Shown here: positions 1 through 45,900 of the stretch, one piece after another
How positions within the stretch are numbered: position 1 is the stretch's first letter
Layout of the letters: every line of letters begins with the position of its first letter
NCBI GenBank assembly: GCA_026394555.1
Contig: JAPKXZ010000009.1
Coordinates: 1-45,900, forward strand
Reading direction: 5' to 3'
DNA: 45,900 nt
Origin: Methanothrix sp.
GTDB taxonomy: Archaea > Halobacteriota > Methanosarcinia > Methanotrichales > Methanotrichaceae
Position numbers and translations under genes: made by a program
Notes under the pieces: generated by a model
Database searches by the model: none
What the model was told of the DNA's origin: nothing
What the model saw: the letters and a program-made list of their open reading frames with translations, nothing else

Positions 1-459
1 GACTTGAGTGAAGTCCATAAACCTGGCTGGTCTCAGGTCTCCGCCCCGTCCCGAGTAACGTTAGTCTGTAGCAACGCCACAAACCAGAACTTCACGAACC
101 AGAAGCTTCTGTGCATCAGCGGCTACAAGCTTGACAACTGCGACGGTCCCTTGGTCGGCTGGACCATCACCCTGACCAACAACACCTACACGGTCAGCAA
201 GTCGACTGATGCCAACGGCAAATACGAGTTCTGCGGCCTGGCACCAGGCGCCTATGACTTGAGTGAAGTCCATAAACCTGGCTGGTCTCAGGTCTCCGCC
301 CCGTCCCGAGTAACGTTAGTCTGTAGCAACGCCACAAACCAGAACTTCACGAACCAGAAGCTTCTGTGCATCAGCGGCTACAAGCTTGACAACTGCGTTC
401 GACGGGCTCAGACGGCAAGTATGAGTTCTGCGGCCTGGCACCGGGCGCCTATGACTTGA
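1..459 (+). pseudogene. Upstream part of a giant Cna-B/SdrD-like surface protein, open at the window edge and frameshifted
   Basis: The reading frame is open from base 1 and encodes two prealbumin-like repeats (SGYKLDNC..., GWTITLTN, YEFCGLAPGAYDLSEVHKPGW). Near base 397 the second repeat loses 58 bp relative to the first, so the frame runs out at 459 with the nonsense tail VRRAQTAS. The repeat continues without interruption in the frame of the next entry: YEFCGLAPGAYDLSEV is encoded from about 420 in that frame. The two frames are therefore almost certainly one gene whose true start lies left of the window. The break is either a real mutation or an assembly collapse of near-identical repeats. 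The product would be an exported, Asn-glycosylated envelope protein. Confidence 0.75.
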
Positions 460-566
460 GTGAAGTCCATAAACCTGGCTGGTCTCAGGTCTCCGCCCCG
501 TCCCGAGTAACGTTAGTCTGTAGCAACGCCACGAACCAGAACTTCACGAACCAGAAGCTTCTGTGC
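1..566 (+). repeat. Near-identical 255-bp coding repeats with a 58-bp deletion in one unit
   Basis: Bases 1-142 recur exactly at 256-397 (offset 255 = 85 codons). The first 110 or so bases recur again from 453 with one visible substitution (aca to acg near 532). The third copy starts only 197 bp after the second, so that unit lacks 58 bp, which is not a multiple of three and causes the frameshift. The junction joins aactgcg to ttcgacgggctcagac. Confidence 0.9.
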
Positions 567-3500
567 ATCGAAGGCCGGAAGATAGATGACTGCACAAAAC
601 TCGGCCTGCCCGGTTGGCAGATAGTTCTGACCAACAGCAGCGGCACAGTGGGCACAGCCACCACCAACGCCACCGGCTACTACAAGTTCTGCGATCTTGC
701 CCCTGGTGACTACCGGGTCTGCGAAACTCCCAAGGCAGGCTGGCTGGCAGTTGGCGAAATCTGCCATGATGTCCGTTTGAGCTGCTATAATGCGACCGGC
801 CTCGACTTCGTGAACACGAAACTTCGGTACATCGAAGGCCGCAAGACCGATAACTGCACCAAACTCGGCCTGCCCGATTGGCAGATAGTCCTGACCAACA
901 GCAGCGGCACAGTGGACATTGTCGCCACCAACGCCACCGGCTACTACAAGTTCTACGATCTTGCCCCTGGTGACTACCGGGTCTGCGAGTCTCCCAAGGC
1001 AGGCTGGCTGGCAGTTGGCGAAAGCTGCCATGATGTCCGTTTGAGCTGCAATAATGCCACCGGCCTCGACTTCGTGAACACGAAGCTTCTCTGCATCACA
1101 GGCAGAAAGACCGACGGTCACACACAATCAGGCCTGCCCGGCTGGACGATTACACTGAGCAACGCCCAGGGCCAAGTCGCCACCACAACGACCAATGCCA
1201 CCGGATATTACCAGTTCTGCGATCTCGTTCCTGGCGAATACCAGGTATGCGAGACCATGCAGCCCGGCTGGATGGCAGTGGGAGATCAGTGCCAGAATGT
1301 CACTCTGTCCTGCGACAATAGGAGCGTGGACTTCATCAACATCCGCATGCTGTGCATCGAAGGCCGCAAGGTTGACGACTGCACCGGCGAAGGGTTGCCG
1401 CACTGGCAGATAGACATCTGCAATCCGCAAGCAGGATGCTACGTAACCGAGACCAACGACACAGGTTACTTCCAGTTCTGTAACCTCATCCCCGGCACCT
1501 GGACGGTTTGCGAGCAAGTCATTGACGGCTGGAGGAATGTAACCGATAGATGTGTCGAAGTAGATCTCAATGATGTCAATGTCACCAACCTGGAGTTCCG
1601 CAACGCTCGCCTGAAATGCCTCTCCGGCTACAAGCTGAACGAGGGCGGCCACGGCCTCCTCGGCTGGACCATCGAGGCCAGGAATAGCGTGGGCACCCTT
1701 GTGGGAAGCGCCTTAACCGACTCATCCGGCTACTGGGAGATTTGCCAGCTTGAGCCCGGAACCTACGAGGTAAGTGAGGTAATGCAGGGCGGCTACAAGC
1801 CGGTGACACCTGCAACGGTAACGGTGGATCTGACAAGATGCAGCAACCAGAGCAATATCAACTTCACCAACACACTGCCTGCCTGCATCGAGGGCTTCAA
1901 GTTGGATGAGAAGGGCCAGGGCCTGGGCGGCTGGACCATCGAGGCCAGGAACAGCCAAGGGGGTCTTGTCGGAACCGCCCTAACGACGCCCACTGGCTTC
2001 TGGCAGATCTGCGGCCTGGAGAATGGCACCTACACGGTCTGCGAGGTCTTGCAGCCAGATTGGGTGCGGCTCAGTCCAGCGGACTGCTACACAGTGTCCA
2101 TGGAGGGAAAGAATGTCACCGACCTCAACTTCACCAACACCCTGACCCTGTGCATCTCTGGACGCAAGATCGACACCATCACCGGCGAGGGCCTGGGCGA
2201 CTGGACCATCACAGCTACGGATGATTTTGGACAGGCCAAGAGTGCGGTTACCAATGCGACCGGCTACTGGCAGATCTGCGGACTGCAAAAAGGCAATTAC
2301 ACGGTCTGCGAGACCCTGAAGCCGGGCTGGACACAGATCAGTCCTTCCGGTCCTGAATATCCGAATGGATGCTATCACATCACCGTGGGTGATGTACCTA
2401 TCACCAACCTGGACTTCGGCAACGATCCGCATGGCCTGTGTATCTCCGGCCACAAGTTCCATAATGTCACCGGTGAGGGCCTTGCCGGCTGGACCATCCA
2501 TGTGATCAATGCCACCAGCACATTGACAACCACAACCAACGACACTGGCTACTGGCAGGTCTGCCAACTGGCAGCCGGAACATACACGGTATGCGAAGAG
2601 CCTCAATCCGGCTGGAAGAATTCCACCCCGATCTGCTTGAGTGTCACGCTGGTAGATGTAAACATCTATAATGTGGACTTCTACAACGAGCCATTCACTG
2701 TGGTCCACAAAGTCGCAGATAAGACTACTGCGCAAAGAGGTGAGGAGATAACCTACACCATAACCGTCTGCAACTACGGCCCAACTCCCTGGCGAAATGT
2801 GAATATCACTGATGTCTTCAACTACCCGGTGGAGATACTGTATCCGGTTCAGACTGTGGGAACCAAGATAAGCTGGATAGTCAATGAGATCCCGGCGGGA
2901 ACTTGCATGGACTTCATAGTAGTTGCCCGGGTTCCCAAGGTTGACTCGAAATTCGATATGGAGCAGAGTGTATCGGGTGAAGGATTCGTAAACGTACATA
3001 ACGACTACTCGACATCTCTGCAAGGCTTCGCTCTGAGGAACTGCGTATATGTGCAGGTGGATAAGGAGACTTACTCTGACTGCGCAATCGTCGGAATCGG
3101 AAAGGAGCTGGGAACTGAGATCGCGACAAAGGAGCACGGAAGCGGACAATACGTCACAGAGCATGAGCTGAAATACAACTCCAAGAACTTCTCCATCGAA
3201 GACAAAGAGAACGTTTCGGCGGTCTATGGACCTACTAAGTTCCAGCTTCCTGCCAACCGATCCATAGATTACAACACGCTCTGGATCAAGAAATACAAGG
3301 CCAAGAACTTCATCACCGGCGCCTCCATGATCGAGGAATACACCTTCGCCACAAAGATCAATCGGGATGGAACCATGAAGGTTGACAAGAACGAATCAAC
3401 CATGGATGTGAACTCCTCCTTCGTAGGCCAGGCCCATCTGGGCTTCCTGAAGAAAGCCGAGCCGAACGCTCCGGCCAAGGCCACGCCCATCTTTGAGATG

Positions 3501-5021
3501 CAGGAGGACTACAACGGTGCCTTCGGCATGCAGGAGAAGGTAAACGAGTACGGCAAAAACGTTGTCTCCAACAAGTCCGCAAGCGGTGTGGGCTATGTGG
3601 CGGTGGATAAGAGAATCAGGGACACCCAGAGAACCTACGAGTCGGGCTCGGGCTCCTACCAGGTCGAGGAAAAGATCGATACGCCCACAAGCTACATTTA
3701 CAAGGATTTGAAGGTAGGCAGCCAGCCCAGCAGCTTCAGCTACACACCCCGGGTCAAAACCACCCAGGATCTGCTCTGGAGCGAGGGCATGCTCTCCAAG
3801 AGCAGCGACACAACTTTGCGGGGTGGCGTTCTCATGAAAGGCAATGACAGCTGCCCCGTGGCCAAGTCCAACGCCAGTTGCACCTCGGGCAGCAGCCAGG
3901 CCAATCGTACTGTAAGCTACATCAGCGAGAAGTACTCCGGCATTAAAAACATGGAGAAGACCACGGAAGCGCGCGGTCTGAATGAGATGAGCACAGAGGC
4001 CAAGTTCCAGGGAACAGCCGACTACCGGGCCATCATGACCGGACCCAACAAGACTGCTGAGGTGAATGACGAAGAGCGCTACGTGGGTAGCTACGACATC
4101 AAGAGGCATGTCCTTCAGACCGGTGTCTCCAAGTATGATTTGCCTCATATGACCGTGTCCAACGATGGAAAGATCATTAACAGGTGGTACAACGGCACCA
4201 ATGCCACCATTGCCGTCTACACCATCCACTTAACCAACGACGGCAATCGGGCTCTGGCACCCATAGTAGTAAGAGATATGTTCCCGCCAGGCACCGAATA
4301 CGTCTACTCTTCCATCAAACCGTCCTCCTTGGGCAAGACCGAGGCCAACTGGACGCTGATGTACATGGGCATTGGAGACAACGTGGACATTGAGCTGGAG
4401 CTGAATGTCACCGAGGTCAACTTCCCCGGAGAACTCCTCGGAGATCTGGTCAATCGGGTGGATGTGTACGGAAGCTACAGCGGCGGATGGGTGAACGCGG
4501 CCAGCTACCACGTCGTACCCGTCAACTGGCTGGGCTGCTGCTCACCAGAGCTGGCTATTGAGAAGAGGGCCATCGTCGAGTCGTCCGACCAGACCCTGAT
4601 AGATTACAGGATCGTAATGCAGAACAAGGCCGCATACCCCATGGCGGTGACGGTTGTGGATTACCTGCCGGATAGCCTGAGAATCGTCGAGGCTAACCAA
4701 ACTCCGGACAAATACGGTCCGGGAAGGGTGGAGTGGGTCTTCAACACCGTTCCTGCCGGCAAAGTCATAACCATCGATTATGTGGCTCGGGCTCTAAGAG
4801 ATGGCCCGCAGGTTAACAAGGTCAAGGTGCGCGGCATAGCCATAACCGGCGAGGGTACCGCATCAGCAGAGGCGGAGGCCTCTGTTATAGTCAAGGGAAC
4901 GGGCAGCCAGCCTTACACTGTCAGGTATGACGGATGGCAGCCCCCTGGCTGGGATTTCAATATATCGGAGGAGGGGTGGTATACAGGAGACACTGGCGTC
5001 TCAGCGGAAGATGAAGCATAA
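456..5021 (+). CDS. Giant secreted surface protein: about eight Cna-B/SdrD-like repeats plus DUF11 domains
   Basis: The 1521-residue open frame has no credible start of its own: TTG at 456 sits inside a repeat with no ribosome site, so it is the continuation of the preceding fragment. Residues about 38-745 hold eight repeats of about 85 residues with the pattern GxKxD, GLxGWxI, NATGYYxFCxLxPGxYxVCE, PGW. DUF11-like beta-sandwiches follow at about 747-835 (VVHKVADKTTAQRGEEITYTI), 1243-1335 and 1361-1460. Between the first two DUF11 domains is a 400-residue region shared with the paralogue ending at 9247 (GEGFVNVHNDY, TYESGSGSY, YVGSYDIKRHV). Many N-x-S/T sequons and conserved cysteines fit an exported glycoprotein. 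There is no C-terminal membrane helix, so anchoring is unknown. An adhesin, sheath or S-layer-associated role is inferred. Confidence 0.8.
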   Translation: MSEVHKPGWSQVSAPSRVTLVCSNATNQNFTNQKLLCIEGRKIDDCTKLGLPGWQIVLTNSSGTVGTATTNATGYYKFCDLAPGDYRVCETPKAGWLAVGEICHDVRLSCYNATGLDFVNTKLRYIEGRKTDNCTKLGLPDWQIVLTNSSGTVDIVATNATGYYKFYDLAPGDYRVCESPKAGWLAVGESCHDVRLSCNNATGLDFVNTKLLCITGRKTDGHTQSGLPGWTITLSNAQGQVATTTTNATGYYQFCDLVPGEYQVCETMQPGWMAVGDQCQNVTLSCDNRSVDFINIRMLCIEGRKVDDCTGEGLPHWQIDICNPQAGCYVTETNDTGYFQFCNLIPGTWTVCEQVIDGWRNVTDRCVEVDLNDVNVTNLEFRNARLKCLSGYKLNEGGHGLLGWTIEARNSVGTLVGSALTDSSGYWEICQLEPGTYEVSEVMQGGYKPVTPATVTVDLTRCSNQSNINFTNTLPACIEGFKLDEKGQGLGGWTIEARNSQGGLVGTALTTPTGFWQICGLENGTYTVCEVLQPDWVRLSPADCYTVSMEGKNVTDLNFTNTLTLCISGRKIDTITGEGLGDWTITATDDFGQAKSAVTNATGYWQICGLQKGNYTVCETLKPGWTQISPSGPEYPNGCYHITVGDVPITNLDFGNDPHGLCISGHKFHNVTGEGLAGWTIHVINATSTLTTTTNDTGYWQVCQLAAGTYTVCEEPQSGWKNSTPICLSVTLVDVNIYNVDFYNEPFTVVHKVADKTTAQRGEEITYTITVCNYGPTPWRNVNITDVFNYPVEILYPVQTVGTKISWIVNEIPAGTCMDFIVVARVPKVDSKFDMEQSVSGEGFVNVHNDYSTSLQGFALRNCVYVQVDKETYSDCAIVGIGKELGTEIATKEHGSGQYVTEHELKYNSKNFSIEDKENVSAVYGPTKFQLPANRSIDYNTLWIKKYKAKNFITGASMIEEYTFATKINRDGTMKVDKNESTMDVNSSFVGQAHLGFLKKAEPNAPAKATPIFEMQEDYNGAFGMQEKVNEYGKNVVSNKSASGVGYVAVDKRIRDTQRTYESGSGSYQVEEKIDTPTSYIYKDLKVGSQPSSFSYTPRVKTTQDLLWSEGMLSKSSDTTLRGGVLMKGNDSCPVAKSNASCTSGSSQANRTVSYISEKYSGIKNMEKTTEARGLNEMSTEAKFQGTADYRAIMTGPNKTAEVNDEERYVGSYDIKRHVLQTGVSKYDLPHMTVSNDGKIINRWYNGTNATIAVYTIHLTNDGNRALAPIVVRDMFPPGTEYVYSSIKPSSLGKTEANWTLMYMGIGDNVDIELELNVTEVNFPGELLGDLVNRVDVYGSYSGGWVNAASYHVVPVNWLGCCSPELAIEKRAIVESSDQTLIDYRIVMQNKAAYPMAVTVVDYLPDSLRIVEANQTPDKYGPGRVEWVFNTVPAGKVITIDYVARALRDGPQVNKVKVRGIAITGEGTASAEAEASVIVKGTGSQPYTVRYDGWQPPGWDFNISEEGWYTGDTGVSAEDEA

Positions 5022-5029
5022 TCAATAGC

Positions 5030-5065
5030 ATGGAGACCGCCGGGGTCTCCATCCGTCTATTTTTC
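5030..5065 (+). terminator. Hairpin plus T-rich tail after the first surface-protein gene
   Basis: The stem ATGGAGACC (5030-5038) pairs with GGTCTCCAT (5044-5052) around a 5-nt loop and is followed by a pyrimidine/T-rich run. It starts 8 bp after the stop codon. A nearly identical stem follows the paralogous gene at 9275. Confidence 0.75.
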
Positions 5066-5182
5066 CCCTTTAACCAATTTTAATATTTATATTATCATTA
5101 ATACGCCTGGGGCATATTAATAAACCTCTGGCGAGATATGCCTAGACCGAAATATGCAAAATCAATTGTGGTGAGAAATAAG

Positions 5183-5692
5183 ATGTCATCAATAGAGGTC
5201 TTTGAGACCCGTGATAGGATAAAGGCCTGGCTGGTCCAGGAAGGTCTATTCAAGGAAGAGGATCAGCCGGAGAATCTTTACTTCCAACTGGCCGCAGAGT
5301 TTCCCGCACAGTCCGGCCGGCATTTGTCCATCATTCAGCCCAAGAACCATGAGGAAATGATAGTAGTGTTCAGCCGGATTAGGCTGGCCGACTCACACCA
5401 GAAGGCTCTGGCTGCTATGTCTCCCAAGGACCGGGATCGTCTGATCTGGAAGATGCGCTATGATCTTCTATTCCAGGATTCCAGCTTTGAGATGGAACCG
5501 GGTGGGGGCGATCTGCAAAGCCTTCGTTTTACGCAAGAGATCTATTATGATGGTCTCACCAAAAACGAGCTGATGCAAGCCATTCGGATTAACTTCAAAT
5601 GCGAGCTTTATGTGGTCTGGAAGTTCCAGGAGATCTTTGGAGAAGGGCAGGCCAATCGCGTCTCCGGCCCGCCTGAGCCGATGTACGGCTGA
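5183..5692 (+). CDS. DUF2299 family protein
   Basis: This 169-residue soluble protein matches my recollection of archaeal DUF2299: an N-terminal helix DRIKAWLVQEGLF, a strand with LSIIQPKNHEEMIVVFSRI, a helix HQKALAAMSPKDRDRLIWKMRYDLLF, then FTQEIYYDGLTKNELMQAI and a hydrophobic C-terminal helix. The family has been compared to secretion-chaperone-like folds, but no function is known. I chose the ATG at 5183 because GGTGAG lies 7 nt upstream. A longer version from ATG 5138 (184 aa) lacks a ribosome site, although a TATA-like ATTTATATT at 5085-5093 would allow either. It sits between two paralogous secreted proteins, which might hint at a role in their export or folding; that is inference only. 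Confidence 0.75.
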   Translation: MSSIEVFETRDRIKAWLVQEGLFKEEDQPENLYFQLAAEFPAQSGRHLSIIQPKNHEEMIVVFSRIRLADSHQKALAAMSPKDRDRLIWKMRYDLLFQDSSFEMEPGGGDLQSLRFTQEIYYDGLTKNELMQAIRINFKCELYVVWKFQEIFGEGQANRVSGPPEPMYG

Positions 5693-5728
5693 AGATGCTG
5701 GTTGATTCAAACTGCTGGAGAGATAGAC

Positions 5729-8700
5729 TTGTTGGATTCTGCACAAGAGATTAAGGCATTTGTCATAATCATATTTGGTATATCTATTATTTGTGGATGT
5801 CTTGACTATGGAGATGCGCCCCGGCCATATCCTACCATGGATTCCGAAGATGGGGCAAGGCATGTGATAAGCGAAGAGATACATCTTGGAACGCTGGTTG
5901 ATGAAGATACAGATGGCCTGCCCAGCCTATTGGCAGATGGAGATGACCTCAACTATAGCGAGTCTCCAAGTGGCATTATTGTCTATAGCAATGACGAGGA
6001 CGGTGTAACCTTCCTTGACCCATTGATTCCAGGGAAGGCTGCTCATGCGACCGTCATTGTCAATGGAACCGGGTATCTCAATGCCTGGATTGATTTCAAC
6101 ATCAATGGCGTCTGGGAGACCTCAGATCAGATTGCTACGAATGACGTTCTCAGCACCGGGCCAAACGCCATCACCATCAATGTGCCAGTGTGGGCTCAGA
6201 CTAACAACTACACCTATGCTCGTTTTCGCTTCAGCTCCGATCCCGATCTGCAACCTTTTGGAGGTGCCACAGATGGAGAGGTTGAGGACTACAGGGTATA
6301 TCTAGACCTCTATAATCCCAACCTCACACTGACCAAGACCGCGAACCTCACCGGTGGCGCGCCGTCAACCATCATCGGCTTCAACATCGAGGTCAACAAC
6401 ACCGGAAATGCCGATTTCGTTTCTGTCGGTCTCGAAGACCTCCTGCCCCAGGGGCTTGATTACCTCTCCGATGACTCGGGGCTGGCGCACAGCCAGGATG
6501 GCAACAAGTACTCCTGGAACCTGGGCAAGCTTAACTCCAGCGAGTCCGTAGGCTTCAACCTCATAGCCAGAATTAACGGCGATAGGTTCGGAGATCTGGT
6601 CAACTCAGTCACCGCTTCCGGCTATACCGGATACGGTGATCTCATCAGCTCCAGTGCCACGGCAAGCGTGGCCTCAAGCAACATCTGCCTCTCCGGGCAC
6701 AAGCTCCTGGCCAGCACCGGTGCAGGTCTGGATGGTTGGAAAATCACGGCCACAGACAGCACAGGCAACGTCTTCAATGCCACAACCAACGCCACTGGCT
6801 ACTGGCAGGTCTGCGGCCTGGCAGCCGGCACATACACGGTATGCGAGCAGCTCAAATCCGGCTGGACCCAGATCTCTCCCAAAGGCTGCTACAACGTAGT
6901 CCTGGAAAACAAGAGCATTCCTGACCTGGACTTCACTAATGATTTAGCCTGCAACCTCACACTGACCAAGACGGCGGACGTGCCCTTCGCCCACCGGGGT
7001 GAAGAGATAACCTACACCATCATTCTCTCCAATCCCTGTGCTTGGGGTTCGTTCACCAATGTCACCCTCTGGGATATCCTGCCCAAGTCGGTCGAGCTGG
7101 TCACCGTCTCACCAGCTTCCTCCTCCTCCTCCAACCTGACCTGGAATGTTGGCACTCTGGGCCCTGGCCAGGATTTCCCGGTAACGATCGTGGTGCGCAT
7201 CCCGATAGTCGATATCAACTACGACCTGTCCCAGGCGGTGAGGGGCGAGGGCTTCGTCAACGTCCATAACGACTATGACACCCATCAGGGACCCGAATCG
7301 GTGACCAACTGCGCCTACGCCAGAGCCGATCTGGTCGAGACGATATCCAGTTGCGCGTCTACCAAGATCGTAGACCCAGGAACACAGTTGCAGAGCCGGG
7401 AGTCCGGCAGCGGTACATATGAAAGCGAAGAACTGACCCGCATGCGTACGGAGAACAAGTCCATCCGCTCGATAGCCAACATCTCAGCAGTCCATGGGCC
7501 CACCACCTTCACCCTGCCCCAGAACCGGTCCATAGACTACGGAACAAAATGGACTGAGACGACCAGAGGCATCAACACCATAACCGGAGCCACAATTAAC
7601 GAGAAATACACCTTTGCGAACAAGATCGATAGAGACAGGTCGATTGAACTGGACCGTAACGGCTCGACCATGAAGACCGAGGTCGTGTTCGAGGGCACCG
7701 GGCATATCGGCGTGCTGAAGAAGCAAAGCCCCGACGCTCATCCCAAGGTCAAGCCGATCTTCGAATCCTCCGAGGACTACGTGGGCGGCTTCAAAGCCAC
7801 GGAGATGGTGGACGAGTACGGCAGCAGCGTCCAGTCCAACAAATCCATGACCGGTTACGGCTATGTGGCCGTGGACCAGAGAGTTCATGACAGCCAGAGG
7901 ACTTACGAGTCGGGAACGGGCTCCTATGAAAGCGATGAGATCATCGACACGCCTACCAACTACATAGCCAAGGACATCAGCCTGGTGCACGGGCCGACCA
8001 ACTACAGCTACTCGCCACGGTTCAACGTCAGCCGGGACATGTTGTGGACGGAAGGCATGTGGTCCAAGAGCGGCACACTGCGCGGCGGCGATATATTTAA
8101 GGAGAGCAGCAACTGCGGCGTGCCGGTTGCAAAAGTTGACAGCAGCTCACCTCCAGCTTCCTACATCAGCGAGAGGTATTCCCGACTGGCCTCCCTCAAG
8201 AAGGATAGCGTCGCCCTGGGCCTCAATGAGATGAAGACCAATGCCAGCTTCCGCGGCCAGGCCGACTACAGAGTGTTGTCTGTGGGCACCAACCGCTCTA
8301 ATAAGATCGATAACGAAGACCGCTATGTCGGCCAGTACGCCGTTACCAGGAACGTCCGCATCGGTGGCGTATCCAAGTACGACCGGCCCCACATAACTGT
8401 GAAGAAAGAGGGCCAGCTGGCCAGCAAATGGTTCAACAGGACCAATGCTAAAGTTGCGGACTACGCCATAACCATAACCAACGACGGCACTAGCTCTCTG
8501 GCCCCCATAAATGTTCGGGACATCTTCCCGCCCGGAACAGAGTACATCAGTTCGTCCATCCGTCCGTCAAGCCTTTCCCGGAGCGATGTCAACTGGACGC
8601 TGCTGCACCTAGGCATAGGAAACTCGGTGACAATACAGCTGACGCTGAACATAACCGATTATGCGCCCGAAAACATTGTCAATCGGGTCATGGTCTGCGG

Positions 8701-9247
8701 CATGAAAGGAGACGGCTGCATATCAGCCGCGGCTTACTCATCCCTGGAATCCGGTTCGATGGGCTGCTGTCCGCCTGATGTGTTTGTGGATAAGACGGCA
8801 AAACTGGACGCCCATGATCTTACGCTGGTACACTACACCATTGTCGTCAAGAACAATGCCGTTAACAACATCGCAGCCACCGTGACCGATCGTCTCCCCG
8901 GCGGCATGAGCCTGCTGCAAGCATCTCCTGAGCCTGATGTGGATGGCGGTCTGCTTATGCAATGGGTCATTGCCGACCTGGCGCCGGGAGAGGTCGGGAC
9001 CATAGAATATGATGTAAGGGCGGCTATGGACGGCACCTACGTCAATGCCGTGCATGTTGATGCCACTGCGGTAGATGGAACCGGTTACGTTACTGAAGAC
9101 GCGTCGACAAAGATAGACATAGGAAGCACAGGAGTCGCACCAAAGACCACCAGATACGGAGGCTGGCAGCCTGCCGACTGGGACATGACCTCGCCCGACG
9201 AGGGCATAACCATCGAACTCTCGCCAAACGAGGATCTGGTCAAGTAG
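5729..9247 (+). CDS. Giant secreted surface protein: GEVED domain, DUF11 domains and one Cna-B-like repeat
   Basis: The protein is about 1172 residues if translation starts at TTG 5729, with GGAGAG at 5717-5722 ahead of it; TTG 5702 and TTG 5732 are alternatives. A hydrophobic stretch KAFVIIIFGISIICGC is a probable signal peptide and is followed by LDYGDAP, the usual opening of GEVED-type domains, which closes with GEVEDYRVYL near residue 190. Then come a DUF11 domain (about 200-300), one prealbumin-like repeat (about 320-405), a second DUF11 (about 408-500), the 400-residue region shared with the upstream paralogue, and two more DUF11 domains (about 900-985 and 1012-1110). The ending TTRYGGWQPADWD parallels TVRYDGWQPPGWD in the paralogue. 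The two are ancient duplicates of one envelope-protein type; cell-surface location is inferred. Confidence 0.85.
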   Translation: MLDSAQEIKAFVIIIFGISIICGCLDYGDAPRPYPTMDSEDGARHVISEEIHLGTLVDEDTDGLPSLLADGDDLNYSESPSGIIVYSNDEDGVTFLDPLIPGKAAHATVIVNGTGYLNAWIDFNINGVWETSDQIATNDVLSTGPNAITINVPVWAQTNNYTYARFRFSSDPDLQPFGGATDGEVEDYRVYLDLYNPNLTLTKTANLTGGAPSTIIGFNIEVNNTGNADFVSVGLEDLLPQGLDYLSDDSGLAHSQDGNKYSWNLGKLNSSESVGFNLIARINGDRFGDLVNSVTASGYTGYGDLISSSATASVASSNICLSGHKLLASTGAGLDGWKITATDSTGNVFNATTNATGYWQVCGLAAGTYTVCEQLKSGWTQISPKGCYNVVLENKSIPDLDFTNDLACNLTLTKTADVPFAHRGEEITYTIILSNPCAWGSFTNVTLWDILPKSVELVTVSPASSSSSNLTWNVGTLGPGQDFPVTIVVRIPIVDINYDLSQAVRGEGFVNVHNDYDTHQGPESVTNCAYARADLVETISSCASTKIVDPGTQLQSRESGSGTYESEELTRMRTENKSIRSIANISAVHGPTTFTLPQNRSIDYGTKWTETTRGINTITGATINEKYTFANKIDRDRSIELDRNGSTMKTEVVFEGTGHIGVLKKQSPDAHPKVKPIFESSEDYVGGFKATEMVDEYGSSVQSNKSMTGYGYVAVDQRVHDSQRTYESGTGSYESDEIIDTPTNYIAKDISLVHGPTNYSYSPRFNVSRDMLWTEGMWSKSGTLRGGDIFKESSNCGVPVAKVDSSSPPASYISERYSRLASLKKDSVALGLNEMKTNASFRGQADYRVLSVGTNRSNKIDNEDRYVGQYAVTRNVRIGGVSKYDRPHITVKKEGQLASKWFNRTNAKVADYAITITNDGTSSLAPINVRDIFPPGTEYISSSIRPSSLSRSDVNWTLLHLGIGNSVTIQLTLNITDYAPENIVNRVMVCGMKGDGCISAAAYSSLESGSMGCCPPDVFVDKTAKLDAHDLTLVHYTIVVKNNAVNNIAATVTDRLPGGMSLLQASPEPDVDGGLLMQWVIADLAPGEVGTIEYDVRAAMDGTYVNAVHVDATAVDGTGYVTEDASTKIDIGSTGVAPKTTRYGGWQPADWDMTSPDEGITIELSPNEDLVK

Positions 9248-9274
9248 CTCAATTGGAAAAGCATAATCTATCAA

Positions 9275-9309
9275 ATGGAGACGGCCTGCGTCTCCATCTT
9301 TCTATTTTT
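9275..9309 (+). terminator. Hairpin plus T-rich tail after the second surface-protein gene
   Basis: ATGGAGACG (9275-9283) pairs with CGTCTCCAT (9289-9297) around a 5-nt loop and is followed by ctttctatttttc. It is almost the same hairpin as at 5030, in the same position relative to a paralogous gene. It also lies just past the convergent SIMPL gene and may serve both. Confidence 0.75.
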
Positions 9310-9317
9310 CTAAAGTT

Positions 9318-10013
9318 TCAGGATATCTCGTAGGTCACGGTCACGCTGGCTGTGATCTCCATCTTGCCAGGCAGAATTGGTGTGGCAACATCAAACGCGG
9401 CGCTCCTGGATGCGGCAGCAACATATCCGTAGCCCTCCGAGATTTCCAGCACCCTTCCCAGCTTCACCTTTGCTGCCTTCGCGGCAACCTCGGCCTTTCT
9501 CTGGGCGTCCAGAATGGCCAAAGTCAATGCCTGATCTCTTTGCGGCCCGGGATTTTGCAGGTCGAAGGTAACCTCCTGGATGCTGTTTGAACCTGCTGAT
9601 ACGGCGGCGTCCAGTACCCGTCCCACATCGGCAGTATTGTTCAGATTCACGGTTACTGTGTTCGAAGAGAGGAACACCGGGGCTTTTTGTTTCTCTCCTG
9701 TCGTGACTGGCACATCCTGAGGCTCTGTGCCTAGGGTATAGCTGCTGGTCTGAATTTCACTCTCGGCAATTCCTGTGGCCAGCAATGCGGTTATGGTCTC
9801 ATTCATTTGCCTGGCATTTTCCGCCGCAGCAATTGCAGCGCTGGCGTCTCGTGTCTGCACGCCCAGCACAATCGTCGCCTTGTCCGGAGCCGCACTCGCT
9901 TTGCCTTCACCCTGCACTATCAGCTTGGACATATTGTTGTCCACGGCAAAGGCAAGCGGGGCGACCAGAAACAAGAGCATTATCCCTAGAAAAACTATGC
10001 GTATATTTTTCAT
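9318..10013 (-). CDS. SIMPL (DUF541) domain secreted protein
   Basis: This 231-residue protein starts at an ATG followed by a clear signal peptide (MKNIRIVFLGIMLLFLVAPLAFAV). The mature part begins LIVQGEGKASAAPDKATIVLGVQT, the hallmark start of SIMPL/DUF541 proteins. It continues with NARQMNETITALLATGIAESEIQTSSYTL, the central VTVNLNNTADVGRVLDAAVSAG, and ends with ITASVTVTYEIS. SIMPL proteins (YggE-like and BP26-like) are periplasmic or extracytoplasmic and form ring-like oligomers; their biochemical role is not settled. It lies about 100 bp downstream of a second SIMPL gene on the same strand, so the two probably arose by tandem duplication and may be cotranscribed. No strong ribosome site is visible before the ATG. 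Confidence 0.88.
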   Translation of the reverse strand: MKNIRIVFLGIMLLFLVAPLAFAVDNNMSKLIVQGEGKASAAPDKATIVLGVQTRDASAAIAAAENARQMNETITALLATGIAESEIQTSSYTLGTEPQDVPVTTGEKQKAPVFLSSNTVTVNLNNTADVGRVLDAAVSAGSNSIQEVTFDLQNPGPQRDQALTLAILDAQRKAEVAAKAAKVKLGRVLEISEGYGYVAAASRSAAFDVATPILPGKMEITASVTVTYEIS

Positions 10014-10115
10014 GATAATAGAATCGGTCTAAAAAGCTTTAAAGATTATGCCTGGCAAACGTTTTGATTGATCAAAGCTTCCTGAATTGTGATTTTCAAA
10101 AAATAGTAATAGTAT

Positions 10116-10814
10116 TTATATTTCGAACTCATAGGTTACTATTACGTAGGACGTGACATCCACCATGCCTAGTTTTGTCGAGCTGCCGTAGTAATCGTTG
10201 CGGGCAAGCGGATAGCCGTAATCTGATATGTCCAGCACCTTTCCCAGACGCACGCCCTCCGAGGCTGCCATTTCTGCGGCATTCTCTTTGGCATTGGCTA
10301 CTGCCCTCAGGCGAGCTTCTGCCGCTGCCTTGCCGGCATCGCTTAGGCCGTATCCCGCGACATCAGCCTGAGCCCCGGCGGAACGGGCCGCTTCCAGCAT
10401 CTGGTTGATCCTGGACGAATCGGTGCTCTTGAGACGGACGATCAATGATCGCTCTAAGGAAGAGGCCTGAGCGGTGTTATTCTCGCATACCGTGCTATTG
10501 TTTACTCTCTTGCAGACCTTGCTGGTGGACTGGAAACTGGTTACCCCGTTGGACTGGCCCGGCAAAATCTCCTCATCTTTGACGCCTGCCGCTTTCAAAG
10601 CATCGATTACCCTGCCCATCTTCTCCTGGACCGCCGCCTGGGCTGCCGTCATATTATTAATGTTGCTCTCCACAGAGACGGAGAATGTCGTCGTATCCGC
10701 AGGAACTGTCACTGTTCCCTCGCCCACAATGGTCAAAGTGGGATTCGTGCCCATTGCCATTGCTGGGTGCAGGGCAGTGATCATAATGCCGAATATTATA
10801 ACTAACCACTTCAT
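10116..10814 (-). CDS. SIMPL (DUF541) domain secreted protein, tandem paralogue
   Basis: This 232-residue protein has a signal peptide (MKWLVIIFGIMITALHPAMAMG) followed by the SIMPL opening LTIVGEGTVTVPADTTTFSVSVESN. AQAAVQEKMGRVIDALKAAGVKDEEI follows, then a short insert with two cysteines (KVCKRVNNSTVCENN) that could form a disulfide outside the cell and is absent from the neighbouring paralogue. The C-terminal segment RLGKVLDISDYGY...VTSYVIVTYEFEI matches the family. GGGGATT lies just upstream of the ATG. It diverges from the membrane-protein gene at 10976 across a 160-bp intergenic region and precedes the other SIMPL gene. Location outside the membrane is inferred from the signal peptide; function is unknown. 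Confidence 0.87.
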   Translation of the reverse strand: MKWLVIIFGIMITALHPAMAMGTNPTLTIVGEGTVTVPADTTTFSVSVESNINNMTAAQAAVQEKMGRVIDALKAAGVKDEEILPGQSNGVTSFQSTSKVCKRVNNSTVCENNTAQASSLERSLIVRLKSTDSSRINQMLEAARSAGAQADVAGYGLSDAGKAAAEARLRAVANAKENAAEMAASEGVRLGKVLDISDYGYPLARNDYYGSSTKLGMVDVTSYVIVTYEFEI

Positions 10815-10925
10815 GTAATCCCCATTAAGCGATAGTTTCCAAAGATATTAAGGGCTCGCTTGGCTAATGAAGACTTCGAAGGATGGTTTCTTGAGAAGGC
10901 TCCTTTTGTCGTTGATTCTACAAAA

Positions 10926-10933
10926 TTTTATAT
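10926..10933 (+). promoter_or_regulatory. TATA box for the membrane-protein gene
   Basis: TTTATATA at 10926-10933 predicts transcription from about 10955. This places the ATG at 10937 upstream of the transcript start and supports the GTG at 10976, which also has a ribosome site. Confidence 0.55.
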
Positions 10934-10975
10934 AGAATGCATGAAAATTATTTAAAGCAAAGGAAGGTGACTTGT

Positions 10976-11722
10976 GTGAATTCAGATTCAGATCAGCTAG
11001 ATCCTCAATCAGATCCACAACCCAATGTTCTTGCCCCAATCATGGAAGTGGCAAAGACAAAAAGCCCGAAGAAAAGGGCGCTAGGCAAGTTATTCTCCCG
11101 TGCTTTCCAGATCTACAGGGACAATCCCATTATGATTGTGCCGTCACTTATTCCCATAGCAGCGCTCATCTTGGGTATGGTGATCTTCGCGGGCTACATG
11201 GGGCTGGTAGCAGTCTTCGGAGAAGAAGGATTCGTCGCGTTCTTTGCCCTGGCCGGACTTTTCCTGTTCCTAATAATGATGATAGTACTCTTCTTCCTGG
11301 CGGAAGGCATGACCATAGAGATGATTCGAGAGGCATCCATCGGTAACAAGGCGGATCTCTCCCGCGCCTGGCAGGCTACTTTAGCCAAGATAGAGCCGCT
11401 TGTCCTCACCTCCCTCCTGGCCGGCACAATTGTAGCTTTTGGATATGTGCTTTTCCTCATCCCAGGAGTGATCCTGAGCTTCGCCTTCTACTTCGTCGCC
11501 CAAGCTGTAATGATTGACGGCAAATCCAGCATAGAGGCCATGAAAGCAAGCTATCGTTTTGTCGAGGCCAACTTATCTGATGCTTTGATAATAGTCCTCG
11601 CCTCCCTGGCCATCGGCGCGGTGCTTCCCACCATTCCTTTCATCGGTGCCTTGCTATCTCTGCTCTCCCTGCCCTATCTCTACGGCCTGGCCACATTGCT
11701 CTATCTGGACCATCATCTTTAA
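10976..11722 (+). CDS. Multi-span membrane protein (GDPD membrane-domain-like / DUF7847-like)
   Basis: The 248-residue product begins with a polar, Asp-rich tail ([14 protein letters not shown]), then a basic patch [22 protein letters not shown], then about six hydrophobic segments. The pattern of an amphipathic [10 protein letters not shown] helix, [38 protein letters not shown] and a final helix pair resembles the glycerophosphodiesterase membrane-domain and DUF7847-type proteins common in archaea. I chose GTG 10976 because AGGAAGGTGA lies immediately upstream at 10961-10970 and the TATA box rules out the earlier ATG. It ends 26 bp before the ADH synthase ATG, so cotranscription with that gene is likely. 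Substrate and role are unknown. Confidence 0.75.
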
Positions 11723-11748
11723 TTTTGGTATTCACATCGATACTGGTC

Positions 11749-12546
11749 ATGAGCAAGATCGGAAAGGCGATAAGACTAGAGCGCATTTTGGATCGCAAGA
11801 CTCACCGGACGGTCATTGTACCCATGGATCACGGCATCTCCGTAGGCCCCATCGCCGGTCTAACGAACATGCCTGCCACGGTGGACAAGGTAGCTGAGGG
11901 CGGCGCCAATGCTGTTTTAGGACACATGGGCCTGCCGCTGCACGGCCACCGGGGCTATGGACGCGATATCGGATTGATTGTCCATCTCTCTGCATCCAGT
12001 TCTATTGGTCCAGATCCCAATCACAAGGTTCTTGTGACTGAGGTGGAGGATGCCATAAGAGTGGGCGCTGATGCCGTAAGCATTCACGTCAATGTGGGTG
12101 CGGATGATGAAGCGGAAATGCTGCATGATTTGGGAAGAGTAGCTCGAACCTGCGATCTGTGGGGCATGCCTCTCATTGCCATGATGTACCCTCGCGGACC
12201 GAAGGTCAAGTCCGAGCACAATGTGGAGTACGTCAAGCTTGCCGCCCGAATCGGTTCCGAGCTTGGGGCTGATATTGTCAAAACCAACTACACCGGCTCT
12301 CCTGATACCTTCAAAGAGGTTGTAGAGGGCTGCAGCGTGCCGGTAGTTATCGCCGGTGGACCCAAGATGGACACGGAAAATGACCTATTGCAGATGGTCT
12401 ATGATGCAATATCGGTCGGAGCGACCGGCGTCGCCTTCGGCAGAAACATCTTCCAGGCGAAAAACCCGACGCTTCTGGTCAAGAAGCTATGCACCGTGGT
12501 TCATATGGGCTATACGGCAGATGAGGCGGAGAAGGTCGAACTCTAA
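11749..12546 (+). CDS. 2-amino-3,7-dideoxy-D-threo-hept-6-ulosonate (ADH) synthase, class I aldolase family
   Basis: This 265-residue TIM-barrel aldolase belongs to the archaeal family that makes ADH from aspartate semialdehyde and a deoxy-ketohexose phosphate, the first step of the archaeal dehydroquinate route to aromatic amino acids. Close relatives are annotated as class I fructose-bisphosphate aldolase. Visible motifs are [30 protein letters not shown], the Schiff-base lysine in [10 protein letters not shown], and [11 protein letters not shown]0400-type proteins start like [13 protein letters not shown], so I use ATG 11749 rather than TTG 11725. Length fits the family. It follows the membrane-protein gene at short distance. 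ADH synthase is preferred over a purely glycolytic aldolase, but the sequence alone cannot exclude dual activity. Confidence 0.85.
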
Positions 12547-12638
12547 GCGATCTTCACTCTTTTTATTAAGATTGGTAAGATAATAATACCGAAATCCGAC
12601 CGCAAGCTATATCCACTTCCTCGAATACATTAGGGAGC

Positions 12639-13409
12639 ATGAAGTCCATAGCACTCCTTCTACTGGCCTTTTTCCTGGTGACCATCCCGCCCGCCGTGAG
12701 CCAGGATGCCAATTATTGGCTTATTCAGACCCAGAGCGATTACAACAACAAATCCTACTCCCTGGCCTTGCAGGACATCGATGAATACCTGGATCTGAAC
12801 TCCAGCGACACCTGGGCCTGGAGCTTCAAAGCTAATATTCTCCGCATTATGAAAAGATACAGTGAATCTGTAGACAGCTTTGACCAGCTCATCCTCCTGG
12901 ACGGCTCTAATGCAGAGGCTTACAATGATCGGGCCCTGGTTCTTTCCGGTGGCATGAGGCAGCATGAAGAGGCCTTAAATTCCCTGGAGACGGCCTTGCG
13001 GATCAACCCCAAAAATGCCAATTATTGGTTTAATAAAGGCATGATCTTGGAGGAAACGCAAAGATATGAGGAGGCATTGGAGGCCTACAGTCAGGCCGCT
13101 GCCTTAAACCCGTCACTTGATATGGCCTGGTATCGGCAAGGTTGGATCATGGCTATGCAGGGTAGTTTCAACGAGTCTCTTCCTCTTCTGGATAAGGCGA
13201 TCAAGCTCAATTCCAAGAACGCTGATGCCTGGAACACCAAAGGATTGGTCTTAATGGAGCTGAATTCTCTCGATGAGGCGCAAAGCTGCTTTGAGAAGGC
13301 TCTGGCTTTGGAGCCGTCCAACAGGAATATCCAGAACAATCTGCAAAAGGCGCAAGATGGAATGGAAAGGGAGCCCGAGAAGACGATAAAGTTTGAAAGT
13401 AAGCCGTGA
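12639..13409 (+). CDS. Secreted or membrane-attached TPR protein
   Basis: This 256-residue protein has a signal peptide (MKSIALLLLAFFLVTIPPAVSQ) followed by at least five tetratricopeptide repeats covering about residues 40-240. Typical TPR positions are visible in AWSFKANILRIMKRYSESVDSFDQLILLDGSNAEAYNDRALVL, AYNDRA..., NYWFNKGMILEETQRYEEALEAYSQAAALNP, AWYRQGWIMAMQGSFNESLPLLDKAIKLN and AWNTKGLVLMELNSLDEAQSCFEKALALEPSN. TPRs are protein-interaction scaffolds; the partner is unknown. GGGAG stands close before the ATG. It converges with the kinase gene ending at 13433, with only 23 bp between the stop codons. Confidence 0.85.
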   Translation: MKSIALLLLAFFLVTIPPAVSQDANYWLIQTQSDYNNKSYSLALQDIDEYLDLNSSDTWAWSFKANILRIMKRYSESVDSFDQLILLDGSNAEAYNDRALVLSGGMRQHEEALNSLETALRINPKNANYWFNKGMILEETQRYEEALEAYSQAAALNPSLDMAWYRQGWIMAMQGSFNESLPLLDKAIKLNSKNADAWNTKGLVLMELNSLDEAQSCFEKALALEPSNRNIQNNLQKAQDGMEREPEKTIKFESKP

Positions 13410-13432
13410 TCTTCAAATATTTTTATTCTAAT

Positions 13433-14578
13433 CTAAGGAATGGTGAAGTACACAGTGCAGCCTTCGTCCACAACCGATTCTATCCACATTCTTCCCCCAT
13501 GGACCTCGATAATCCTTCTGGAGAGAGCCAGTCCCGCATGGGATTTTTCCGCCTCGCTGCCCCTATAAAATAACCGGAATATATCTTTCTGCATTACCGG
13601 ATCTATGCCCTGGCCGTCATCCTTGACAAAAAATACTGTCTCGCCCTCTCTTACCTGATATCCTATTTCGATCCGTAGCTTGCCAGTATTACCTGCATAC
13701 CGGATACAATTCTCGATCAGATTCACCAGGACATCCACAATCCTTGCCCGATCCACATTCGCCAGGGGAAAATCATTGGCTACGGTGATCCTGGCTTCGA
13801 TGGTGCTGATCTTATCGGCTGCCAGACCCAAGGCTTCCTGAACAATCTCACCATAGGGAACAAGTTCTCTGGTATTCGATAGCTTGCCAATGCTCGATAC
13901 ATCCAGGGCTCTGACCAAAAGAGCCTCCATTCTCTCAAGGGCATCCCCTACCAGGCCCAGATCTATTTCAATCCTCTGCCGGCCGCCGGATGCAATATCC
14001 TTCTTGAGATAGCCAAGAAACCCCTTGATGGTCACCAGGGGCAAAATGAGGTCATGAGAAATGGCATAGACCAGTTGTTCAATCTCGTCATACCTCTCCA
14101 TCAACTCCAGGGTCCTCTCGTGAACCTTCTTCTCCAGATTGTTCTGGGCTAAGTGAAGCTCTTCCTCGGATTTTTTGCGCTCGATGGCGTAGCTGATGGA
14201 GCGGCGGAGCAGTCTGTCGTCCACCTCTCCTTTCTCCAGATAGTCCCCTGCGCCTTCCCGAACCGCTTTCACAGCCAGCTCTCGGTCGCTTAGGCCGGTC
14301 AATATCAGTATGGGTATTTTGGGCATTTTTTTATGAATTTTGTAGAACGTCTCCAAACCAACGCTGTCTGGCAAATTCAAATCCAGGAGCACGGCGCCTA
14401 CATCTTCTTTGGCCAGGAATTCAAGCCCTGAAGAAAGACTCTTCTTCATTGTCAAATCAAACATTACAGAGGAAACGCCTTCCTCTGTGCCGGAGGCGTT
14501 TCGTAAATACTCCCTGATCAGCCTTGCATCTACTTCATTATCTTCAATTAGAAGAATTTTAACGGCATTCCGGCTCAC
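13433..14578 (-). CDS. Response-regulator receiver / histidine kinase hybrid
   Basis: The 381-residue protein has an N-terminal receiver domain (ILLIEDNEVDARL, phospho-acceptor Asp in GAVLLDLNLPDS, LILTG, GAGDYLEKGEVD), a coiled-coil linker (KKSEEELHLAQNNLEKKVHERTLELMERYDEIEQL), and a HisKA-like helix with the phospho-His in YAISHDLILPLVTIKGF. The HATPase domain shows N-box LVNLIENCIRYAGN, G1 VKDDGQGIDP and G2 HAGLALSRRIIEVHGG. There is no membrane helix, so it is cytoplasmic. Start GTG 14578 has GGAGATGAG just upstream, inside the end of the receiver gene; the 20-bp overlap implies translational coupling. It probably receives phosphate from, or integrates with, the upstream kinase. Output genes cannot be named. 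Confidence 0.88.
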   Translation of the reverse strand: MSRNAVKILLIEDNEVDARLIREYLRNASGTEEGVSSVMFDLTMKKSLSSGLEFLAKEDVGAVLLDLNLPDSVGLETFYKIHKKMPKIPILILTGLSDRELAVKAVREGAGDYLEKGEVDDRLLRRSISYAIERKKSEEELHLAQNNLEKKVHERTLELMERYDEIEQLVYAISHDLILPLVTIKGFLGYLKKDIASGGRQRIEIDLGLVGDALERMEALLVRALDVSSIGKLSNTRELVPYGEIVQEALGLAADKISTIEARITVANDFPLANVDRARIVDVLVNLIENCIRYAGNTGKLRIEIGYQVREGETVFFVKDDGQGIDPVMQKDIFRLFYRGSEAEKSHAGLALSRRIIEVHGGRMWIESVVDEGCTVYFTIP

Positions 14579-15005
14579 TTATCTCATCTCCATGGGGCAA
14601 TCTGGCCGTCTCGAACCAGAATCGTTTTATGGAATTCATCATTTCTACGAATCTATCCAGTTCCAGCGGTTTGACCATATAGCAATTGGCTTGCATCCGG
14701 TAAGAGTATAAAATGTCGCTCTCGGCATCGGAGGTGGTCAAGATCGCCACGGGAATATGTTTGATCAAAGCATCACTTTTAATCTCCCTAAGCACCTCGC
14801 GTCCGTCTTTTTTGGGCAGATTAAGGTCGAGTAATATGAAGTCGGGGCTCCTCGCCTGGGCATGAATTCCCTCTTTATGCAAAAAGGCCAGCGCTTCTTC
14901 GCCGTTTCTGGCAATGTTAATTTTGATGCGAATTTTTTCGTCTCTGAGCGCCAGCTCGGTCAGACGTGCATCCGCCGGGTTATCTTCTACCAGTAGAATA
15001 TCCAT
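14559..15005 (-). CDS. Single-domain response regulator (Rcp1-like)
   Basis: This receiver-only protein of about 148 residues shows DILLVEDNPADARLTELAL, the acceptor Asp in PDFILLDLNLPKKDGREVL, VAILTTSDAESDI (switch Thr) and CYMVKPLELDRFVEMM (conserved Lys). The spacing NPADARL and the C-terminal FWFETARLP are typical of Rcp1-type receivers, which act as phosphorelay shuttles without a DNA-binding output domain. I place the start at ATG 15005. An ATG at 15053 overlaps the end of the upstream kinase and would add 16 unconserved residues. It is the middle gene of a three-gene signalling operon (kinase, receiver, receiver-kinase hybrid) and overlaps the downstream gene by 20 bp. Confidence 0.88.
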   Translation of the reverse strand: MDILLVEDNPADARLTELALRDEKIRIKINIARNGEEALAFLHKEGIHAQARSPDFILLDLNLPKKDGREVLREIKSDALIKHIPVAILTTSDAESDILYSYRMQANCYMVKPLELDRFVEMMNSIKRFWFETARLPHGDEISEPECR

Positions 15006-15036
15006 TTTGTCCCACGTTGTCCTTTGCAAAGATCTC

Positions 15037-16743
15037 TCAGGCGTTTTTCGCATCCACGGGCAGAGTGAAATTGAATGTGGAGCCTTTCCCCGGCAGAGAT
15101 TCCACCCAGATGTGACCCTGGTGTCGTTCCACTATCTTTTTGGCGATGGCCAGGCCAATGCCTGTGCCCGGGTACTCCTCACAGGTATGGAGGCGTTGAA
15201 ATATCTCGAATATGCGATCATTGTATTGGGGATCAATTCCGATGCCGTTGTCCCGAACGGAAAAAATCCAATCATCTCCCTTGCGAACGGCTGATATCTC
15301 CACTCGGGGTGCTTCTTCTCCATGAAATTTCAGGGCATTCCCAATAATATTTTGAAATAGTTGAGTCATTTGCGATTCATCTGCAATGATAGATGGCATT
15401 TCATCGTATATGACTGTGCCCCCGGACTCCTCCAGAACATACTGGATATTTTGCATTGCTCTTTGTATGGCATCCTCAATTTTCATTATGTTTGGCGGCC
15501 CTCTCCTCGTGTTTACCCTTGAATATGCCAGTAGATCGTTAATGATCTGTTGCATTCGTTTCGTTCCGCCGACGACAAAGCCTATGAACTCGTCCGCATC
15601 CTGATCGAGCTTTCCCTGATAACGCTTCTCCAGAAGCTGCACAAAGCGGGTTATGGTGCGAAGCGGCTCTTGCAGGTCGTGGGAGGCGACATAGGCGAAC
15701 TGCGCCAGGTCGGCGTTGGACCTGGCCAGATCTTCCGACTTCTTGACCAGCGCCTGCTCGGCATGCTTGCGCTCGGTGATGTCACGGCACGCGCCATAGA
15801 TTCGGTGGTATGCTGGAATATGTTGGTCGGTGAAGCACTGGGCAAATGATGCCAGCCAGACAATCTCACCATCTTTTTTTCGTATCCTAATCTCGGATCG
15901 TGCCCATTCTCCTGGGGAGAGGCCGGCTACATCGTGGTCAAACAAGGGAAGGTCATCTTCTACAACAAGGGGGCTCCAGCCGTTCATATCCTGGATTTCA
16001 TCCGCTGTATACTCTGTGATATTTTCGACGGCTCCTGTCAGCCAGTCTATTTTGAATGGGCCAACCGGTGACTTTAAGCAAGAATATGCAAAGTCCGTGA
16101 TCAGCTCCGAGACGTGCCGGAATCGTTGTTCGCTCTCCCGCAGCATCTCTTCCACTCGCTTGCGTTCGGTAATGTCGCTTACAGTGACGCGACACAGCGT
16201 TGTCCCGTCAGCGTCCTGCTCTCTGGTCGCCTCAAGTCGCGCCCAAAATGGGGCGGCGTCCTTTTTCACCATCCTTAGCTCGTACACCTGTGGCGCGCCC
16301 GTCTCAAAAAGTGGTTTGCTGTGCATGTAGTAGATATCCCTATCTTCCTTGAGGATGAACGTTGTAAATGGCTGCCTGACCAGCGCGCTGCGGGTCACGC
16401 CAAGCAAGTTAGCTGCGGTGAAGTTGACTTCCTTGATCTGCCCCCTTTCGCTTATGGTACAATAGCCGACTGGTGCCAGGTCGTACCGGTCGAAGTAGCG
16501 GGCTCGTGCGCTTTCCAGTTCCACCTGCGTGCGACGCAATTCCTCCGTTTGCATCTCCAGCTCGATCTGATGCACGCGAAGTTCGTGGAGCGTCTGCCGG
16601 GTTTCTTGGGGCGAGAGGGGCTCCTGGCCTTCCTGCGAAGAGATCGCATTTTTCCGGACGATCTCTTCGGCGCGTTCACGTAGAAGCCTATCCGAGCGGG
16701 TCGAATGGGCGGCATCTGCAGATCGTTTGTCCTTGCTGGTCAA
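15037..16743 (-). CDS. Cytoplasmic PAS-PAS sensor histidine kinase
   Basis: The 568-residue protein has an N-terminal coiled coil (LHELRVHQIELEMQTEELRRTQVELESARARY), a PAS domain at about 86-200 (YDLAPVGYCTISERGQIKEVNFTAANLLG, closing with VSDITERKR), and a second PAS/PAC at about 205-330 (RFRHVSELITDFAYSC, RIRKKDGEIVWLASF, GACRDITERKHAE). HisKA carries the phospho-His in FAYVASHDLQEPLRTITRFVQLLEKRY. HATPase boxes are IIGNALKFHG, VRDNGIGIDP and YPGTGIGLAIAKKIVERHQGHIWVES. No membrane segment is present, so it senses an internal signal, perhaps redox or a small ligand. Start TTG 16743 has a weak GGGAAGAAGG upstream. It heads the operon with the receiver and the hybrid kinase. Confidence 0.9.
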   Translation of the reverse strand: MTSKDKRSADAAHSTRSDRLLRERAEEIVRKNAISSQEGQEPLSPQETRQTLHELRVHQIELEMQTEELRRTQVELESARARYFDRYDLAPVGYCTISERGQIKEVNFTAANLLGVTRSALVRQPFTTFILKEDRDIYYMHSKPLFETGAPQVYELRMVKKDAAPFWARLEATREQDADGTTLCRVTVSDITERKRVEEMLRESEQRFRHVSELITDFAYSCLKSPVGPFKIDWLTGAVENITEYTADEIQDMNGWSPLVVEDDLPLFDHDVAGLSPGEWARSEIRIRKKDGEIVWLASFAQCFTDQHIPAYHRIYGACRDITERKHAEQALVKKSEDLARSNADLAQFAYVASHDLQEPLRTITRFVQLLEKRYQGKLDQDADEFIGFVVGGTKRMQQIINDLLAYSRVNTRRGPPNIMKIEDAIQRAMQNIQYVLEESGGTVIYDEMPSIIADESQMTQLFQNIIGNALKFHGEEAPRVEISAVRKGDDWIFSVRDNGIGIDPQYNDRIFEIFQRLHTCEEYPGTGIGLAIAKKIVERHQGHIWVESLPGKGSTFNFTLPVDAKNA

Positions 16744-17083
16744 TGGCGGGCCTTCTTCCCTTTTGATATTAATATTAAAGATATTTGAACTGCTAGAAGA
16801 TTATCTTATCGATTATCCTATTCAATCAGATGATCCTCAGTGCCGCCCATTGGTCCTCGGTTAAGGAAGTCCCGATGAGAAAAGGAGAATTGGCTCTTCG
16901 CTAATTTCAGTGGTTAACCTATGGTTATAACCAAACGGCTGACGGTACTACCACCACGTAGACACAGAGCGCACGGAGGACTCACAGAGGACTTGATTAT
17001 TATATTACCTACTCGAAACTAGCTAGGAACCAAGATTTATATCATGCATCGCATTGTTTCATGCATCTGGGGGGAGATCAACG
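16744..17083 (+). other. Intergenic region between the divergent kinase and DUF4062 genes
   Basis: No convincing gene is seen. AT-rich TATTAATATTAAAG near 16768 could be the kinase-operon TATA on the minus strand. GATTTATATCATG around 17033-17045 is a TATA candidate for the leader ORF and DUF4062 gene. A purine-rich tract at 16952-16993 (cacgtagacacagagcgcac) resembles the cacagagga-type low-complexity repeats scattered in many prokaryotic genomes. Confidence 0.45.
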
Positions 17084-17161
17084 ATGTCGCTATGGCCTGC
17101 AAATATTCCATTGGAGCCGATGCAAGCCTTGCCGCAGTCCGCTGGCAGGAGTGTAGCCTGA
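17084..17161 (+). CDS. Possible 25-residue leader peptide upstream of the DUF4062 gene
   Basis: ATG at 17084 opens a 25-codon frame (MSLWPANIPLEPMQALPQSA...) ending in TGA at 17159-17161, one base before the ATG of the DUF4062 gene. GGGGGGAG at 17070-17077 is the strongest ribosome site in the region and serves this small ORF. The main gene has only a modest AGGAG inside it. The arrangement suggests translational coupling or attenuation. There are no protein-level grounds for a function. Confidence 0.4.
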   Translation: MSLWPANIPLEPMQALPQSAGRSVA

Positions 17162-17162
17162 G

Positions 17163-18689
17163 ATGATTCGCCTAAAGGTATTCGTCAGTTCCGTGCAAAA
17201 GGAGATGGAGAACGAACGGCGAGCACTCAAGGCTTACCTCAGAGATGATGCCTTGCTCTCTCGGTTTTTCGATGTTTTCCTCTTCGAAGACCTTCCGGCA
17301 GTCGACCGACGCGCCGACGCGGTCTATCTTGCAGAGGTGGGCTCCTCTGACATCTATGTAGCCTTACTGGGCAATGAATACGGAAGTGAGGACAAAGATG
17401 GCATCTCTCCCACTCACCGCGAATTTTGCGAAGCCACCCGCCTTGGCAAGCATCGCCTGGTTTTCGTCAAATGGGCAACCGATTCGGACAGGCATCCCAA
17501 AATGCAGGCATTGATCGTAGAAGCTGGCGTACAACTCATTCGACGCCGATTTCTCTCATCAGCCGAGCTTCTTCCATCTGTCTATGCCAGTTTGGTGGAC
17601 TTCCTCGCGGCTAAAGAGCTGCTCCGCTTCGGCCCCTTCGATGCCGCCCCCTGTCCGGACGCCACGATGGAAGACCTCTCGTCCGAGAAAATTCGGCTCT
17701 TCCTGGGAATCGCTCGCCGCGCCCGAGGCTTCCCGCTCTCGGAAGACACCCTCCCCGTTCATGTGCTGGAGCACCTTAACCTGCTCAAGAACGGACTGCC
17801 GACCAACGCCGCCGTCCTCCTCTTCGGCAACAAGCCACAGCGTTTTCTTATCTCCTCCGAGGTCAAGTGCGCTCATTTCCATGGAACCGATGTCCGAAAG
17901 CCCATTCCATTCTACCAGGTTTACAAGGGAACCGCCTTTGATCTGGTGGATCAGGCTGTGGATTTTGTGCTCTCCAAGATCAATCTGGCTGTAGGCACGC
18001 GAGAGAAGAGCAACCAGGTACCGGTGGCTTACGAGATGCCGCCGGAGGTGGTGCGAGAGGCGATAGTAAATGCGGTAGCCCATCGTGACTACACCAGCAA
18101 CGGCAGCGTTCAGGTGATGCTCTTCTCCGACAGGCTGGAGGTATGGAATCCCGGAACTTTGCCGCCTACACTGACACTGGAAAAGCTCCGGCATCCGCAC
18201 GGCTCGGTTCCAGGAAATCCTCTGCTTGCGGAATCGCTCTATCTCACCAAATACATCGAACGCATGGGCACTGGCGTCGGGGACATGATCGAACGCTGCC
18301 GCAATGCCGGCCTACTGGAACCGGAATTCTACCTGACGGACGGCTTTGTCACCATCATCCGCCGGAGGCCGGAGCTGGCTCTCAAAGCGGTCAGCGGGCA
18401 GAGCACCCCCCAAGTCACCCCCCATGTGACCCCTCAAGTCGCCCCCCAAGTCACTCCACCAGTGGAGGTGCTCTTGCGCTTATTGGATTCGTGCGGTGCT
18501 TTGAGCAATACAGAGATCCGGAAAGGACTTGGCCTCAAAGACAGGAAGCATGTGGGTGAGCGCTATCTTGAACCGGCTTTGGTTGATGGGCTTGTTGAGC
18601 TGACCATCCCGGACAAGCCCAGGAGCAGCTTGCAGAAATATCGGCTCACCGAGAAGGGCCGGGCCTGGTTTGCGGAGAGGAAAAGGTGA
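17163..18689 (+). CDS. DUF4062 domain fused to an AlbA_2-family-type ATPase and winged-helix tail
   Basis: The 508-residue protein begins with a DUF4062 domain (about 1-130: RLKVFVSSVQKEMENERRALKAYL, DIYVALLGNEYG, SPTHREFCEA, RLVFVKW), a TIR/Rossmann-like fold found in NTPase and stress-related proteins. About residues 165-415 match the C-terminal part of Schlafen/AlbA_2 ATP-binding proteins (NAAVLLFGNKPQRFL, PPEVVREAIVNAVAHRDYT, LEVWNPGTLPPTLTLEKL, YIERMGTGVGDMIERCRNAGL). Here the DUF4062 replaces the usual AlbA_2 domain. A short repeat (TPQVTPHVTPQVAPQVTP, about 420-437) links to a winged helix (LSNTEIRKGLGLKDRKHV). A regulatory or defence role is plausible but not shown. It is followed by a broken AlbA_2 gene. 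Confidence 0.8.
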   Translation: MIRLKVFVSSVQKEMENERRALKAYLRDDALLSRFFDVFLFEDLPAVDRRADAVYLAEVGSSDIYVALLGNEYGSEDKDGISPTHREFCEATRLGKHRLVFVKWATDSDRHPKMQALIVEAGVQLIRRRFLSSAELLPSVYASLVDFLAAKELLRFGPFDAAPCPDATMEDLSSEKIRLFLGIARRARGFPLSEDTLPVHVLEHLNLLKNGLPTNAAVLLFGNKPQRFLISSEVKCAHFHGTDVRKPIPFYQVYKGTAFDLVDQAVDFVLSKINLAVGTREKSNQVPVAYEMPPEVVREAIVNAVAHRDYTSNGSVQVMLFSDRLEVWNPGTLPPTLTLEKLRHPHGSVPGNPLLAESLYLTKYIERMGTGVGDMIERCRNAGLLEPEFYLTDGFVTIIRRRPELALKAVSGQSTPQVTPHVTPQVAPQVTPPVEVLLRLLDSCGALSNTEIRKGLGLKDRKHVGERYLEPALVDGLVELTIPDKPRSSLQKYRLTEKGRAWFAERKR

Positions 18690-18720
18690 CTTATATCTGT
18701 TGGAAGGAGATTATCTCGCA

Positions 18721-19815
18721 ATGTCTCTGAAGGAACTCAAAGCCAGCGTCGCCTTGGGCGAAGATAGCCGCTGCCAGTTCAAGCAGGACGTCACCAATGC
18801 CGATTCCCTGGCTGCGGAGATGGCGGCCTTCGCCAATTCTGAAAGGCGGCACAATTCTTCCTTGGAGTGGCCGACGACGGCACGCTGCCAGGACTGGATA
18901 AAGCCGACGTGGCCCGCCTCAATTAATTGATCAGCAACGCTGCCTCACAAAATGTGCGTAGCCCCCTGACGGTGCAAAGCGCCAATGTGGCCGTGGGCAA
19001 AGGCCGCGTCGTCATAGTGCTCATCGTACCCAAAGGTCTGGACAAACCCTATTTCGACAGAAATGGCGTTATCTGGCTGAAGAGCGGGGCAGACAAGCGA
19101 CGGGTGAACTCCAAAGAGGAATTGAGGCGATTGTTCCAATTTTCCGACCAGTTCCATGCCGATCAACTGCCCACCCGGGCCGGGATTGACAAGCTGGATA
19201 AAATGCGCTTCCGGGATTTTCTGCGCGATGCTTATAATCTGGATTACCCAAAGTCCCAGCCGGAGCTGTCACGTCTGCTGCAAAATATGAGTCTGGCCAC
19301 AGACGAAGGCATGCTGAATTTGGCGGGAGTGCTCCTCTTTGCCGAACGCCCGGAGTGAGATCATCAGTCCCGGTCATCTGCCCAACAACCTGACTGTGGA
19401 AAAAATCCGCTCCGGCATTTCGAATATCAGAAACCCGATCCTCGTGTCCTACGCGGCCAAAGGGCTGCTGCCTTACAAAGGATTGGGGTCCGGAATAAAA
19501 CGCGCTCTGGAGGACTGGCCTGATATTAGTTTCACCGACGACCGAGAAGGATGCATGTTCATCGCCACCGTTCACCGCAAAGAGCTTGGTGATGCAGGGT
19601 TCGCGGAAAAAAGTACCCAGAAAAGTACCCAGAAAAGTACCCAGAAAATCATCGAACTCATGCAGAATGATCCGGCAATTACTATCGCAGACCTTGCGCT
19701 CCTCATAGGCATTACGGAGTGGGCCATCAAGAAGCAAATAAGAAAGATGAAAGCGCAAGGTCGCATCCAGCGCATCGGTCCGGATAAAGGCGGTCGCTGG
19801 CAGGCGACAGAGTGA
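18721..19815 (+). pseudogene. Decayed AlbA_2 (Schlafen-like) ATPase/transcriptional regulator
   Basis: The gene opens normally (GGAAGGAG then ATG 18721, LGEDSRCQFKQDVTNADSLAAEMAAFANSE) but carries several lesions. Extra single bases near 18843 and 18862 shift the frame through the motif that should read GGTILLGVADDGTLPGLDKADVARLN. A TAA replaces CAA (Gln) at 18924-18926. The frame from 18927 then encodes VRSPLTVQSANVAVGKGRVVIVLIVPKG and GVIWLKSGADKRRVNSKEELRRLFQ up to LLFAERPE near 19355. There about 130 residues, including the HRDY region, are missing. A third frame resumes with EIISPGHLPNNLTVEKIRSG, KGLGSGIKRALEDW, three STQK units and a winged helix. Four independent lesions make loss of function nearly certain. 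Confidence 0.85.
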
Positions 19816-19888
19816 TTTTTACCGAATTCGAACAATATAACTCAAAAAAATATCTGCAAAAAGATGGCGGTCTGGTGGGCCTGCGGGC

Positions 19889-21316
19889 TCAAGCCTTCTC
19901 CACCTCAGCTTTGACCAACCGGTGCACCTCGCCAGCATCTGCCTTGCCGCGCGTCTTCTTCATGACCAAACCCACTACGAAATTCAGGGCCCGCTCGCTG
20001 CCTGCTTTGTAGTCCGCAACAGCCGCCGCGCTCTCCGCCACGGCTTCACGCACTGCCTTTTGCACGGCATCGTCCTCTGCCTTGCCGAGACCTAATTCAT
20101 GCGCGATCTTGCTAGGCGAGCCGCCTATTTCTATTGGTATCCGGTCCAGCAGAGTTCGTATGATCTGGACCGCCCCGTCCTCGCTGATCTTGCCCTTTTC
20201 CAGCATCTGCAAAATCTCAATCATTTGCTCTTCCTGGAAGCTTTCAATGGATAGGTCGCGATAGTTCAACTCGCCCTTGAGAACATCCGCGATCCAGACC
20301 GCGGCCAGCTTGGGCGAAGCGCGCGCCGCGACGGCCTCGTAGAAGTTGGCCAGCTTGATCTCCGAGGTTAAGGATTTGGCATGATCATCCGCCAGGCTGT
20401 ACTGCTTGACAAATCTCTCTCGCTTGACGTCGGGCAGCTCCGGGAGCGCTGCTCTTATCGCCGGCACCCAGGGAGCAATGCGCATGACCGCCAGGTCGCA
20501 CTCCGGGAAGTAGCGGTAGTCGTGCGCGCCCACCTTGCTTCTTATGGAAACTGTGATGTTACGTAGCTCATCGAAGTGGCGCGTCTCCTGCACCACTTTG
20601 ATGTTCCTGCGCTGCAGGTTCTTCTGCCGGGTAATCTCATAGGAGAGGGCTTTTTCCACGCCCTTGAAGCCGGTGATGTTCTTGACCTCGGATCGGTCTC
20701 CCCCTTTGAGGGAGATGTTGGCATCTATGCGCATGGACCCTTCCTGTGTGCCGTCGAAGACATCCAGATAATCGAGAATGCTTTTGAGCTTGTCCAGGAA
20801 GACGCGCGCTTCTTTTGGTGAGCAGAGGTCCGGTTCGGTTACCACTTCCAGGAGCGGCATGCCGCAGCGGTTGTAGTCCACCATGGTGTACTTGGCCTTG
20901 TCAATGGTGCCGGCGTGCACCAGCCGGCCAGGGTCCTCTTCCATATGCGCCCGGTTGATGCGAATATTTCGTTCCGCGCCATTGTCGCCCAGGATCATGA
21001 TGTGACCCTTTGTGGCCAGGGGATAGTCGTACTGGCTGATCTGAAAGCCCTTGGGAAGATCGGGGTAGTAGTAGTTCTTCCTATAGAAGAGCGTCTCCTC
21101 TTCAATTTTGCAGTTCAAGGCCAGGCCCACCTTGATGCCATACTCCACTGCTTTCTTGTTGATCACGGGCAGAGAGCCGGGCAGTCCCAGGCAGACGGGG
21201 CAGGTATGGCTGTTGGGCAGAGAATCGTGATAGGCCGTGGAGCAGCCGCAGAACATCTTGGAATGCAGGCGGTTGAGTTGCACGTGTATCTCCAGACCAA
21301 TGATGACATCATCCAT
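19889..21316 (-). CDS. gatB: Asp-tRNA(Asn)/Glu-tRNA(Gln) amidotransferase subunit B
   Basis: At 475 residues this matches normal GatB length. It has the opening VIIGLEIHVQLNRLHSKMFCGCST with zinc-type cysteines (CGCS, HTCPVCLGLPGSLPVIN), KNYYYPDLPKGFQISQYD, RINRAHMEEDPGRLVH, DYNRCGMPLLEVVTEPD and GSMRIDANISLKGG. The C-terminal YqeY-like domain closes with ALNFVVGLVMKKTRGKADAGEVHRLVKAEVEKA. GatB recognises the misacylated tRNA and phosphorylates the Asp/Glu side chain while ammonia arrives from GatA. GAGGTGAG lies before ATG 21316. It is the third gene of gatC-gatA-gatB; the gatA stop codon lies one base before it. In archaea with GatDE, GatCAB mainly makes Asn-tRNA; that role here is inferred. 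Confidence 0.96.
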   Translation of the reverse strand: MDDVIIGLEIHVQLNRLHSKMFCGCSTAYHDSLPNSHTCPVCLGLPGSLPVINKKAVEYGIKVGLALNCKIEEETLFYRKNYYYPDLPKGFQISQYDYPLATKGHIMILGDNGAERNIRINRAHMEEDPGRLVHAGTIDKAKYTMVDYNRCGMPLLEVVTEPDLCSPKEARVFLDKLKSILDYLDVFDGTQEGSMRIDANISLKGGDRSEVKNITGFKGVEKALSYEITRQKNLQRRNIKVVQETRHFDELRNITVSIRSKVGAHDYRYFPECDLAVMRIAPWVPAIRAALPELPDVKRERFVKQYSLADDHAKSLTSEIKLANFYEAVAARASPKLAAVWIADVLKGELNYRDLSIESFQEEQMIEILQMLEKGKISEDGAVQIIRTLLDRIPIEIGGSPSKIAHELGLGKAEDDAVQKAVREAVAESAAAVADYKAGSERALNFVVGLVMKKTRGKADAGEVHRLVKAEVEKA

Positions 21317-21317
21317 T

Positions 21318-22736
21318 CTAGCTCACCTCCGGCTTGGCTTTATGGAAAGGTGTGGCCGCCTCGAAGGCCTGCGCCGTGCGAAGCACCGCTGCCTCACAAA
21401 AGTGCGGCCCGATGAGCTGCAGGCCCACGGGCAGCCGCCCGGCAAAGCCGCAGGGTACCGAGATGGCGGGCACGCCCGCTAAATTGATGGGCACGGTGAA
21501 GACATCGGCCATGTAGAGGGAGAGCGGATCGTTGATGCGCTCTCCAATCTTGAAGGCGGGAATGGGCATGGTTGGCGAAGCGAGAAGATCCACATCTTTG
21601 AAGGCGCGCAGGAAGTCCTCTTTGATGAGCGTTCTCACCTGGAGAGCTTTGAGGTAGTAGCGGCCGTAATAGCCGGCAGAGAGGGCATAGGTTCCCAGCA
21701 TTATGCGCCTCTTCACCTCTGGGCCGAAACCTTTGGCGCGAATTTCCGAAAAAGTAGTATGCCAGTCCTTGTCTTCTCCCATGCGTTCTCCGTAGCGCAG
21801 GCCGTCGAAACGGGCCAAGTTGGATGAGGCCTCGCTCATGGCGATGACGTAGTAGGCGGCCAGAGCATAGCGGGTATGGGGCAGGCTGATCTCCTGCCAG
21901 GATGCACCTATTGACTCAAGGGTGGCAATGGCCTCCCAAACGGCCTTTTCCACATCTTTGTTCACTCCCTCGCCGAAATACTCCTTGGGAATGCCTATCT
22001 TCAGGCCGGCGACGCCATCCTCTAGGCCGGGCAAATAACTATGGCGCGCCCCCTCTGCCGAGGTGGAATCCCTTTCATCGTGCCCCGATATGGCCTCCAT
22101 GAGAAGAGCGGTATCCTCGACGGTGTGGGTGAGCGGGCCGATCTGCTCCAGGGAGTTGGCATAGGCCACCAGGCCATAGCGCGAGACCAGGCCGTAGGTG
22201 GGCTTGAGTCCCACAATGCCGCAAAAGGATGCCGGACAGCGAACTGAGCCGCCCGTATCCGAGCCTAAAGAACAGGGCGCTTCACCTCCTGCCACCACAG
22301 CTGCGCTGCCGCCGCTGGAGCCGCCCGGAACGCATGTCTGATCCCAGGGATTTTTTGTCGGCCCAAAGCAGCTCGTCTCAGTGGAGGTGCCCATGGCAAA
22401 CTCGTCCATGTTGGTCTTTCCCATGATGATGGCCCCCTCTGATTTGAGTCGCTCGATAACGTGGGCATCATAGGGCGGGATATAGCCGCGCAGTATTCTT
22501 GAACTGCAGTTGGTCTCAATTCCCTTGGTGGAGATGCTCCCTTTGATGGCGATAGGCACCCCCGCCAAAAGGCCCCGTCCCGGATTTTTGTCGAACCGCC
22601 TGGCCTCTTTTAATGCGCTCTCTTTGGCCAAAGTGGTGAAGGCATTGAGCGAACTCTTCTCGATTTTCTCAAAGAGCCCGCAAAGATATTCCTCGCATGA
22701 TTCGGCTTTTAGCCTGGCTTTTAATTCAGAGAGCAT
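21318..22736 (-). CDS. gatA: Asp-tRNA(Asn)/Glu-tRNA(Gln) amidotransferase subunit A
   Basis: This amidase-signature protein of about 472 residues supplies ammonia from glutamine or asparagine for tRNA transamidation. The Ser-cisSer-Lys triad is in place: Lys in GVPIAIKGSIST, and the serines in GGSSGGSAAVVAGGEAPCSLGSDTGGSVRCPASFCG. Other family motifs are KTNMDEFAMGTSTETS, PTYGLVSRYGLVAYANSLEQIGP, RIMLGTYALSAGYYGRYYLKA, and near the end the N-L-A-G-hydrophobic-P-A-I-S-V-P-C-G segment. I use ATG 22736; a GTG at 22742 would overlap the gatC stop codon. Close packing between gatC and gatB indicates one transcript. Confidence 0.96.
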   Translation of the reverse strand: MLSELKARLKAESCEEYLCGLFEKIEKSSLNAFTTLAKESALKEARRFDKNPGRGLLAGVPIAIKGSISTKGIETNCSSRILRGYIPPYDAHVIERLKSEGAIIMGKTNMDEFAMGTSTETSCFGPTKNPWDQTCVPGGSSGGSAAVVAGGEAPCSLGSDTGGSVRCPASFCGIVGLKPTYGLVSRYGLVAYANSLEQIGPLTHTVEDTALLMEAISGHDERDSTSAEGARHSYLPGLEDGVAGLKIGIPKEYFGEGVNKDVEKAVWEAIATLESIGASWQEISLPHTRYALAAYYVIAMSEASSNLARFDGLRYGERMGEDKDWHTTFSEIRAKGFGPEVKRRIMLGTYALSAGYYGRYYLKALQVRTLIKEDFLRAFKDVDLLASPTMPIPAFKIGERINDPLSLYMADVFTVPINLAGVPAISVPCGFAGRLPVGLQLIGPHFCEAAVLRTAQAFEAATPFHKAKPEVS

Positions 22737-22738
22737 GA

Positions 22739-23020
22739 TCACACAATCCTGGGGCTCTTAAAATAGCCATTTTCTGTGCGCGGCGCATTCTTGAGCGCCT
22801 GGTCCTGAGAGAGGGATTTGTAGGCCGCATCCTCTCGAAAGATATTGGCCAGGTCCACCACACGGTAGGTGGGCTTTACACCCGTTGTGTCCACCTCATC
22901 CAGTTGTTGGAAGTATTCCAGAATGGTGTTGAAATGCTCCACTAACTCATCTTTCTCCTCATCCTCGATCTTGATGCTGGCAAGCCAGCTGATGTGCTCC
23001 ACATCTTCCCTGGTGATCAT
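22739..23020 (-). CDS. gatC: Asp-tRNA(Asn)/Glu-tRNA(Gln) amidotransferase subunit C
   Basis: This 93-residue protein has the GatC pattern: ITREDVEHISWLASIKIEDEEKDELVEHFNTILEYFQQLDEVDTTGVKPTYRVVDLANIFREDAAYKSLSQDQALKNAP...GYFKSPRIV. GatC wraps around GatA and GatB and stabilises the complex. I choose ATG 23020. The upstream GTG at 23062 lies only about 10 bp from the TATA box (minus strand, 23071-23079) and so would be outside the transcript. It is the first gene of the gatCAB operon and diverges from the FAD oxidoreductase gene. Confidence 0.93.
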   Translation of the reverse strand: MITREDVEHISWLASIKIEDEEKDELVEHFNTILEYFQQLDEVDTTGVKPTYRVVDLANIFREDAAYKSLSQDQALKNAPRTENGYFKSPRIV

Positions 23021-23070
23021 GTCATCCCACGCATTAAACCATCTGCAAAGCGCAAAGATCACCTTATCAG

Positions 23071-23079
23071 ATATAAAGG
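23071..23079 (-). promoter_or_regulatory. TATA box of the gatCAB operon
   Basis: On the minus strand CCTTTATAT predicts transcription from about 23050, giving a leader of about 30 nt before ATG 23020. Confidence 0.55.
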
Positions 23080-23275
23080 CTCTTTTCAGCCTAACCTTTT
23101 GTCCATCTGATCGAGCGCCGGGTTTTTTAACCGGTGGGTGTTTTTGGTATTGTGTTTCCCAAGCATGCCGGTCGATCCGCTAAATTGAAATGGTGCCCTG
23201 CAAAGCCAAAAGACTTAATAATTCTAGCGAAAGAATACGCGAAATGATTCGGGAAACTAGTTCGAGAAATATATC

Positions 23276-24595
23276 ATGAAAAAGAATGATGTCATTGTGA
23301 TTGGTTCAGGAATCAGTGGCTTATTGTCCGCCCTAGCGCTTTCTAGAGAGGGCAAAAAGGTAGTGATTTTAGAGAAAGAGAGTTACATTGGCGGAGTTTG
23401 CCGTTCTTATGATGTAAACGGCTATCGTGTCGATACTGGTCCCCACATCATAACAAGGCTGGAGAACGGCCCGCTCAAGGAACTGATGGACAGGTATTTC
23501 AAAATAGTTCCAGAGTTTATCCCATCTGGAAAATACTATGTGAAAATAGGCAGCGAGATAAAGCCGTTCCCCTGGAGCATCAATGCCTGGCTGACGTTTG
23601 GATTGCTTCCTATGACGGACAGATTGCTCTTGATGAGGGCGTTGTTCAATATCCTGTATCTGAAAAACGCTGGCAAGGATTTTTCCAGTATCACTCTCTC
23701 TCAGATTCTTCCCAATAAGGTCTCCATAACGACGCGAAGATTTCTCGACTGGCTATGTTACTTCATGGTGGGAACATCCATAGAAAATGCTCCTATTTCT
23801 CGATTCGTAGACAATAAGACCCATCATCCCAGAACTGTTCCCTACGTAGGAAAACTATATGACCTGTTTATAAAAGAAGGCGCCACAGACCAGGGATATC
23901 CTAAAGGCGGTCTTCAATCCATTGTAAGCTCTATTGTGGAATCATTTCCCAAAGATCGCGTGGAGATCAAAACCAATGTTGCCGTGAAAAGGATAGAATG
24001 CGGCGAGCGAGTGGAAGGGGTTGTAACAACAGACGACAGCTACGATTGCGATACCGTTGTATATTCGGGATTTTCATCCGACCTGCCCCATCTGATCGAT
24101 AGCCTTCCCGTTGCATACACCAAGAATTTAACGTCCATCAAGAGAGTCAATTCTCTCACCATATGGCTGGGCCTGACCAAAAAAATCTTTAACAATTATG
24201 GCTCGGAGATGTGGGTTGACTCCGACCCATATGCCTGGGTAATTCCGACCTCAAATTATGATCCTACGCTGGCACCCAAAGGAAATCAGCTGGTAGGTTT
24301 CGCATTTACCCTGCCTGGCGAATATGATGCATCGACAATAAAGAAAAAGGCATTTCAAACAATAGTCGATAACATACCGGACATCGAAACGCATATCGAT
24401 ATGATTCATTATCAGGAATTGATACCTGAAAAAGCATCCTGGGGCATAAATTGCGGCTTTGGGGATGTGAAAACTCCTATAAAAAATCTATACTGCGTAG
24501 GGACGGATACCACAAAGAGAAGTGCTGGCGTCAATCGGTCGGCATACTCCGTTTTGGAGTTCCTGGATATCATGAAATCGGATGGAAATCTGTAA
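23276..24595 (+). CDS. FAD-dependent oxidoreductase, phytoene desaturase (CrtI)-like
   Basis: The 439-residue protein starts with a dinucleotide fold VIVIGSGISGLLSALALSREGKKVVILEKESYIGGVCRSY, the FAD-binding signature of the CrtI / amine-oxidase superfamily. DTGPHIITR, PKGGLQSIVSSIVESFPKDRVEIKTNVAVKRIECGERVEGVVTTD and the C-terminal FAD segment LYCVGTDTTKRSAGVNRSAYSVLEFLDIM follow. The likely substrate is an isoprenoid or other hydrophobic molecule, but relatives include porphyrin and carotenoid enzymes, and the sequence does not decide. It stands alone on the plus strand with ATG at 23276; an AT-rich ATATAT precedes it directly. It diverges from gatC. Confidence 0.8.
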   Translation: MKKNDVIVIGSGISGLLSALALSREGKKVVILEKESYIGGVCRSYDVNGYRVDTGPHIITRLENGPLKELMDRYFKIVPEFIPSGKYYVKIGSEIKPFPWSINAWLTFGLLPMTDRLLLMRALFNILYLKNAGKDFSSITLSQILPNKVSITTRRFLDWLCYFMVGTSIENAPISRFVDNKTHHPRTVPYVGKLYDLFIKEGATDQGYPKGGLQSIVSSIVESFPKDRVEIKTNVAVKRIECGERVEGVVTTDDSYDCDTVVYSGFSSDLPHLIDSLPVAYTKNLTSIKRVNSLTIWLGLTKKIFNNYGSEMWVDSDPYAWVIPTSNYDPTLAPKGNQLVGFAFTLPGEYDASTIKKKAFQTIVDNIPDIETHIDMIHYQELIPEKASWGINCGFGDVKTPIKNLYCVGTDTTKRSAGVNRSAYSVLEFLDIMKSDGNL

Positions 24596-24715
24596 TAGGT
24601 CCATAAAACGTGGATCTATCTTATTTTTAATAATAATATTAATTAATAGCTTTAAAAAAATATAAACGGGTTGCATATGATTTGTTCATGGATCGGGTAA
24701 ATAGGGATCATCTAA

Positions 24716-25012
24716 TTAATCAGATATTGCAATCCAAGTTGCCTGTGCACCCGATACGATCGTATCAGCCCAAGTCATATAAACTAGATCAAAGCCAGTT
24801 GAATTAATATTTCGCGCAGTTACGCCCAATCTAGCATTAAAGCTATTTATTATATCAAATCCACTCAATGAAACAGCAATTTCTGGCGGTATATAAAAGT
24901 AATTTTCGGGAAATTCGATTGGCTGTATGAATTCGCGTAAACCAGAACCCTTGCTCAGAGACCAACCGCTGGTGTTTAAATCAGCTCTTTCTATTCCTGT
25001 AAGAATACGCAT
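24716..25012 (-). CDS. H-type lectin domain protein
   Basis: This protein of about 98 residues consists almost entirely of one H-type lectin fold: an opening with RADLNTSGWSLSKGSGLREFIQPIEFPENYFYIPPEIAVSLSGFDIINSFNARLGVTARNINSTGFDLVYMTWADTIVSGAQATWIAI. The FxxPPxVxVSLSGFD core, the NxRLxVxAxNI strand, TGFDLxxxTWxDT and the final WIA match the Helix pomatia agglutinin / discoidin II family, which binds sugars such as GalNAc as trimers. No signal peptide is visible. I take ATG 25012, with GGATGG upstream; TTG 25027 is an alternative. It diverges from the hydrophobic protein at 25173 across 160 bp, so the two may form a functional pair. Confidence 0.75.
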   Translation of the reverse strand: MRILTGIERADLNTSGWSLSKGSGLREFIQPIEFPENYFYIPPEIAVSLSGFDIINSFNARLGVTARNINSTGFDLVYMTWADTIVSGAQATWIAISD

Positions 25013-25172
25013 GTTTTTTCCATCCAATACTTTTTCCTTATCGTCTGCAAGGCAAACTTAAATAATTATCGGTCGTGTATTTCTTCTTTGTAGTCCCGAA
25101 AGTTTTGTATAGACATATTGTAATACTAAATTGATCTTGTCGATGTGATAGATCAACAGGAGATGTATATCT

Positions 25173-26183
25173 ATGGCCGAAATGCTCGCATCTGCTACCC
25201 ATAATGGGATTAGGTTCAATTCCGAGTTCTTTGATCAAGCTGCAATCGATAGACTGCTCAATCTGCATCCACCAAAGGTCTCTGCAACGTCCGCAAAACG
25301 TCTTGTCTCTCTGGAATGCAAAAAACCTGTGTTCAGGGAAGAGCCATTTGATGACATAGCATTTGAAAAAGCATTTCAAGATGCGATCGATATTTGTAAT
25401 GAGGATCCCGATTTAGAAAGAATTTTGGCCAAAAGAACCCCGATGCTCGATCAGGCTAATTTCGATCTAAAAACCCAGCTTCTGAACCCGTCAATCAAAA
25501 CTGATGTCGCCGAAAACAACGAGATAGCCCGTAATACCTTGGATATTGTCACCGACCCCGATGGCGTTGTTGCGTTTGAGGTCGCAGGTACACGCTTATT
25601 AGAAGTCAATCCAACTTTAAGGGGTGGATCCACCTACCAGCAAATCATTCAGATCGCGGTGGTGGTCTTCGATATATTCAGCTTATTGTGTACAGTCATC
25701 GGAATCATGATCGACTGCAAATCTGACTGGGCCAAGAGGGTTGCCACGTTCATCGAAAATTTAGGGCAAAAGATGATCGATTGGGCTGGAAGACTCAAGA
25801 ATTACGTAGGCGATTTGATCTCTACCTTGAGCGGAGGACCTAGCTCGGCAGGGTGGATCGCGAATGTCAAAGATTGTGCCATGAAGATTGGAGCTTTTTT
25901 GGTCGAAATCGCCAAATCGGGGTGGGAGGAACGGGCTTTCATCAGCTCGCTTCGTTACTGCCTCAAGATATTGTTCACTGGCAGTTGGATACAAATTGGC
26001 TATTACATGCTTCAATTGGTGGCCTCAGTTGCCCTGATGGTTTCCACCGGTGGAGGTTACCTTGTAGCCAAGATCATTGTGGCTGTGATCCAGCTCGCAA
26101 CATTCATTTGGGACACAATCACGCTTATTCGTATGTTTGCAGAACGCGTAGGGGATGAAATAATGAGATCCGTGGTTACGTAG
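25173..26183 (+). CDS. Unknown protein with two hydrophobic regions, next to an H-type lectin
   Basis: I do not recognise the family. The 336-residue product has a strong ribosome site (GGAGATG, 7 nt before ATG 25173). Residues 1-150 are soluble and charged (NEDPDLERILAKRTPMLDQANFD). About 155-178 form a hydrophobic helix (IIQIAVVVFDIFSLLCTVIGIM). About 190-265 are amphipathic (ATFIENLGQKMIDWAGRL, IGAFLVEIAKSGWEER). About 272-320 form a long hydrophobic, Gly-containing stretch (YYMLQLVASVALMVSTGGGY then VAKIIVAVIQLATFIW). No signal peptide is present. This soluble head plus insertable tail recalls membrane-active effectors, and the adjacent lectin would fit a target-binding partner, but that is inference. 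A simple membrane protein of unknown role is equally possible. Confidence 0.65.
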   Translation: MAEMLASATHNGIRFNSEFFDQAAIDRLLNLHPPKVSATSAKRLVSLECKKPVFREEPFDDIAFEKAFQDAIDICNEDPDLERILAKRTPMLDQANFDLKTQLLNPSIKTDVAENNEIARNTLDIVTDPDGVVAFEVAGTRLLEVNPTLRGGSTYQQIIQIAVVVFDIFSLLCTVIGIMIDCKSDWAKRVATFIENLGQKMIDWAGRLKNYVGDLISTLSGGPSSAGWIANVKDCAMKIGAFLVEIAKSGWEERAFISSLRYCLKILFTGSWIQIGYYMLQLVASVALMVSTGGGYLVAKIIVAVIQLATFIWDTITLIRMFAERVGDEIMRSVVT

Positions 26184-26280
26184 CAGGTCGCCATTTTTCA
26201 TCAAATCGGGAATGAAGCGACTAACTCAGGACGATAACTGGCTTACTATCTCCTGGTGCTGGATACTTAAATAAAAGTAG

Positions 26281-26405
26281 TACCGTGGAATATCCATTGT
26301 TTCCTCACGGTATCATGTGGGGCACACAATTAGGCGAAGTCGAAGCGGTTGCTAGGGTGAAAAGATCCTGCTAAGGCGCTGTGGGGCGCCGCCATTCGAC
26401 TCGCC
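26281..26405 (+). ncRNA. Candidate structured non-coding RNA
   Basis: In a 550-bp gene-free stretch there are two strong nested folds. TACCGTG (26281-26287) pairs with CACGGTA (26306-26312). GGCGA-GTCGAA-CGG (26333-26348) pairs with CCG-TTCGAC-TCGCC (26389-26405) with small bulges, and encloses a GGCGC/GCGCC hairpin (about 26375-26390). TTAAATAAAA near 26267-26276 could be a TATA box and T-rich sequence follows at 26405-26420. No known RNA family is recognised. The strand is assumed from the TATA/T-tract order. Confidence 0.4.
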
Positions 26406-26733
26406 TTTACCTACATCTTTTCCCGCGCAAGTACTTCTACATCGTTTCACTACACAATGGCTCTCTTCTTGCGTTGCTATATTGGTGTATTTTGACCTAG
26501 CAGGTGCAATTTTCATTCCGTTTATTATTATTGTGGATAAATGGCAGCAATTTGGTTATTCGAACCATTCTTCCGCTTTTAATCCAAAAAAGAACATTTA
26601 ATGACGGATTTGCAGACATGACTTTCATAAGCGATTATGGGTTCGTTCGGCTCAGTTCTTATATATCGTTCCGTGCACGGTTAAACCTGGCTGGTTTGCA
26701 GCAAAGGACCTGATGGTGATAGGAGATCGAAAC
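26406..26733 (+). promoter_or_regulatory. Gene-free stretch with promoter of the ABC-transporter operon
   Basis: No supported gene is seen; a 69-codon frame at 26504-26713 has no ribosome site or family likeness. CTTATATA at 26656-26663 is a good TATA box, predicting transcription from about 26686, and GGTGATAGGAG follows before the ATG at 26734. Confidence 0.5.
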
Positions 26734-26952
26734 ATGAAAGCAATCAGAGAATACTTAAAACATAAGCCATGTTTAAGGGGTCAGATCCTTGATCGCGGAG
26801 AACTAAAGCGTGTAGCACAAGCCTGTGGACTGAGCCCCCAGCAAGCCAGATTGGAGCTAAAGGGGCTGGGATTCATCTTGACCCAGAACAATCATGGCCT
26901 GACGATCTGGAAGAGACTGGAAGAAGATTCCATAGGCAAAAGGGAACCATAA
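26734..26952 (+). CDS. Small helix-turn-helix-like protein at the head of an ABC operon
   Basis: The 72-residue product reads MKAIREYLKHKPCLRGQILD, then RGELKRVAQACGLSPQQARLELKGLGFILTQNNHGLTIWKRLEE. The segment ELKRVAQACGLSPQQARLELKGLGF looks like a helix-turn-helix or small winged helix, followed by a strand-like hairpin. I use ATG 26734 because GGTGATAGGAG precedes it; an in-frame start at 26713 has no such site. It is 11 bp upstream of an AbrB-like gene and in the same direction as the ABC genes, so these small proteins probably regulate the operon. The family is not recognised with certainty. Confidence 0.6.
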   Translation: MKAIREYLKHKPCLRGQILDRGELKRVAQACGLSPQQARLELKGLGFILTQNNHGLTIWKRLEEDSIGKREP

Positions 26953-26963
26953 GGTTGAATGGG

Positions 26964-27113
26964 ATGACAATCACAAAATTGGATGCCAATGGCAGGGTTT
27001 TGCTTCCTTTGGACATTAGATTTAAATTGGGCCTGAATTCAGGAGATAAGCTTGCCATAGACCAGCTGGGTGACGGCACAATAATAATTAAGAAACCGAC
27101 AATAAGATTGTGA
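26964..27113 (+). CDS. 49-residue AbrB/SpoVT (MazE-like) DNA-binding protein
   Basis: ATG 26964 to TGA 27111-27113 encodes MTITKLDANGRVLLPLDIRF then KLGLNSGDKLAIDQLGDGTIIIKKPTIRL. This is the swapped-hairpin AbrB pattern: the D-x-x-G-R-V-x-L-P core, a helix K-L-G-L-x-x-G-D, then a strand ending IIIKKP. Such proteins dimerise and bind DNA as transition-state regulators or antitoxins. No toxin gene is adjacent, so a regulator role is favoured. Its stop codon overlaps the GTG start proposed for the ABC ATPase, which implies coupled translation. With the 72-residue protein it makes a two-gene regulatory head on the transporter operon. Confidence 0.78.
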   Translation: MTITKLDANGRVLLPLDIRFKLGLNSGDKLAIDQLGDGTIIIKKPTIRL

Positions 27114-27811
27114 CTTTGAAGGTGAACATCATTTCAAGAGTTATCGAGCTAAAAGACATCCAAAAAACTTATCGCATCGGTGAGAGCGATTATGCAGTTC
27201 TCAAGGGCATTGACCTGCAGATAGAAGAGGGCGAGTTCATTGCACTCATGGGACCATCCGGAAGCGGCAAATCCACCCTCCTCAACATCGTGGGCTGCCT
27301 GGACCGGCCCACGAGCGGCCGTTTCCTGCTCTTAGGCCAGGACATCAGCCTGACCTCAGATGATGAGCTGGCTCGCTTAAGAAGAGAAGAGCTGGGATTC
27401 ATCTTCCAGACCTTCAACCTCATCGGTCGCATCAGTGTGCAGAAGAACGTGGAGCTTCCTATGATGCTCAGCGGAGTTGTGCGCCAGAAGCGAAGGGAGC
27501 GTGCTTTAAAGCTGCTCTCGGACATAGGCATTGATCATCGTTCTGATTTCAGCCCCCAGAACATATCCGGAGGAGAGCGGCAAAGAGTGGCCATTGCCAG
27601 AGCTTTAGCCAATGATCCCAAGATAATAATAGCCGATGAGCCCACCGGAAACCTGGATCTCAAAAACAGCGATGAGGTCATGAAAATTCTAAGCAAATTG
27701 AACCAAGATGGCAGAACCATAATCATGGTCACCCACAACCCAGAGATCACCGAGAACTGCAGTCGCGTCATAAGGCTTCGAGACGGACGCATTCTGGAGA
27801 GCGCATCATGA
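27110..27811 (+). CDS. ABC transporter ATP-binding protein, MacB/LolD type
   Basis: This ATPase of about 233 residues has Walker A GPSGSGKST, the Q-loop in GFIFQTFNLIGRISVQKNVELPM, signature ISGGERQRVAIARAL, Walker B IIIADEPTGNLD and switch His in IIMVTHNPEI. The TFNLIGRISVQKNVELPM stretch and overall length place it in the MacB/LolD/FtsE group, which powers mechanotransmission or export of lipoproteins, peptides or surface proteins rather than simple import. The start is uncertain: GTG 27110 overlaps the AbrB stop codon, and TTG 27116 or GTG 27122 are alternatives. It overlaps the next gene by 4 bp (ATGA), so the operon is tightly coupled. Confidence 0.92.
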   Translation: MTLKVNIISRVIELKDIQKTYRIGESDYAVLKGIDLQIEEGEFIALMGPSGSGKSTLLNIVGCLDRPTSGRFLLLGQDISLTSDDELARLRREELGFIFQTFNLIGRISVQKNVELPMMLSGVVRQKRRERALKLLSDIGIDHRSDFSPQNISGGERQRVAIARALANDPKIIIADEPTGNLDLKNSDEVMKILSKLNQDGRTIIMVTHNPEITENCSRVIRLRDGRILESAS

Positions 27812-28719
27812 ACATGTTACGATCGATTCAAATTTTATTACTGCTCCTGCTGGCATCTGGCTTTGCAGCAGCTTACGAGTATCGCATGCCTGTGAACATA
27901 CAGTCGACTATGACTCCTGCCGTGCTCCTGCCCGGAGACGAGGCTGTGCTGGCCATCGAGCTGGCCAGCGGCGCTGCCTCCTACGGAGTAGGAAAAGATG
28001 CAGGATCGGGCAGCTCTGCCCAGGCCGCACTTCTCTCCACGCCCCTTAACAGAACATCTTTAAAAAGCACAAAGGAGCTGGAGGTGCTCACAGAAGATCG
28101 CCAGGATCTGGGCATGATCGGCCCCAACGACAAGATCACGGTCTACTACAAGATTCGAGCGGCGGACAACATATCCAGCGGAACGTATCTCCTGGACTTC
28201 CAGGTTGTGGGCGGATATGACATGACCACCATCAACCGCGAAATTCTCGTCAAAGTGGATGATACACCCGTGGGCCTGGCCCGCGCTGAGGCTGCCGCAT
28301 CAATCTTCAACCTCAATGTAGCCAATCCCCGAGAAAACACTCTCAATGCGGTCACCATTGTGCCTTTTGCGAAGGGAATTGTATTCTCGCCTGATGAATA
28401 TTATATCGGCACCATGGACCCGGATGAGGTCTTCACCATCAGCTTTGGCATAAAGTCAACGGATGTTTCAAAAACCCTTCAAAATCCGGTCAACCTGAGC
28501 TTTGCAGCCAAATTCAAAAACGGAGACAACTGGCACACGTCCCAAGCCTACGTTACCACTTATACTCCGCCTAAGGATACCAGCACGCAGAGTAGTTACC
28601 TTCTGCCCGCGGGCGCAGTCGCTCTGATTGTGCTCATCGCGGGCGGATATCTGTACCGCAGACGAAAGCTCTCCCCCAAGAGCAACAACAATTCCCCGAA
28701 TGGAAATCGAGCGTCTTAA
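27808..28719 (+). CDS. Secreted membrane-anchored COG1361-like protein of the MacB-type system
   Basis: The 303-residue protein has a signal peptide (SIQILLLLLLASGFAAAY), two beta-sandwich regions (about 30-165 and 170-265, with KITVYYKIRAADNISSGTYLLDFQVVGGYD and DEYYIGTMDPDEVFTISFGIKS), and a C-terminal membrane helix (YLLPAGAVALIVLIAGGYLYRRRKL) with a basic cytoplasmic tail. These NEW3/COG1361-type S-layer-like domains often accompany MacB-type ABC genes in Methanosarcinales. They may act as the extracytoplasmic adaptor, comparable to MacA, though the sequence differs. The start overlaps the ATPase stop codon. The role in substrate capture is inferred from the operon. Confidence 0.82.
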   Translation: MNMLRSIQILLLLLLASGFAAAYEYRMPVNIQSTMTPAVLLPGDEAVLAIELASGAASYGVGKDAGSGSSAQAALLSTPLNRTSLKSTKELEVLTEDRQDLGMIGPNDKITVYYKIRAADNISSGTYLLDFQVVGGYDMTTINREILVKVDDTPVGLARAEAAASIFNLNVANPRENTLNAVTIVPFAKGIVFSPDEYYIGTMDPDEVFTISFGIKSTDVSKTLQNPVNLSFAAKFKNGDNWHTSQAYVTTYTPPKDTSTQSSYLLPAGAVALIVLIAGGYLYRRRKLSPKSNNNSPNGNRAS

Positions 28720-28733
28720 AGTTTAGGTGGCAG

Positions 28734-29894
28734 ATGAATCTTCCTGACATACTGGAGTTTATTGCCGTCGGCTTTCGGGCCGATCGCTTCAAGACGCTCA
28801 TGTCCTCTCTGGGCATAATCATCGGCGTTATGGCTATAGTGGTCATGCTCTCTGTGGGCGAGGGGCTTTACTCCGGGGTGTCCTCTCACAGCGACCAGGC
28901 CAATAGAAATCCGGCTGAGCCTGCCAAGTTCACGGATAAGGACACCAAGGTCCTGGAGAATGTGGTGGGCGTGAAGAATGTTGCCCCTCGGACCTCGGCC
29001 AACGTGGTGGTCTCCTTCCGGAGTACCAATGCCTCAGCCAGTCTCACCGGTGTGGAACCGGATAAAGAGGAGACGCTCAAGGGAGATGTGGCAGAAGGCC
29101 GGTTCCTTACGGGCTCCGATTATAAGTCAATAGTCATAGGAAACGGCGTATCGCAGGATCTCTTCCGCATGAAGGTCACGCCGGGAAACAAGATCCGGCT
29201 TTACCTCAAAGACCGCTACATGGACTTCAAAGTGGTAGGCGTGCTGGAGGAATCCAAGCAGACATCTTTTGGCGGCCCGGGTAGCAGTGATAACAATCAG
29301 ATGTACGTTACGCACAAGGCCATGAAGGAGCTGATAGGCGAGGACAATTACTACTACGGCTCCTTTCAGGTAACCGTTTTTGATCCGGAGCAGGTGGAAA
29401 GCATCATTGTGAAGATAAAAAACGACCTGAAAAGATATCACAAAGACGAGGCCTATGATGCCACTACGGCTCGCGATATGCTCGCCTCGCTCATGAGCAT
29501 CCTGTCCATGATAAAGTATGCCCTGGCGGGCATAGGTGCTATTTCGCTCCTGGTGGGGGGGATTGGCATCGCCAATGTCATGATGCTCACTGTAAAAGAG
29601 AGGATTCGGGAGATAGGGGTCATGAAGGCCTTGGGCGCAACCACAAGGGACATTCGCATGCAGTATCTTCTGGAGGCAGGAGTGCTGGGGGTGGTCTCCA
29701 GTATCATAGGCATTGTTATGGGGGTGACGGTCTCCTATCTCATAGGATCGTTGGCATCTCTTCCGTCGGCCATAACTGCCCAGTCCCTTTTGCTGGGGCT
29801 GCTCTTCGGGGTGGTTACCACGACTATCGCCGGGGTCTATCCGGCCAACCGGGCCGCAAAGCTTGATCCCATCGAGGCGCTGCGGGCGGAATGA
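28734..29894 (+). CDS. MacB/FtsX-type ABC transporter permease
   Basis: The 386-residue protein has the MacB layout: one N-terminal membrane helix (FKTLMSSLGIIIGVMAIVVMLSVGEGL), a large external domain (about 45-255: GVKNVAPRTSANVVVSF, LTGVEPD, GRFLTGSDYKSIVIGNGVSQDLF, VVGVLEESKQTSFGG), and three C-terminal helices (KYALAGIGAISLLVGGIGIANVMMLTVKERIREIGVMKALGAT, YLLEAGVLGVVSSIIGIVMGV, LLLGLLFGVVTTTIAGVYPANRAAKLDPIEALRAE). The ending PANRAAKLDPIEALRAE is diagnostic. AGGTGG precedes ATG 28734. It is the last gene of the operon and is followed by a T-tract. Confidence 0.93.
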   Translation: MNLPDILEFIAVGFRADRFKTLMSSLGIIIGVMAIVVMLSVGEGLYSGVSSHSDQANRNPAEPAKFTDKDTKVLENVVGVKNVAPRTSANVVVSFRSTNASASLTGVEPDKEETLKGDVAEGRFLTGSDYKSIVIGNGVSQDLFRMKVTPGNKIRLYLKDRYMDFKVVGVLEESKQTSFGGPGSSDNNQMYVTHKAMKELIGEDNYYYGSFQVTVFDPEQVESIIVKIKNDLKRYHKDEAYDATTARDMLASLMSILSMIKYALAGIGAISLLVGGIGIANVMMLTVKERIREIGVMKALGATTRDIRMQYLLEAGVLGVVSSIIGIVMGVTVSYLIGSLASLPSAITAQSLLLGLLFGVVTTTIAGVYPANRAAKLDPIEALRAE

Positions 29895-30242
29895 GCCGCT
29901 CGCCCGGCGTCTGGCGGAAGGAAATAAATATTTTTTTTTTAATTTTTGAAAAGGCCATGTGCTCGTCTATTGGCTGTGGAATAGCAGAAAAACGAATTTT
30001 TTAGAAGTTAGGGCGGGGCGATATATCAATTCAGATTAAACCTCTTATCATCAACATCGCCCTTACCTCTACAAAATGATTGTAGATTCTAGATGATATA
30101 GATGATTGTGATAACCAAATGTATCCAAATTAATTAAGTTGTCCTTCTTTGGCATAAGCAAATCTTTAATTATTTTGTGTTCTTTCAGGATTCCGGCAAC
30201 ACCATAGATCCCGAGAGTTATGGGGGGAGGGCGTACAGCCCT
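29895..30242. other. Gene-free convergent intergenic region
   Basis: The permease gene ends at 29894 and the convergent hcp gene at 30243. A run of eleven or more T at about 29930-29942 is a likely terminator tail for the ABC operon. The rest is AT-rich, with no gene or RNA recognised. Confidence 0.5.
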
Positions 30243-31553
30243 TCATCCCATCATTTTTTTGATATCCTCATCCGGTGTGCTGATCAGCTTGATGTCGTAA
30301 TTGTCCACCAGGATTTTGAGCATATCCGCATTGATCCAGCCGGGCACAATGGGCCCCAGGTAAATGCCCTTGATTCCCAACGCCAGCAGGGACCAGAGAA
30401 TGGCCACAGCTTTCTGCTCCATCCAGCTTACCACCAATGTGAGGGGCAGATCGTTCACGCCTACGCCGAAGAGGCCTGCCAGCGCCTGGGCCACTTCCAG
30501 GGCCACGATGGCATCGTTGCACTGACCCAGATCGATGAGCCGGGGAATGCCCTCGATGTCGCCCAGGTCCAGGTCATTGAAGCGGAACTTGCCGCAGGCC
30601 AGGGTGAGCACCACGGTATCTTTGGGCAGCTTTTGCACGAACTCGCGGTAGTAGTCCGACTTTTTGAGGGGCGCGTCGCAGCCGCCTACCAGGAAGAATC
30701 TCTTGATCTTGCCTTGCTCCACGAGCTGCTTGATCTTGGCAGCATGGCCCAGCAAGACCGTGATGGAAAAGCCGGTGGTGAGCATGTACTCGCCCGGCGC
30801 GTCGGGCAGCTCGGGTAGTGAGCGGGCCATGGCGATCACCTCGGAGTAGTCGTAGCCGTCGATGTGCTTTACCCCGGGCAGGTGAACCGGCCCGCCTGTG
30901 AACATGCGATCTATGTACTCCTCTTTGGGGATAAGGAAGCAGTTGGAGGTGCCAAGCAGAGCCATGGGATACCGGGCGAAGAGCTTTCGCTGGTCGAACC
31001 AGGCCGCCCCCAGGTTTCCGGCCAGGTTCCTGTACTTTCGAAGGCCCGGATAGCCGTGGGCGGGCAGCATCTCGGAGTGGGTGTAGACGAAAACGTCTGT
31101 GCCCTCCACCTGGCTCAGGAGCTTGTCCAGAGCATGCAGGTCGTGGCCGGTGACCAGAATGCCGTGCCCTTTGACTGTGCCGGTCTTCACTTGCGTGGGA
31201 GTGGGCTCGCCGAAGGTCTCGATGTGCGCCTTCTTGAGCAGTTGCATGGTCTTGATGTTCATCTCCCCCGCCTTGACTGCCAGGTTCAGAAATTCCTGGG
31301 GATCGAAGTTGACATTAGTAAGAGTCGAGAAGAAGCCCCGCTCGATGAAGGCGTCTACCTCCGGGTCGGTGTAGCCCAATTCCCGTGCATGGTAAAGGTA
31401 GGCGCTGATCCCCTTGATGGCAAAGAGCAGGTTGTCCTGCAAACGTGCCACAATCGCTTCCTTTCCACATACTCCTTTGATGGTGCAGCCTGTGCCTCCG
31501 GCCGTTTGGGAGCACTGGTAGCAGAACATATCCGGTTTCTCAATGGCAGCCAT
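30243..31553 (-). CDS. hcp: Hybrid cluster protein (hydroxylamine/NO reductase family), short archaeal class
   Basis: This 436-residue protein has N-terminal cysteines C11, C14, C23 and C29 (CX2CX8CX5[15 protein letters not shown]...GVC) for the cubane cluster. Hybrid-cluster ligands are visible in [11 protein letters not shown] (His), [16 protein letters not shown] (Glu), [37 protein letters not shown] (Cys) and [13 protein letters not shown] (Glu/Lys). About 430 residues without the N-terminal helical insert fits class III HCPs of archaea. HCPs reduce hydroxylamine or NO and protect against nitrosative or oxidative stress; the natural substrate here is not shown. GGAGG lies before ATG 31553. 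It diverges from an HxlR regulator, and its promoter shares an upstream element with the cupin operon. Confidence 0.93.
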
Positions 31554-31588
31554 TTTCTTTATCCTCCATTTTAATTGATCTCAATTAT

Positions 31589-31642
31589 GGTATACTAAGG
31601 ATACCAAGGTATTTAGCCTAGAGCGTTTCTGCAAAGATACCA
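31589..31642. promoter_or_regulatory. Divergent hcp/hxlR promoter with palindromic operator and shared upstream element
   Basis: GGTAT (31589-31593) and ATACC (31601-31605) form an inverted repeat with 7-bp spacing. A further GGTAT lies at 31608. GTATTTAG at 31609-31616 is TATA-like: on the minus strand it serves hcp, and on the plus strand it would start transcription near the hxlR ATG. The 22-bp element 31621-31642 (gagcgtttctgc, then gatacca) recurs upstream of the cupin gene. Confidence 0.55.
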
Positions 31643-32001
31643 TGCAGGAAGGATGCACTGTAAACCTGACCGTCAAGTACATCGCCAGAAAATGGACGCT
31701 GCTCATTCTCCTGGAGCTTTACAAGGGCGAAGGGCACACCCGGCGCTTTTCCGAGCTGAAAAGCTGCCTTTTCGGCATCACCCAGAAGGTGCTCTCGGCG
31801 CGCCTGCGGGAGCTGGAGAAGGAAGGCCTCGTCAAGAACAGGGTGGACAGCACATCTTTTCCCGTGAAGAGCGAGTACACTCTCACACAGAGCGGTCTTG
31901 AGATCATCGATATCGTCAAGGATATGAAGCGCTGGGCGTTGAGATGGAAGATCACCAACATCAAGTGCGGCTGCCAGGACTGCAATCAATGCGTGCTGTG
32001 A
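31642..32001 (+). CDS. HxlR-family winged-helix regulator with a Cys-rich tail
   Basis: The 119-residue protein has the HxlR winged helix: Cys5 before NLTVKYIARKWTLLILLELYKGEGHTRRFSELKSCLFGITQKVLSARLRELEKEGLVKNRVDSTSFPVKSEYTLTQSGLEI. HxlR proteins such as YodB and HypR use an N-terminal cysteine near this position to sense electrophiles or oxidants. Unusually, the C-terminus carries C109, C111, C114 and C117 (CxCx2Cx2C), which could bind a metal or Fe-S cluster; that is inference. The ATG has no ribosome site and the TATA-like box lies about 28 bp upstream, so the mRNA may be leaderless. Divergence from hcp and a shared operator suggest control of hcp and of itself. Confidence 0.9.
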   Translation: MQEGCTVNLTVKYIARKWTLLILLELYKGEGHTRRFSELKSCLFGITQKVLSARLRELEKEGLVKNRVDSTSFPVKSEYTLTQSGLEIIDIVKDMKRWALRWKITNIKCGCQDCNQCVL

Positions 32002-32016
32002 GGATTCTGAAATAGC

Positions 32017-32445
32017 CTATCCTTGCTCTCCCAATGGCGGCAATATTCCCAATTGCTGCATCAGTCCCAGCAGATTGGCCTCGCCCCAGAGCTCTGCAAT
32101 CCTGCCGTTCTCGATGCGAAATATCTCAATGCCCGTCATGGTTATGCTCTTGCCGGTGGCTGGCAAACCCATGAAAGTGCCCTTGTGAATGCCTCGGGCT
32201 GTGAAGCGGGCGGCAACCATTTCTCCATCTGCCACCATATCCTCAACAGTAACATCGAGATGCTCAAAAGCGGCCCGGCAGGCAAGAATCACCTCGTTCA
32301 TTCCCTGAACACCCGGCGAGCAGGGAAGCGGTACGTGCAGGGTGAAATCATTGGCCAGCAGCTCGTCCGCAGACTTCAGGTCACCCTGGGAAGGCCCCTG
32401 GGCAAAGAAGCGGCGGACGAGGGCTTTGTTCTCATCAATCGACAT
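32017..32445 (-). CDS. SnoaL-like ester cyclase / NTF2-fold protein
   Basis: This NTF2-like protein of about 142 residues has the SnoaL layout: ENKALVRRFFAQGPSQGDLKSADELLANDFTLHVPL, MNEVILACRAAFEHLDVTVEDMVADGEMVAARFTARGIHKGTFMGLPATGKSITMTGIEIFRIENGRIAELWGEANLLGLMQQLG. The pattern GxPATGKxxxxxGxExFRxxxGxIxExW is typical of ester-cyclase-like members, many of which have no known substrate. ATG 32445 is used, with GAGAGG about 10 nt before it; a GTG at 32463 overlaps the cupin stop codon. It is the second gene of a cupin-SnoaL operon and converges with hxlR at a distance of 15 bp. Confidence 0.85.
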   Translation of the reverse strand: MSIDENKALVRRFFAQGPSQGDLKSADELLANDFTLHVPLPCSPGVQGMNEVILACRAAFEHLDVTVEDMVADGEMVAARFTARGIHKGTFMGLPATGKSITMTGIEIFRIENGRIAELWGEANLLGLMQQLGILPPLGEQG

Positions 32446-32459
32446 GGCAATCATTCCTC

Positions 32460-32798
32460 TCACAGCATCTTGGTGGCTTCTTTGGGCCGGGGCGTCTTTA
32501 TCACTAATATGCGCAGCGCCTCATGGCTCTCGTTTATCCAGCGGTGCGCAATTTTGGCCGGGCTTTCGATTAGCGTATCCGCTAACACTTCGGCTCTCTC
32601 TTCGCCTATCTCCACCACGCCCCGGCCTTCCAGGACGTAGAAGACCACATCCACGGGGGTGATATGCTTTTTCAGAGACTCTCCCGGCTGCAATGTGATG
32701 TGCGCCACCTGGGCGTTCTCTGTATCGCTGATGCTTCTGGCATCCACTCCATGCGCATTGGGCTTGCTATGTACGTCTTTTACCTGGACAATTTTCAT
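32460..32798 (-). CDS. Small cupin-domain protein
   Basis: The 112-residue protein is a single cupin barrel: VAHITLQPGESLKKHITPVDVVFYVLEGRGVVEIGEERAEVLADTLIESPAKIAHRWINESHEALRILVIKTPRP. Cupin motif 1 (G-x5-H-x3-4-[DE]-x6-G) appears as GESLKKHITPVDVVFYVLEG and motif 2 as SPAKIAHRWIN, so some metal-ligand positions are present. Such small cupins bind metals or small molecules, and the substrate is unknown. GGGAGTGAG stands before ATG 32798. It leads the operon with the SnoaL-like gene, and its promoter shares an element and spacing with hcp, which points to a common stress response. Confidence 0.87.
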   Translation of the reverse strand: MKIVQVKDVHSKPNAHGVDARSISDTENAQVAHITLQPGESLKKHITPVDVVFYVLEGRGVVEIGEERAEVLADTLIESPAKIAHRWINESHEALRILVIKTPRPKEATKML

Positions 32799-32853
32799 CT
32801 CAATCTCACTCCCTTAAAATGTTAGTTCTCTTCAGAGCAGAATGAATATCAAC

Positions 32854-32887
32854 GTATAAAGAGGCGAGCGTTTCTGCGAGTATACCA
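32854..32887 (-). promoter_or_regulatory. Cupin-operon promoter with the element shared with hcp
   Basis: Plus-strand coordinates: GTATAAAG (TATA, 32854-32861), a 4-bp gap, then gagcgtttctgc (32866-32877), 4 variable bases and atacca. The hcp promoter has GTATTTAG, the same 4-bp gap and the same element (19 of 22 bases identical). On the minus strand the element lies just upstream of the TATA box in both promoters. Confidence 0.6.
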
Positions 32888-32971
32888 GGCAATTATTTCT
32901 AAAAAAAATAGTCGGCTATTTTGGGGTATAAAATAGCCTCAAATCGGATTTTCCAGTATTTTTCAACCCAA

Positions 32972-34237
32972 CTAGCGTCGCCTGACCGGATACGGCTTTC
33001 TGGGTGCTGATTTGTGCGCGCTCTCCTGTCGGGACCCTCTCGCCGTGGCCCTCCCTCGATAGGAATTGGCCGATTCGGCTGCGGCCCCCACGGCCATCTT
33101 TGCCGTTTCGGAATGGTACTGGTGCTCCATGACCGCTACTTTCGTCCGTATCAGCCGTTCAATGCTGCGCAGGAAATTGCGTTCATCTGCAGCGCAAAAC
33201 GAATATGCTTTGCCATCCGCTCCGGCACGCCCCGTGCGACCGATGCGATGGATATAGCTCTCCGGCTCGTTGGGCAGATCGAAGTTAATCACATGGGATA
33301 TTTCATCAACGTCAATTCCCCTCGCGGCAATATCCGTTGCCACAAGCACCCGCAAGCGGCCGGATTTGAAATCATGCATGGCCTTGGTGCGCTGGTTTTG
33401 CGACTTGTTGCCGTGAATGGCATCGGCGTTGATCCTGCTCTTGTTGAGCGCCTCAGCGATCTTATCCGCCCGGTGCTTGGTTCGTGAGAAGATCAAGACG
33501 CGTTCCATATCTTCATCTACGATAAGCCTCTGCAATAGCGGAAACTTATTGTTTTGATCCACAAAGAAAACGCTCTGCTTGATGCACTCGAGAGTGCTGG
33601 CCTGGGGAGTGACCTCGATGCGTACGGGATCGGTGAGAAGCTTTTCTGCAAACTCGCCTGTCTCCCGGGACACGGTGGCCGAGAAGAAAAGCGATTGATG
33701 CTTTGGCGGCAGAGCTGCGACTATCCGGCGCATATCCTTGATGAAACCCATGTCAAGCATGCGGTCTATCTCATCCAGGACGAAGAACTCTACGCCCCTC
33801 AGCATAATGTAGCCCTGATTCATCAGGTCGAGCAGCCGGCCGGGTGTGGCAACCAGGACATCAACGCCTTGAGAAAGCATCTTGACCTGCGGCCCTTGAC
33901 GGACCCCACCGAATACGACTGTATGCCGGAAGCGCATAAACTGGCCGTATGTGGCAAAGCTCTGGTCTATCTGTGCGGCCAGCTCTCTGGTAGGTGCAAT
34001 AATCAGAGCGCGCGGAACTCCGGGGGGGGAGGGCCGGTGCTGTTCCGATATCTTTTGCAGTATGGGCAGCACGAATGCTGCGGTCTTGCCTGTGCCTGTC
34101 TGAGCGATGCCCATCAGGTCTTTTCCATTCAAGAGATGGGGTATAGCCAGCGTCTGTATGGGTGTCGGTGCAGTGTATCCTTCCTTGGCCAATGCTCGGC
34201 AAAGCGGATCTATGATATTTAAATTTCCAAATGACAT
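32972..34237 (-). CDS. DEAD-box ATP-dependent RNA helicase (RhlE/DeaD type)
   Basis: The 421-residue protein has all helicase motifs: Q motif YTAPTPIQTLAIPHLL, I AQTGTGKT, Ia PTRELA, Ib TPGRLLD, II DEID (Ile in place of Ala), III FSATV, IV VLIFSRTKHRAD, V LVATDIAARGIDVDEI and VI YIHRIGRTGR. A short basic tail (RGRATARGSRQESAHKSAPRKPYPVRRR) probably binds RNA. Length and tail resemble RhlE. It unwinds RNA duplexes in ribosome assembly or cold adaptation; the cold role is inferred from relatives in methanogens. The ATG at 34237 follows a long structured leader. It is monocistronic on the minus strand. Confidence 0.95.
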   Translation of the reverse strand: MSFGNLNIIDPLCRALAKEGYTAPTPIQTLAIPHLLNGKDLMGIAQTGTGKTAAFVLPILQKISEQHRPSPPGVPRALIIAPTRELAAQIDQSFATYGQFMRFRHTVVFGGVRQGPQVKMLSQGVDVLVATPGRLLDLMNQGYIMLRGVEFFVLDEIDRMLDMGFIKDMRRIVAALPPKHQSLFFSATVSRETGEFAEKLLTDPVRIEVTPQASTLECIKQSVFFVDQNNKFPLLQRLIVDEDMERVLIFSRTKHRADKIAEALNKSRINADAIHGNKSQNQRTKAMHDFKSGRLRVLVATDIAARGIDVDEISHVINFDLPNEPESYIHRIGRTGRAGADGKAYSFCAADERNFLRSIERLIRTKVAVMEHQYHSETAKMAVGAAAESANSYRGRATARGSRQESAHKSAPRKPYPVRRR

Positions 34238-34425
34238 TCTTGCCTCTAGATAATTTTAGGTTTCGATCTTTGATTTGGTTGAAGTCCTTTGATGCGGATC
34301 CGAAAAGAAACTGGTTGAGTCGTATCTGTTGTCTCTTAATACGGAGAGATACTTCAACCGGCTGCAGAGGCACTTGGGGAAGAATGCTACTTTGTTAAAA
34401 CGAAATGACAATAATATTATAATCA
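34238..34425 (-). promoter_or_regulatory. Long structured 5' leader and promoter of the DEAD-box helicase gene
   Basis: GGTTGAAGT (34277-34285) pairs with ACTTCAACC (34351-34359). Inside, CGTAT (34321) pairs with ATACG (34340), and there is a CGGATCCG palindrome. TTATAATATTATTG on the minus strand near 34410-34425 is the best TATA candidate, implying a leader of about 150 nt, long for an archaeal mRNA. Confidence 0.5.
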
Positions 34426-34812
34426 AATCCTTTTAATATCGCCTTGATTGCTTAGCAGGCCTTTCGCCTGTGCTTTTGGCAAGCATTCCTGGGAATATGC
34501 AGGCTTGGATCCATTTTTCAGAGAAAGGTGTCCCGGTACCACGTCCCAAATCGGAACATGCCACGTCGGTCGTCTCTCCTGGACCAATATTCAAGCCGTC
34601 TCTGCCATTTCCAAATCTCATTTTTTCTATTTATCCTTTTTATCGATTTCAAGAATCGATCGGTGCTCGCAAAAACATCTCAACAGCTTTTTTGAATCAA
34701 TGCAAATGAAGCCTATTAACGAGGTGCACTTTAGTCTATATACCTGTCGGTCAAATATCTGCCCGTCAAATCTTCTTGATCTTCAAAAAATCGCCATTTA
34801 ATGGATGTTTTT
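34426..34812. other. Gene-free stretch left of the integrated element
   Basis: Short frames cross this region on both strands (for example 34433-34621 minus and 34448-34801 plus), but none has a ribosome site or recognisable family. I see no RNA gene. Confidence 0.45.
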
Positions 34813-34870
34813 ATGCGGGATACGGGATTCGAACCCGCGAACTCCTGCGAGACAGGATCTTAAGTCCTGC
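34813..34870 (-). pseudogene. attL: 58-bp tRNA-Leu 3' fragment
   Basis: This is an exact copy of 43068-43125: anticodon stem-loop 3' part, long variable arm, T-arm and acceptor 3' strand with the discriminator A. Identity stops at 34871, just inside the anticodon stem/D-arm side. It is the displaced 3' end of the original host tRNA gene after site-specific integration. Confidence 0.9.
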
Positions 34871-34892
34871 TAAGGGGGTAGCTACCCCCTTA
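34871..34892. repeat. Perfect 22-bp palindrome abutting the att core
   Basis: The half-site TAAGGGGGTAG is followed by its exact reverse complement, starting at the first base after the tRNA-derived core. It is a candidate integrase/excisionase arm site or a hairpin terminator. It is not present next to the right att. Confidence 0.7.
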
Positions 34893-34974
34893 ACCCCTTT
34901 GATATTGATTTTAATGATGGATCTCTTTCAAGGGATCTTATTCTATTGTTTGGACTGCTTCGCGAGGTGTAAGG

Positions 34975-35841
34975 ATGAGGCAGAAGTTACAGGCTATATC
35001 TTGGGACTTACCAGGGAATGACACCAAGCTTAGACGATTCAAGCGATATTTAAAGAATAGAGGAGTAAGACCAAGCACATTGGAAGATTACCTTTTCCGA
35101 GTATCAAAGTATTTTGAATTTTGTGGTGATAAGGAACCATCACCTGAAATGGCACAAAAATACAGAGATCATTTGCTAGATCGAAATTTATCAAATTCTT
35201 CTGTCGCTAATTACTCATTTGCGATAAAAGACTATCATAAAATGTTAGGGCAAGATATAAAATTCCCTAATCTTAAACGGGCTAATGAAATACCGTTTTT
35301 CTTTACATCCTCCGAAGTTAACAAAATATTTGATAAAATAAATAATATCAAGCATCTCGCGATGTTTAAAACCGCTTTTTATGCGTGCCTTCGTGCATCG
35401 GAGCTTTGTAACCTCGATATAGAGGATATTAATCTCGTTAATCAAGCCCTTATTGTTAGAGACGGCAAAGGCGGCAAAACTGCAGTTGCCTATTTAAGTG
35501 AAGAAGCTGTTGAAACCTTACGCGAATACTTATCAGTTAGACCAGATTTTGAACTTGAAGGCAGAAGGCCATTGTTTTTTACAGATTATGGAAGCCGATT
35601 TAACCGCAAAGAAATCTACCGCTTAACAATTTATTTTAAAGAACGTGCTGGAATAACCAAGAAAGGCGGTGCACATGTTCTCTTTAGACATACTCCTGCC
35701 TCATTAATGGTAAAAAATGGTTGTGATTTGCTTACTATTCAGCTTGTAATGAGACACAATAACATAACTACTACAATGAGATATTTGCATTTAGCTGATG
35801 ATGTCAAAAGATCAAAATACGACCAATTTTTGAGGTTATAA
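34975..35841 (+). CDS. int: Tyrosine recombinase / integrase
   Basis: The 288-residue protein has an N-terminal SAM-like core-binding domain (about 18-95: RFKRYLKNRGVRPSTLEDYLFRVSKYFEFC) and a catalytic domain with Arg in FYACLRASELCNLDIEDI, Lys in IVRDGKGGKTAVAYLSEEA, AHVLFRHTPASLM, and MRHNNITTTMRYLHLADDVK holding the second His and the catalytic Tyr. Box II normally reads HxLRHTFA; here one residue is inserted (HVLFRHTPA), which may affect activity. GAGGTG precedes ATG 34975. Its position 100 bp from attL and the XerA-like size indicate that it integrated the element into tRNA-Leu. It is followed at 13 bp by a small DNA-binding-type gene. Confidence 0.93.
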   Translation: MRQKLQAISWDLPGNDTKLRRFKRYLKNRGVRPSTLEDYLFRVSKYFEFCGDKEPSPEMAQKYRDHLLDRNLSNSSVANYSFAIKDYHKMLGQDIKFPNLKRANEIPFFFTSSEVNKIFDKINNIKHLAMFKTAFYACLRASELCNLDIEDINLVNQALIVRDGKGGKTAVAYLSEEAVETLREYLSVRPDFELEGRRPLFFTDYGSRFNRKEIYRLTIYFKERAGITKKGGAHVLFRHTPASLMVKNGCDLLTIQLVMRHNNITTTMRYLHLADDVKRSKYDQFLRL

Positions 35842-35854
35842 AGGGCTGATATTC

Positions 35855-36268
35855 ATGGAATCCGCACTTATCACAATACCGATCTCTGAATATCAGCGAT
35901 TAATTGAAGGGATCTCTGAGATATCAAAGCTTCGGGCCAAGATAGCAGAGCTGGAAGCCCGCCAGGACACGGATATAGAGCGTTTGGCCTTGGACATCGC
36001 CCTTGATAGGCAAAGGCTGGCAAAGCTAGAGAAGATCGAGCCACAGCCACTACAGAAAGACAGAGGCGAGATCCTCCGGGCCTTGCTCGCGGCAAATGGC
36101 GGCAAGATGCTCGCGAAGGATGCACGCCAAAAACTAAGGATGGATAAAGGCAATTTTTCGCGATTATTGGATACTCTGAAAGATCATATTGATATCAAGC
36201 CGCTAAATTCTGATAAGAGGAAATTGCTATTAATTATAAAAAGTCGTGAATTAGTTGTACACAACTAA
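35855..36268 (+). CDS. Small coiled-coil plus winged-helix-like protein of the element
   Basis: The 137-residue product starts SALITIPISEYQRLIEGISEISKLRAKIAELEARQDTDIERLALDIALDRQRLAKLEKIE, a coiled coil of about 60 residues. A helix-rich basic domain follows: RGEILRALLAANGGKMLAKDARQKLRMDKGNFSRLLDTLKDHIDIKPLNSDKRKLLLIIK. The second half reads like a winged helix (two helices, recognition helix KGNFSRLLDTL, then a basic strand). The stop codon lies inside the first of two 25-bp palindromic copies, so it may bind those sites. It is cotranscribed with the integrase and could be a directionality or copy-control factor; this is inference. Confidence 0.68.
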   Translation: MESALITIPISEYQRLIEGISEISKLRAKIAELEARQDTDIERLALDIALDRQRLAKLEKIEPQPLQKDRGEILRALLAANGGKMLAKDARQKLRMDKGNFSRLLDTLKDHIDIKPLNSDKRKLLLIIKSRELVVHN

Positions 36269-36275
36269 CAACTAA
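36251..36275 (-). repeat. Palindromic 25-bp element, copy 1 (inverted)
   Basis: TTAGTTGT, 2 bp, ACAACTAA, followed by a further CAACTAA half-site. The reverse complement matches copy 2 at 36417-36441 in 21 of 25 positions. Two of the four differences are paired across the dyad, keeping the symmetry. Confidence 0.7.
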
Positions 36276-36416
36276 TTTAGCGATCTTTAGCTAAGACTTA
36301 GGTTTCGCATTAATCGCATTGGAATTTATGCGATTATATGATATTGATTACTTTGAGATAGAGATGAATATAAAGTAATATATTATAAATAGTGGTATTA
36401 GGGTTATTAGAGAAAA

Positions 36417-36441
36417 TTGGTTGTTGGTTGTATACAACCAA
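36417..36441 (+). repeat. Palindromic 25-bp element, copy 2
   Basis: A TTGGTTG half-site is followed by the perfect 18-bp palindrome whose half is TTGGTTGTA (36424-36441). With copy 1 it brackets the 140-bp gap between two convergent genes of the element. Confidence 0.7.
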
Positions 36442-36452
36442 TTAGAAACTTT

Positions 36453-36998
36453 TTAAATAGGTAGTTTTCCCACCATTTCAACGTGAATTGTTTTTAGCAG
36501 ACCAAGTGTTCCGTCATCCCACGGATAATAGGAATTTATTGATACTTTGGTATCACCGGACATGTTGAACATCGGCCAATATTGTGCAATAAACCGGTTA
36601 GAATCTCCCTCGTAGTTCTCTCCTACTCCAAGAATACCTGATTTGCCATCGATTATTCTATCATATGTATCATAGTCGTAATATGGTGAATTTAAAAGAG
36701 TATCTCTGATATTAGATTTCATCTCATCAATGTCCTTGTTCATTTGATTACTCGAAAAATAACTTATAGTAATGAATGCAATATTGTTGCTGTCGTTTAT
36801 TTCTGTCTGGTAACTAACGTAAGATATGCCACCGTAAGTCTCTGCATATTCAACAGGTATGGTATTATTGATACTATATTCGTGTGTCGTGTTTAGATCA
36901 AATGAAACCTTGTATGGCCCCATAGTCAAGGATTCTTGTTTTGCTATAGATACCGACACTAACAGCAAAGATAGGATCAAAATTAGTAATATTCTCAT
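36453..36998 (-). CDS. Secreted protein of unknown function carried by the element
   Basis: The 181-residue product has a clear signal peptide (MRILLILILSLLLVSVSIAKQ) followed by a beta-rich, Tyr/Asn-rich domain (GPYKVSFDLNTTHEYSINNT, TYGGISYVSYQTEINDSNNIAFITISYFSS, IDEMKSNIRDTLLNSPYYDYD, SGILGVGENYEGDSNRFIAQYWPMFN, VSINSYYPWDDGTLGLLKTIHVEMV). Several N-x-S/T sequons would be glycosylated outside the cell. The family is not recognised, although the layout resembles short methanogen exoproteins. It converges with the integrase operon. As cargo it could alter the host surface or exclude other elements; no evidence decides this. Confidence 0.7.
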   Translation of the reverse strand: MRILLILILSLLLVSVSIAKQESLTMGPYKVSFDLNTTHEYSINNTIPVEYAETYGGISYVSYQTEINDSNNIAFITISYFSSNQMNKDIDEMKSNIRDTLLNSPYYDYDTYDRIIDGKSGILGVGENYEGDSNRFIAQYWPMFNMSGDTKVSINSYYPWDDGTLGLLKTIHVEMVGKLPI

Positions 36999-37619
36999 AA
37001 CTTGTGGTTGAACTTTCTAGCAAAAAAGGTTTTGGTGGTCATCTCTAGAATTGCGACAAGTCTTTTTTTCCTAGCTTCTTCTTATAACTCTATCCTTCTG
37101 ACAAAGCAGATAAAAATAGGAGCGACTACGTGTAACTTTCAGGAATATGCTTAAAATCGCTATGCTCTAAAAGAGCCAAATATTATTATAAATACACTTC
37201 TAGCTCGATCATCATGGGTTTGCGATATGGAAAATAGGTTTACAAAATGGTGTCGGTGCATATCGATTATACCGATAGCAGAGAGAAAAACGATTCATAC
37301 CTATAAACTATGAAATGGCTTGTTTGTTCAAATAGCTTTTTCCCCTATTTTGGCCCTTCCAAGTGCTACCATATATAACTTGTAAGTAAATGGTCCCCCC
37401 GTTGCGACGGGACCCACCATTTACCTTTTCATAATCCCTTAACTATTCTTCGATTTTTAATAAGTACTTTGATAATTAATTTGGCCTATATAAGTTCTAT
37501 TGGTATGGATCAGTCTTTTTAACTTCTATCAATTATTTTGAATTAAGGGATAGAGGGAGCAAAAAGACGTGGAATACGTGGTTTTGGCAAAGAGTTTTTC
37601 TCAGAATATCTAAATAAAT
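36999..37619. other. Gene-free part of the element
   Basis: No frame with a ribosome site is seen between the secreted-protein gene and the CTATAG tract. The only clear structure is the hairpin at 37386-37424. Confidence 0.5.
37386..37424. repeat. Strong two-part hairpin
   Basis: GTAAATGGT (37386-37394) pairs with ACCATTTAC (37416-37424), and inside it CCCGT (37398-37402) pairs with ACGGG (37407-37411) around TGCG. It is a G/C-rich island in AT-rich DNA, about 200 bp from the CTATAG tract. It could be part of a replication origin, a transfer site or an RNA. Confidence 0.65.
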
Positions 37620-37897
37620 CTATAGCAAAGAAACCATCATCGGCAAGCACATCTATAGCAGCACCCAAAAAAAACCGCTATCAAGATAGCTGCTATAGAT
37701 AATGCGAAAAAATGGCCTATAAACTTTTTATTATATACGATCTAGATTTATACATAAATGTTATACTCTATTTATCTATAGTTCTATAGCATTTAAAGGA
37801 AAAGAGGTTAATAGATAGTGTTTTAACCTGCTATAGATTTGCTATAAATGCTATAGATATTTTAAAAACAAATAGCAGCAAAATTAAGCTGCTATAG
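37620..37897. repeat. CTATAG-rich iteron-like tract, candidate replication origin
   Basis: The palindromic hexamer CTATAG occurs at 37620, 37653, 37693, 37776, 37784, 37831, 37851 and 37892, mostly as gCTATAGat or tCTATAGca, with near copies such as gctataaat at 37841. Two hairpins are embedded: GCTATC/GATAGC at 37677-37690, and TAGCAGC/GCTGCTA at 37873-37894. The tract is very AT-rich and ends about 30 bp from the 3' end of the replication helicase gene. Confidence 0.6.
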
Positions 37898-37927
37898 ATG
37901 TCTTCTTTTAAAAAAATTAGTTGATTT

Positions 37928-39346
37928 TTATAAAATATTACCTTCTTTCCATATATCAAACGATTCTTCATTGAAAGTAGTATTAGGCCATATTGCAACA
38001 GATTTACCTTTAACATGTGTTCCGCTATTGCTTTTACCTTCTAACCAACTAACATTCTTAGTTATCCATCTGCCAAAAAGATTTTGGTTTTTATTTGATA
38101 TTTTCAATTTTTCACAATATTGTTTATAAAAATTATATAAATCCACTTTGACACAATAAAAACCTGGGGTTTCACTAACGAATTTATCAAAGAAATTCTC
38201 CTCTGGTTTTGATCTTTCAGAATACATCTCTTTAGCTTCCGCCGTTGTTAGCTGATTAGTAAAGGCATTTCTCTTAATTAGATCCGGCAAAAGCTTAATG
38301 GCCTTGTTAAATAATCCTGATAGCTCTTCAGGACTTGTTAATGAGTCCAAAAAATTTTTATCATAGTCTTCTTTTGTGTAAACATGCTCAAATTTTGCGA
38401 TCTCTACTCTTTTGGCAAAACCTGCTATATCTTCCTCTATAGGCGGTATTATGTTTGTGCAAAATATTAGTTTTGCAAAATTAATATAGTTAATGGAGGA
38501 TTTATATAAATCGCGTGCTCTAATTGGATCAGTATTACTAATTAAACTTTTGATAATGCCGGTATTGCCTATCATATCTTTACTTAATTCACTGCAAAGA
38601 TTTGCCAACTTACCGAAAAATTCAACTAATGCCGGTTTATCTTTTACTATATCTTGAAGGGATACCGAAGATTTATTTTGAGTACCTACAAACTTAATCA
38701 GGATGTCCAAGAATACGCTTTTTCCCGTATTTGGCGGCCCAAATAAGATTAAGAATTTCTGTATTGGATAACTTCGATAAAGCAAATAGGCCACAAATTC
38801 ATAAAGCTTAGTGATATCTTTGGGCCTTGCCGCTACTTCAAGCATTTTATCAATATTTGGGCATGTAGCAACTGGATCATAGATAACTGGTATTTGTATA
38901 ATACTTAGATATTCAGGATCATGCTCTTTAAATTCTCCCTTAGACCAATTGTATAACCCATTCTTCATATTAATTATAAATATATCTTTATCAAAATCTT
39001 CTAATTTTATTCTGCTTAATGTCTGAATTTTATATATTATTTCGGTTTGCATTTTTTTGTTAGAAATAGATTCTCCATATGGATTATATAGATTGAAAAA
39101 CATGTTTGTCAAATATGTTCTTATGACATCTTCGGCAGCGCTTTTATAAACCCCATTTTCATAGAAATACATTTCTTTACCAATGGTTTTTATATGCATT
39201 TCACTTTCTATATATTTTGCGCACTTATCTGCAAGAATGCTTTCTATATTCTGATCTTCATCAATTTGCAAAAGTGATCTTTGCAAACCAGAAATAAATA
39301 ATATCTTTGGCGTGCTATCAGATTTACAAGAAGTATTAGCAGCCAT
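37928..39346 (-). CDS. D5/P4-type SF3 replication helicase (primase-helicase C-terminal type)
   Basis: This protein of about 472 residues has a D5_N-like region (about 30-180: YFYENGVYKSAAEDVIRTYLTNMF, FIINMKNGLYNWSKGEFKEHDPEYLSIIQIPVIYDPVATCP). The SF3 ATPase has Walker A LFGPPNTGKS near 205, Walker B-like LANLCSELS, motif C FAKLIFCTNIIPP, and the arginine region GFAKRVEIAKFE. A winged-helix-like end follows (VDLYNFYKQYCEKLKISNKNQNLFGRWITKNVSWLEG). No primase domain is fused, so it is the helicase half of a plasmid/virus replication module. ATG 39346 has GGTGG upstream; GTG 39358 is in frame too. It is the last gene of the minus-strand operon and lies next to the origin-like tract. Confidence 0.88.
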   Translation of the reverse strand: MAANTSCKSDSTPKILFISGLQRSLLQIDEDQNIESILADKCAKYIESEMHIKTIGKEMYFYENGVYKSAAEDVIRTYLTNMFFNLYNPYGESISNKKMQTEIIYKIQTLSRIKLEDFDKDIFIINMKNGLYNWSKGEFKEHDPEYLSIIQIPVIYDPVATCPNIDKMLEVAARPKDITKLYEFVAYLLYRSYPIQKFLILFGPPNTGKSVFLDILIKFVGTQNKSSVSLQDIVKDKPALVEFFGKLANLCSELSKDMIGNTGIIKSLISNTDPIRARDLYKSSINYINFAKLIFCTNIIPPIEEDIAGFAKRVEIAKFEHVYTKEDYDKNFLDSLTSPEELSGLFNKAIKLLPDLIKRNAFTNQLTTAEAKEMYSERSKPEENFFDKFVSETPGFYCVKVDLYNFYKQYCEKLKISNKNQNLFGRWITKNVSWLEGKSNSGTHVKGKSVAIWPNTTFNEESFDIWKEGNIL

Positions 39347-39347
39347 G

Positions 39348-39575
39348 CTAAACGCCACCCTGATGCTTAATTAATCTGATATCCATTATAGCAGATTTGG
39401 CAACAGAGACGATACTTCCATCTTTCCTTTCTATTGTGAGGAATAGCTTGGATACTCTGATTAGCCTTCCATGTAATGGTTCCGGTTGATTGCATATACG
39501 TGAAATTATAATTTTATTCTGGAATTCTGCAAATTCCTCATTATCCGTGATAGGATTAGTATTATTTATATCCAT
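39348..39575 (-). CDS. Small beta-rich protein, possible Sm/SH3-like fold (element)
   Basis: The 75-residue protein ends in EPLHGRLIRVSKLFLTIERKDGSIVSVAKSAIMDIRLIKHQ. The alternation of short strands (LHGRLIRV, LFLTIER, SIVSVAKSAIMDIRL) is what a small Sm-like or SH3-like barrel would show, and the ending KSAIMDIRL parallels KYHIIDIKI in the gene at 40021 and KFSIKMIRL at 40514. No family is recognised with certainty. GGAGTTG stands upstream of the ATG. The stop codon overlaps the start region of the helicase gene, so the two are translated together. RNA or DNA binding is a guess. Confidence 0.65.
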   Translation of the reverse strand: MDINNTNPITDNEEFAEFQNKIIISRICNQPEPLHGRLIRVSKLFLTIERKDGSIVSVAKSAIMDIRLIKHQGGV

Positions 39576-39599
39576 AGTTTTACAACTCCTTATATTTTT

Positions 39600-39737
39600 T
39601 CACATGCTTGATAATTCCGCTAGATCTTTTATGAACTTCTCTTTTTGCTCGATTGCCTTAATAGAGTCCTTTCTGATTTTTTCTAACCAATTTTTATAAT
39701 TACTTTTCGTATTTTTCGTTCTTGAATTTCCTGTCAT
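39600..39737 (-). CDS. 45-residue basic peptide gene of the element operon
   Basis: ATG 39737 to TGA 39600-39602 encodes a highly charged helix-forming peptide starting MTGNSRTKNTKSNYKNWLEK, rich in Lys (KNTKSNYK, EKIRKDSIKAIEQKEKFIKDLAE). GAGGT lies about 9 nt before the ATG, and the gene is spaced 24 bp from the next small gene. It is in the same direction as its neighbours. No family is recognised; a DNA-binding or coiled-coil accessory role is possible. Confidence 0.55.
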   Translation of the reverse strand: MTGNSRTKNTKSNYKNWLEKIRKDSIKAIEQKEKFIKDLAELSSM

Positions 39738-39842
39738 AATTCCATTACCTCTTTTTTTTGTCGATATTTTATAATAGCAGAAAAATAGAATTTTTAGAAA
39801 GCATCAGCATGATATTTTACAGTGATGTTTTCTTAAATTCAA

Positions 39843-39915
39843 TTTCCGCCTATCGTTATTTCTTTTTCATTTTCCTTGCGGAAACTGAAGGGTTTAGGCG
39901 GCCAAACCTAAACCC
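39843..39915 (-). other. Double-hairpin intergenic structure in the element operon
   Basis: TTTCCGC (39843-39849) pairs with GCGGAAA (39878-39884), and GGGTTTAGG (39890-39898) pairs with CCTAAACCC (39907-39915). It lies between the genes at 40021 and 39737, so it may terminate, attenuate or process the operon transcript, or mark a separate small RNA. Confidence 0.5.
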
Positions 39916-40020
39916 AAAATAACAAGCATTAATAGTCTTGCAATCTATTTAAATCTATCTATGACTTTGTATATTAGTTAACGAAAACTATTAACTTTTA
40001 TTTCTAAGGTGTTTATTTTA

Positions 40021-40263
40021 CTAAAGTATTTCCAAATTCCGCTGCTCAGAATTCATTTGCCCGATATTTCGGTAGTATCCTGTACAAATTTTAATATCTA
40101 TAATATGATATTTTCTGAGCAAACTCCTAAATCCATGTGAGTTTTCTACCATCACAAAATCATTATTCATTGAGACGACTTTTGCAGCAATCGAAAACTT
40201 TCCTTTTGAATCATATGTCAATATATTACAAATTTGATTTATCCAATTTCTTTGTATTTCCAT
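40021..40263 (-). CDS. Small beta-rich protein, possible Sm/SH3-like fold (element)
   Basis: The product of about 80 residues reads MEIQRNWINQICNILTYDSK, then GKFSIAAKVVSMNNDFVMVENSHGFRSLLRKYHIIDIKICTGYYRN. The run FSIAAKVVSMNNDFVMVENSHGFRSLLRKYHIIDIK has the spacing of a five-strand Sm-like barrel and is similar in layout to the proteins at 39348 and 40514. ATG 40263 is preferred because GGAGCTGGTGA stands directly upstream; ATG 40290 lacks a site. It lies in the minus-strand operon of the element, with the double hairpin downstream. Function is unknown. Confidence 0.62.
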   Translation of the reverse strand: MEIQRNWINQICNILTYDSKGKFSIAAKVVSMNNDFVMVENSHGFRSLLRKYHIIDIKICTGYYRNIGQMNSEQRNLEIL

Positions 40264-40276
40264 TTTCACCAGCTCC

Positions 40277-40411
40277 TTATTCCCAATCATCTTTTTTCAT
40301 AGTATCGGTAAATATTTGTATCAACAAATTTCTATAAACAATTATATGGTGCCGTTTTCGCATATTCTTACATTGTAAAATTTCTTCAGGATTTAATTTC
40401 TTCAATCTCAT
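40277..40411 (-). CDS. 44-residue basic peptide gene of the element operon
   Basis: ATG 40411 opens a 44-codon frame: MRLKKLNPEEILQCKNMRKR then HHIIVYRNLLIQIFTDTMKK. AGGAGTTG about 8 nt upstream supports this start over a 66-codon frame beginning at 40477. The peptide is basic with a Cys and a probable amphipathic C-terminal helix. It ends 13 bp before the next gene in the operon. No family is recognised. Confidence 0.5.
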   Translation of the reverse strand: MRLKKLNPEEILQCKNMRKRHHIIVYRNLLIQIFTDTMKKDDWE

Positions 40412-40513
40412 CTTTTTATCAACTCCTATATATTTATATAATAGATTGCATAAATCTTCTCCTGAATTAATTATCAAGCATTCAAAAAATTAAAATGATT
40501 TGTCACAAATCCC

Positions 40514-40723
40514 TTAAGCTAAGCGTATCATTTTTATTGAAAACTTACCTAAAATTCCAAATTTGTCTAGGACGATATTATTCGCGGTTTCTTCCAAAAT
40601 TACATCAGTAAGCTTTTCTCCACTAATTAATTTTATTACAACAGATTTATTAAAAAATTCTGCGTATTTATCTGTAATTTCGGTTGCCGCTACTTTATTT
40701 CTATGGTGACTTAACCAAGTCAT
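40514..40723 (-). CDS. Small beta-rich protein, possible Sm-like fold (element)
   Basis: The 69-residue product starts MTWLSHHRNKVAATEITDKY, and its second half FFNKSVVIKLISGEKLTDVILEETANNIVLDKFGILGKFSIKMIRLA resembles Sm/Hfq motifs: a strand V-I-K-L-x-x-G-x-x-L, an acidic turn, a strand NNIVLDKFG, then a closing strand. It is the best Sm-like candidate of the three in this element. GGAGATGA lies 5 nt before ATG 40723, and a TATATATAT run just upstream may be an internal promoter. If real, an RNA chaperone or oligomeric ring is expected. The assignment is inferred from pattern only. Confidence 0.62.
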   Translation of the reverse strand: MTWLSHHRNKVAATEITDKYAEFFNKSVVIKLISGEKLTDVILEETANNIVLDKFGILGKFSIKMIRLA

Positions 40724-40744
40724 TATTATCATCTCCATATATAT

Positions 40745-41062
40745 TTAGCTAAATTTTAGCACTTGCTTTGATATTCCCTTATCTTTTGGCTTAGAGAACC
40801 AAGGTATGTCCGATCTGTCAGATTCAAGATCCTTGGTTAGCTCAGCTCTTTCATAGGCGGCTTGCAATTCGTCCTCAGACATACATTTGAGCTTGTCTAC
40901 CTCCGCCTGGTGATGATCTTCGGCGGCTTTTGCAATCAAGTGCTCGCGGTACATTTCCTCAGTTTCTTTGGGCTTGAATGCTTTATCTACTTTATCAGAT
41001 TCTTTTGCTTCCCTTTCGTTGTACGCTTTTTCTATTGCGGCCATTTCTTCATCATATCCCAT
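40745..41062 (-). CDS. Acidic/charged helical protein of the element operon
   Basis: The product of about 105 residues is rich in Glu, Lys and Ala: MGYDEEMAAIEKAYNEREAKESDKVDKAFKPKETEEMYREHLIAKAAEDHHQAEVDKLKCMSEDELQAAYERAELTKDLESDRSDIPWFSKPKDKG. It is predicted to be mostly helical, possibly coiled coil, and resembles no family I can name. ATG 41062 with AGGAGTGA upstream is preferred to ATG 41071, which would overlap the preceding stop codon. It belongs to the minus-strand operon that ends with the SF3 helicase. An adaptor or structural role is possible. Confidence 0.68.
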   Translation of the reverse strand: MGYDEEMAAIEKAYNEREAKESDKVDKAFKPKETEEMYREHLIAKAAEDHHQAEVDKLKCMSEDELQAAYERAELTKDLESDRSDIPWFSKPKDKGISKQVLKFS

Positions 41063-41067
41063 GTTAA

Positions 41068-41292
41068 TCACTCCTTAGACTTATTTATAATATTCATAAT
41101 GTCTTTGTACTCATCAATTCCACAAATCAGAACAAATTCCTTAGAACTTTCAGGATCTTTTAATATCACCCATTGGATAATATTGTCAGTACCAAGCACG
41201 TTTTGAACCTGAGAAGGTAGCCCGATATTTTTTGCGTGCTTGTTGCTGCATGTATTTATGCTTCTGACAAACTTATTAACAGTTTCAAACAT
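41068..41292 (-). CDS. Small unknown protein of the element operon
   Basis: The 74-residue protein reads MFETVNKFVRSINTCSNKHA, then KNIGLPSQVQNVLGTDNIIQWVILKDPESSKEFVLICGIDEYKDIMNIINKSKE. The second half looks like a small alpha/beta domain (strands IIQWVILKD and KEFVLICGID, then a helix). AAGGAGATG lies well placed before ATG 41292. The stop codon overlaps the start region of the next gene, indicating coupling. No family is recognised. It is the second gene of the element operon. Confidence 0.7.
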   Translation of the reverse strand: MFETVNKFVRSINTCSNKHAKNIGLPSQVQNVLGTDNIIQWVILKDPESSKEFVLICGIDEYKDIMNIINKSKE

Positions 41293-41294
41293 AT

Positions 41295-41879
41295 TTATTC
41301 ATCTCCTTGTATAATAGATTTAACTTGATTACTATAAAAATCCAATTGTTTTATTTTTGCTTCTTCCGCAAGGATATATTTTTCATGATCCTCTTTAAAT
41401 TTTTTGAATTGAGGATTTGCCAAAACTTGATCCAAAGTTTGCCCTTTTGACTGCAATCCTGATCTATAGGCAACTTCATTTTTCACTCTGCTCATGAAGG
41501 TATTTATTTTATGGATGCTTTCGCTCCTCATATGCTCAATTCCCGACAATGTAGGCGAGATTAATGCAGGATATTTTAATTGAACTTCATGAAATAATGG
41601 GTTGAGTTTATTAAAGATGGAATTTAGTCTTGCCAAGTTTTGCATCTCACTGAGTTCATTATTAACTGATGTTTCAAAAGCTATTTTGTCACAAATAACA
41701 ATCTTCGCACTACCATTATCAGGAGCTAATGAGCAAAATCCCCAACGTTGGCTTCGGAGTTCATTGACTTTTTCTACAATTTCTGCCTTTTCCTTGCCCG
41801 CACTGATCACGGGATCTGTTTCAAAACCGTCGTCGGCTGCATTGATAGCATAGTTCTCGCACGATTCTTCAAACCTCAT
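41295..41879 (-). CDS. Unknown helical protein, first gene of the element operon
   Basis: The 194-residue product starts MRFEESCENYAINAADDGFE and is mostly helical: AGKEKAEIVEKVNELRSQRWGFCSLAPDNGSAKIVICDKIAFETSVNNELSEMQNLARLNSIFNKLNPLFHEVQLKYPALISPTLSGIEHMRSESIHKINTFMSRVKNEVAYRSGLQSKG...KFKEDHEKYILAEEAKIKQLDFYSNQVK. Heptad-like spacing suggests coiled coils. No signal peptide or known motif is visible. GGTATGGTGA precedes ATG 41879, inside the end of a tiny possible leader ORF. It heads an operon of about eight genes ending with the replication helicase, so a replication- or element-specific function is likely. Confidence 0.7.
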   Translation of the reverse strand: MRFEESCENYAINAADDGFETDPVISAGKEKAEIVEKVNELRSQRWGFCSLAPDNGSAKIVICDKIAFETSVNNELSEMQNLARLNSIFNKLNPLFHEVQLKYPALISPTLSGIEHMRSESIHKINTFMSRVKNEVAYRSGLQSKGQTLDQVLANPQFKKFKEDHEKYILAEEAKIKQLDFYSNQVKSIIQGDE

Positions 41880-42262
41880 ATATATTCACCATACCTTTAG
41901 ATTTATCTTCAATATTACTCATACCTTCATTTACAACCATCTTTTTATATATTTTATATATCCCTTTAAGGACAATATTTTCCAAAAATTGGTACAATTG
42001 TGATATACTGCACAATGATAATTAAAGGGGTTTTTCAAGAATTATTTCCATTTTGATTATAAAATACATTTCATTAGAACCATCTATGAATATATCGCGA
42101 CGTTTTAGGAGCCAATTGCGTACATATTCTATACATATAAAGAAATCCGGCCCTTGCAGCACATCGGCCCGAAACTACCCGGCTCATTAGTAAGGCCCGG
42201 CCCGCCCTATAGCGTCAGATTAAAGATGTTATAAATAGCATTCCAATTGGAGGGATAAAAGA
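41880..42262. promoter_or_regulatory. Divergent control region of the element operon and the PH-SHOCT gene
   Basis: On the minus strand a double TATA run (41943-41962, tatatattttatata) predicts transcription from about 41922-41929. A 17-23-codon frame (TGA ending at 41869) then overlaps the ATG at 41879 and may be a leader ORF. On the plus strand TTATAAATA (42229-42237) and GGAGGG (42249-42254) precede the gene at 42263. A GC-rich run ggcccggcccgcccta lies at about 42193-42209. Confidence 0.5.
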
Positions 42263-42817
42263 ATGCCACAAGATGCACCACTCAACGCCTGTATGTCAAA
42301 GGTAAACGAAATTTTAACTTCTGAAGAGTCTATAATCTTTTCCGTTTCCCAAACATCTATTGCAGGACTTAAACCGGATACCGTTGTTTTAACGAATAAG
42401 CGTTTCATTCTCTACCATCCTGGATTACTAGGATGCAAGTTTGATGATTTCCTTTGGCGCGATCTTATAAACGTAAAATTGAATGAAGGCATTATGGGAG
42501 CTAAACTAACATTTGAAGCTAAAAATAATAAAATAACCGTTGATAAACTCCCAAAAACTGAGGCACGAAAAGCCTACTCAATCGCACAAGAAAAAGAACA
42601 AGAAGCTAATGAAAATAGACGACAAAGACAGATGCAAGAAGATTCAGCCAAAGCCGGGCATATTGTTGTTGGAAATGTTGGAGCAGGAAACCAACCAACT
42701 ACAGTTGCAGATGATCCAATGGCAAAGCTTACCAAGTTGAAAAATATGTTTGACGCCGGACTTATAACTCAAGAAGAGTACGATAAAAAGAAAGCAGAAA
42801 TACTAGCATCGATGTGA
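42263..42817 (+). CDS. Bacterial-PH-like domain plus C-terminal SHOCT domain protein
   Basis: The 184-residue protein has a PH-like domain (about 10-105: VNEILTSEESIIFSVSQTSIAGLKPDTVVLTNKRFILYHPGLLGCKFDDFLWRDLINVKLNEGIMGAKLTFEAKNNKITVDKLPKTEARKAYSIAQ), with the TNKRFILY core typical of YdjZ/YvbH-like PH domains. A Glu/Gln-rich linker follows, then a SHOCT motif at the end (DPMAKLTKLKNMFDAGLITQEEYDKKKAEILASM). SHOCT regions commonly mediate oligomerisation. GGAGG lies about 9 nt before ATG 42263. It is the only plus-strand gene on the right side of the element, 250 bp from the right att, so it may be cargo acting on the host; its target is unknown. Confidence 0.85.
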   Translation: MPQDAPLNACMSKVNEILTSEESIIFSVSQTSIAGLKPDTVVLTNKRFILYHPGLLGCKFDDFLWRDLINVKLNEGIMGAKLTFEAKNNKITVDKLPKTEARKAYSIAQEKEQEANENRRQRQMQEDSAKAGHIVVGNVGAGNQPTTVADDPMAKLTKLKNMFDAGLITQEEYDKKKAEILASM

Positions 42818-43068
42818 TTTATATATAATTTTTATTTTTACTTCCATCAATTTAAATGAATATAATTTAAACAATTTATTACTAATATTTCTTTTTGGAA
42901 TGTCAAAGAGATCATGCCAAATGGATGACTTGGTAGGGCTTCCTCATTGAAATTCAAGGAGGTTACGCGACAGTGTCACCTGCAAATGACCCGCAAAGGT
43001 TTATATGATCGCGACTAAAGTCTAGTAAGGCAGTCAAAAATAGAAATCGATATCAATAGACTAAATCA

Positions 43069-43152
43069 TGCGGGATACGGGATTCGAACCCGCGAACTCC
43101 TGCGAGACAGGATCTTAAGTCCTGCGCCTTTGGCCAGCTTGGCTAACCCCGC
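43069..43152 (-). tRNA. tRNA-Leu (anticodon TAA), attR of the element
   Basis: The 84-nt class II tRNA folds completely. The acceptor GCGGGGT pairs with ATCCCGC and the discriminator is A. The anticodon stem CAGGA/TCCTG encloses loop CTTAAGA with anticodon TAA, read in the gene direction. A long variable arm (CTC/GAG) and T-arm with TTCGAAT follow. CCA is not encoded. Its 3' 57 bp are duplicated at 34814-34870, so the element supplies this half and keeps the gene functional. Confidence 0.95.
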
Positions 43153-43218
43153 GCTCATCAGATCTATACTTCTGGAATAAGTACTTTGCCGATGCAATAG
43201 AAAAAATAAGATGGCGGC

Positions 43219-44160
43219 TTAAATATAGACCGCTGTTCCCGGTTCCACGTAGATTATCTTCTGAACTCCTCTTGTGAAGAACATTGTCTTCGGGTAGTTG
43301 AACTGGCCATCATAGATCCGAACATCGTGGTTCCTACCACCAACTACACGAAAGCTGAACCTTCCATCAAGTAAGTCTCTACTGGTCCCATCCGTGCCTA
43401 TGTAATTGCCATCCAGGAATACCTGATATCCTTTCATCCCCTTTGAGACAATAGTCACTGGTGTGTCTCCTGTCGCAGGAGGAACAATCTGGGCGGGCGG
43501 ATAGCTGGGAGTTGTCTGTGGATATGTTGGCGGATAGGTGCTGGTAACATCGATGACTATGGCATTGCTTACCTGGCCGCCGATAATGAAGAGCAGTACA
43601 TGCTGACCAATTGTATCTGCATAGAAGTCAATCTGGCTGCTGCCTGGGAAGAAGTAGAAGCTTTCCTTGGATAGCTTTCCATCAGGGGTTATCTCATACA
43701 GATAGCCGTTGCCTCCCGTGGAAGAGGTTGCCAGCAGAGTGAGGCCGGACCACTGGGGAACTTTGGCATACTGGGACCAGCTGGAAGAGCCCAGTATCCA
43801 CAAGGAGTTTCCTCCTGTGTAGGCGGCATTGCTTTGATATTGGGTGTACGGCACAGCTTGCATCTGATAGCTAAAATAAACCGTGCTCGGCGTGCTGTCC
43901 ACTATCACATGCTTCTTTGGGCTCTCAATATGCTTCTTGGGGGTCGATCCTTTGTAGGACCAGAAGTATTGAGAAAAGATGTGGTCAGCTGCGCTGGAAG
44001 ACGGCGGATTGCCGCCTACCCATGGCTGGCCGATGCCCAGCTCAAACAACTTCTCAGCTCTCGCTTCTCCTGGTAGCAGCTCTACGCCGCTTCTATCTAC
44101 GGCAATTGCACACCCCACTAAAGATATAATGAGGACTATCGATATCAAGATTTTATTCAT
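43219..44160 (-). CDS. Secreted protein with a PEGA-like C-terminal domain
   Basis: The product of about 313 residues has a signal peptide (MNKILISIVLIISLVGCAIAV; the LVGC could also be lipobox-like), then VDRSGVELLPGEARAEKLFELGIGQPWVGG. A beta-rich middle (NSLWILGSSSWSQYAKVPQWSGLTLLATSS, LYEITPDGKLSKESFYFFPGSSQIDFYADTIGQHVLLFIIGGQVSNAIVIDV) resembles a cell-surface beta-sandwich. A Pro/Thr/Tyr-rich linker precedes a PEGA-like end (VTIVSKGMKGYQVFLDGNYIGTDGTSRDLLDGRFSFRVVGGRNHDVRIYDGQFNYPKTMFFTRG). AGGTGA lies before ATG 44160; GTG 44169 is in frame. This layout is common in methanogen envelope proteins. Function is unknown. Confidence 0.75.
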   Translation of the reverse strand: MNKILISIVLIISLVGCAIAVDRSGVELLPGEARAEKLFELGIGQPWVGGNPPSSSAADHIFSQYFWSYKGSTPKKHIESPKKHVIVDSTPSTVYFSYQMQAVPYTQYQSNAAYTGGNSLWILGSSSWSQYAKVPQWSGLTLLATSSTGGNGYLYEITPDGKLSKESFYFFPGSSQIDFYADTIGQHVLLFIIGGQVSNAIVIDVTSTYPPTYPQTTPSYPPAQIVPPATGDTPVTIVSKGMKGYQVFLDGNYIGTDGTSRDLLDGRFSFRVVGGRNHDVRIYDGQFNYPKTMFFTRGVQKIIYVEPGTAVYI

Positions 44161-44169
44161 ATCTTTCAC

Positions 44170-44492
44170 CTGATGTGAGTAAGAAGGATTTTATGCATTC
44201 TATATTCGTACGGTTGTAGGGGGATGGATGCATCTCAAAGATATAAAGCTTTATATTTCAATGTGGTCTTATTTTCATTCATAAAATTTTATATTTTTTG
44301 AGGGCATCCGGAATTGAAGGGAAAATCTAATCAGGAGCAATCGAACACCTGGCACCTCTGTCTGCCTGGGGCAGCCGGAGGGCGGAGCGATCTTGCCGGA
44401 TGATTTCCCCTAAATTAAGCCCGAAAAAAAGATTCTCTGGCCTCTCATGAAGATCCCGAGAAGGCCTATCTAGATTGGGTTTTTTACTTCTC
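44170..44492. other. Gene-free stretch between two minus-strand secreted-protein genes
   Basis: On the minus strand AAATATAAAGCTTTATATC at about 44240-44258 offers a TATA box for the gene starting at 44160. I see no other gene or RNA; a C/G-rich stretch at 44345-44400 has no clear fold. Confidence 0.45.
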
Positions 44493-45656
44493 TTAGAAAC
44501 CCTCCGTCACCCTCATGGCAGACCAGGTTCCTCCTGGAGCACTCTCTGCGGTGTAAGTGCCGGAAGATATGGAATTTTCCGCCACAGACCTCGATACCCA
44601 GAAGGTCTGTCCCCCGCCCGGCGATACCCACATCAGGGTAAGTACCGTTCCGTCGAACTGCCAGGTTCCCTGTCGGTTGGCTCCCACATTGGCCCCCTCC
44701 GTCTCCGTCCATTCCAGGGTGCCGTCCTTCTTTAAATTCAGGTCCGCCTTCCAATCGTTAAAGCCTTCCTGATGTCCGGACATCTTCCAGGCACCGGCCA
44801 GCTGCAAGCCGCTGCCCAGAGGTCCGTCAAAGCAGACCACGTAAGCATCCTCGGAGCTGAGTTTCATCCAGACCAAAGACCTGCCGGGGGCAGGATTGGT
44901 GAGCATGGGGTTGATTGTCTGGGGTGTAGCCTCGCCCAGATTGGCTGCAACCACATCAAAGACATAGAACTTGCCGCTCACCAGCTCCTGCGACCCCAGT
45001 TGATTCCATTTATCCGGCGTTCCTATCTGGGTGCCGGTTCTTTTGCCGTACCAGATATTGTACACGCCTGGGGCCAGTCCCGGTCCGGCTGTGTAAAGGT
45101 CGGTTGGACTTCTGGGCGAATAGTCCGCTCCATCTCCGGCACAGGGGGCAGACTTTCCTTTATCGCTGCCGCCGCTGCCACCCTTAAGACCGATAACTGT
45201 GGCAAGTCCGCAATCATTGCTCTCGGAGGTATAGGACCAGGTCGATGGGCTTGAGTCGATAATAGTATAAGTTCCGGCGGGCAAATCCACATTCGGAGAC
45301 AAGTAGACTATCCAGTAAGCATTGGGAACGCCTCCCTGGCCCGGTTCACCCTCTGCCTGCCAGGGGCCGTAGGTCTTGCCCTGCTCGTCTCTTAGCCCAA
45401 TTGTTCCCGGTGATTCGCCGGAGGCATAATGATATGTGCCCATTTTGGTAATGGTCCTTTGCTCGTCAATGGTAAAGACGGTAGGATTGGGCGGGTCATT
45501 GCTGACACCGGCACATGCGCTTTGAGCAAAGATGCGCTCTTCCCCGTCGCCCGGAGAGGGAAGACCGTAGCACTGGCCAAGACCCGGCAGGGTCATAATA
45601 AATGCGGCCAGGATGGAAAATAATAAAATCGTAAACAGCTTCCTGGGTCTGATCAT
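44493..45656 (-). CDS. Secreted protein of unknown function with beta-rich repeats
   Basis: The 387-residue product has a signal peptide (KLFTILLFSILAAFIMTLPGLGQ) and an N-terminal domain (about 30-160: DPPNPTVFTIDEQRTITKMGTYHYASGESPGTIGLRD, YWIVYLSPNVDLPAGTYTIIDSSPSTWSYTSESNDCG) that repeats the theme of extracellular beta-sandwiches for interpreting small ligands. The second half (about 185-290: VYNIWYGKRTGTQIGTPDKWNQLG, FYVFDVVAANLG) and the end (LAGAWKMSGHQEGFNDWKADLNLKKDGTLEWTETEG, GTWQFDGTVLTLMWVSPGGGQTFWVS) resemble a lipocalin-like or META-type barrel. GGTGGATTTGA lies before ATG 45656. A TATA box at 45721-45729 serves it. No definite family is recognised; extracellular location is inferred. 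Confidence 0.68.
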   Translation of the reverse strand: MIRPRKLFTILLFSILAAFIMTLPGLGQCYGLPSPGDGEERIFAQSACAGVSNDPPNPTVFTIDEQRTITKMGTYHYASGESPGTIGLRDEQGKTYGPWQAEGEPGQGGVPNAYWIVYLSPNVDLPAGTYTIIDSSPSTWSYTSESNDCGLATVIGLKGGSGGSDKGKSAPCAGDGADYSPRSPTDLYTAGPGLAPGVYNIWYGKRTGTQIGTPDKWNQLGSQELVSGKFYVFDVVAANLGEATPQTINPMLTNPAPGRSLVWMKLSSEDAYVVCFDGPLGSGLQLAGAWKMSGHQEGFNDWKADLNLKKDGTLEWTETEGANVGANRQGTWQFDGTVLTLMWVSPGGGQTFWVSRSVAENSISSGTYTAESAPGGTWSAMRVTEGF

Positions 45657-45720
45657 TCAAATCCACCTCGACACCTTCCAGCAGCTAAACCGAAAAGATG
45701 TATACAACCAAGACGCGCAA

Positions 45721-45729
45721 TAGATATAA
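45721..45729 (-). promoter_or_regulatory. TATA box of the secreted-protein gene, with a palindrome-like motif at the transcript start
   Basis: TTTATATCT on the minus strand predicts transcription from about 45700. There gtatacaaccaa (45699-45710) matches 12 bp of the palindromic element found at 36417-36441. Confidence 0.45.
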
Positions 45730-45828
45730 ATTTTCTTAATTTACGGGCTTTCTCTGGTGAAGGTCGTGATTTAACTATAGGTTGTTATAAATAGAACTAC
45801 ACTGCATATGATACATGGGGTGTAGCAA

Positions 45829-45900
45829 ATGGGAAAAAGAGGTCCAAAACCACGATTCATGGATGTAGCATGTCCAAATGAGAGGTGTACTCTGTTTGGA
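45829..45900 (+). CDS. Start of a zinc-ribbon transposase-like gene, cut by the window edge
   Basis: ATG 45829 opens a frame reading MGKRGPKPRFMDVACPNERC then TLFG, still open at the last base. The GKRGPKPRFxDVACPNxxC opening with the first two cysteines of a zinc ribbon resembles the N-terminus of IS1-related archaeal transposases. A TATA box ggttgttataaata lies at about 45780-45793. Only 24 residues are visible, so the family assignment is provisional. Confidence 0.5.
   Translation, partial: MGKRGPKPRFMDVACPNERCTLFG

Follow-up and report, generated by a model that had tools for sequence, protein, structure and literature searches.

What kind of genetic element occupies the tRNA-Leu(TAA) gene of this Methanothrix sp., and how would it spread? 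In the 45.9-kb stretch of DNA that was analysed (the window), the original prediction placed an undescribed replicating element, possibly a new family of integrative plasmids or minimal viruses. As judged from its sequence, the element is complete and apparently intact, with its own replication helicase and without recognisable virion genes. An integrase, a winged-helix regulator (wHTH), an Sm-like protein and an SF3 helicase form a cassette that, by homology, is common to the element and to tail-less capsid-bearing proviruses. Among the explanations considered below, we tentatively favour a capsid-less integrative Methanothrix element spreading as a virus satellite.

The element measures 8,255 bp, as given by the spacing between the copies of an exact 58-bp direct repeat (34813-34870 and 43068-43125). 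This is the duplication of the tRNA-Leu 3' part that had been announced, and the earlier span of 34814-43125 holds as a repeat-bounded element, its start being off by one (34813). The right copy (43068-43125) is the 3' part of the target gene, an intact tRNA-Leu(TAA) found by ARAGORN (43069-43152, minus strand); the window contains no other tRNA gene. The distal copy (34813-34870) extends from the anticodon stem to one base past the tRNA and corresponds to a single continuous site in congeners. An empty tRNA-Leu site, proposed as a check, was indeed found. In G008, the entire tRNA connects the left and right flanks with a clean junction, and the site is also uninterrupted in G010 and G001. Thus, the tRNA repeat, the integrase inside and the empty sites characterise a tRNA-integrating element of the tyrosine recombinase type and demonstrate, at the sequence level, integration into tRNA-Leu(TAA). 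As the genome is a draft assembly in 75 contigs, an artefact of assembly might be suspected. However, the contiguous empty sites in three congeners exclude an assembly error. Such an artefact is also contradicted by the sharp step in GC content at the att copies (33.9% within the element, 52.0% outside) and by the presence, at other tRNA genes, of independent elements built in the same way, and is therefore exceedingly improbable.

The expected adjacent tyrosine integrase starts 104 bp inward of the left att copy. This XerA-like protein of 288 aa (34975-35841, plus strand) matches PF00589 (6e-29), the XerA structure 5hxy (8e-32) and, under the cut-off of that model, NF040815 (7.5e-45). It is 80% identical to the integrase of L021 (DDXZ01000040.1), a contig of 14 kb that was wrongly binned as Dehalococcoidia and has the same tRNA-Leu att, and 72% identical to that of L074, from IMG/VR; the three form a clade in the tree (100/99). 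The genes of L021, and not its record, point to Methanothrix as its host. Thirteen bp after the integrase, the wHTH regulator of 137 aa (35855-36268, plus strand) is recognised from profile matches to MarR_2 (3e-4) and DUF7343 (5e-3), both under cut-off; its homologue in M. soehngenii GP6 does pass the DUF7343 cut-off. Further homologues occur in L065 (66%) and in L021 (69%, C-terminal part). A palindrome, TTAGTTGTACACAACTAA, lies over the wHTH stop codon (36251-36268) and is proposed to be an operator. L065 and L067 have palindromes of different sequence at the equivalent place. A second palindrome, TTGGTTGTATACAACCAA (36424-36441), is found 173 bp from the first, and the L067 pair is spaced by 174 bp. 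Between both palindromes, a conserved non-coding stretch (36316-36382) has a 93% copy in contig C2 of the same genome and partial copies in L065, L056, L067 and L097.

The D5/SF3 helicase of the original prediction was confirmed as a D5_N and DUF5906 protein of 476 aa (37928-39358, minus strand; 2e-14 and 1.7e-17, respectively) of the P4-family primase C-terminal type, TIGR01613 being above cut-off; it has no recognised primase domain. In the tree, it is sister to the GP6 and L021 helicases (100/100). No relative was found in the PDB by phmmer. None was found in IMG/VR either, a search that was insensitive since L072, found later via its capsid, does encode one. Overlapping the helicase start, an Sm-like protein of 75 aa (39348-39575, minus strand) belongs to a set of homologues located immediately upstream of replication genes. 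Its AlphaFold2 model (pLDDT 76) consists of a helix and five strands and is nearest to Hfq/Sm chains, with weak E-values. The helicase gene is followed by an AT-rich iteron tract (37618-37899), the proposed replication origin. The suspected origin-like repeats are real: seven of the nine GCTATAGA/TCTATAGC octamers of the window fall within the tract, a count reached by none of 500 dinucleotide shuffles, and an eighth lies elsewhere in the element, at 36943. Iterons are also significant in L059, L064, L074 and L076; they are not in the GP6 provirus and L021, which have the closest helicases. In seven elements, a candidate shared origin motif, TARYGRTTT, seemed enriched after the replication gene. 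It is treated as a lead only, because it was derived from those same sequences, occurred once against 0.77 expected in a held-out set of 13 helicase loci that are more distant, and was not clustered in most other loci.

On the same strand as the helicase, a compact operon begins with a 194-aa orphan protein (41295-41879), the C-terminal half of which is predicted to be helical. There follow, all on the minus strand, a 74-aa protein (41068-41292) having an ATGA overlap with the gene of a 108-aa charged protein without meaningful family (40745-41071, AAGGAG upstream), another 74-aa protein with no family above cut-off (40514-40738), a 66-aa ORF starting at TTG or, in a shorter version, at ATG (40277-40477), an 89-aa protein weakly resembling the Sm-like family (40021-40290; hhalign E 9e-4, probability 23%) and a 45-aa protein without Pfam match, preceded by GAGGT (39600-39737). 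A link of the 74-aa protein at 40514-40738 to the Sm-like family was considered and is not supported. Two genes are regarded as cargo. One codes for a secreted protein of 181 aa with an N-terminal signal-like segment (36453-36998, minus strand), whose family is represented in all 26 congeners, with identities of 23-39%; its homology to secreted proteins of L074, L076 and L055 was not supported by hhalign. The other codes for the PH-SHOCT protein already noticed (184 aa, 42263-42817, plus strand), now identified by PF14470 (2e-14) and PF09851 (2.5e-10), with a homologue in G013 (79-81%) that has no element gene alongside. Apart from integrase, helicase and PH-SHOCT protein, the genes were said to match nothing. 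This holds for orphans such as the 194-aa protein and fails for the wHTH, 75-aa Sm-like and secreted proteins, which have relatives in the genus, as does the helicase. Defence-system models gave no meaningful match in the element. Four short matches of the operon region to CRISPR spacers of 50 family genomes were inspected and had no surrounding array.

No capsid, terminase or portal gene was recognised in the element with Pfam, PHROGs and NCBIfam, nor any relaxase, conjugation or partition gene with Pfam or NCBIfam, in agreement with the absences first noted. Archaeal relaxases being poorly known (PMC11389934), only known kinds of relaxase, and with them known kinds of conjugative or mobilizable plasmids, are excluded. 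The element was called undescribed, which fits the absence of a near-identity match among 72,556 plasmids, of a distant DNA match in phage records and of any description in the literature searched. That literature also contained no archaeal PICI-like family, and the exact tRNA-Leu att pattern was absent from IMG/VR. Could the virion proteins of a minimal virus of a new type hide among the orphan small genes? Several orphans have no relatives, including the 194-aa protein, for which none was found in 238 genomes of the class or in IMG/VR. However, no capsid-like or membrane-virion-like gene was recognised in Pfam, PHROGs or NCBIfam, most orphans are shorter than 110 aa, and the low-confidence model of the 194-aa protein (pLDDT 56) has no significant structural match. 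Lacking a recognisable virion gene, a minimal virus is highly unlikely and the weakest of three readings, the others being plasmid and satellite.

The closest relatives do have virion genes. The complete GP6 provirus (L054:2937-18466, 15.4 kb) and L021 carry scaffold, capsid, terminase, portal and neck genes without recognised tail genes, and thereby resemble capsid-forming PICIs (cfPICIs); as far as ORFs were scanned, GP6, L021 and L074 fit the cfPICI plan. With GP6, L021 and the IMG/VR elements L074 and L076, the element has in common the integrase family, the targeting of tRNA 3'/5' halves, the wHTH and an Sm-like gene before the replication gene; with GP6 and L021, the SF3 helicase; and with L021, the tRNA-Leu(TAA) att. 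Its integrase and helicase fall in supported clades with the GP6, L021 and L074 elements, which defines here a Methanothrix int/wHTH/SF3 element family. In contrast, those four carry scaffold, capsid, adaptor, terminase, portal and MuF genes, whereas the element has its own small-gene operon, not seen in them. It is thus neither a Caudoviricetes provirus, having no major capsid, terminase or portal gene, nor a cfPICI, having no capsid or packaging genes of its own. It may be asked whether it derives from an L021-like provirus by loss of the head block, as a dead or domesticated remnant. L021 also has its helicase and Sm-like genes on the strand opposite the integrase and uses the same att site, and GP6 contains a degenerate relative of 3.35 kb whose integrase is broken. 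Yet even a threshold of E 5 gave no head-gene fragments in the element, only short chance matches; the main genes are all open, and the operon is intact with overlaps and ribosome-binding-like sites. Moreover, the helicase is only 42-46% identical to those of the capsid-bearing relatives, which argues for an old split, and at least two other bounded elements are capsid-less. Such a deletion is accordingly improbable.

These two tRNA-bounded elements of congeners (G013:C23:16584-31484 and G022:C135:51891-68059, with exact repeats of 58-64 bp) encode the same integrase family (44%), an Sm-like gene and a replication-type gene, and no head genes. They differ in size (14.8 and 16 kb), in their large replication proteins and in carrying GmrSD or E2/ThiF/JAB defence cargo. 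L055 (G013:C75) was considered as a sibling for its Sm-like gene and 447-aa helicase, and set aside, its integrase being a fragment and no ends having been found. By gene content, the element has the features of a satellite: no virion genes, its own integrase and a replication gene. It is comparable with the Vibrio PICMI satellites, defined by an integrase, AlpA and a DUF3987/DUF5906 primase at fis (PMC10803314). These are 6-8 kb long and also combine an integrase, a small regulator, a DUF5906-type replication protein and few other genes, without capsid or capsid-remodelling genes. However, it is not itself a PICMI: PICMIs need AlpA and have a proven helper, while the present element has a wHTH, neither AlpA nor DUF3987, and a tRNA-Leu site. 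In archaea, an integrated satellite was proposed from a capsid-less island (PMC4158269), likewise small and with a replication protein; its prim-pol or fusellovirus-related replication proteins and its hosts are different.

The main rival is an integrative plasmid, which would excise, replicate from its iteron origin by means of its own helicase without any virus, and spread through natural transformation, in vesicles or by a conjugation route that escapes recognition, the cassette being merely common to viruses. In its favour, the element has a helicase and an iteron tract of its own, no packaging feature was recognised, P4-type replication proteins are also found on plasmids, and defence cargo like that of the siblings is carried by plasmids and satellites alike. 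This reading is a serious possibility, if a rather doubtful one, as no relaxase or partition gene was recognised and the relatives closest in integrase, att site and helicase all bear head genes. The latter relationships, including the 80% integrase identity and the shared wHTH, argue, still short of an even chance, for a satellite, as do the head-less elements of the same integrase family and the likeness to the PICMI gene set. Against it, neither a helper nor a packaging site, TerS or capsid-redirecting gene came to light, the genome, a draft, gave no TerL or GP6-type capsid match, and the family likeness concerns integration and replication rather than transfer. A virus satellite is at least as likely as an integrative plasmid. 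Of the new family first proposed, a plasmid is possible and a minimal virus highly unlikely; the element is rather a capsid-less branch of a Methanothrix family whose nearest members carry a tailed-virus head module.

A satellite cycle may be envisaged as follows. Recombination between attP and the anticodon-loop region of tRNA-Leu(TAA) is the work of the integrase and leaves the tRNA intact, as the repeat and empty sites show. The wHTH would control the element via the paired palindromes until relieved by entry of a helper virus, and the integrase would excise a circle. The helicase, the Sm-like protein and other operon proteins would then open the AT-rich iteron tract, with priming presumably supplied by host or helper, as no primase domain is recognised. 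A tailed Methanothrix virus would provide the particles for packaging the circular or concatemeric DNA, and the secreted and PH-SHOCT proteins may be envelope-directed cargo. A model for the helper, and not a relative of the element as a whole, is the 36.5-kb tailed virus vir515 (BK063672.1; host Methanosarcinales), with a tape measure. Its capsid (52%), terminase and portal are homologous to those of the tail-less relatives, and a phrog_864 primase is a further likeness.

Bacterial satellites of tailed viruses are well known. For archaea, the literature searched names fusellovirus satellites and one proposed integrated satellite (PMC4158269). It is tempting, on still uncertain grounds, to imagine Methanothrix as hosting an archaeal equivalent of the PICIs and their kin. 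One lineage, defined by integrase, wHTH, Sm-like and replication genes, would exist in cfPICI-like forms (~15 kb) and in capsid-less satellite forms, namely the 8.3-kb element and those whose cargo is GmrSD or E2/ThiF/JAB; all of these forms would parasitise full tailed viruses of methanogens. The idea is directly testable, since the strain that bears the GP6 element is in culture and its genome is complete. A second question is raised by the occurrence of Sm-like proteins next to the replication gene in capsid-bearing and capsid-less forms alike. If the idea is true, the same parasitic strategy would operate in a major acetate-using methanogen, through tail-less forms that bear capsids as well as through capsid-less ones.

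The exact 58-bp duplication of part of a tRNA-Leu gene, claimed in the original prediction, is borne out. The two copies lie at 34813-34870 and 43068-43125, and the right one is part of tRNA-Leu(TAA), the sole tRNA gene in the window (43069-43152, minus strand). GC content is 33.9% between the copies versus 52.0% in the rest of the window. The window spans the whole of one 45.9-kb contig, and the draft genome to which it belongs has 2.53 Mb. The genus is Methanothrix, since a plasmid contig of the congener G004 proved identical to NC_015430.1 (Methanothrix soehngenii GP6) across 3 kb compared. An empty tRNA-Leu site, which the same prediction proposed to look for, was found most clearly in a congener contig (G008:C316), where a match to 33000-34870 is followed by the full tRNA and by a match to 43068-43355, the two flank matches overlapping by the 58 bp of the repeat. 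The place is also uninterrupted in G010:C186 and G001:C102. At the level of sequence, integration of the element into tRNA-Leu is shown. The last 139 bp of the contig, at its right end (45762-45900), are found again within C12 and at the ends of three other contigs (C6, C30 and C75); this repeat probably broke the assembly.

From left to right, the element encodes an integrase (+), a winged-helix (wHTH) regulator (+) and a secreted 181-aa protein (-), followed by a repeat tract, a leftward operon and a PH-SHOCT protein (+), with a coding share of about 73%. The operon products have 194, 74, 108, 74, 66, 89, 45 and 75 aa, before a 476-aa helicase. The helicase carries D5_N and DUF5906 and scores above the TIGR01613 cut-off (P4-family primase C-termini); domain-profile searches recognised no primase domain in it. 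The integrase is XerA-like. In most integrases of the family (window 34975-35838 and relatives), the catalytic His-Arg motif is H-x-x-x-R-H (HVLFRHT, HVFSRHT), longer by one residue than the H-x-x-R-H (HVLRHT) of XerA. The secreted protein has family members in all 26 of 26 congeners; sheath-like proteins with a signal peptide, of 159-288 aa, are encoded by many Methanotrichales viruses (PMC11576556). The PH-SHOCT protein, like the secreted one putative cargo, has a homologue (79-81% identity) in the congener G013, where none of the element genes is adjacent to it.

The reading frame of the 75-aa protein extends over the start of the helicase gene. Its homologues lie directly upstream of replication genes in three loci (L055, L059, L064), and similar small proteins precede those of L021, L074 and L076. 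The predicted structure, an N-terminal helix and five strands (pLDDT 76), falls among small beta barrels, closest to Hfq and Sm-type chains (TM about 0.65-0.7, with E-values of only 7e-3 to 5e-2). An Sm-like fold is likely, and the protein may bind nucleic acids in replication. Downstream of the helicase, an AT-rich tract (37618-37899) contains CTATAG-cored iterons beyond chance (reached in 0 of 500 shuffles). In L059, L064, L074 and L076, too, a comparable tract with iterons of other sequence lies after the replication gene; no significant iterons were found in the corresponding position of L054 and L021. The anatomy of the element suggests that it would be replicated by the helicase together with this tract. 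A non-coding stretch at 37179-37326 is 82% similar to G002:C203:4413-4560.

Two 18-bp palindromes, at 36251 and 36424 (173 bp apart), stand on either side of a conserved non-coding stretch. At the same place, L067 has two identical palindromes 174 bp apart, of a sequence unlike that of the window, and L065 has one. Because the shape is kept while the sequence changes, these may be operators of the co-varying wHTH. A 93% copy of the non-coding segment 36316-36382 lies elsewhere in the same genome (contig C2, L095:9495-9561), with a tRNA-Pro gene some 2 kb away, and is possibly the scar of another element.

The closest integrases are those of L021 (80% identity) and of the IMG/VR contig L074 (72%). 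In the integrase tree the window groups with L021, and L074 comes next (support 100/99 at both forks). The helicases of L021 and of the Methanothrix soehngenii GP6 element are sister to that of the window (100/100). Since a tRNA-Leu 3' sequence identical to that of the window adjoins the L021 integrase, the two elements use the same site. L021 (DDXZ01000040.1, 14.3 kb), filed under a Dehalococcoidia UBA2247 MAG, is a Methanothrix-type element with a tRNA-Leu att at its end; judged from its sequence, its placement in that public genome is a binning error. The wHTH is common to the window, L021, L054, L074, L067 and a decayed 3.35-kb GP6 element (L065:7252-10684) at tRNA-Leu(TAG), with a 46-bp repeat, a broken integrase and an intact-looking wHTH (66% to that of the window).

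The complete GP6 element (L054:2937-18466, chromosome 1685936-1701465; 15.4 kb) is bounded by a 107-bp repeat including the 5' half of tRNA-Ser(GCT). The head block common to GP6, L021 and L074 comprises scaffold, phrog_267 major head protein, adaptor Ad1, 117-aa protein, TerS-like protein, TerL (phrog_2), portal (phrog_533) and MuF. Identity among the three is 97-100% for the capsid and 90-100% for the portal, and the L021 head genes are 88-97% identical to those of GP6. No tail family match was found among their scanned ORFs, small ORFs outside the scan being able to hide divergent tail genes. The tailed virus vir515 (36.5 kb; assigned to Methanosarcinales), whose capsid is homologous to theirs (52%), differs in encoding a tape measure along with further tail genes. 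To encode a head but no tail is the plan of capsid-forming PICIs (cfPICIs); for the three elements a likeness to this plan is proposed, not membership. Among cultured archaea, the GP6 element is a candidate of this cfPICI-like kind.

Two further elements have no match to the GP6-type head block. That of G013:C23 (about 14.8 kb, tRNA-Leu(CAA), 58-bp exact repeat at its ends) encodes an integrase, Sm-like proteins, a helicase of 872 aa and, as defence cargo, the restriction protein GmrSD (L119:9405-11186). That of G022:C135 (about 16 kb, tRNA-Ser(GCT), 64-bp repeat) holds an integrase, one Sm-like gene and, again as defence cargo, an E2/ThiF/JAB protein whose gene adjoins a metallo-beta-lactamase-like gene (L120:9889-14117). 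Capsid-less elements with this integrase family therefore recur, and the window element is not a lone deletion.

Searches with the element found no near-identical plasmid in a plasmid database and no similar DNA among phage records. The passages on satellites in PMC11389934 state that archaeal viruses have satellites, and those in PMC4158269 propose that a small element lacking a capsid is an integrated satellite; neither set describes the present family. Methanothrix does not come up in the main text of PMC11705971, a study of 38 head-tailed proviruses of archaea. Earlier work cited in PMC11576556 reported Methanotrichales proviruses, which may include the GP6 element. The lack of packaging features would fit an integrative plasmid, a reading that we consider possible, if rather doubtful. 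The element's own draft genome yielded neither a terminase nor a GP6-type capsid, so that no helper is seen to reside there; satellites lacking a resident helper are known, according to the same passages of PMC11389934. It is tempting, and quite possibly correct, to regard the element as a satellite packaged by a helper virus, because of its kinship with head-bearing elements and of a minimal gene set similar to that of PICMI, a Vibrio satellite (PMC10803314).
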